From a virus, in the IMG/VR virus record IMGVR_UViG_3300045995_001308, positions 1-21,972 of that record: a stretch of DNA of 21,972 nucleotides; one strand, written 5' to 3'. The translations under genes were made by a program, and so were the position numbers. Positions 1 to 21,972 of this stretch are shown here, piece by piece; the stretch's first letter is position 1, and each line of letters starts with the position of its first letter. The notes beneath the pieces are model-generated. The model made no database searches, had not been told where the DNA came from, and saw only the letters and a program-made list of their open reading frames with translations.

Positions 1-2
1 AT

Positions 3-575
3 GCTCTGCGCCTGCAGATTGTCAATGTAAAACAGGTCCACGATGCCGACATAGCCGCCGGCTTCGGAGTTGTCGAGATGCCCGACGCCCTGGCGAAAAA
101 ATACCGCGGCTATGCCCGGGAACTGGGCTGGCAATTCCTCTTTCCGGCCCAGTCCCGATGGGTTGCATCCGATGGCAGTCAGGGCCGCCCACATATCCAC
201 GTCAGCGCCGTTCAAAAGTCGTTTCAGATATCCCGCAAAAAGGCGGGAATCCTCAAACCGGCCACCCCTCACTGCCTGCGCCACTCCTGTGCCACTCACC
301 TGCTGGAAGATGGCGTTGACATCCGCCTCGTTCAAAAACTGCTTGGCCACGCCAAGGTTACCACCACCGAAATCTACACGCAATGCACACAGCGGCGTTC
401 CGGCTTCCGCAACCCGCTCGACCGCCTGTTCGGTTTTGCAGAGGACGTAATCGAGATAGCCGTCCCGGATGAAGTCCGCCGCTGGCTCATCGCCCATGCG
501 TCACGCCTCGGGCTCACCCCCGCAGAGGATGCCCGGCAGATACTCGCCACCGTGGCGCAAGGGGGTATGCTTTGA
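3..575 (+). CDS. Integron-type tyrosine recombinase, 3' part (5' end outside window), with C-terminal extension
   Basis: This is the C-terminal catalytic part of a tyrosine recombinase. The frame is open from the first bases, so the gene starts upstream and the first catalytic Arg is not visible. The segment [21 protein letters not shown] (here split by description: DALAKKY, then [11 protein letters not shown]) matches the extra helix region typical of integron integrases. Box II follows as [12 protein letters not shown] (nt 270-305), then LLGH (His at nt 348) and the nucleophile Tyr in TEIYTQ (nt 375-377). Known IntI proteins end shortly after a motif like RNPLDRLF; here about 45 more residues follow (nt 432-572). 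This tail has the pattern [13 protein letters not shown] then [12 protein letters not shown], resembling a ribbon-helix-helix antitoxin-like domain. Recombinase identity is firm, the integron subtype is likely, and the tail assignment is inference. Confidence 0.85.
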
Positions 576-862
576 GACGAGGTGCCAGGTTCGAGGTTCT
601 AGGAGCGAAAATCTATCAATTCCCTGCTACAAAATTCATCCGCAATGGGCTTGCCCGCCAATGGTGGCACTTGCTTACAGAAGTGATTGAAATCGGATGT
701 GCTCTACTCCGTGGAGATCTGCAGCACGCGGCAACCGAAACATGGGACACCCGCCATAGCGCCGAAACACTTCACAGAATACTGGCAGGCAAAGGCGCCG
801 ATGTGGAGATGGCAAGGGAAGAGGTTCTGAGCAACAACCTGGAGAGAGACTATTATGCCTGA
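572..862 (+). CDS. Small phage protein, possibly MazG-like nucleotide pyrophosphohydrolase
   Basis: A 96-residue frame from a TTG that overlaps the recombinase stop (TTGA). The first 13 codons are read through a short 7-bp repeat (580-607), so the native start may be later. A Shine-Dalgarno-like AGGAG at 601-605 sits five bases before an in-frame ATC codon at 611, which suggests a lost or unusual start there. The middle has acidic, helical segments ([21 protein letters not shown]) and the C-terminus reads [18 protein letters not shown], a pattern like the end of phage MazG-type housecleaning enzymes. That family match is a guess from pattern only. It overlaps the next gene by eight bases. Confidence 0.5.
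580..607 (+). repeat. Short tandem 7-bp repeat at gene junction
   Basis: Four consecutive 7-mers, AGGTGCC, AGGTTCG, AGGTTCT and AGGAGCG, lie directly after the recombinase stop. The array is imperfect, and the first three units share AGGT. It is read as codons 4-12 of the 572 frame, but that frame probably includes it only by chance. Confidence 0.5.
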
Positions 863-1145
863 GCATTATCCGAAACATACCAAGGCGGTAACCGCGTCCT
901 GCCGGAAATGCGGACGGCAAACATTACACAGGGTTGACAATGGCATCCTCGGCTCCTGCCTGGAGCAACATTTTGACGGACTCAGCACTGCTCAGCGCCG
1001 CAAAAGGGAAACGAGAGAGTTGGAGTCACAGCAACCAACCCTATTCGACAAACCGGCCTGCAACCACCTCCCGGTTGACAAGCGCGAATTTATCGACGGG
1101 GTCTCATCTGCACCATGTGCCGTGCCGGCCTGCGGGAAAAGGTAA
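855..1145 (+). CDS. Small zinc-ribbon-like phage protein
   Basis: This 96-residue protein starts with an ATG inside the end of the previous gene, as expected for translational coupling. Its N-terminal third holds a CRKCG knuckle at residues 16-20 followed by QTLHRVDNG and a further Cys, then a charged helix (STAQRRKRETRELESQQ). The knuckle suggests a small zinc-binding fold or a DNA- or RNA-binding accessory protein. The C-terminus has two more cysteines (APCAVPACG). No function can be assigned. Its place between recombinase and packaging genes is typical of late-region accessory genes of prophages. Confidence 0.6.
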   Translation: MPEHYPKHTKAVTASCRKCGRQTLHRVDNGILGSCLEQHFDGLSTAQRRKRETRELESQQPTLFDKPACNHLPVDKREFIDGVSSAPCAVPACGKR

Positions 1146-1151
1146 AGTCTG

Positions 1152-1298
1152 ATGTTTAGCCCCAAATTCTTCCCGACAGTGATGATTGTCCTCGATGTCG
1201 CCGCTGCTGTCGGTTATGCCGTGGGGAGTGAAGGCGATTGGCGTAAAGTAGTTTACTGGCTGTCGGCGGCCGTGCTCACAACCGTAGTGACCTGGTGA
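1152..1298 (+). CDS. 48-aa small membrane protein
   Basis: A short gene of 48 codons between the zinc-ribbon-like gene (six-base gap) and the terminase small subunit. It starts MFSPKFFPTVMIVLD and has two hydrophobic stretches: roughly residues 8-24 (TVMIVLDVAAAVGYAV) and 34-47 (VYWLSAAVLTTVVT), separated by a charged turn, GSEGDWRK. This is a helical hairpin with a cytoplasmic or periplasmic loop. The fit into the gap and the clean membrane pattern support a real gene. The role is unknown; similar tiny two-helix proteins occur near phage packaging genes. Confidence 0.65.
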   Translation: MFSPKFFPTVMIVLDVAAAVGYAVGSEGDWRKVVYWLSAAVLTTVVTW

Positions 1299-1302
1299 AA
1301 TA

Positions 1303-1863
1303 ATGACCGCCTCCTTCACCCCAAAACAGCTCTACAAGAACCGCGCCGAGGCCTACAGGCTGTTTATCCTGCCGCAGGGCCTCCCCGTCGGACAGACGAC
1401 ATTCTACAACCATGCCGAGCGGCTCGGGATGGTTCGGACCGATAAGAGCCTGGAACTGGCGGCGCTGATGGCTTATGTCAAGGAGGAATTGAAGATAGAT
1501 CCCGCTACCGGTCAGTCCCTGGTGGAGCGGGAGCAGGAAAAAAGGAGCAGTGATCTCGATCTGCGCGAAAAAGAACTGAAGGTTGGAAAACTTGAGCGGG
1601 AAAAAGAACGGGAAGACGGCAAAACACTGACAAAAGACGAATCTCGGGCGCAAATTGTGGCCATTCTGGGGATGCTCCGCACCGCTTTGAAGCGTTGGTA
1701 CCGCACAGGGACGCATGAAATCATTAAGAAATGTGCTGGCGACCATAGCCGCGAAAACGAAGTTTATGAATACCTCGATCTGCTGCTCCGCCACGCCTTC
1801 AACGATGTCGCCGGCGCCGGTAAAATCGAGGGGATGCTGGTGAAAAGCAAGGGCGAAGAGTGA
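1303..1863 (+). CDS. Putative phage terminase small subunit (DNA-recognition protein)
   Basis: A 186-residue protein directly before the large terminase. The N-terminal 60 residues (KQLYKNRAEAYRLFILPQG, then VGQTTFYNHAERLGMV) look like a winged or simple helix-turn-helix, as in lambda Nu1-type proteins that bind the cos or pac region. The middle (about 65-115) is a highly charged coiled coil rich in Glu, Lys and Arg, and the C-terminal part is helical. Small terminase subunits form rings that load the large subunit onto DNA. The assignment rests on position, size and layout; the sequence itself is not decisive. Confidence 0.65.
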   Translation: MTASFTPKQLYKNRAEAYRLFILPQGLPVGQTTFYNHAERLGMVRTDKSLELAALMAYVKEELKIDPATGQSLVEREQEKRSSDLDLREKELKVGKLEREKEREDGKTLTKDESRAQIVAILGMLRTALKRWYRTGTHEIIKKCAGDHSRENEVYEYLDLLLRHAFNDVAGAGKIEGMLVKSKGEE

Positions 1864-1886
1864 AAAGGAGATATTGGAGGGAGCGA

Positions 1887-2036
1887 ATGGTAGACCTTGA
1901 CTCACGATTTAAAGACCTTTGGAGAGATTTGCCGCCATTACCATGGATTTTCCGATGGCTCGAGCCGATGGTGAAACAAATTGCGCAATATTGCTTCAGG
2001 ACTGGCTATTACTACGGGAAGGAATCTGATAAATAG
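1887..2036 (+). CDS. 49-aa hypothetical protein between terminase genes
   Basis: A short frame with a strong ribosome binding site (GGAGG at 1876-1880) before its ATG, ending four bases before the large terminase start. The peptide is aromatic-rich (LWRDLPPLPWIFRWLEPMV, then YYYGKESDK), with a basic, hydrophobic middle that might form one amphipathic helix. The good Shine-Dalgarno and the snug fit between genes are the support. No function is recognised. It may help translation of terL, which has only a poor ribosome binding site of its own. Confidence 0.6.
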   Translation: MVDLDSRFKDLWRDLPPLPWIFRWLEPMVKQIAQYCFRTGYYYGKESDK

Positions 2037-2040
2037 GTAA

Positions 2041-3942
2041 ATGCAAATTATTCCTTTTGAAATAGAGATCCTGCCGTTCCTTCTCGAGGAAACCATCGCC
2101 GCGCTTGACGGTCGGTATGTTGATTTCAATCTTGATACGGCTATCCGGTCGGCTATGCGCATGCCGGAAAAGGTATCCGTGTCCGATTGCGCGGAAAAGT
2201 ACCGCATGGTGACCGCCGTCGATGCGCAGCCGGGTCCCTGGCAAAACGACCTTGTCCCGCACACCGTCGAGCCTATGAACGCCTATGCCGAGCCCTGGGT
2301 GAAGGAGGTTTGGCTTTGCTGGCCGGAGCGGGCTGCCAAAACAAATGTAATGCTAAACTGCCTGGCCTGGACCAAGCTTTTCGATTCCGGCAATGCCTTC
2401 TGGCTGGACCCGGCCGAGGATGACAGCGGCAAGAACGTCAAAACGAAGATTATCCCGATGTTCCGCGAGTCCGAGAAGCTCCGCGATTGTCTCTCTCCCC
2501 GCGCCGATGATACCGGCAAAGGGCTTATTGCCTTTCAGGACGGCACCTATCTTTTCCCCGCCCACTCCAACAGCGCCCGTTCCATGGCCAACTTCTTCGG
2601 CCTGCACAACTTCGGCAACGAAGTCGATAAATACCCGCCGATGACCGGCACCGAAACCAACCCGATCAACCTGATCCGCAAGCGCGGCCGGGACGTTACC
2701 AGGTCAAAGTTCATGTTTTCCAGTACGCCGGCCGGTAGACACATCTACAAAGGGACTTTTGCCTGCCGCCAGGTGAAAGAGCTCTATAACAAGTGCCCAC
2801 ACTGCGGCGAGCTGGTTCTGATGGATGATGAGCACCTCTCCTATCCGCAGGATGCCACGATTGAACAGTTGGAAAACGGAGATGTGGAAATCGGCTACTC
2901 ATGCAACGCCTGCGGTATTGTCTGGGATGAAGAGGATCGCCGAGAATCGTACCGGCATAGCCGGTGGATCTGCATAAAGGGAGAAGACGCCAAGCGGCCT
3001 CGCACCAAGGGCTATCATGCCTCAGCCCTTTGTTTCCCGATGATTCCCCTGACCGAATATTGCTCCAAACACCTGGCGAGCAAGACCGGCGACCTGTCGG
3101 ACCGGATCGATTATGCCCACGGGTACAAGGTCATCGATTACGACCCGGCCCTTGCAGATCGCAAAGAGGATTACATTCTCCGCCTATGCGATGATCGGCC
3201 CGACTCGCTGGTCCCCACTGATATCGACGCCCTTACCATGCATGTCGATACCCAGGATAACGGATTCTGGTATACCATTCGTGCCTGGCGCTTCGGCGAG
3301 GTCCTATCTTCCTGGCTGGTCAGGGGCGGTTTCGTTGATACTCTCGCAGCGCTGGAACTGATCCTTTATGGCGACTGGTATGACATTGCCCATACCCCGC
3401 ACCGTGTCAACTGGGCCATCATCGACACACAGGGGCATCGCACCGCGGAGATATACCTATGGTGCCTCAAGACCGGTGTTATTCCGGCACAAGGGGCGTC
3501 CGGGAACCCTACCCGGTTGGTAAGCGTCTCATCTATTGACAATTTTCCCGGTACCAACAAACCGCTACCCAGCCCGGTCCGGCTGCACACGTTCAATACT
3601 CACAAATTCAAGGATGATCTGGCCTCCAAACTACTCACTGAGCCGTCCGATCCCGGTGCATGGCTTCTTCACAGCGGCATCACCGAGACACAGCAAAAGC
3701 TGCATGAACAGACCGGGGACAAGATAAACCGCAACCTCCAGAATTATGCCGCGCATTTCTGTGTTGAATCCCGTGATGATCGAGGATTATGGTCGAGCCC
3801 AAAGGGGAAGCCGAATCATCTATGGGATTGTGAGGTGATGGCATTGGTGCTCGCTCACGCCGTGCAGATGCACAAGATGCGGCGCGGCCAGGCGGCCGGT
3901 CAACAGCAGGGCAGAAAAACCAGAAGCACTGGAGTGGAATAA
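2041..3942 (+). CDS. terL: Phage terminase large subunit, GpA family
   Basis: The 633-residue DNA-packaging motor and nuclease, of normal length for the lambda gpA family. Recognisable parts are PGPWQNDLVPHTVEPMNAY (64-82), the P-loop region WPERAAKTN (94-102), the Walker B region HNFGNEVDKYP (189-199), the coupling motif FSSTP (226-230), a zinc knuckle made by C252/C255 and C288/C291, and nuclease-domain acidic residues D403, D462 and D596 in HVDTQD, IIDTQG and LWDCEV. The enzyme translocates DNA into the prohead and cuts concatemers. Oddly, the Walker A Gly is Ala (AAKT) and the Walker B Asp is Asn (NE). The downstream gene is not the usual portal neighbour but a transferase cassette. Confidence 0.93.
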   Translation: MQIIPFEIEILPFLLEETIAALDGRYVDFNLDTAIRSAMRMPEKVSVSDCAEKYRMVTAVDAQPGPWQNDLVPHTVEPMNAYAEPWVKEVWLCWPERAAKTNVMLNCLAWTKLFDSGNAFWLDPAEDDSGKNVKTKIIPMFRESEKLRDCLSPRADDTGKGLIAFQDGTYLFPAHSNSARSMANFFGLHNFGNEVDKYPPMTGTETNPINLIRKRGRDVTRSKFMFSSTPAGRHIYKGTFACRQVKELYNKCPHCGELVLMDDEHLSYPQDATIEQLENGDVEIGYSCNACGIVWDEEDRRESYRHSRWICIKGEDAKRPRTKGYHASALCFPMIPLTEYCSKHLASKTGDLSDRIDYAHGYKVIDYDPALADRKEDYILRLCDDRPDSLVPTDIDALTMHVDTQDNGFWYTIRAWRFGEVLSSWLVRGGFVDTLAALELILYGDWYDIAHTPHRVNWAIIDTQGHRTAEIYLWCLKTGVIPAQGASGNPTRLVSVSSIDNFPGTNKPLPSPVRLHTFNTHKFKDDLASKLLTEPSDPGAWLLHSGITETQQKLHEQTGDKINRNLQNYAAHFCVESRDDRGLWSSPKGKPNHLWDCEVMALVLAHAVQMHKMRRGQAAGQQQGRKTRSTGVE

Positions 3943-3954
3943 AAAGGGGGTTAC

Positions 3955-4530
3955 ATGTCATATCTGATAGTTGACGGAATTATCGCGGCCCAGACGCCGG
4001 AGATTGAGGGACCATTTAAAAAAATGCTCGGGGATGTGCAGCAAGTTATAGAAATCGGCTATCTCCATGGCGGTTTCAGCCTCTGGTTGCACAGGAATAA
4101 AAGTCCAGGCTGCGCCCTCGTTTGTTACGACATCACTGGAGAGAATTTGCTGGTTTTCCCTGAGCAGTATATTGATTTCAGAATCGGCGATTGCTTCGCG
4201 CCGGACATAGCCAACGAAATCATTGATCTTCTCCGGCAGCCGCGGAGAACTCTTTTATTATGCGACGGCGGCAACAAAGAAGAAGAATTCAATTTTTATT
4301 GCCCATATTTGAAGCCGGGAGATATTATCATGATGCATGACTATGCTGATAACAATGAAGATTTCGAGAATATAAAGGCGCGCTTAGACTGGCCATCCGG
4401 GCCGGAATCTTTTTATGACAATATCCAGGAAAAGGCCTCAATCTATAACCTTGAAAAGCATCAATATGGTGAAATGAAGTCTGTTCTTTGGGGCTCTTTT
4501 ATCAAGTCGGGATTTGAGGCCCTCCCATGA
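3955..4530 (+). CDS. SAM-dependent methyltransferase-like protein (cephalosporin-hydroxylase/CmcI-like fold)
   Basis: A 191-residue Rossmann-type protein. Residues 31-45 (VIEIGYLHGGFSLWL) form the SAM-binding motif I, CYDI (57-60) ends strand 2 with the acidic residue, GDCF (78-81) follows, and LLCDGGNK (101-108) with LKPGDIIMMHDY (119-130) forms the active-site edge, where CmcI-like enzymes bind metal. Such proteins often accompany glycosyltransferases and methylate sugars or amino-sugar precursors. A Shine-Dalgarno (AGGGGG) precedes the ATG. The gene ends in a four-base overlap with the next glycosyltransferase, so the two are probably co-translated. Substrate is unknown. Confidence 0.75.
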   Translation: MSYLIVDGIIAAQTPEIEGPFKKMLGDVQQVIEIGYLHGGFSLWLHRNKSPGCALVCYDITGENLLVFPEQYIDFRIGDCFAPDIANEIIDLLRQPRRTLLLCDGGNKEEEFNFYCPYLKPGDIIMMHDYADNNEDFENIKARLDWPSGPESFYDNIQEKASIYNLEKHQYGEMKSVLWGSFIKSGFEALP

Positions 4531-5513
4531 ACCTGCTTTTTGCCTCATCCGACCCGTCCGGATGCGGGTTTTATCGGAGCCAACTGCCCGCGCTATTTCT
4601 GGGAAAATATTATGAGGTCATGCATTTCGATGGGACTCAAGCCGAGATCCCGCTCAAGGATGATACCGTGACAATGCTGCAAAGGGCCATCAGCCCCCTG
4701 TTTGAAAAATTCATTGATATTGCGAAGATTAAGGGCCAGAAGGTTATATATGACTTGGACGATAACCTCTGGGAAGTTGGATTCCATAACCCGGCCAAGG
4801 CGGCCTATACTCCGGAGGTGTTGAGGTTGCTGGAGCACATCTTATCAAAAGTCGATGCAGTAACCGTCTCAACGGAGCCCTTGAAACGGTATGTTTCCCG
4901 ATTCCATAACAATATACATATCATCCCTAATTTCATTCCTTTCAGTCCCCCTCCGGAAAAGGCCCGGTCGTGGGTCCGGATCGGATGGGCCGGTTCCAAT
5001 ACCCACGCCAACGACTTCGATGTGCAGTTGTTTAAGGCACTGCAGCGGCTACATGATGAAGAGGCCATAGATGTAGTTTTCTTTGGCTGGCGGCCGCCGC
5101 TTTTATCCCATACCGCCGCATATGTCCCATTTGTCCCATCGTCTGAATTCTATGCAAAGCTGCAAGAGCTCAATTTCACCATCGGCCTGATCCCCTGCGC
5201 CCCCACCATATTCAATGCCAGCAAGAGCAACGTGAAGTATCTGGAATACTCCATGCTCGGCGCCGTATCCGTGGCCTCGGACGTGGTCACCTACAACACC
5301 ACAATAAAGCACGGCATCAACGGGATGCTGGTGAGCAAGCCGAAGCACTGGTATCCGGTATTGAAAGAACTTTGCGGTTCTCCGGAGTTGAGAAAAACGC
5401 TTGCAGACAACGCTCATGCGTTTGTCAGGGATAATTACACGTTTGAACATAATGCGGATCTGCTCCTGGAGAAATACCGGGCGCTTTTTCGAAGCATCGG
5501 AGCGGAAATATGA
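4527..5513 (+). CDS. Glycosyltransferase, GT-B fold (GT4-like)
   Basis: A 328-residue cytosolic sugar transferase with the two-domain GT-B look. The N-terminal domain begins with MNLLFASSDPSGCGFYRSQL and has YDLDDNLWE (75-83) and VDAVTVSTEPL (109-119). The linker and second domain start at RIGWAGSNTHANDFD (151-165). The nucleotide-sugar site is in SNVKYLEYSMLGAVSVAS (234-251), the region matching the E-x7-E motif of GT4 enzymes. It overlaps both neighbours by four bases (ATGA), so it is part of a tight three-gene unit. It may modify virion proteins, cell envelope glycans or DNA; nothing in the sequence decides which. Confidence 0.85.
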   Translation: MNLLFASSDPSGCGFYRSQLPALFLGKYYEVMHFDGTQAEIPLKDDTVTMLQRAISPLFEKFIDIAKIKGQKVIYDLDDNLWEVGFHNPAKAAYTPEVLRLLEHILSKVDAVTVSTEPLKRYVSRFHNNIHIIPNFIPFSPPPEKARSWVRIGWAGSNTHANDFDVQLFKALQRLHDEEAIDVVFFGWRPPLLSHTAAYVPFVPSSEFYAKLQELNFTIGLIPCAPTIFNASKSNVKYLEYSMLGAVSVASDVVTYNTTIKHGINGMLVSKPKHWYPVLKELCGSPELRKTLADNAHAFVRDNYTFEHNADLLLEKYRALFRSIGAEI

Positions 5514-6265
5514 TCGGCATCGGAATCACAACCAGAAACCGTCCACGAATGCTTGAGGTTTGTCTTGAACACTTCATTTGTTTTACGGTTCGGACGGATA
5601 TCAAAATCGTAGTTATCAACGATTTCTCAGATCCTCAATATACCGCGGAGTATGAACAAATCCGCAAAGAGTTCCCTTTTGTCAGGTTCATAGACAACCC
5701 GGAGCACTCCGGAATCGCCAAATCAAAGAATATATGCCTCACCGCGTTATGTAGGGGCGCATGGCCATGCGCCCATGTTTTCCTCTTTGATGATGACTGC
5801 TGGCCGAAAAAGAGCGGCTGGATGGGATATTACATCGAAACAGCGCGTGCGGCTGGCGTCGAGCACCTGCTATGGATGATCGACGGGGTAGAAGATCATC
5901 TCCACATGAAAGCCAAGGGGGACCTGGTCAACGAATTCACCAACTGCATGGGGTGCGTGCAGTTCTTCACCCGCCATGCAGTTGACGTTCTGCAAGGTTT
6001 TAACGAAGAATTCAAGATTTACGGCTATGAACACGCCGAATTATCCCGCAGAGCCATACAGGCAGGGTTGATCGGCGCATACACCGGCTACATAGCCCCG
6101 GCCAGTTGCGGGGATTATATATACACCATGGACATGAATCACACCCATCTGCATGAACCTATCCCGATGGGTCATGAATTGACATTGACGGAATCTATCC
6201 CGTTTGAAGAAAAGATGCGGTATGCCGAAATGAACAGCAAAATCTTCAATTCTTTGCAAAAATAA
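5510..6265 (+). CDS. Glycosyltransferase family 2-like protein (GT-A fold), with repeat-derived insert
   Basis: A 251-residue protein beginning MIGIGITTRNRPRMLEVCLEH, typical of GT2 enzymes, with VVINDFSD (34-41), GIAKSKNICL (68-77) and the metal-binding acidic motif FLFDDDCWP (91-99). The later HAELSRRAIQAG region is the usual catalytic/acceptor segment (general family knowledge). Residues 81-88 (CRGAWPCA) are encoded by a palindromic repeat (5751-5777) sitting just before the DDD motif. That insert looks like an addition relative to the normal spacing. The frame remains open, so the enzyme may still fold. It overlaps the previous gene by four bases. Confidence 0.85.
   Translation: MIGIGITTRNRPRMLEVCLEHFICFTVRTDIKIVVINDFSDPQYTAEYEQIRKEFPFVRFIDNPEHSGIAKSKNICLTALCRGAWPCAHVFLFDDDCWPKKSGWMGYYIETARAAGVEHLLWMIDGVEDHLHMKAKGDLVNEFTNCMGCVQFFTRHAVDVLQGFNEEFKIYGYEHAELSRRAIQAGLIGAYTGYIAPASCGDYIYTMDMNHTHLHEPIPMGHELTLTESIPFEEKMRYAEMNSKIFNSLQK
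5751..5777 (+). repeat. Palindromic repeat inside the GT2 coding frame
   Basis: The left end GTAGGGGC matches the intergenic palindrome at 12002. It contains a perfect 20-bp inverted repeat, GGGCGCATGG (5755-5764) and CCATGCGCCC (5765-5774). The right end lacks the final CTAC of the full element. It is translated as RGAWPC within the glycosyltransferase. Confidence 0.75.
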
Positions 6266-6283
6266 ACGGAAAAGGGGTGGCAA

Positions 6284-6604
6284 ATGGAGATCAGTCAAAC
6301 GAAAAAAAAAGCGGATGAGAGGCAAGTTAGGGTAACGAATCAGGAAATAGCGCAGGTAAAGCGAGACCACATCGAGCGAAATCTCTGTTATTCCCTGCGT
6401 GAAGCGGGGGCGATGTTCGGTAAAGGCGAAAAATGGGCACTCGAGCGCGTGAAGGATGGCGAATTTGTTGCTGTGGACGATCGCGTAAAACAGGAAAAAA
6501 ATGGTCATGGGTTGATTCTTTCCCAGGGAATTAGGGTGACTGCAACGTCAATTGAAATATTCCGCCAAAAATATGAAATTGACGCAGAAAAATTGGCCGG
6601 ATAA
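6284..6604 (+). CDS. Small HTH/excisionase-like DNA-binding protein
   Basis: A 106-residue protein. Residues about 33-62 (LCYSLREAGAMFGKGEKWALERVKDGEFVA) look like a helix-turn-helix of the excisionase/MerR type, where a Leu-Arg-Glu-Ala start and a Gly-containing turn precede a recognition helix. The end (RVTATSIEIFRQKY) resembles the residues that close such domains. The first 30 residues are basic. It is the last gene of the transferase cassette, after an 18-base gap, and lies just before a terminator and a pair of 9-bp direct repeats that it might bind. The function as a DNA-binding protein is likely, the role is not known. Confidence 0.6.
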   Translation: MEISQTKKKADERQVRVTNQEIAQVKRDHIERNLCYSLREAGAMFGKGEKWALERVKDGEFVAVDDRVKQEKNGHGLILSQGIRVTATSIEIFRQKYEIDAEKLAG

Positions 6605-6621
6605 AAAAATAGTTGGAAAAA

Positions 6622-6640
6622 TGTCACCTTTTGTCACCTT
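6622..6640 (+). repeat. Pair of direct repeats TGTCACCTT spaced by 10 bp
   Basis: Two identical 9-mers (6622-6630 and 6632-6640) sit one helical turn apart, just after the stop of the HTH-like gene. This spacing suits a protein-binding site, but the role is inference. Confidence 0.4.
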
Positions 6641-6676
6641 ATACCCCTTCCATATCAAATAATTCCCTTCTATCAT

Positions 6677-6704
6677 AGCCCCACATATTGGGGCTTTCCT
6701 GTTT
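6677..6704 (+). terminator. Rho-independent terminator after the transferase cassette
   Basis: A six-base stem AGCCCC (6677-6682) and GGGGCT (6690-6695) with a seven-base loop is followed by a T-rich tail (TTTCCTGTTTTT). It separates the methyltransferase/glycosyltransferase/HTH genes from the portal operon. The stem is short but the T-run is good. Confidence 0.6.
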
Positions 6705-6718
6705 TTAGCCACTAGATT

Positions 6719-6746
6719 TTGGTTCAAAAGTTTCATAATTCATAAT
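6719..6746 (+). promoter_or_regulatory. Possible sigma70-type promoter before the head operon
   Basis: TTGGTT (6719-6724) and CATAAT (6741-6746) are separated by 16 bases and lie between the terminator and the first head gene. The -35 is weak and the -10 sits in an AT-rich repeat, so it is only a candidate. Confidence 0.22.
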
Positions 6747-6749
6747 TCA
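6735..6749 (+). repeat. ATAATTCAT-type short repeat
   Basis: Two ATAATTC units in tandem precede the head operon. The 9-mer ATAATTCAT also occurs twice at 10022-10044, in another gene gap, so this is a dispersed intergenic motif. Confidence 0.45.
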
Positions 6750-6770
6750 ACCTTCATCCTTGGGGTAAAA

Positions 6771-7001
6771 ATGCCTCTCACTCTTATCCAAGCCGAAGCT
6801 CAACTTGCCAAATACCTGGCCGCCGAAGAGGCAGTCCTGTCCGGTCAATCCTGCCGGCTGAATGCCGGCGGAACGGATCGTGAACTTACCCGTGCCGATC
6901 TCGCCAAGATCCAGCTTGGCATTGAAACATGGAACAGGCGTTGTATCCAGCTCGGCCGCAGTAACGGAATCATGGTACGGGGGGTTACTCTTCTGCCATG
7001 A
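6771..7001 (+). CDS. DUF6148/gpW-like small head-joining protein
   Basis: A 76-residue protein directly before the portal gene, the position of gpW in lambda. It reads MPLTLIQAEAQLAKYLAAEEAVLSGQSC, a helical segment, then a short beta turn (NAGGTDRELTRADLAKIQLGIETWNRR) and ends IMVRGVTLLP. This is the layout of the DUF6148 and gpW families: helix, beta hairpin, and helix starting with LTRADL. GpW closes the portal after packaging and provides the site for the next neck protein. It overlaps the portal gene by four bases (ATGA), supporting coupled translation. The family call is strong on pattern and position; whether it does the gpW job is inferred. Confidence 0.75.
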   Translation: MPLTLIQAEAQLAKYLAAEEAVLSGQSCRLNAGGTDRELTRADLAKIQLGIETWNRRCIQLGRSNGIMVRGVTLLP

Positions 7002-8695
7002 ATATCCGTGATATGCGCGCACCCGCCAAAATCCAGACCGATAAAACAGCCTCTGCCCTCCGCGGCAATGTGGTCGACCGCATTGTCAATTTCATCAATC
7101 CTGAAAAAGGCACAAAGCGGATGATGGAGCGGATGCGTCAGGACATGGCCTCCAATTTCTATACCGGTGGCGGCTATGACAGCGGCTCGCATACGCGTCG
7201 CGAGACTTCAACCTGGAACCCGTTCCCTTCCGATGGTGACAGCGCTGCCCTACCGGCGATTGATGAGATCCGGTCCCGCAGCCGTGACGCCGTGCGCAAC
7301 CAGCCGATTGCCACCGGCATAGTCAACGGAACATGTATGAACGTTGTCGGTTCCGGCCTCACCCTTCAGCCACTTGTTGACCAGGACCTGCTCGGCCTGG
7401 ATGAGCAGGCGGCTGATGAATGGCAGAAGCATACCCGCCGGCGCTGGAATCTCTGGGCAAATTCTCAGGATTGCGACATAACCCGCTCGAACAATTTCAA
7501 TGGCCTCTGTGATGCCGTCCTTTTTCAGCGGATGGTCAATGGCGAGGCGTTCATACTGATGCCTTACAAACCTTTAAACGGCCTGGCTAATCCAATCAGG
7601 CTACAGATGGTCGAGGCCGACAGGGTCTGTAATCAAAGCCTGACTTTGGATTCCATCCGCCAGGTCCATGGCGTGGTGAAGGATGAAAACGGCGCGGCGG
7701 TTTCTTATCAGATTCTGCGTGGCCATCCCGGCAATATCCTTTATGCCGATCAATCCCGCTGGCAATGGGATGAATATCCCGCCTTCAACGCTAAGACCGG
7801 CCTTCGCAACGTCATTCATTTTCATCGTTCCCGGCGTGGCGAGACGCGCGGCATACCGGAACTGGCTCCGGTCATCGAGCCGTTGCGCGTCCTTTCCCGA
7901 TTAACCCGCGCGGAACTGATGGCGTCGGTGGTCTCTGCGCTTTTTACGGTTTTTATCAAGACCGAAACCGGCCAGCAGTCCCTGGCGCCGATGCAGATGG
8001 TCGCTCCCGGCGTGCAGGTCACCAATGGCGCAGGCGAGTTGAACGCCGCCCCGAAGAATGATTTAAAACTCGGCGAAGGGGTAATTATCGACCTGGCACA
8101 AGGGGAATCGGTTGAATTCGCGGACCCCAAGCGCCCCAACGGGGCTTTTGATCCGTTCTGGCTGTCGATAGTAAGGCAGATCGGTATAGGCATCGGCATT
8201 CCTTATGAAGTGCTGATCAAGCATTACACCGCCTCATATTCCGCCGCGCGTGCAGCCATTGAAGATGCCTGGCAGTATTTCATGACTATGCGGGCCGACC
8301 TGATAGACAATTTTGTGCGTATTGTTTACAGCGTCTGGATGGCCCAGGAAGTTGCACAGGGCACCATCCAGGCCCCTGGCTTTTTTGCCGATCCGATGAT
8401 CCGCGCCGCCTGGCTCGGCGCGAACTGGAACGGCCCCGCAAAACGGATGATCGATCCGCTGAAAGAGGCGAATGCCGCGGAGAAATGGGCAGAAATGGAA
8501 GTCTATACCCTCGACCAGATAACCGGCGAGGTTACCGGTGGTGACTGGGCAGTAAATCATAAAGAGCGCACCAAGGAAAACCGGTTGCGTAAGGCGGACG
8601 GCACAAACGGGCCGCTGGTATTCAACGAAACTATCCGTATTTCCGCCAGCGGCACGGAGCCGCCCAATAATCCCGATATTCCGGAGGCAGCATGA
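6998..8695 (+). CDS. Lambda-family phage portal protein
   Basis: A 565-residue portal protein of the lambda gpB type, which forms the dodecameric ring through which DNA enters and leaves the capsid. Typical stretches include DEIRSRSRDAVRNQPIATG (88-106), VNGTCMNVVGSGL (108-120), a region about 150-200 with DAVLFQRMVNGEAFILMPY, IRLQMVEADRV, FHRSRRGETRGIPELAPV, and IGIGIPYEVLIKHYTASYSAARAAIEDAW near residue 400. The length is near the usual 500-560. It overlaps the gpW-like gene upstream and the protease gene downstream by four bases each, as is common in lambda-like head operons. Confidence 0.93.
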   Translation: MNIRDMRAPAKIQTDKTASALRGNVVDRIVNFINPEKGTKRMMERMRQDMASNFYTGGGYDSGSHTRRETSTWNPFPSDGDSAALPAIDEIRSRSRDAVRNQPIATGIVNGTCMNVVGSGLTLQPLVDQDLLGLDEQAADEWQKHTRRRWNLWANSQDCDITRSNNFNGLCDAVLFQRMVNGEAFILMPYKPLNGLANPIRLQMVEADRVCNQSLTLDSIRQVHGVVKDENGAAVSYQILRGHPGNILYADQSRWQWDEYPAFNAKTGLRNVIHFHRSRRGETRGIPELAPVIEPLRVLSRLTRAELMASVVSALFTVFIKTETGQQSLAPMQMVAPGVQVTNGAGELNAAPKNDLKLGEGVIIDLAQGESVEFADPKRPNGAFDPFWLSIVRQIGIGIGIPYEVLIKHYTASYSAARAAIEDAWQYFMTMRADLIDNFVRIVYSVWMAQEVAQGTIQAPGFFADPMIRAAWLGANWNGPAKRMIDPLKEANAAEKWAEMEVYTLDQITGEVTGGDWAVNHKERTKENRLRKADGTNGPLVFNETIRISASGTEPPNNPDIPEAA

Positions 8696-10008
8696 GAAAC
8701 ATGCATATAGCGGAACTGCTTTTCAATCGGCCTCTTCTCATTTCCGAGGCGAAGCTCAACGTCATTCTCCATGTGCTCGGCCCACGGCTGAACCTCGATC
8801 TGTCCGGCCTGCCGAAGGTCGAGGCGGCGGTCCTCTCTGAACAGGATCAGGCGCGAGCCGGTTACCAGGTCCAAAACGGCATCGCCACGATAGGCGTCTA
8901 TGGCCCGCTCATGAACAGAGTGATGCGCTCGGAGTTCCCCAGCGGAGGCCCTACCACCTATGCCGATATTCGCGGATCCTTCGACATGGCCCTGGCCGAT
9001 GAGGGGGTCTCGGAAATTAAACTGGAGATAGATTCCCCTGGAGGAGATGTATCCGGTGCATTTGATCTGGCCGATCATATCTACGAAGCTCGCGGGCTCA
9101 AACCGATCACCGCGGTTGTCAATGAATCCGCTTTCAGCGCCGGGTACCTCCTGGCGAGTTCAGCGAGTCGGATAATCGTTCCGCGGACCGCTACTGTCGG
9201 CAGCATTGGCGTCATTATGACCCATGCGGATTTTTCCAGGGCGGAAAACGAGGCGGGCATTACCGTTACCCACATTACCGCCGGGGCCAAAAAGGCCGAT
9301 TTCTCGCCGCACATGCCGCTCTCGGATTCGGCATTTAAAGATGCTCAATCGCTGGTGAACGGCACCTATGATCTGTTTGTGCAAACCGTGGCCCGCAACC
9401 GCAATATGAGTGATGAGACAGTGCGCGGTACGGAAGCGGGAATATTTCGCGGGGCAAAAGCGGTAGAGATAGGGCTTGCCGATGAGATCATGCCCGCGGC
9501 CAAGGCCATTTCTATGATGAGCAGCAATAATGATTCACCCATGATGCCCATGGGCAACAATAACCAATCCGCACTGGGCGGGAACGCAACGGCGGAAATA
9601 ACAGAGGAGGAAAAGCATATGACCAGAACAGATTTGAAAGAGCAGCACCCCGCCCTCTATGCGGAGATTTTTGGAGAGGGACGAAAAGAAGGGATGGTGG
9701 CAGGCGCATCCGTTGAGCGTGAACGCATCCAGGGAGTTCTTGCCCTGCCCGGCGCCGCGGCCGTCGCCCACAAAGCCATGATTCAGGAAATGGCGTTCGA
9801 CGGTCAGACCAGCATGGAATCCGCTGCCCACCGGATCCTTATGGCCGAGGAGAAAACGCGGTTGGAAATGGGAAGCGCCATCCAGTCCGGAGCCGTGCAA
9901 GCAGCCCCAGCGGCCGATCCGGGAGAAACCAGCACGGAAGAAAAGGCAGTGGCCGGCATGGCCGAGCAGATGATTGCCGGTGCTCAGCAGTATGCGGCCC
10001 GGCAGTAA
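8692..10008 (+). CDS. Head maturation protease (S49/SppA family) fused to scaffold domain
   Basis: A 438-residue protein equivalent to lambda C/Nu3. Residues about 60-245 form the S49 protease: LEIDSPGGDVSGAFDLAD (111-128) and the nucleophile Ser149 in ESAFSAGYLLASSA, with a likely general base Lys in ITAGAKKADFSPH (K200 or K201). Such proteases cut scaffold and capsid proteins during prohead maturation. Residues about 310-438 are charged and helical, like scaffold domains. An in-frame start at 9619 could express this part separately. The ATG overlaps the portal stop; a second ATG three codons later is also possible. Confidence 0.92.
   Translation: MRNMHIAELLFNRPLLISEAKLNVILHVLGPRLNLDLSGLPKVEAAVLSEQDQARAGYQVQNGIATIGVYGPLMNRVMRSEFPSGGPTTYADIRGSFDMALADEGVSEIKLEIDSPGGDVSGAFDLADHIYEARGLKPITAVVNESAFSAGYLLASSASRIIVPRTATVGSIGVIMTHADFSRAENEAGITVTHITAGAKKADFSPHMPLSDSAFKDAQSLVNGTYDLFVQTVARNRNMSDETVRGTEAGIFRGAKAVEIGLADEIMPAAKAISMMSSNNDSPMMPMGNNNQSALGGNATAEITEEEKHMTRTDLKEQHPALYAEIFGEGRKEGMVAGASVERERIQGVLALPGAAAVAHKAMIQEMAFDGQTSMESAAHRILMAEEKTRLEMGSAIQSGAVQAAPAADPGETSTEEKAVAGMAEQMIAGAQQYAARQ
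9619..10008 (+). CDS. Nested scaffold protein (Nu3-like), from internal start
   Basis: An in-frame ATG at codon 310 of the protease gene is preceded by a strong Shine-Dalgarno (AGAGGAGG, 9603-9610, eight bases away). It would give a 129-residue protein starting MTRTDLKEQHPALYAEI, rich in Glu, Ala and Gln, which matches the features of a capsid scaffold. In lambda, Nu3 is made the same way from the 3' end of gene C. The site and frame are seen directly; the function is by analogy to lambda. Confidence 0.65.
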   Translation: MTRTDLKEQHPALYAEIFGEGRKEGMVAGASVERERIQGVLALPGAAAVAHKAMIQEMAFDGQTSMESAAHRILMAEEKTRLEMGSAIQSGAVQAAPAADPGETSTEEKAVAGMAEQMIAGAQQYAARQ

Positions 10009-10021
10009 AGGTGTTGTTTCT

Positions 10022-10044
10022 ATAATTCATACTTCATAATTCAT
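10022..10044 (+). repeat. ATAATTCAT-type short repeat in head gene gap
   Basis: Two copies of ATAATTCAT (10022-10030 and 10036-10044) occupy most of the 63-base gap before the decoration gene. The same 9-mer is in the gap at 6735. Confidence 0.45.
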
Positions 10045-10071
10045 CATTTTCAAAAAAAAGGAGAATCAGAT

Positions 10072-10734
10072 ATGAGCGACATTTTTACCCCCGATAAACT
10101 GATCGCCGGCACTCAGGTCGATATAATCGGCAAATCCGGCACATTGAAGAGCGGACAGGGCATTCTTCTGCGCGGCGCGGTGCTCGGCGCCATTGGCCGA
10201 GGCCTCGGAGCCGTCGGGGCAGTGACCGGCACCGGCGGTGGGACTATTTCCGGCGTTGCATTGGGTACAAAAGGAAAGGTTGGCGTTTATTCCATCGTTT
10301 GTTCCGCAACCGGCGCCGGTGCTGGAACCTTCACCGTAACAGATCCTGACGGCATACGTTTGGCCGATGCGACTGTCGGCGTGCCTTATGTCTCGAGCCA
10401 GATACATTTCACCCTTAACGATGGAGCGCCCGATTTTGCGGTGGGAGACAAGTTCAGCGTCTCCGGAGCTGCCGCCGCTGACGTCGGTAAATTCAAACTC
10501 GTGGACAAAGCGGCCATGGACGGCAGCGGAGACCCGGATGCCGATATGGTGATCCTCGCCGCCGATACCGACACAACCGCCGATGCAGTCGCGCCCGTCT
10601 ATCAGGCAGGTGAATTCAACATCGCTGCGGTAACGTTCGCAGCGGGGACCGTGGCAGCGGATTATCTGCTGGCGCTTCAGGGAAAGAACATTTACCTGAA
10701 AGACGTATACGAGCAATGGAACATGGCGACCTAA
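10072..10734 (+). CDS. Head decoration protein, lambda gpD-like, with internal insert
   Basis: A 220-residue protein in the gpD position, between protease/scaffold and major capsid genes. Lambda gpD is about 110 residues, so this one is twice the size. The flanks fit the family: N-terminal IIGKSGTLKSGQGILLRGAVLG and C-terminal MVILAADTDTTADAVAPVYQAGEFN and LLALQGKNIYLKD. Between them, roughly residues 47-137, is a glycine- and threonine-rich beta segment (VTGTGGGTISGVALG, then AGTFTVTDPDGIRLADATVG, and FAVGDKFSVSG). GpD trimers cement the expanded shell. The insert may add an outward-facing domain. A clear AAGGAG precedes the ATG. Confidence 0.8.
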   Translation: MSDIFTPDKLIAGTQVDIIGKSGTLKSGQGILLRGAVLGAIGRGLGAVGAVTGTGGGTISGVALGTKGKVGVYSIVCSATGAGAGTFTVTDPDGIRLADATVGVPYVSSQIHFTLNDGAPDFAVGDKFSVSGAAAADVGKFKLVDKAAMDGSGDPDADMVILAADTDTTADAVAPVYQAGEFNIAAVTFAAGTVAADYLLALQGKNIYLKDVYEQWNMAT

Positions 10735-10740
10735 AAAAAC

Positions 10741-10775
10741 AGCCGCTAGCGGCTAGCAACTAGCAACTAACGGCT
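10741..10775 (+). repeat. CTAG-containing repeat between decoration and capsid genes
   Basis: Contains a perfect 14-bp palindrome, AGCCGCTAGCGGCT (10741-10754), followed by two copies of AGCAACTA (10754-10768) and the end ACGGCT. AGCCG and CGGCT ends could also pair across the whole element. It fills the gap before the capsid gene's ribosome binding site. Confidence 0.55.
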
Positions 10776-10802
10776 TTAAAAAAACATGGAGGTAATAAAA
10801 TC

Positions 10803-11996
10803 ATGAGAATTAAGACTTTCCTCGGATACTTTTTCCTGACGCTCTGCAGCATATTCGCGGCGTCATTGCTGATGCCCGCGGGTATTGTTCATGCAGCGTC
10901 AAGCGGGCCTCATTCCTGGCCGCTTTTCCTCGGGCTTCTGAATCCCTTCACCTTGCGGAGTCTCCATGCCGCTGTTGAGCGTATCCCGATCCCTTCTTCC
11001 TTCCTGCGCCGGAGGTTATTTGGCCGCACCTACCAGTTTCAAACCGCCGAGATCGATATCGACCTGGTCATGCCGCGGCGCGGGCTCGCCCCCTTTGTCC
11101 ATCCGACCCTGCCGGGCAAAGCCGCCACCAATACCGGGTTCACAATGAAGAGCTACACGCCCCCTTACGTGAAGCCTTTGCGTCTGATCACAGCCGCCGA
11201 TCTTTTCAAACGCCGGCCGGGCCTCAACATCTATAATCAGTCCAATGACCTGAATGAGGTGGTTGCATACCTGATGGGCGAGCGGCTGGCCGCCAGCATG
11301 GATGAGATCGCCAACCTCCTGGAATGGATGGCGGCCAAGGCGATATTTACCGGTCAGTATCGCATCCAGGGTGAAGGTTATGATCATGTGATCGATTTCG
11401 GACTTCCCGACGATCACAATCTCACTGGCGCCAGGGCACTGTCCGGAACGGCAAAATGGAACGCCCGCACAGACGGCAAGTCCACCGGCGACCCTTTCGG
11501 GGATATTGCAAATGCCTGCGTCAAGAATTCCGATGACGGCCAGGTGGTATCCGATACCGTCATAATGGCGTCCGATGCTTACCAAGCGTTCAAGAACAAT
11601 GACAATACCCTCAAGTTCTTCACCAACCTGCGCGATGTCAACCTCGGCATGATCGCGCCGATGCCGATAGAAAAAAATATTACCCAGGTAGGCGCGATGC
11701 GTGATGCTGATGTTAACGTCGACATATTTGTCGATACCGCCAAATATCCGGACACCTCCGGCGTTCTTCAGCCCTATGTGCCGGCCGGTTGCATATTCAT
11801 CGGTTCGACACAGGCCACCGGCAACCAGGAACTTTACGCCGCCATCCAGGATCTGCAAGCAGGCACTTTCGCACAGAAGGTTTTTGCCAAGTCATGGGAA
11901 GAAGAAGACCCGAGCGCCATCAGCATCCTCTGCCAGTCGGCGCCGCTTCTTGCTCTGCTCGAACCGAAGGCGGGGACGGTTATTAAGGTCATATAA
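10803..11996 (+). CDS. Major capsid protein (lambda gpE-like), with signal-peptide-like N-terminus
   Basis: A 397-residue shell protein in the gpE position, longer than lambda gpE (341). Capsid-family stretches include LGLLNPFTLRSLHAAVERIP, EIDIDLVMPRRGLAPFVHP, YTPPYVKPLRLITAADL, VVAYLMGERLAASMDEIANL and the C-terminal PAGCIFIGSTQATGNQELY. Unusually the first 31 residues (MRIK, then a hydrophobic run TFLGYFFLTLCSIFAASLL and IVHAASSG) look like a Sec signal peptide with an A-x-A-like cleavage site after A31 or A32. The ribosome binding site GGAGG lies just before the ATG at 10803. An in-frame ATG at 10872 (codon 24) would remove most of this segment. The capsid call is confident; the meaning of the leader is not. 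Confidence 0.88.
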   Translation: MRIKTFLGYFFLTLCSIFAASLLMPAGIVHAASSGPHSWPLFLGLLNPFTLRSLHAAVERIPIPSSFLRRRLFGRTYQFQTAEIDIDLVMPRRGLAPFVHPTLPGKAATNTGFTMKSYTPPYVKPLRLITAADLFKRRPGLNIYNQSNDLNEVVAYLMGERLAASMDEIANLLEWMAAKAIFTGQYRIQGEGYDHVIDFGLPDDHNLTGARALSGTAKWNARTDGKSTGDPFGDIANACVKNSDDGQVVSDTVIMASDAYQAFKNNDNTLKFFTNLRDVNLGMIAPMPIEKNITQVGAMRDADVNVDIFVDTAKYPDTSGVLQPYVPAGCIFIGSTQATGNQELYAAIQDLQAGTFAQKVFAKSWEEEDPSAISILCQSAPLLALLEPKAGTVIKVI

Positions 11997-12001
11997 AGAC
12001 A

Positions 12002-12029
12002 GTAGGGGCAATTCATGAATTGCCCCTAC
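12002..12029 (+). repeat. Perfect 28-bp palindrome after the capsid gene
   Basis: Left arm GTAGGGGCAATTCA (12002-12015) is the exact reverse complement of TGAATTGCCCCTAC (12016-12029). It has no T-run after it, so it is a palindromic repeat rather than a classic terminator. A related element with the same GTAGGGGC end lies inside the GT2 gene at 5751. Confidence 0.8.
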
Positions 12030-12048
12030 AAAGGGCAAAAGGAACACC

Positions 12049-12357
12049 ATGCAACTATTCACCGCACAAGACAACACGGACCTGCTCTCCCTTTTCGGAG
12101 AGCAGGTAACCTTCACCAAGCTGGGGCAAACTCCCCGACCGGTAACCGCCGTCGTCAACCACATAAACGAATCCGCCTCCCCTCTCACCGGCGGGGTGGC
12201 CGTGCAAACTCTTTCCCTGGTTTGCCTGACCTCCGATCTTCCCGGGATCGATACCGTCGGCTGGCTGGCCGCCGTGCGCGGGACTGTATATCCGGTAATT
12301 GACCTGATCTCAAATTATGTAATGTCGGAACTCACAGAGGTAAAACTGGCATGCTGA
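12049..12357 (+). CDS. Head-tail adaptor protein (gpFII-like)
   Basis: A 102-residue protein after the capsid gene, the position of lambda FII. It has a short N-terminal helix, then beta-rich segments (GEQVTFTKLGQTPRPVTAVV, VAVQTLSLVCLTSDLPGID) and the common adaptor feature VGWLAAVRGTVYPVIDLIS. These small beta-barrel proteins close the neck and join head to tail. It overlaps the next gene by seven bases. The family match is from position and pattern. Confidence 0.6.
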   Translation: MQLFTAQDNTDLLSLFGEQVTFTKLGQTPRPVTAVVNHINESASPLTGGVAVQTLSLVCLTSDLPGIDTVGWLAAVRGTVYPVIDLISNYVMSELTEVKLAC

Positions 12358-12791
12358 ATGAAGGCGACGCCACAGCGGGAATTATCGCCCGTCTCCAGGA
12401 CAAACTCCCCTCCGACATGTATGGCTCAGTCATCAATTACCTGGACAAGCCCGAGCAGTTGACTGCGGATTATGTGAAGCAAAACCACCCTTACGGGCTC
12501 TTTCTCGTACAGTTCATGGAATCAAAAGGCCCGCAAACCGAAACAATGGTGTTCGGCGTCGCCTGCCTGGCAACCACACTCGACCGGGTTTACAGGATCA
12601 CCAGGGTGGCGAAATGTATCATCACCGGTTGGCAGATCACCGGCGCCACCCGCTTTGAGTTGCATGAAGATAAACCGATGGAGCCGGACGGAGGCATAGT
12701 CGGCCGGGTAGTCACATTCAGTTGCAATACCCCGGCGGTACAGCAATCGGGGGCGCAGATAGAAGCGGCCATCCAGGCATTACAAATTTAA
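12351..12791 (+). CDS. Gp37-like tail completion/neck protein
   Basis: A 146-residue protein with the Gp37-family layout: N-terminal helix EGDATAGIIARLQDKL, then beta strand with YGLFLVQFMESKGPQ, a central strand VFGVACLATTLDRVYRITRV, and the Gly-Trp segment ITGWQITGATRFELHEDKP. Proteins of this group act at the head-tail joint or tail terminator and set tail length. Its place between the adaptor and tail tube fits the lambda Z/U position. It overlaps the upstream gene by seven bases. Family is moderately sure; exact role inferred. Confidence 0.65.
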   Translation: MLNEGDATAGIIARLQDKLPSDMYGSVINYLDKPEQLTADYVKQNHPYGLFLVQFMESKGPQTETMVFGVACLATTLDRVYRITRVAKCIITGWQITGATRFELHEDKPMEPDGGIVGRVVTFSCNTPAVQQSGAQIEAAIQALQI

Positions 12792-12826
12792 GTCCACGGA
12801 GTCCATGAAGTCCACGGAGTCCATAA
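12791..12826 (+). repeat. Tandem 18-bp repeat (two units of two 9-mers)
   Basis: AGTCCACGGAGTCCATGA (12791-12808) is followed by AGTCCACGGAGTCCATAA (12809-12826). Each has two 9-mers starting with AGTCCA. It starts at the last base of the upstream stop codon and ends just before the next gene's ribosome binding site. Confidence 0.75.
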
Positions 12827-12838
12827 AAGGAGACCCAC

Positions 12839-13621
12839 ATGAAACAGGCAGCGCAGATCGATACCAAGTATTACATGGGCCAGGGGATGGTTTTTCTGGC
12901 CGCGAAGAACGCCACCACCGGGGAGCCGCTGGCCATGCGACACCTGGGCAATGTCACGGACCTTAAGATCCAGCTCAAGACCACCACCATCGACCTGAAA
13001 GAGGCCATGACCGGCGCCCGCGGACTGGCCAAACGGCTCACCACTGAGAACGCAGCCACATTCACCGCCACGCTCGAGAGTCTGGTCAAAGAAAACCTCG
13101 CCATTGCCCTGCGCGCAGCCATCACGGACAAGGTCGCCGGATCGGTAACCGGCGAGACGGTCACCGCCTTCAAGTCCAGCCTGCTGCCGCTGACATATGG
13201 CGCGTTGGTGGATGATGTAACGCTGGTGATTAAATCTGCTGATTTAGTCACGACCTATGTCAAGGGTACGGACTACACTGTCAACGATGATAGCCTCTCC
13301 ATTCCGGCCACCGGCGCAATCGCCACGGCGGACACCGGTACCGGGAAAGCGCTCTCCATCGCCTACCATTACGGGGCGCAAGCCATTGTCGACGCATTCA
13401 CCGAGGCAGGTGCCGAATACTGGCTCAGGTTCGAGGGGCTGAATAACGCCGACAATGATAAATCCGTCATCGTTGACGTTTTCAAGGTTTCCCCCGATCC
13501 GCTCGCCGAGCTGGCGCTGATTAATGATAAGCAAGCGGAGATCGTCCTCCAGGGCGCATGCCTGGTTGATAGCACCCGGCTCACCGGCAGCAAGTTTTTC
13601 CGGGAAATCATAGTCGCATAA
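12839..13621 (+). CDS. Major tail tube protein (siphovirus, gpV-like)
   Basis: A 260-residue protein with mixed beta structure, following the head-tail joint genes. Segments such as LGNVTDLKIQLKTTTIDLKEAM, TLVIKSADLVTTYVKGTDYTV and the end LALINDKQAEIVLQGACLVD with GSKFFREIIVA are usual for phage tail tube proteins of the lambda V type, which stack in hexameric rings. A strong AAGGAG precedes the ATG. No tail sheath gene is nearby, so the phage probably has a non-contractile, siphovirus-like tail. The call is based on position and the C-terminal pattern. Confidence 0.75.
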   Translation: MKQAAQIDTKYYMGQGMVFLAAKNATTGEPLAMRHLGNVTDLKIQLKTTTIDLKEAMTGARGLAKRLTTENAATFTATLESLVKENLAIALRAAITDKVAGSVTGETVTAFKSSLLPLTYGALVDDVTLVIKSADLVTTYVKGTDYTVNDDSLSIPATGAIATADTGTGKALSIAYHYGAQAIVDAFTEAGAEYWLRFEGLNNADNDKSVIVDVFKVSPDPLAELALINDKQAEIVLQGACLVDSTRLTGSKFFREIIVA

Positions 13622-13626
13622 AAATC

Positions 13627-13659
13627 AGACCTCCGAGGTTTTGAAAACCTCGGAGGTCT
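13627..13659 (+). repeat. 33-bp near-perfect palindrome after the tail tube gene
   Basis: Left arm AGACCTCCGAGGTTTT (13627-13642) and right arm AAAACCTCGGAGGTCT (13644-13659) are perfect reverse complements with a single base between. There is no T-run after it, which argues against a standard terminator, though it could still act as a weak one. Confidence 0.7.
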
Positions 13660-13701
13660 TGAAACAACCAATGCCGTCAAAACCTACACCCAGGAATATA
13701 C

Positions 13702-14823
13702 GTGGCCTTTGCTTATAAACGATCCATAACGATTGACCATACAAAATGCGGGACGGCGGATTCTTCCGCGTTCCCTGTTCTTGTTTCTCTGTCTGACGCG
13801 ACACTGAAAACTGTGGCCAACGGCGGACACGTCCAGAATGCCAACGGGTATGATATTTATTTTTATTCCGACGCGGCGCTGACTACCCGGCTACCCACTG
13901 AAAGAGAATCCTATAATGCCACTACAGGAGCGTATATTGGTTGGGTTAATGTGGCCACTCTTTCCCATACGGCGGATACGATCATTTATATCGCGTATGG
14001 GGATTCAGGGATTAGTTCTGATCCTAACACTGATGGGACATATGGCGCAACACATGTTTGGGATGCGAACTATCGAGCAGTTTGGCATTTAAATGAAGCA
14101 ACGAATGCTACTAATTTAGACTCCACTGCAAACGCAGTTTCCTGCACCCCCCACAATTCTCCCGCCCAAGGAGCAGGTCAAATAAATGGGGGGTTGACCT
14201 TTGATGGTGTCAGTAAATATTCTACCGCTGGAAATAATTTAGGCTTCGAAAGAACAGACCCACTCTCTATTTCGTTTTGGATGAAGGCCCCGGCTATTGG
14301 CGTTGATTGTAATGTAATTAGTAAACAAGATAGCAACAGTCCGTGGTACGGTTATGCTATAGACTTTGCGTATACGGCTAATAAAATTCGGTTTTTAGAA
14401 TACGCAGGAGCATCCGCGCTTATTTGTAGTTTTCCTGCTTCATACACAGATAACACATGGCACCACGTAGCGGTTACTTATTTAGGAAACAGATACGCCA
14501 GCGGACTAACTTTTTATGTAGACGGAGCTTCTGTTGCGGTATCAACAACAACAGAACCCATTTCGAACAACATAGCGGGGGTTGTCGATTTTCAGCTAAG
14601 CGGTCGTCTAGGAGCAAATTCATGTGCTCCAGTTTCCCTTGACGAAGTGCGCGTGTCTGACAGTGTCCGTGCTCCGAGCTGGGTACTTTCAGAATTTAAC
14701 AACCAATCAAGCCCGTCAACTTTTTATGCGCTGGGGGCTGAAACAGCGGTAGCCTCCGGCGGATACCTCACTAAAAACTACTGGTGGCAACAAACGTACG
14801 GAACTACAGGAGACTCCATATAA
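13702..14823 (+). CDS. DUF2341/LamG-domain (concanavalin-like) phage protein
   Basis: A 373-residue protein from a GTG start preceded by AGGA. The N-terminal part (KRSITIDHTKCGTADSSAFP, then IYFYSDAALTTRLPTERE and TDTIIYIAYGD-like motifs) is a DUF2341 fold. From about 125 it has a concanavalin/LamG domain: YRAVWHLNEATNATNLDSTAN, GGLTFDGVSKYST, LSISFWMKAP, NTWHHVAVTY, LTFYVDGASV and SLDEVRVSDSV. These are carbohydrate-binding beta sandwiches often at phage surfaces, and it likely helps host attachment. Its middle (about 14040-14640) is noticeably richer in A and T than the genes around it, which hints at recent gain. The next gene starts inside its stop (TAATG). Confidence 0.8.
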   Translation: MAFAYKRSITIDHTKCGTADSSAFPVLVSLSDATLKTVANGGHVQNANGYDIYFYSDAALTTRLPTERESYNATTGAYIGWVNVATLSHTADTIIYIAYGDSGISSDPNTDGTYGATHVWDANYRAVWHLNEATNATNLDSTANAVSCTPHNSPAQGAGQINGGLTFDGVSKYSTAGNNLGFERTDPLSISFWMKAPAIGVDCNVISKQDSNSPWYGYAIDFAYTANKIRFLEYAGASALICSFPASYTDNTWHHVAVTYLGNRYASGLTFYVDGASVAVSTTTEPISNNIAGVVDFQLSGRLGANSCAPVSLDEVRVSDSVRAPSWVLSEFNNQSSPSTFYALGAETAVASGGYLTKNYWWQQTYGTTGDSI

Positions 14824-17570
14824 TGTTACTTTCAGTGCCTGCAGGATCTACGTCTAAAATAATCCAGATTCCGATCTATGATTCGAGTTCTATAATTGGT
14901 GCGCTTCTCGCGGGGCTTGCCTACAATACCGGCTCGCTTACAGCCTACTACAACCGTGAAGGCGCGGCCGGCGCGGCCACGGCGATTACTCTGGCCACTG
15001 CCACGAAAGGCACCTGGGCGACAGGCGGGTTTGTTGCGGTCGACGGAACCAACATGCCTGGATGGTACGAGCTCCATATTCCCAATGCGGCGTTGGCCGC
15101 AGGTGCGAAGTCCGTTGCTATCCACTTGAAAGGCGCCGCGAACATGGTACCCGCTGCTATTCTTATTGAACTGACAGCGGTGAGCAATCAGGATGCAGTC
15201 CGGGGTGGCATGACCGCGCTTCCGAATGCAAACGCTGAGGCTTCTGGTGGGCTTTATACCCGTGGGGTTGGAGCGGGTCAGATAAATCAGTACGCTAACG
15301 GCCTAATAGATGTTAATGTGAAAGACATAAACGGTTATGGTGTGAACGCCACCACGACTGTCTCGTTTCGTGCGGTGGTTGGCTCGTCTACTGAGTCTGT
15401 CTCACAAACCGGCGACTCCTACCCGATTGTGAACAGCGGGACCTATGGGGCCGCGGTAACCAAGACCGCCCTGGATCTGGTAAAAACAAAGACTGACTTC
15501 TTGCCGTCGGCCACTGCCGGCGCGGCTGGGGGTGTATTCATCGCCGGGACAAACGCGGCTACCACAATTACAACCGCGCTCACCACAACTTTCACAGGGA
15601 ATCTTACCGGTACGGTAGCGACGGTAACAAATCTGACAAATGCACCGACAGCAGGCGATTTAACCGCAACAATGAAAACCAGCGTGACGACTGCCTGCTC
15701 GTCAGCCACTCCATCTGTAACGGTTTCCGACAAAACCGGTTTCAGTCTGACTGCCACTCCGCCGACCGCCTCGCAGATCCGGACGGAGATGGACAGCAAC
15801 TCGACTAAGCTGGCGAATCTCGACGCCGCTATCTCCAGCAGGTCCACCTATGCGGGCGCGGATACGGCCGGAACAACGACACTTCTCAGCAGGGTCCCCT
15901 CGGCGCTCACCATCACCGGCGGCAAGGTCGATGTGAACGACAAAACCGGTTTCAGCCTGACAGCCACTCCTCCAACCGCCGCTCAGGTCCGGACAGAGAT
16001 GGACTCTAACTCCACAAAACTGGCGCATCTCGATGCCGATATCTCATCACGTCTGGCCGCGTCCGGGTATACTGCTCCGGACAATGCCGACATCACTGCG
16101 ATCAAGGCCAAAACCGACAATCTCCCCGCTTCACCGGCGGCGGTCGGCAGCGCCATGACCCTGGCGGCGAACCAGGATGTGCGGAATGTCTCGGGAACGA
16201 TCACCGACAAGACCGGTTATTCTCTCGTCACGGCGCCCCCCACGGCTGTCCAGGTGCGGACGGAAATGGATTCAAATTCGCTGAAACTGGCACTTCTCGA
16301 TGCCGAAATATCCTCACGCCTGGCAGCATCCGGCTACACCGCTCCAGATAATTCCGATATCGCGGCGATCAAGTCCAAAACCGACAACCTGCCGGCATCC
16401 CCCGCGGCAGTCGGCAGCGCCATGACCCTGGCGGCGGATCAGGATGTGAGGAATGTCTCGGGGACGATAACAGATAAAACCGGCTTTTCTCTGGCCACCG
16501 CTCCCCCTACAGCTCAACAGATTTGGGAATATGTGACCCGCACTCTCACTTCATCCGGATCGGGCGGCGCCACTGCCCAGGAAGTTTGGGAATATGCGAC
16601 CAGGGCGCTTACCGACAAAGCCGGATTCTCACTGGCTTCCGCTCCGCCAACGGCGGCCCAGGTCAGGACAGAGATGGATGCCAACTCGACAAAGCTGGCG
16701 CACCTGGATGCGGATATATCATCACGCTTGGCAACTTCAGGGTACACCGGCCCTGACAATACGAGCATTACGACGATCCTCACCGCGATTCAGTCCGCCA
16801 CCTATGGCCTGGCCCGGCTGGATACCGAGATCGACGCCATTACCACGGCGGTGGGCACTCTGGCCCTCAACGCCGATATCCAGACGATCCTTACCCGGCT
16901 CTCCGCCACCCGCGCCGGATACCTCGACAATCTCACCATGCTTGACCAGACGCTTACAGCGGCAATCGCCGCAATCCGGGCGGGGATCACCACGGACCAC
17001 GGCGCGGGCGATTATGCCGGTACAGGCGGCGATTCCGATCCTGATGCCGTGGCTGACGCCGTGCTCAATGCGCTCCTTGCCGATCATACGGTTTCCGGAT
17101 CGGTCGCCCGCGGCATTGCAACCGCCTCTGCAGGTGGGGTCGATCTGGATTTACTTTCCGAAGCTGTCTCAACACAACTTGCGGATGAGCATGGCGCCGG
17201 CGCATGGGGCAGTCAATTCGCTTTTATTTCGTCGAACCCACGAGCCTATTCAGTCCAGGCGCTTAATGGGCGTGCCATCAGCATAATGAGAGGCGACACG
17301 CCGACAATTCCGTTTAATCTGGCCGAGGATTACAACGGATGGTCTGCATGGTTCGGCGCAAAGGGAAATTATGCCGACACGGTGTATGTAATCGGGCCTG
17401 TCGAATGTGTATGGGATGATATTGCACATGGTTTATGCCATGTGCCCCTCACAACGATTGACACGGCATCAACCGCCGATCTGGTGGCCGAGGTCGAATT
17501 GCGTAATGGCGCGCAGCGGCTGACTCCATTGCAGTTTGCGCTGAAGATTCGGGGGGATGTAATTCAATAA
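14823..17570 (+). CDS. Large repetitive fibre/baseplate-like protein
   Basis: A 915-residue Ala/Thr/Ser-rich protein whose start overlaps the previous stop; AGGAG lies ten bases before it. Residues about 1-150 are beta-rich. The middle has a repeat unit starting DKTGFSL (at residues 303, 373, 462, 551 and 598), with PPTAAQVRTEMDSNSTKLA, LDADISSRLAASGYTAPDN and KTDNLPASPAAVGSAMTL in the full copies. Two full units are 89 residues (267 bp) each. The C-terminal 100 residues (IMRGDTPTIPFNLAEDYNG, WSAWFGAKGNYAD, VAEVELRNGAQRLTPLQF) look like an upper-baseplate BppU-type domain. It may link tail tip and receptor-binding parts. Function is inferred from composition and context. Confidence 0.75.
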   Translation: MLLSVPAGSTSKIIQIPIYDSSSIIGALLAGLAYNTGSLTAYYNREGAAGAATAITLATATKGTWATGGFVAVDGTNMPGWYELHIPNAALAAGAKSVAIHLKGAANMVPAAILIELTAVSNQDAVRGGMTALPNANAEASGGLYTRGVGAGQINQYANGLIDVNVKDINGYGVNATTTVSFRAVVGSSTESVSQTGDSYPIVNSGTYGAAVTKTALDLVKTKTDFLPSATAGAAGGVFIAGTNAATTITTALTTTFTGNLTGTVATVTNLTNAPTAGDLTATMKTSVTTACSSATPSVTVSDKTGFSLTATPPTASQIRTEMDSNSTKLANLDAAISSRSTYAGADTAGTTTLLSRVPSALTITGGKVDVNDKTGFSLTATPPTAAQVRTEMDSNSTKLAHLDADISSRLAASGYTAPDNADITAIKAKTDNLPASPAAVGSAMTLAANQDVRNVSGTITDKTGYSLVTAPPTAVQVRTEMDSNSLKLALLDAEISSRLAASGYTAPDNSDIAAIKSKTDNLPASPAAVGSAMTLAADQDVRNVSGTITDKTGFSLATAPPTAQQIWEYVTRTLTSSGSGGATAQEVWEYATRALTDKAGFSLASAPPTAAQVRTEMDANSTKLAHLDADISSRLATSGYTGPDNTSITTILTAIQSATYGLARLDTEIDAITTAVGTLALNADIQTILTRLSATRAGYLDNLTMLDQTLTAAIAAIRAGITTDHGAGDYAGTGGDSDPDAVADAVLNALLADHTVSGSVARGIATASAGGVDLDLLSEAVSTQLADEHGAGAWGSQFAFISSNPRAYSVQALNGRAISIMRGDTPTIPFNLAEDYNGWSAWFGAKGNYADTVYVIGPVECVWDDIAHGLCHVPLTTIDTASTADLVAEVELRNGAQRLTPLQFALKIRGDVIQ
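15939..16472 (+). repeat. Two tandem 267-bp repeats in the fibre gene
   Basis: Copies 15939-16205 and 16206-16472 each encode 89 residues with the order DKTG, PPTA, RTEMDSNS, ISSRLAASGYTAPDN, KTDNLPASPAAVGSAMTL, QDVRNVSGTI. They are highly similar at the protein level; partial copies lie before (15729) and after (16473 and 16614). Confidence 0.8.
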
Positions 17571-18185
17571 ATGGCTGACTTCCTGATTGCACATAAAAAG
17601 ACTATGGGCGCCGAAGGCGGATACTCAAAAAATCCTCACGATCACGGCGGCGAAACCTACAAAGGCATCGCCCGTGCATTCTGGGGAAACTGGCCCGGAT
17701 GGGTGATTATTGACCAGGTCTTAAAATCAACAACAGATCAACCGATTTACGGCACCGGCGCTTATCGCAACTGGGTAAAGTATCTGAACGCTACACTGGC
17801 GAACCACACCGCGTTGCAGACGCGTGTGCTTGAATTTTACAAGGCGAATTTCTGGGGACCTTCACGGCTGGATCAGGTGGAAGATCAACGGGTGGCCGAC
17901 TGGATATATGACCATGCGGTGAACGGCGGCGCACGCGGGATCAAATGGATTCAGGAAGCGGCCGGAGTCGAAGCCGATGGCTCGATCGGCGCAAAAACAA
18001 TCGCAGCCATCAACGCCGCCGATCCGGATGCGCTCCTCGACAAGGCGACGGGAATCGCGGTCAAATATCGCCTGGCAAAAGTGGCCGCCGAGCCGGATCA
18101 ACGACAGTTCCTGCATTCCTGGCTGGCGCGTGATGGACTGACTGAGGAGCAGATTCAGAAAATAATGGATGGGATGAAGAAATGA
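17571..18185 (+). CDS. Endolysin: GH108 muramidase with C-terminal peptidoglycan-binding domain
   Basis: A 204-residue lysozyme-like protein. The N-terminal GH108 motif has the catalytic Glu15 in GAEGGYSK and the following DHGGETYKGIAR (24-35). Later segments (NFWGPSRLDQVEDQRVADWIYDHAVNGGARGIKWIQEA) match the hinge and the PG-binding-3 domain, ending WLARDGLTEEQIQ. It cuts the glycan backbone of peptidoglycan at the end of infection. No signal peptide is seen, so it probably depends on a holin, for which a candidate lies downstream. Its ATG immediately follows the fibre gene stop and the end overlaps a lipoprotein gene by four bases. Confidence 0.9.
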   Translation: MADFLIAHKKTMGAEGGYSKNPHDHGGETYKGIARAFWGNWPGWVIIDQVLKSTTDQPIYGTGAYRNWVKYLNATLANHTALQTRVLEFYKANFWGPSRLDQVEDQRVADWIYDHAVNGGARGIKWIQEAAGVEADGSIGAKTIAAINAADPDALLDKATGIAVKYRLAKVAAEPDQRQFLHSWLARDGLTEEQIQKIMDGMKK

Positions 18186-18472
18186 TCAAAGCAATAATAG
18201 TGGGAGTTATCCTACTGTTTGCCTCAACTGGCTGCGCGGAAGTCCGCGTTAAGACTCATCACGGATGGATGGGACCTGACACGTGGGAAGCGACAGACGG
18301 CAAAATCTCTGTCAGTTACTATAACGGCAACTGCTGCTGTGTAGCCGAAAAAGTGTTGGAGAGCCTGGCAAAACAGGCAAACAACAAAAAGCTGGATTGG
18401 TCGAAAATGGCGGACCCCAAATTTAGAGCATCAACTCTGGCGGCTGAGTGCGAGAAGGTACAAGGCAAGTGA
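18182..18472 (+). CDS. Small phage lipoprotein 1
   Basis: A 96-residue protein with a classic lipoprotein signal: MIKAIIVGVILLFASTGC, where the lipobox ASTGC puts the lipidated Cys at residue 18. The mature part has a run CCC at 51-53 and a basic C-terminus (NNKKLDWSKMADPKFR). It overlaps the endolysin stop by four bases, so it belongs to the lysis unit. Lipoproteins next to endolysins are often the outer-membrane part of a spanin pair, but no usual Rz partner is obvious. An outer-membrane lipoprotein is likely; the spanin role is speculative. Confidence 0.7.
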   Translation: MIKAIIVGVILLFASTGCAEVRVKTHHGWMGPDTWEATDGKISVSYYNGNCCCVAEKVLESLAKQANNKKLDWSKMADPKFRASTLAAECEKVQGK

Positions 18473-18648
18473 CACATAACGACAAGACTGACAATCTAAG
18501 AGATGATATTAAGAGTTTAGTCGTTGCGGCAGAGGATGTACTCGCATGGATAGTGCCAGTGCGCGGAGAAGCCGCCCATATATTTGCGCAATTTCCACAG
18601 GTGGCTCGGTTGGCTGCGCTGGTAGAAAAGTTTAAGTCGCGTGAGTAG
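18469..18648 (+). CDS. 59-aa hypothetical protein
   Basis: The frame starts best at the GTG that overlaps the upstream stop (GTGA, 18469), with AAGG just before it; a GTG at 18448 is also possible. The product begins MTHNDKTDNLRDDIKSLVV and has a helical hydrophobic centre (AEDVLAWIVPVRGEAAHIFAQF, in two parts) and a basic end (VEKFKSRE). It could be a small membrane-associated or cytosolic helper protein in the lysis block. No family is recognised. Confidence 0.5.
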   Translation: MTHNDKTDNLRDDIKSLVVAAEDVLAWIVPVRGEAAHIFAQFPQVARLAALVEKFKSRE

Positions 18649-18726
18649 AAAAAGGGGGTGGCTGAAATTTGATCTCAGATAAAGAACAACCGTCACCCAA
18701 ACGCCTACAGGTGAGGGAGGGAACCT

Positions 18727-19599
18727 ATGGCGGAGGAAAAAGATAAGCAAAACTCTTCTGGAATTTACCGTATTGTTTGCGCCGCGACTGGAAAAGTGTA
18801 TGTAGGGAGCGCAATAAATATACGGGAAAGATGGTGGACGCACCGGACTGACCTGCGCCGGGGGAAACATAGGAATCGGCATCTCCAGAACGCATGGACC
18901 AAGTACGGAGAGGAAGCGTTTACATTCGAGATCGTAGAGGAGGTCGAACCTGCTTTCCTTGTCGAATGTGAACAGCGGCATATTGACAGCTATGCGCCGA
19001 CAAAACGCTTTAACATCGCGCTAAAGGCAGGCAGTAATCTCGGGATGAAGTGGCCTCCGGAGGTACTGGCAAAGTTTTCGGCATCCCATAAGGGCAAGCA
19101 TCTCGGTGCGGAGCAGCGGGCAAAAATCAGCGCCTCTTTGATAGGTAAGACGCTCGGACGCAAACTGTCGGCAGAGACGCGGGCTAAGATTTCGGTGGTA
19201 CAAATCGGGAAGGTAGCGAGTGCAGAGACACGAGAGAAAATGTCACGCGCTCATCGTGGGAATCAGTGCGGACTTGGGTATGTTCATACACCAGAGGCCA
19301 AGGCAAAGATTTCAGCAGCGCTTTTTGCGCGAGGCCCAAGAAGCGCCGAGACGCGGGCTAAGATTTCGGATGGAAATAAAGGGAAAACTCATAGTGCCGA
19401 GACACGAGCAAAAATATCAGCAGCCGTGAGCGCGCGCGGCCCTATAAGTGCTGAGACGCGAGCAAAACTATCAGAATCCCACAAGGGGCAACAGCGTTGC
19501 CTCGGGTACAAACATTCGCCCGAGACTCGCGCCAAAGTCGCGGCGGCAAGCATGAGGATGTGGGCAAATAGGCGGGCCGCAAAGCAGGAAGTGGTCTGA
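18727..19599 (+). CDS. GIY-YIG homing endonuclease with NUMOD3 repeats
   Basis: A 290-residue free-standing homing endonuclease. The catalytic domain has GIY at 12-14 (SGIYRIVCAATGKVYVGS), YVG at 25-27 in place of YIG, Arg33 in NIRERWW, and Glu80 or Glu82 in LVECEQRHIDSY. From residue 105 on there are nine NUMOD3-like DNA-binding units, each resembling SAETRAKISAA or close variants. Such enzymes cut intronless phage alleles to spread their gene. It sits between small lysis-block genes. A GTGAGGGAGGG purine stretch precedes the ATG. The next gene starts in its stop (TGATG). Confidence 0.88.
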   Translation: MAEEKDKQNSSGIYRIVCAATGKVYVGSAINIRERWWTHRTDLRRGKHRNRHLQNAWTKYGEEAFTFEIVEEVEPAFLVECEQRHIDSYAPTKRFNIALKAGSNLGMKWPPEVLAKFSASHKGKHLGAEQRAKISASLIGKTLGRKLSAETRAKISVVQIGKVASAETREKMSRAHRGNQCGLGYVHTPEAKAKISAALFARGPRSAETRAKISDGNKGKTHSAETRAKISAAVSARGPISAETRAKLSESHKGQQRCLGYKHSPETRAKVAAASMRMWANRRAAKQEVV

Positions 19600-20267
19600 T
19601 GGGGGGGCAGCAGGGGGCAGGCCCTAAGACTGTGACTGCAAATCCGGACCCGACCTATAATGTCACGCAGTTGAATGAGGCAAGTGTTAAACGACTCGAT
19701 GATATTGCTGCTTTACGGGCGGCATATGACGATAAATTACGTCTGAGCGACGAAAAACTCAGAAACTCGGAATTAAAACGGATTGACGACGTAAGCAAAC
19801 TTCGTTCCGAGAACACCGCTAACCTCGCGCAGGCCGAAAAATCGCGCATCGATGCGGTAAGGGTTATAGATGTAAGTGCTGTTGCCACGGCCAGTGAAAA
19901 AACGGCACAACAAGCAAATGTGCTCGCCAGTCAAATGGCTGCATCATTTGAAACACTTCGATCTCTTATTTCTACTGCGACGGGAACTCTTGCTACTCAA
20001 TTAGGCGCATCAATGTCATCCATGGATAAGAGGATTGCTGAGCTTGAAAAAACTACCTATGTCGGAACCGGCAGGCAAGCGCTTTCTGAGCCTATGTTGT
20101 CTGAACTGGCCACGGAAATAAAAAGTTTAAGAGAGTCCCGCGATGTTGGATCAGGGACATCAAAAGGATCATCTACAATGTGGGCGTATGTAATAGCCGG
20201 GGTAATGGCGTTCCTGGGAATGGGTTCATTATTATTCACTGTTATGCACTTGGTGACAAGTAAGTAA
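19599..20267 (+). CDS. Coiled-coil protein with C-terminal membrane anchor
   Basis: A 222-residue protein. Residues about 25-180 form long charged helices with heptad-like spacing (EASVKRLDDIAALRAAYDD, DEKLRNSELKRIDDVSKL, AEKSRIDAVRVIDVSAVA). The end has one transmembrane segment (MWAYVIAGVMAFLGMGSLLF, about 194-214). Related anchored coiled coils are common in the lysis or tail-end regions of prophages. It might be a spanin-like or holin-accessory protein. Start is the ATG overlapping the endonuclease stop (TGATG), although a glycine-rich run follows. Confidence 0.65.
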   Translation: MGGQQGAGPKTVTANPDPTYNVTQLNEASVKRLDDIAALRAAYDDKLRLSDEKLRNSELKRIDDVSKLRSENTANLAQAEKSRIDAVRVIDVSAVATASEKTAQQANVLASQMAASFETLRSLISTATGTLATQLGASMSSMDKRIAELEKTTYVGTGRQALSEPMLSELATEIKSLRESRDVGSGTSKGSSTMWAYVIAGVMAFLGMGSLLFTVMHLVTSK

Positions 20268-20280
20268 AAGAGGTGAGTCT

Positions 20281-20412
20281 GTGAAAATTGAAGATGCGCT
20301 TTTATGTTTGAATTGCGAAGAGGTTTTTGACGGCTTTTGTGCCAAAAACTGCCCGCTATGCACCAGTAGTAATCATCATCCCATAAAAACATGGTTAGAC
20401 AGAAAGGGGTAA
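20281..20412 (+). CDS. 43-aa Cys-rich microprotein
   Basis: A GTG-started frame with a good Shine-Dalgarno (GAGGTGA, four bases upstream). It encodes MKIEDALLCLNCEEVFDGF and then CAKNCPLCTSS, with Cys at 9, 12, 20, 24 and 27, a CxxC pair and a CxxxCxxC cluster typical of a small zinc ribbon. It fills the gap between the coiled-coil and holin-like genes. It was too small to be found by length alone. The zinc binding is a pattern-based inference. Confidence 0.6.
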   Translation: MKIEDALLCLNCEEVFDGFCAKNCPLCTSSNHHPIKTWLDRKG

Positions 20413-20418
20413 ATATAA

Positions 20419-20697
20419 ATGACTCTAATTAACTGGAAAACTTCAGGATCGGCTTTAATCACGGCATTCTTCGGGTTTGTTATCTTTTCACCTGATTTAT
20501 TTTCCGGCGTTCCCTGGCTTGTTGCATTGGCCCGATACGGTGCGGCAGGTGGTTTGATATCAATGGGACTCTTCGCGAAAGACAAAGACGTGACAGGGGG
20601 AACCATTGTCCAACCCAGTAACGATGCGGCAAAACAATCTGTATTAAACCCTGAATTAAAAGGTGATACGACTGAAAAGAAGGACGAGCCCAAATAA
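20419..20697 (+). CDS. Putative holin-like membrane protein
   Basis: A 92-residue protein with two hydrophobic segments, about residues 10-27 (GSALITAFFGFVIFSPDL) and 31-51 (VPWLVALARYGAAGGLISMGL), then a charged tail (AKDKDVTGGTIVQPS, ending DTTEKKDEPK). Small two-helix proteins with charged C-termini next to an endolysin commonly act as holins, which form inner-membrane holes. The GLFAKDKDVTGGT pattern is seen in phage holin-like families. The holin role is plausible, not proven. Confidence 0.6.
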   Translation: MTLINWKTSGSALITAFFGFVIFSPDLFSGVPWLVALARYGAAGGLISMGLFAKDKDVTGGTIVQPSNDAAKQSVLNPELKGDTTEKKDEPK

Positions 20698-20707
20698 GGG
20701 GGGATAA

Positions 20708-21055
20708 ATGGAGATTAAAATTACAATAGTAAGCGAAGGAGAAGTGGTCAAATTAATTCACAGCAAGCTGGATGCAATAATATCCGGCTTGTCGGGGCTG
20801 CACGATGCAGTTAATAAACTAACTACGGAGGTAAAAAAAATGTCAACACAACTCGACGCATTAGAAGCACAGGTGGCAAAGAACACGGACGTGGAAGCCT
20901 CAGCGGTTATCCTTATTCAGGGCATTGCCGCCCAGCTCGAAGCAGCAAAAGAAGATCCGGCGAAAGTTGCTGCATTGGCCGCACAGCTCAAGGGCTCTGC
21001 TGATGCACTGGCAACTGCGGTAACGTCGAACACCCCGGCAGAAACACCGGTGTAA
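20708..21055 (+). CDS. Small helical phage protein with two possible starts
   Basis: A 115-residue helical protein. The long start (AGGGGGG-type site upstream) gives MEIKITIVSEGEVVKLIHSK plus a coiled-coil segment. A second in-frame ATG at 20840 has its own strong Shine-Dalgarno (GGAGGT, 20827-20832, seven bases away) and would give 71 residues starting MSTQLDALEAQVAKNTDVEAS, a form of small phage protein seen widely. Both products share the C-terminus ADALATAVTSNTP. The function is unknown; it lies in the lysis block. Confidence 0.65.
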   Translation: MEIKITIVSEGEVVKLIHSKLDAIISGLSGLHDAVNKLTTEVKKMSTQLDALEAQVAKNTDVEASAVILIQGIAAQLEAAKEDPAKVAALAAQLKGSADALATAVTSNTPAETPV

Positions 21056-21070
21056 AAACAAAAGGGTAGC

Positions 21071-21105
21071 AATAAGAGGGGAGGCCAAATTCCTCCCCTC
21101 TTATT
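21071..21105 (+). terminator. Strong hairpin, probable terminator
   Basis: A 14-base perfect stem, AATAAGAGGGGAGG (21071-21084) with CCTCCCCTCTTATT (21092-21105), and a seven-base loop lies between two lysis-block genes. The right arm ends in a short T-rich stretch, CTTATTT, weaker than a classic tail. Confidence 0.7.
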
Positions 21106-21131
21106 TCCGAAGGAGTTAAAGGAGGTATAAA

Positions 21132-21509
21132 ATGAAACAAATATTACTAATTTCTATTCTACTGACTTGTTTAGTAGGATGTGCCACAGCTCCGGTTGTA
21201 CCTCAGGATGCAGCAATGACAGCAGGAAAAGCACTGCTGGCCACTCAGGCCACTATAGTCAACACCCACGAAGCGTTTAGGGTTCCTTGCAAGTCAGGTT
21301 CTATCCCCCCGGCAATTTGCCATCAGGTTGACGCTATTACGAATCAGGCAAAACCTGCCTACGATGCAGCGGCTACTGCTGCACAATTGGCCTTACAGTC
21401 CGGAGGAGACCCAGCAGATGCCACGGCGAAGAAGGCGACTCTCAACAGTCTATTGGCTCAAATAATGAGTCTTGCGACACAATATGGATTGGTAGGGGGT
21501 GCACCATGA
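21132..21509 (+). CDS. Small phage lipoprotein 2
   Basis: A 125-residue protein with lipoprotein signal MKQILLISILLTCLVGC; the lipobox LVGC places the lipidated Cys at 17. The mature part is Ala- and Thr-rich helices (AMTAGKALLATQATIVNTHE and AYDAAATAAQLALQS), with two more Cys at about 53 and 63. A perfect GGAGGT-type site precedes the ATG. It overlaps the next gene by four bases. Likely an outer-membrane lipoprotein of the late region, possibly with a role in lysis or in blocking superinfection; which is unknown. Confidence 0.7.
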   Translation: MKQILLISILLTCLVGCATAPVVPQDAAMTAGKALLATQATIVNTHEAFRVPCKSGSIPPAICHQVDAITNQAKPAYDAAATAAQLALQSGGDPADATAKKATLNSLLAQIMSLATQYGLVGGAP

Positions 21510-21784
21510 GCTTTATGGACGAGTTGCTGAAAGGGGAGATGATTGTCAAGGATGTGACTCCAGCTATTGCAGCGGCAGTGGGCCTGTTCAACCCTGCATT
21601 TGGAGCACTGCTGGCTGAGTTCGGTCCCGTGGCTGAGTCGTGGGTCATCAAAGAAACGTCCATACTGATGAACATAAACACAAGTATGACTAAAGAGCAG
21701 ATGATCGAGGCCCTGGAGAAATCCAAATCTGCAACCTGGGATATCAAACCGTTAGAGACCCCCGATGTAAAAACCAATGGGTAG
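21506..21784 (+). CDS. 92-aa hypothetical phage protein
   Basis: Starts in the stop of the lipoprotein gene (ATGA). It has a hydrophobic helical section, residues 17-40 (TPAIAAAVGLFNPAFGALLAEF), then a more polar part (SMTKEQMIEALEKSKSATWD). Not clearly membrane-spanning. It may pair with the lipoprotein, given the overlap, but no family is recognised. Confidence 0.6.
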   Translation: MSFMDELLKGEMIVKDVTPAIAAAVGLFNPAFGALLAEFGPVAESWVIKETSILMNINTSMTKEQMIEALEKSKSATWDIKPLETPDVKTNG

Positions 21785-21805
21785 CAGGCAAAACAAGGAG
21801 ACTCA

Positions 21806-21972
21806 ATGCAACGCAAAAAAACAATCACCATAGCAGACCGCGAAGTAACCATCACCGAAATCAGCGTTTCAAAGGTCCTCGCCATGTTCCGGGGAGATGT
21901 TTCCATCATCTCCCTGCCGCTGCCCGCCATGCTGGAGGAATTCCGCGCGCTGATTCCACTGGCCATGGATGT
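21806..21972 (+). CDS. Tail assembly chaperone-like protein, 5' part (3' end outside window)
   Basis: Frame open to the last base, with AAGGAG before the ATG. It begins MQRKKTITIADREVTITEIS, then VLAMFRGDVSIISLPL and LEEFRALIPLAMDV, matching the start of phage tail assembly chaperones (lambda G-like: basic start, IxxREVTxxE, helix with a Pro-rich turn). Such proteins fold the tape-measure protein and often use a programmed frameshift downstream, not visible here. It suggests the tail genes restart here after the lysis block. Confidence 0.6.
   Translation, partial: MQRKKTITIADREVTITEISVSKVLAMFRGDVSIISLPLPAMLEEFRALIPLAMD

Follow-up and report, generated by a model that had tools for sequence, protein, structure and literature searches.

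The window, that is, the whole stretch of DNA analysed here, is a 21,972-bp IMG/VR virus record. Between its large terminase and portal genes lies a cargo block (3955-6604) encoding an FtsJ-like methyltransferase, GT4-like and GT2-like glycosyltransferases, and a small ORF. The GT2-like ORF (hereafter GT) matched two Pfam families above cut-off, PF00535 Glycos_transf_2 (3.7e-9) and PF02709 Glyco_transf_7C (2.8e-6), as well as PHROG 2456, glycosyltransferase (8e-40). This ORF is intact, and a palindromic element starting at 5751 is read in frame within it. A second palindrome, at 12002, is intergenic, 5 bp past the stop codon of the major capsid protein gene.

Table 1 Features of the two palindromic elements and of the gene that carries one of them.
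Feature	Position	Strand	Basis
GT2-type glycosyltransferase ORF, 251 aa, carrying the element	5510..6265	+	Pfam, PHROG
Codons C81-P86 (CRGAWP), residues in excess of homologues, which have two residues there	5750..5767	+	Alignments
GTAG foot tetranucleotide of the REP	5751..5754	+	Sequence
Perfect 20-bp palindrome GGGCGCATGGCCATGCGCCC, the REP hairpin	5755..5774	+	Palindrome scan, RNA fold
Codons of FLFDDD, strand and catalytic acidic motif, just 3' of the insert loop	5780..5797	+	Alignment (invariant), model (strand 89-94)
Second REP, double-foot GTAG-(20-bp hairpin)-CTAC, subtype AATTCATGAATT	12002..12029	+	Palindrome scan

From position 5751 the window reads GTAG-GGGCGCATGGCCATGCGCCC-ATGT, so the 20-bp inverted repeat reported in an earlier note on this DNA is real and perfect. 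The 12002 element is a perfect 28-bp palindrome, GTAGGGGCAATTCATGAATTGCCCCTAC. No other perfect palindrome in the whole window reaches 20 bp; a first-order Markov simulation predicts 0.02 of that length or longer per window. Both elements have 4-nt loops. The 5751 hairpin folds as RNA with an 8-bp stem and a GGCC loop at -15.1 kcal/mol. The palindrome is identical on both strands and contains TAG in one frame only, so two of the three frames stay open. The note had assigned both copies to one family on the basis of the inverted repeat and its end. Their common start, GTAGGGGC, is indeed a family signature; the exact 24-mer of which it is part at 5751 recurs in at least 120 stretches of bacterial genomes (see below). 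The right end GCCCCTAC, also attributed to the 5751 copy, is not there: that copy ends in GCCC-ATGT and has a single foot, with GTAG on the 5' side and no CTAC on the 3' side. The two copies share a superfamily but differ in hairpin subtype, and to that extent the assignment holds. In the nearest relative of the virus (L212, capsid 77% identical), the next ATG lies 2 bp past the capsid stop codon and the hairpin is absent.

A G+C-rich hairpin, one copy of which sits after a capsid gene, might simply be an intrinsic terminator or have some other ordinary regulatory role. We rejected this reading, to which we attach practically no probability, because the 5751 copy lies within an intact ORF and no T run follows either copy; an Rfam search matched no family.

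We then asked what the element contributes to the glycosyltransferase. In viral-contig and phage homologues the relevant stretch is KNxCLxxL-xx-C[DE][YH]x-FLFDDD, and in the window GT it is KNICLTAL-CRGAWP-CAHV-FLFDDD. The spacing from KN to the FLF-type motif is 12 residues in 11 of the 18 distinct homologue spacings scored and 14 in six of them, compared with 16 in the window. Because cysteine is nearly invariant in the C87 column of an alignment of 23 sequences, and H89-V90 are homologous as well, only C81-P86 count as inserted. They stand in for two residues, giving a net gain of four (12 nt) relative to homologues with the 12-residue spacing, or two relative to the 14-residue class. The note's estimate of about eight added residues (81-88) was therefore too high. 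Its placing of the element upstream of FLFDDD with the frame unbroken was correct, and CRGAWP-like residues without the repeat, which would have made the palindrome a chance occurrence, were found in none of the GT homologues aligned. The closest of the homologues found are ~30-41% identical, the best reaching ~41%, and no exact empty site was found among them.

In an AlphaFold2 model of the protein (mean pLDDT 94.2, pTM 0.92), residues 82-88 form the loop that joins helix 69-81 to strand 89-94, and this strand leads into the DDD motif. The insert is thus modelled in a surface loop of the enzyme, which answers a question that the note had raised. As the predicted fold and the invariant residues are intact, the GT with its insert is likely a working protein.

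C87 and H89 are family residues, however, and the right arm of the palindrome could therefore be native. Template switching at a quasi-palindrome might then have copied this C-A-H arm, inverted, into the adjacent codons with no mobile element involved, and the net insert of 12 nt is about the length of one arm. Against this, the product is letter-identical, GTAG foot included, to the 24-mer that unrelated genomes carry in at least 120 stretches, and a local inverted duplication would yield neither the foot nor the 24-mer. We consider template switching very improbable and rejected it on the grounds of this identity.

The same palindrome is also in frame in other protein genes. As a 28-mer it is read as VGAHGHAPL in CarA (L105), in a Mu-like phage protease ORF (L004) and, at an identical place, in two guanylate cyclase genes (L070 and L047). 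A variant form of the palindrome is in frame in an Eco57I-type methylase (L098), and the RGAWPCA frame used in the window GT is also used in a polyketide synthase ORF (L035). In an Ignavibacteriae MAG (L050, 5526-5589), the coding sequence of a phage portal protein domain contains a dimer of two inverted REPs, read in frame. To judge from these sequences, REP-encoded protein segments recur. A palindrome that makes protein, which the note had called unusual, is found in several unrelated genes here, and intragenic REPs have been published (PMC3733652, PMC6006769).

The carA gene offers a second measurable case. The nine residues of L105 stand in place of two in ten relatives (75-81% identity), a net gain of seven residues or 21 nt. 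In CarA and in the GT, the two comparable cases, the insert replaced some target bases. The carA gene of a relative (L467) carries a different hairpin subtype, GTAGAGGCGAATAATCATTCGCCTCTAC, at the place of the L105 insertion; either repeated insertion or exchange of subtypes in place could have put two REP subtypes there.

The element belongs to a large family. GTDB genomes from many phyla carry the exact 24-mer at 5751, GTAGGGGCGCATGGCCATGCGCCC (at least 120 stretches), and include Chloroflexota, Cyanobacteria, Acidobacteria, Nitrospirae, Spirochaetia, Firmicutes, Latescibacterota, Omnitrophica and Geobacteraceae, among others. Within these loci, GTAGGGGC opens a hairpin at 232 of 273 unique sites, and at 49 of the 90 sites without the exact core used for selection, compared with 0-22% for 15 other 8-mers; since the loci were picked by the element itself, these counts are biased; the viral core statistics and the independent transposase sample given below are not subject to this bias in the same way. 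Whole-genome counts gave tens to hundreds of GTAGGGGC...GCCC hairpins with differing interiors in most 24-mer genomes, frequently as inverted pairs. On viral contigs, 28-bp relatives with a double foot are common: at least 119 stretches match GTAGGGGC-N12-GCCCCTAC, with 124 unique sites. This search fixed only the outer 16 bases and left pairing in the core free; the core was nonetheless perfectly self-complementary at 73 of the 124 sites, and each of the six core pairs was complementary in 70-94% of copies. By this comparison, foot and stem are conserved and the core varies in a paired manner. A full-text literature search for GTAGGGGC returned unrelated primer matches only. Six MAG contigs (L021, L032, L040, L048, L061 and L062) start a few bases from the palindrome, and assemblies may break at such repeats.

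Among cyanobacteria, an empty-site comparison showed that related genomes mostly share their copies at orthologous positions. A single site with presence/absence variation had a 40-bp indel with a 9-bp direct repeat, which is too little to argue for target duplication. A hairpin 3' of groEL (L268, 16486-16513; orthologues in L275-L278) sits at the orthologous position in several species, and its stem changes are compensatory, suggesting that this hairpin is kept as an RNA element or through palindrome-keeping repair. Compensated intergenic copies of this kind, together with the stability of the 5751 hairpin, could indicate that the window element is itself maintained by selection, either because its RNA hairpin controls the mRNA or because the added loop is useful to the enzyme. 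Yet the local fold at 5751 is no better than that of shuffled sequences (z -0.55), GT homologues function without the insert, and the many unrelated genes with insertions speak against a gene-specific role. We regard selection as improbable.

We also looked for the enzyme that mobilises the family. The best Pfam Y1_Tnp hits were discarded as cognate mobilisers: none of 30 had a nearby hairpin, and they proved to belong to other Y1 families. A distinct clade was reached instead by way of L017, where a Y1 transposase ORF contains the exact window element, read in the frame of the transposase. The best NCBIfam match of this clade is REP-associated tyrosine transposase (RAYT), with four relatives scoring 52.6-74 bits, below the equivalog cut-off of 80. 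In a first sample of clade relatives (43 kb scanned), a GTAGGG[GA]C hairpin lay within 600 bp in 19 of 26 cases and inside the CDS in 12 of 26, against a background of 11 such hairpins per 400 kb of cyanobacterial DNA. An independent sample was drawn from 148 genomes of the phylum to which the Geobacteraceae genome belongs, with loci selected by transposase similarity alone. Here, hairpins were found within 600 bp at 27 of 30 loci and inside the gene at 21 of 30. These loci (49.6 kb) contained 64 elements; control 8-mers were found at 0-2 of 30 loci.

The cognate genes also carry the very elements seen in the window. The exact window element lies inside or beside RAYT genes in three genomes (G007, G015 and G002), with a flanking cognate RAYT seen, for example, at loci L017/L432, L436 and L454, and the 12002 subtype AATTCATGAATT is both inside and beside a RAYT gene in G010. 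In-gene REP copies come after the HUH strand and before the tyrosine helix, in what the model shows as a low-confidence, ill-defined loop. Across the 30 loci of the single-phylum sample (L478-L507), 21 transposase genes have an in-frame GTAGGGGC REP or an inverted REP pair right after the HUH strand. An in-frame REP in its own transposase gene seems to be the rule in that clade.

We therefore think it highly probable that the palindrome at 5751 is a REP (repetitive extragenic palindrome) of the GTAG superfamily, of the long or double-foot kind, that was placed in the GT gene by a host RAYT of the subclass-2.4 type (see below) and is tolerated in a loop. The window contig carries no RAYT gene; the enzyme would have been encoded by a present or past bacterial host and would have acted in trans, recognising the GTAG foot and hairpin as single-stranded DNA. 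It would have placed a REP copy in the glycosyltransferase gene with the loss of a few target bases, and the net gain of 12 nt would have kept the reading frame. Target loss or later trimming is assumed here because the net insert is shorter than the element (24-28 nt). The copy could then persist thanks to a tolerant loop between the helix and the DDD strand and to a palindrome that is free of stops in two of three frames; only events that preserve the frame and fall in loops would survive. What we infer from the features above is that a RAYT catalysed this insertion, when the event took place and that it was neutral for the enzyme.

The REP could have entered the gene in a bacterium or in the phage. 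Searches for a host through relatives of the terminase, capsid and portal proteins returned viral contigs only, or one of 395 genomes (39% identity). When the methyltransferase, GT4-like and GT2-like genes were compared by tblastn with the terminase and capsid relatives (L208-L237), none was found, and L212 carries other small ORFs in the position of the cargo block. Because L208-L212 have no GT homologue and L212 has these other ORFs, the cargo block is probably a late acquisition. This would agree with entry of the REP while the GT was still a bacterial chromosomal gene, the phage acquiring gene and repeat together later, and REPs are abundant in many bacterial chromosomes. But phages and prophages carry many such REPs too, which makes entry in the phage equally possible. 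We regard prior entry in a bacterial chromosome as a serious possibility, though not the one we would favour.

The window provides an example of a RAYT-type REP that has entered a phage metabolic gene and is read as protein. The analysis also links the common but little-named GTAGGGGC hairpins of metagenomes to a known transposase subclass. The peptides VGAHGHAPL, VGAIHELPL and RGAWPCA can be read in annotation as REP footprints, and the CarA, portal and cyclase copies are ready cases in which to study how proteins gain loops from short DNA parasites. Temperate phages might, further, be vectors that move REPs between bacterial lineages, sometimes inside protein genes. We hold this to be rather unlikely; if true, it could account for identical 24-bp REPs in distant phyla and could bring REPs into new hosts in which a compatible RAYT is already present.

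How does the element compare with known systems? GTAG-tagged REPs, their RAYTs and in-frame intragenic copies are known from Di Nocera et al. 2013 (PMC3733652), in which most REPs are extragenic and intragenic copies form a minority. As characterised there, these REPs share with the window elements a palindrome of 20-40 bp, a short loop, GTAG at one end, dimers and in-frame copies; the comparison with the 24 consensus families defined in that study was made on these general features. One window copy is intergenic (12002) and one intragenic (5751), and the many copies expected of such REPs were found in the other 24-mer genomes. The note's claim that the family was spreading in this genome goes further than a 22-kb virus contig can bear out. 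The sections of PMC3733652 consulted make no mention of a phage metabolic gene as a REP carrier. Rickettsia palindromic elements (RPE) are likewise palindromes in frame in protein genes, but RPE-4 and RPE-6, according to PMC3733652, have a CGTC tag instead of GTAG and no transposase linkage, and RPE-1 is longer.

The closest match is TnpAREP subclass 2.4 (Quentin et al. 2018, PMC6006769), which has long canonical REPs whose stem base consists of three G-C pairs, 'double foot' REPs of the form GT[AG]G ... C[TC]AC, and REPs inside the transposase gene, between HuH and Y, that leave the frame undisturbed. The window elements share the GTAG foot, the three G-C stem-base pairs and, in the 12002 copy, the double-foot form with CTAC; their cognate transposase genes are likewise flanked by the same REP and contain it in frame between HuH and Y. 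The 12002 copy corresponds to the GTAG/CTAC double-foot type, and the 5751 copy (GTAG ... ATGT) to the canonical long REP with a single foot, which belongs to this subclass too. All observed features fit this assignment, which is made on shared features rather than protein phylogeny. The differences are that the 5751 copy is without a 3' foot and that its carrier is a phage glycosyltransferase gene and not a transposase gene. In-frame REPs, including those in transposase genes, were already described in 2013 and 2018; what the present case adds is a phage metabolic gene as their carrier.
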